Assembly: GCA_027051265.1 (NCBI GenBank) | Contig: JALTZH010000055.1 | Location: 1 to 5,025, forward strand | Reading direction: 5' to 3' | DNA length: 5,025 nt | From: an archaeon | GTDB lineage: Archaea > Hydrothermarchaeota > Hydrothermarchaeia > JALTZZ01 > JALUTC01 | Shown: in pieces, positions 1 to 5,025 of the stretch | How the letters are laid out: each line of letters opens with the position of its first letter | Position numbering within the stretch: the first letter of the stretch is position 1 | Program-made: the position numbers and the translations under genes | The notes under the pieces: model-generated | Seen by the model: the letters and a program-made list of their open reading frames with translations, nothing else | Database searches by the model: none | Told to the model about the DNA's origin: nothing

Positions 1-2250
1 ATTTTTTCTTTCGTATTCCTTTTTAAGATCGTATTCCAATCTTTTTCTTTCAATTTCTATTCTAAATTTTAGGTATTCTTTAAGTATATCTTTTATGTTC
101 AATATTTTTGGTCTACCGTTTACTAAAACCAAATTTATAACGTTAAAACTCGTTTCAAGTGACGTCTTTTCGTATAAGATATTTAACAACGCTTTTGCAT
201 CGGTGTTTTTTCTTAAATATATACATATTCTTATCCCTTCTCTATCAGATTCATCTCTAATAGATAATACGCCATCTATTACCTTATTTTTAACCAGTTC
301 TGCAATTTCTTGAACAAGTTTTGATTTGTTAACTTGATATGGAATTTCTTTGATAATTATTAGTCTATCCTTCAATATAACTTTACCCCTAATCTTTATT
401 ATTCCTCTACCTTTTTTGTATGTTTCATGTAATTTTTTAACATCAACTATTACACCACCTGTTGGAAAATCTGGGCCCTTGATGATTTTAAGTATTTCAT
501 CAATTTTAGCATCAGGATTTTCAAGCATATAAATCAACGCTTCACACACTTCTTTTATATTATGTGGAGGGATATTTGTTGAAAATCCAACAGCGATACC
601 TGTTGAACCGTTTATTAATAGATTTGGAATCTTACTTGGCAGTACTTCTGGCTCTTTTAAGGTACCATCAAAATTCGGAACGAAGTTTACTGTTTCTTTA
701 TTTAAATAATCCAACATCTCTTCTGAAATTTTTGATAATCTTGCTTCAGTATTATGGTTGATAACACCATTAGCAATAAAAGAATGACAACAACTTTTGA
801 CACGGATAGAATAAACTCTCTTCATTCCTGTTATCTTCTTTTCAACTACCTTTACAAAGAGATATTTATTTCTAAGAAGTAAATCCAAGAATTTTTTATC
901 TTCATCATCTAAGATTTTGTAAAGTAAATCCTTATGTTTTTCAACATTATAGTAGTTTAAGTCTTTATTAAATAATCCATTTAAATTATATTTCTTAACA
1001 AGATATTTTGCTAAGAAAGGTATTTTTTCATAGTTGTTCGTTTGATTTTTAAAATCCTTCAGATCAATACCGATTCTTTCTATAAGTATTTTTAAACTAA
1101 GAGTTTCCTCTATAGATAAACGATTATCCTCCAGTTTACTTACAATACCATGATTTAACAACATTATTTGAAGTTGTTTGAGAAACTTTTCATTTTCGTG
1201 ATAATGAAAGATAAAACGATTCTTGTCAATGTTAGAATTAAGATTGAAAAGAGTTTTTAAAAACGATATTTGAATAGATTCGGAAGACCTTAGTATTGTA
1301 TATGGAATTTCTCTATCTCTATGATCAATTATTAATCCTTTATTCTCCAAATCTTTTAAAATTTCGGCATCATTTATTTTATAAACAACATCCTTATCTT
1401 TTTCATATCTTTTAAATCTTGAACCATAAATTTTCACAAATATCTCTTCAAATGTTTTTGAAAAGTTTTTATCCAACGTGATATAAAAACCATCTGCCGA
1501 TAATCTTCCCTTACAACATAATATACCTAATAGTATTGCTTCCTCATTATTTATTAAATCTTTTTTTGGGAAATATTTCGAGAATCTCTCAACTACAATG
1601 TAATCTCCAATATTGATATCAGATAATGTTTTCCATTTAAATATAGGTTTTCCATTTCTATCAACACTTAAGCATAATACCGGATGATTGAGACTACCTT
1701 CAAGTTCTAAACCTATTTCGGTCTTTATTTTTATCGTTTTATGTATACCGGAGTTAAAAAACTTATCCGCAACATTTTCCTTCTTATCAAAAGATAAAAT
1801 CTTTATGTAAATGGGCTTTTCCTCATTGTCATTCGATTCAATTATCTCTTCAATCTTAATTAAACCTTTATCTGTTAATACCAAACAATCTCCTGTAACA
1901 CAATATCTCATCGCCGCTGGTGGATCACCATCAATGCTACCGAAGTTTCCATGTCCTTCAATTAATGGATATCGCATATTAAAATCCTGCGCCATTCTAA
2001 CTAGAGCTTCATATACTGGCTGATCTCCATGAGGATGATATCTTGCTATACAATTACCAACAATTGTTGCAGATTTTTTATAAGGTTTATTGTATTTCAA
2101 ACCCAACTCGTACATTGTGTATAAGATTCTTCTTTGAACAGGTTTTAGACCATCTCTTACATCTGGTATTGCTCTACTTATTATGACAGACATTGCATAG
2201 TTTATATAGTCTTTTTTTAATTCATCTTCAAATGTTACTGTTTTAATCAT
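1..2250 (-). CDS. gyrA: DNA gyrase subunit A, N-terminal part, interrupted by an intein (3' end outside the window)
   Basis: This is the cleavage-religation subunit of the A2B2 type IIA topoisomerase that introduces negative supercoils using ATP. The minus-strand frame runs 750 codons without a stop and leaves the window, so the C-terminal part is missing. N-extein residues 1-116 carry the family signature: [20 protein letters not shown] (18-37), QRR (39-41), YHPHGD (71-76), GNFGSIDGD (101-109) and AAMRY with the catalytic tyrosine Y116. The intein fills residues 117-500. The C-extein resumes at T501 with TEARL, then [26 protein letters not shown] and GPDFPTGG, all typical of GyrA. The visible extein (366 residues) reaches about residue 375 of E. 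coli GyrA. The ATG at 2250 is chosen because conserved sequence begins within about 15 residues of it; no clear Shine-Dalgarno site precedes it. ParC or an archaeal GyrA-like protein is possible, since the GyrA-box lies outside, but the intein insertion allele favours GyrA. Confidence 0.95.
751..1902 (-). other. GyrA intein, 384 residues, in-frame at the catalytic Tyr/Thr junction
   Basis: This protein-splicing element is translated within GyrA (residues 117-500) and should excise itself, ligating Y116 to T501. The first residue is Cys (C117), opening block A with [13 protein letters not shown]. Block B is GSLNHPVL with the conserved His at 189 (intein residue 73); Ser stands where many inteins have Thr. 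Block F is [17 protein letters not shown]. Block G ends in VINHN, giving penultimate His499 and terminal Asn500, followed by the +1 nucleophile Thr501. All four splicing blocks are present, so it is probably active. Between B and F lies a degenerate LAGLIDADG endonuclease. From memory, the splicing blocks align well with the M. xenopi GyrA mini-intein, including the NHP-LCL stretch of block B, a W-K-x-x-x-x-I-x-x-GDY stretch and the VYS(I/L)RV of block F. Removing residues 117-500 restores a perfect AAMRY-TEARL gyrase join. Confidence 0.95.
1135..1542 (-). other. Degenerate LAGLIDADG homing endonuclease domain inside the intein
   Basis: Residues 237-372 of the precursor match the layout of a DOD-type intein endonuclease. 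The first LAGLIDADG helix (block C) is LLGILCCKG at 240-248, a block D-like stretch around REIPYTIL ends near 319, the second helix (block E) is [10 protein letters not shown] at 330-339, and block H is [15 protein letters not shown] ending at 372. In active enzymes each helix ends in an acidic residue that binds the catalytic metal. Here the first position is Lys (K247) and the second is Asn (N338), and the Gly after the second is Ser. The fold therefore appears kept while the nuclease centre is lost. Residues after block H (about 373-460), including an IERIGID segment, resemble the tail of such endonuclease regions before the splicing fold resumes near residue 462. Loss of cutting is inferred from the missing residues. 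Confidence 0.85.
1903..1905 (-). other. Codon of the GyrA catalytic tyrosine (Y116), last N-extein residue
   Basis: This TAT codon encodes the tyrosine of AAMRY, which in type IIA topoisomerases forms the covalent 5'-phosphotyrosine link to cleaved DNA (Tyr122 in E. coli GyrA). It is immediately followed by the intein Cys1 codon (TGT, 1900-1902). The intein thus attaches directly to the active-site residue, and the unspliced precursor should not form a working cleavage centre. Confidence 0.93.
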
Positions 2251-2260
2251 TACAAAATAA

Positions 2261-2268
2261 TATAAAAT
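2261..2268 (+). promoter_or_regulatory. Candidate TATA box for polB
   Basis: TATAAAAT is centred about 34 bases before the polB ATG and preceded by an A-rich stretch (AAAATAA) that could act as the BRE. The expected archaeal start site is near 2290, giving a leader of only about 8 bases. This suits the lack of a Shine-Dalgarno sequence before ATG 2299. The assignment rests on spacing and consensus alone. Confidence 0.5.
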
Positions 2269-2270
2269 TC

Positions 2271-2290
2271 TCTTTGAAAAATCTTTGAAA
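2271..2290. repeat. Direct repeat TCTTTGAAA in the gyrA/polB intergenic region
   Basis: The 9-mer TCTTTGAAA occurs at 2271-2279 and again at 2282-2290, an offset of 11 bases, about one helical turn. It lies between the polB TATA-like box and the polB start, where a bound protein could block transcription. No known operator is recognised, and a duplication by chance or slippage is equally possible. Confidence 0.6.
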
Positions 2291-2298
2291 TATTAAAT
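2291..2298 (-). promoter_or_regulatory. Candidate TATA box for gyrA
   Basis: Read on the minus strand this is ATTTAATA, centred about 44 bases upstream of the gyrA ATG. With the usual archaeal spacing of about 26 bases from TATA centre to start, transcription would begin near 2268 and give a leader of about 18 bases. A second minus-strand match, TTTTATATT at 2259-2267, lies too close to the ATG to serve. The whole region is A/T-rich, so a chance match is quite possible. Confidence 0.35.
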
Positions 2299-4677
2299 AT
2301 GAAAAGAATAGAAGGATTACTCCTCGATGTTGATTATGTAACGGAATATGATAGAGCTGTTATAAGATTGTTTCTAAAATCTGGTGATAAAGTATTAGTT
2401 GCAAAAGATCGAAGTTTCCAACCTTATTTTTATGCGATTGTTAAAGATGAACATAACTTGGAATCAACTGTTAATAGAATAAGAAGTTTGGAAAGAATTG
2501 TTAAAGTCGAAATTATTAGAAGAAAAATCTTTGGAAAGGAAAGTAAAGTTTTAAAGATTATAACAAAACACCCACAAGATGTACCAAAAGTTAGGAATAA
2601 AGTAAAATTGATACCAAATGTGTTGGAGATACGTGAGTTCGATATATTATTTCATAGAAGATATCTTATAGATAAAAGATTAGTACCAATGGATTACGTA
2701 GAAATTTTGGGTGATGAAAAAAATGGATATATCTCAGTTATAAATGTTAAGCACTTGAATAAGAAAATAAACGAGAAATTAAAGGTTTTAGCAATTGATA
2801 TCGAAGCATATAATCCTCGAGGCTCACCTAATGCAAATGAGGATCCAATAATAATGATTGGTATGGTATCAAATACAGGTTTGAGAAAAATATTGACATG
2901 GAAAAATATAGACCTAGATTTTGTTGAAACGCTAAGCGATGAAAAATCAATGTTAAAGAGATTCGAGGAAATAATAACCAAAGAAGATTTTGATATAATA
3001 GTTGGATATAACTCGGATAATTTTGACTTGCTCTATATGAAAAAAAGAGCCGATGTATTAGGTATTAAACTAAAATTAGGTAGAGATGGATCCGAACCAG
3101 AAATAAGAAGAAGAATGGATGGTTATGAAGTTAAAATAAGAGGTAGAGTTCATGTTGATTTATATCCAATTATAAGAAGAAATTTAAGCCTACCCAGCTA
3201 CACGTTGGAATATGTAGCTAAAGAAATCTTAGGAATAAATAAGCATGAAATAAATAAGATGGAAATATGGAAACTATGGAAAGAAAACAGAAATCTTGAT
3301 ATTCTTGCATCATATTGTTTAAACGATGCTGATATTGCATTTAAATTATCTGAGAAATTTCTCCCTTTATATTTTGAACTCTCCAGAGTCGTTAAACAAA
3401 CGTTATATGACGTTTCAAGAGCTACAGCGAGTCAACTTGTAGAAATGTTATTAATAAGAGAAGCTTACGAAAAAGGAGAATTATGTCCCAATAAACCTAA
3501 GGAAGAAGAAAAAGAAGAACGAGAGGAAGAAACCTACGTTGGAGGTTATGTTAAAGAACCTATTAAAGGACTGCATGAAAATATTGTGGTTTATGATTTT
3601 CGTGCATTATACCCAAGTATTATAATAACGCATAACATCGATCCATCAACGATCAACGTTAAAACATGTAACGATGAAGATATTGTTCCAGAAGTTGGAC
3701 ATAGGATATGTAAAGAAAGGAAGGGATTTATACCTGAAGTTCTGGAAGGATTGGTTAGTAAGAGATTAGAAATTAAGAAAAAGCTTAAGGAAGAGAGAGA
3801 TGAAAGTGTTAAAAAAATGCTTGATATTGAACAAAAAGCGTTAAAGATATTAGCAAACTCGATATATGGTTATATGGGTTTTGCAAATGCTAGATGGTAT
3901 AAAAAAGAATGTGCAGAAAGCATTGCTGCTTATGCCAGATATTATATAAAGAAAGTTATAGATATTGCTGAGAAAGAATTCAATTTTAAAGTCATATATA
4001 GTGATACGGACTCATTATTCGTTTTACTCAAGGATAAAAATAAAGCGAAAGAGTTTCTTGAATACGTAAATTCGAAGTTACCAGGTGAAATTAAATTAGA
4101 GTTAGAAGGATTTTATAAAAGAGGATTGTTTATTACAAAGAAGAAATACGCTTTAGCAACTGAGGATAATAGAATCATTGTTAAAGGGCTTGAATTTGTA
4201 CGAAGAGATTGGGCTTCGATTGCAAAAGAAACGCAGAGAAAAGTTTTGGAAACATTGCTTCTAGAAGGAAATGTTGAAAAAGCAATAAAAATTGTTAGAA
4301 AGATAATCGATAAGATAAAGAGCAGAAAAATTAAGTTAGAGGATTTAGTTATATATACGCAATTAACAAGAAGCATTGAAGATTATGAAAAGAGACTTGA
4401 ACCTCATGTTGTTGCAGCAAAGAAGCTGATGAAAAGAGGTATAAAAGTTTATCCCGGACAAATAATCGGTTACGTAATAACAAAAGGGTCTAAACCTATT
4501 TCTCAAAGAGCAGAACCTATTGAATTTGCAAGTATTGAAGATTATGATCCAGATTATTACATTGAAAATCAAGTACTATCAGCTGTTGAAAGAATTTTTG
4601 AAGTTTTAGGTTATTCCAGAGGTTTTATAAAACATGGCGCATCACAGGCAACGTTGATGAAATTTGGATTTAAATGA
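2299..4677 (+). CDS. polB: Archaeal family B DNA polymerase with 3'-5' exonuclease
   Basis: This is a replicative or repair DNA polymerase, complete at 792 residues (Pyrococcus PolB is about 775). The N-terminal domain keeps the uracil-sensing pocket of archaeal PolB: Y13, P42-Y43, V95 in HPQDVP, F118 and R121. Exonuclease motifs are Exo I with D167 and E169, Exo II YNSDNFD with D243, and Exo III YCLND with Y339 and D343. YVGG at 413-416 links exonuclease and polymerase domains, after an acidic Glu/Lys stretch at 401-411. Polymerase motif A is DFRALYPS (D433, steric-gate Y438), motif B is KILANSIYG (K516), and motif C is YSDTDS (D569, D571). The thumb has TKKKYALA and GLEFVRRDW. The C-terminal tail QATLMKFGF (783-791) resembles a PCNA-binding PIP box. 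All catalytic residues are present and no intein interrupts the motifs. ATG 2299 is chosen because the conserved LLLDVDYVTE begins at residue 7; no Shine-Dalgarno site is visible. Confidence 0.97.
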   Translation: MKRIEGLLLDVDYVTEYDRAVIRLFLKSGDKVLVAKDRSFQPYFYAIVKDEHNLESTVNRIRSLERIVKVEIIRRKIFGKESKVLKIITKHPQDVPKVRNKVKLIPNVLEIREFDILFHRRYLIDKRLVPMDYVEILGDEKNGYISVINVKHLNKKINEKLKVLAIDIEAYNPRGSPNANEDPIIMIGMVSNTGLRKILTWKNIDLDFVETLSDEKSMLKRFEEIITKEDFDIIVGYNSDNFDLLYMKKRADVLGIKLKLGRDGSEPEIRRRMDGYEVKIRGRVHVDLYPIIRRNLSLPSYTLEYVAKEILGINKHEINKMEIWKLWKENRNLDILASYCLNDADIAFKLSEKFLPLYFELSRVVKQTLYDVSRATASQLVEMLLIREAYEKGELCPNKPKEEEKEEREEETYVGGYVKEPIKGLHENIVVYDFRALYPSIIITHNIDPSTINVKTCNDEDIVPEVGHRICKERKGFIPEVLEGLVSKRLEIKKKLKEERDESVKKMLDIEQKALKILANSIYGYMGFANARWYKKECAESIAAYARYYIKKVIDIAEKEFNFKVIYSDTDSLFVLLKDKNKAKEFLEYVNSKLPGEIKLELEGFYKRGLFITKKKYALATEDNRIIVKGLEFVRRDWASIAKETQRKVLETLLLEGNVEKAIKIVRKIIDKIKSRKIKLEDLVIYTQLTRSIEDYEKRLEPHVVAAKKLMKRGIKVYPGQIIGYVITKGSKPISQRAEPIEFASIEDYDPDYYIENQVLSAVERIFEVLGYSRGFIKHGASQATLMKFGFK
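4645..4671 (+). other. PIP-like PCNA-binding tail of PolB
   Basis: The last residues read Q783-A-T-L786-M-K-F789-G-F791. This resembles the PIP consensus Q-x-x-(I/L/M)-x-x-aromatic-aromatic, with a Gly inserted in the aromatic pair. Archaeal PolB enzymes commonly end in such a tail, which docks on the PCNA sliding clamp. The position at the extreme C-terminus supports the assignment; binding itself is inferred. Confidence 0.6.
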
Positions 4678-5025
4678 ATGATAAATGAGATTGAAAAATT
4701 GTTAAAAATCATCATTATAAAGCTTGAAAAAAATCTTAAAGAGATTAAATTAGAAGAATTGGAAGACGATCTAAGTAAACTTAAAAACCTATTGGAAAGA
4801 TATTATGCTGAAAATTTTATGGAGTTGTTGAAACACGGTATAATCTCAAAAAAATTTGGAGAAATAAATTCTATATTAAATAACATATATAAAATAATTG
4901 AATATATGAAATCATCTAATAATAAATCTATGGATTTATTACATAAAATAATATATAAATTAAAATTAATGGATTTTAAAATAAAAGAGTTAAAAAGATT
5001 CCAGTCAATGTTAAACGTTATATAA
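4678..5025 (+). CDS. Hypothetical helical protein, 115 residues, directly downstream of polB
   Basis: I do not recognise this protein. It is rich in Lys, Ile, Leu, Asn and Glu, has no Cys or Trp, no signal peptide, and no clear membrane segment; the run of four Ile at 12-15 is flanked by lysines. Heptad-like Leu/Ile spacing through residues 2-42 and 83-113 suggests two or three long amphipathic helices, perhaps a helical bundle or coiled coil. Its ATG follows the polB TGA with no gap, so co-transcription and translational coupling are likely; GGA about 10 bases upstream of the start is only a weak ribosome site. The 3' half is extremely A/T-rich (13 G or C among the 120 bases 4861-4980). Its position suggests a role with the polymerase, but nothing in the sequence shows one. 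A divergent GINS-like helical domain was considered but lacks support. Confidence 0.65.
   Translation: MINEIEKLLKIIIIKLEKNLKEIKLEELEDDLSKLKNLLERYYAENFMELLKHGIISKKFGEINSILNNIYKIIEYMKSSNNKSMDLLHKIIYKLKLMDFKIKELKRFQSMLNVI

Follow-up and report, generated by a model that had tools for sequence, protein, structure and literature searches.

A class 1 intein with a decayed LAGLIDADG domain at the GyrA active site of an archaeon, predicted to splice but no longer to home

Described GyrA inteins and the insert in the window

The closest system with a solved structure is the Mxe GyrA mini-intein of Mycobacterium xenopi (1am2, 4oz6). The intein identified here in the window (the whole stretch of 5,025 nucleotides that was analyzed) resembles it in its GyrA host, its class 1 residues, Ser at F:4, and Thr+1, and both splicing halves can be aligned between the two. 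Unlike the window copy, the Mxe intein has a bacterial host and its endonuclease is wholly gone, leaving a 199-residue chain, whereas the window copy keeps a decayed LAGLIDADG domain. Archaeal GyrA inteins, including those of genomes G028 and G509, G271 and G185, G241, and others, share with the window the junction AAMRY^C ... HN^TE and are homologous over the full length, but most of them keep the SEG and EGDG motif endings and measure 420-440 aa, while the window intein and that of G021 are shorter and have lost these motifs. The same junction is used by the GyrA inteins of staphylococcal jumbo phages (Machias and its kin) and of the IMG/VR contig L088, although these are only ~25-33% identical and sit in a viral host gene.

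The window is the entire contig C55 of an assembly of 1.46 Mb in 257 contigs (95% complete), and the following features were annotated on it:

751..1902, minus strand: intein, GyrA active-site allele, 384 aa, class 1 (Cys1, HisG:6, AsnG:7, Thr+1)
1864..1902, minus strand: block A with the N-terminal nucleophile Cys1 (TIGR01445)
1675..1698, minus strand: block B, GSLNHPVL, with catalytic His73 (B:10)
1003..1548 (approximate bounds, intein residues 119-300), minus strand: degenerate LAGLIDADG homing endonuclease domain, from PF14528, motifs, and regional identity
1507..1536, minus strand: first LAGLIDADG motif, catalytic acid replaced by Lys131
1231..1263, minus strand: second LAGLIDADG motif, catalytic Asp replaced by Asn222
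766..816, minus strand: block F
751..765, minus strand: block G, VINHN, followed by Thr+1
1903..2250, minus strand: GyrA N-extein, residues 1-116, the last being catalytic Tyr116
1..750, minus strand: GyrA C-extein, Thr501 onward, running off the contig end
2299..4677, plus strand: archaeal family B DNA polymerase, 792 aa, intein-free neighbor

The intein lies in-frame between GyrA Tyr116 and Thr501, starting with Cys1 (CVTGDCLV) and ending with His383-Asn384 before Thr+1, and its excision leaves AAMRY-TEARL. All class 1 residues, whose roles in splicing are laid out in PMC4031507, were found (Cys1, His73, His373, His383, Asn384, and Thr+1), with His373 carried by block F, in which F:4 is Ser as in Mxe. 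Block B has Ser at B:7, where many inteins have Thr, and Ser is also present in several relatives. An earlier note, made from the letters of this DNA, had described a 384-residue in-frame insert with blocks A, B, F, and G between Y116 and T501, the removal of which restores AAMRY-TEARL; its coordinates and blocks were confirmed, the joints held in translation, and its residue numbering is correct. The LAGLIDADG domain in the middle of the intein and the truncation of gyrA by the contig end had both been missed.

Profile searches matched Pfam Intein_splicing (PF14890) to intein residues 8-384 (5e-14, 52.8 bits against a cut-off of 35.8) and TIGR01445 (intein_Nterm) to residues 1-76 (9e-12). NF038098, the NCBIfam model of GyrA proteins that contain an intein, covered flanks and intein in a single continuous alignment over residues 2-748, with a score of 617 bits against the curated cut-off of 1850, in a gyrA truncated by the contig end and with an intein shorter than the model length. 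Among solved structures, the Mxe GyrA intein 1am2 is the closest (E 4.5e-22), and this match, together with the continuous NF038098 alignment, bears out the earlier placement of the intein at the mycobacterial GyrA site. Both exteins were matched by PF00521, the DNA topoisomerase IV/gyrase A domain, as consecutive pieces of one copy (model positions 1-93 and 92-337). An open frame of 384 codons has a chance of ~7e-18 at the base composition of the intein, and the other two forward frames contain 92 stops across it; the site pattern GD-x-[SPTA]-AAMRY-C occurred once, and in 0 of 200 shuffles. The predicted structure of the intein (mean pLDDT 45, from a two-row alignment) was discarded as too poor.

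Occurrence and kinship of inteins at the GyrA site

With the window intein as query against 394 archaeal genomes, we identified five more inteins at the identical junction, in G021 (same order), G028, G271, G185, and G241. A junction DNA pattern, validated on known cases and run in the phyla of G028 and G241, matched 5 of 392 and 16 of 371 genomes, respectively, and each of these 21 loci shows, flanked by AAMRY and TE, a complete intein that is 420-440 residues long. Altogether, 24 archaeal genomes besides that of the window carry an intein at the exact junction, giving a total of 25 in four phyla (that of the window and three others). Viral genes are occupied at the same junction in gyrA of Staphylococcus phage Machias, where the insert is annotated as an intein, and in gyrA of viral contig L088 (IMG/VR). 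On the latter contig, a free-standing LAGLIDADG-like ORF (L088:9189-10091, minus strand) immediately precedes the gyrA that carries the intein and has a gyrB-like ORF beside it.

A survey of archaeal gyrase from 2022 had separated out 23 archaeal GyrA sequences that contain inteins, the insertion site of which is not given in the passages of that paper drawn on here (PMC9348778). The window intein is a further case of an intein type already recorded in archaea. The earlier note had proposed a notable host extension, which by its own terms would lose its novelty if described archaeal inteins at the site were numerous; with 24 other genomes in four phyla sharing the exact junction, and the 23 sequences of the survey (site not given in those passages) beside them, that proposal is not supported. 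Rarity of the archaeal GyrA-site intein was refuted by the site survey.

A tree was computed without the two long viral rows, with two archaeal ribonucleotide reductase (RNR) inteins, a single outgroup type, as the outgroup and with Mxe as the only bacterial GyrA intein. All GyrA-site inteins, including Mxe, fell on one side against the RNR inteins (100/99), and the window intein is sister to that of G021 (99/97). As judged from these sequences, inteins at the GyrA site are of common descent and not convergent insertions. One clade mixes different phyla, with G271 and G185 grouped together with G400 and members of the G241 phylum, a mixture that suggests transfers of the GyrA intein between archaeal phyla. 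Mxe joined G491 and G520 at 95/92, and that group joined the window, G021, G028, and G509 at 94/91. Because the placement of Mxe uses ~160 residues of the splicing domain and drew an unusual-composition warning for the Mxe, G491, and G520 rows, we treat it as a lead and not as a result. The archaeal inteins nearest to Mxe, those of G491 and G520 (L092 and L093), have FIHHN as block G and Asn at the usual block F His, and their endonuclease acids were lost separately from the window lineage.

Endonuclease decay and inheritance of the intein

The LAGLIDADG_3 family (PF14528) scored 18.7 bits on the window intein, below threshold. In most archaeal copies the two motifs have the form LLGALVSEG and FLKALFEGDG; the first motif of the window intein reads LLGILCCKG, and its motifs end in CCKG and NLNS in place of the SEG and EGDG that most relatives have. 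The corresponding motifs of G021 are ALGALCFGG and FIKAIIEGYA. An acidic residue ending both LAGLIDADG motifs was taken as the mark of an active endonuclease, and in the window intein both catalytic acids are replaced. The intein measures 384 aa in the window and 366 aa in G021, versus 420-440 aa in other archaea.

Comparison of the window with G021 gave identities of 63% in the N-terminal and 65% in the C-terminal splicing part and 63% in the GyrA extein, versus 31% in the endonuclease. No such gap between splicing and endonuclease parts was found in three pairs with largely intact endonucleases, where the two parts are 72 and 77% identical in G028/G509, 60 and 63% in G185/G271 (one acid lost in G271), and 63 and 59% in G241/G936. 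We infer that the window endonuclease is probably inactive, although a LAGLIDADG enzyme could in principle use unusual acidic residues. Splicing through the class 1 route is predicted from the constraint seen on the splicing blocks.

In the proposed mechanism, Cys1 would attack the Tyr116-Cys1 peptide bond after translation, the N-extein would be transferred to Thr+1, Asn384 would cyclize with the help of His383, and the exteins would join to restore AAMRY-TEARL. In the unspliced gyrase, separation of the catalytic Tyr from the residues after it would leave the enzyme inactive, with no usable active site. With its catalytic acids lost, the LAGLIDADG domain would be decaying and homing would have stopped. 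Such a late stage of the homing cycle, with the endonuclease decayed and splicing kept, is known for inteins in general.

In the simplest reading, the intein was inserted once, long ago, and has been passed on from the common ancestor of the order; its splicing part would have stayed as constrained as the host protein, and the endonuclease would have been released from constraint. Vertical inheritance within the order, shared with G021, is the most likely history, as far as the two sequences compared indicate and with loss or non-fixation assumed in G022. The latter genome, of the same genus, has the empty site AAMRYTECRL in a GyrA that shares 82% identity with the window's. A precise loss in G022 is likely because the intein seems to have entered gyrA before the genus arose; incomplete fixation in that lineage may also account for the empty site. 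Our main reading, to which we give a probability of about 0.92, is that the window would hold an inherited, splicing-competent, and homing-dead class 1 intein at the known GyrA active-site point in an archaeal host.

Host gene, host identity, and alternative readings

The gyrA gene starts at 2250 on the minus strand and is cut at base 1 by the contig end, with its remainder most likely on contig C94 of the same assembly. The host phylum is small and is represented here by genome assemblies only. PF00521 was found in 23 of 23 genomes of this phylum and GyrB in 21, including the window's assembly, where it is on C155. In the window's genus (G000:C94 = L048:2-766; G022 gyrA = L082:12621-14546), the C-terminal beta-propeller of GyrA is short and degraded: it shows no more than one weak PF03989 repeat, whereas G006 has six and G021 four, and the GyrA box (QRRGGRG) is absent from the GyrA of both G000:C94 and G022. 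The gyrase of this genus may be unable to introduce negative supercoils. On the other side of gyrA in the window, the neighboring polymerase, described as archaeal in the earlier note, is indeed of family B and nearest to Thermococcales PolB. A Lys/Ile-rich ORF of 115 aa (4678-5025, plus strand) begins right after the polB stop codon and matched no family above cut-off. The gyrA of G022 has another neighbor, which probably encodes an aminoacyl-tRNA synthetase, and in G021 a TnpB/IS605-type transposon nuclease-like gene (L050:3547-4797) stops ~20 bases short of the open frame that contains gyrA and its intein.

The archaeal host named in the earlier note was upheld because ribosomal protein L19e, an archaeal RNase P RNA, and PolB are present, with 16S rRNA and PriL (PF04104) not found in the window's MAG. 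L19e was identified in the window's assembly and in 20 of 22 other genomes of the phylum, and among control genomes only in the four archaea. The RNase P RNA (178.6 bits) lies at L048:845-1129 on C94, the probable continuation contig, just downstream of the 3' part of gyrA; a spurious 103-aa ORF overlaps it on the opposite strand. The GyrA extein shares 82% identity with its counterpart in G022 and no more than 63% with any other genome in the comparison, which assigns the contig to the genus of G022. A plasmid search gave no match, and the sole hit of a contig scan was a fragment of an ordinary bacterial gyrA (Desulfurobacteriaceae, L004). A misbinned or chimeric contig with a gyrA that is not archaeal would fit a MAG in 257 contigs, a window that alone is a 5 kb contig, the missing 16S rRNA, and the different gyrA neighbor in G022, but it is very improbable in the face of the extein identities just given, the Thermococcales-like PolB, the archaeal RNase P RNA on C94, and a GC content that is equal in the gyrA extein and polB. 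It is just as hard to credit that the GyrA-allele intein is essentially mycobacterial and that the window records a rare jump into an archaeon, a notable extension of its hosts: the mycobacterial inteins are the best studied, the nearest solved relative is Mxe GyrA, and one review table gives gyrase inteins as eubacterial only (PMC5874633), but another 24 archaeal genomes, spread over four phyla, carry the intein, the survey of 2022 had already set archaeal cases aside, and the Mxe intein itself groups among archaeal ones in the tree.

The absence of the intein from G022, as expected of a sporadic mobile element, would also suit an intein that is still homing, gained recently and independently in the window lineage, with an endonuclease that works through non-canonical residues. 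This is unlikely, although less remote than the two foregoing readings, as both catalytic acids are replaced, the domain is shorter (384 versus 420-440 aa in other archaea except G021), LAGLIDADG_3 stays under its cut-off, and the divergence of the splicing domain equals that of the host. An inherited intein that splices and no longer homes remains our preferred reading, and a wider proposal can be attached to it. Mycobacteria may have received the intein from archaea, because the Mxe copy nests among archaeal ones; that the GyrA allele is primarily archaeal, with mycobacteria as recipients by transfer and the window as a late, homing-dead stage persisting by inheritance, is a tentative and rather unlikely extension. 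If true, it would mean that a homing-dead intein persists by inheritance where only its exact removal is survivable.

The active-site GyrA intein is not mainly mycobacterial, as the same allele recurs in several archaeal phyla and in phages. Together, the window and G021 would represent a clean natural example of a stage in the homing cycle, in which splicing stays constrained at the rate of the host and the endonuclease no longer is, beside a genus-mate of the window with an empty site.
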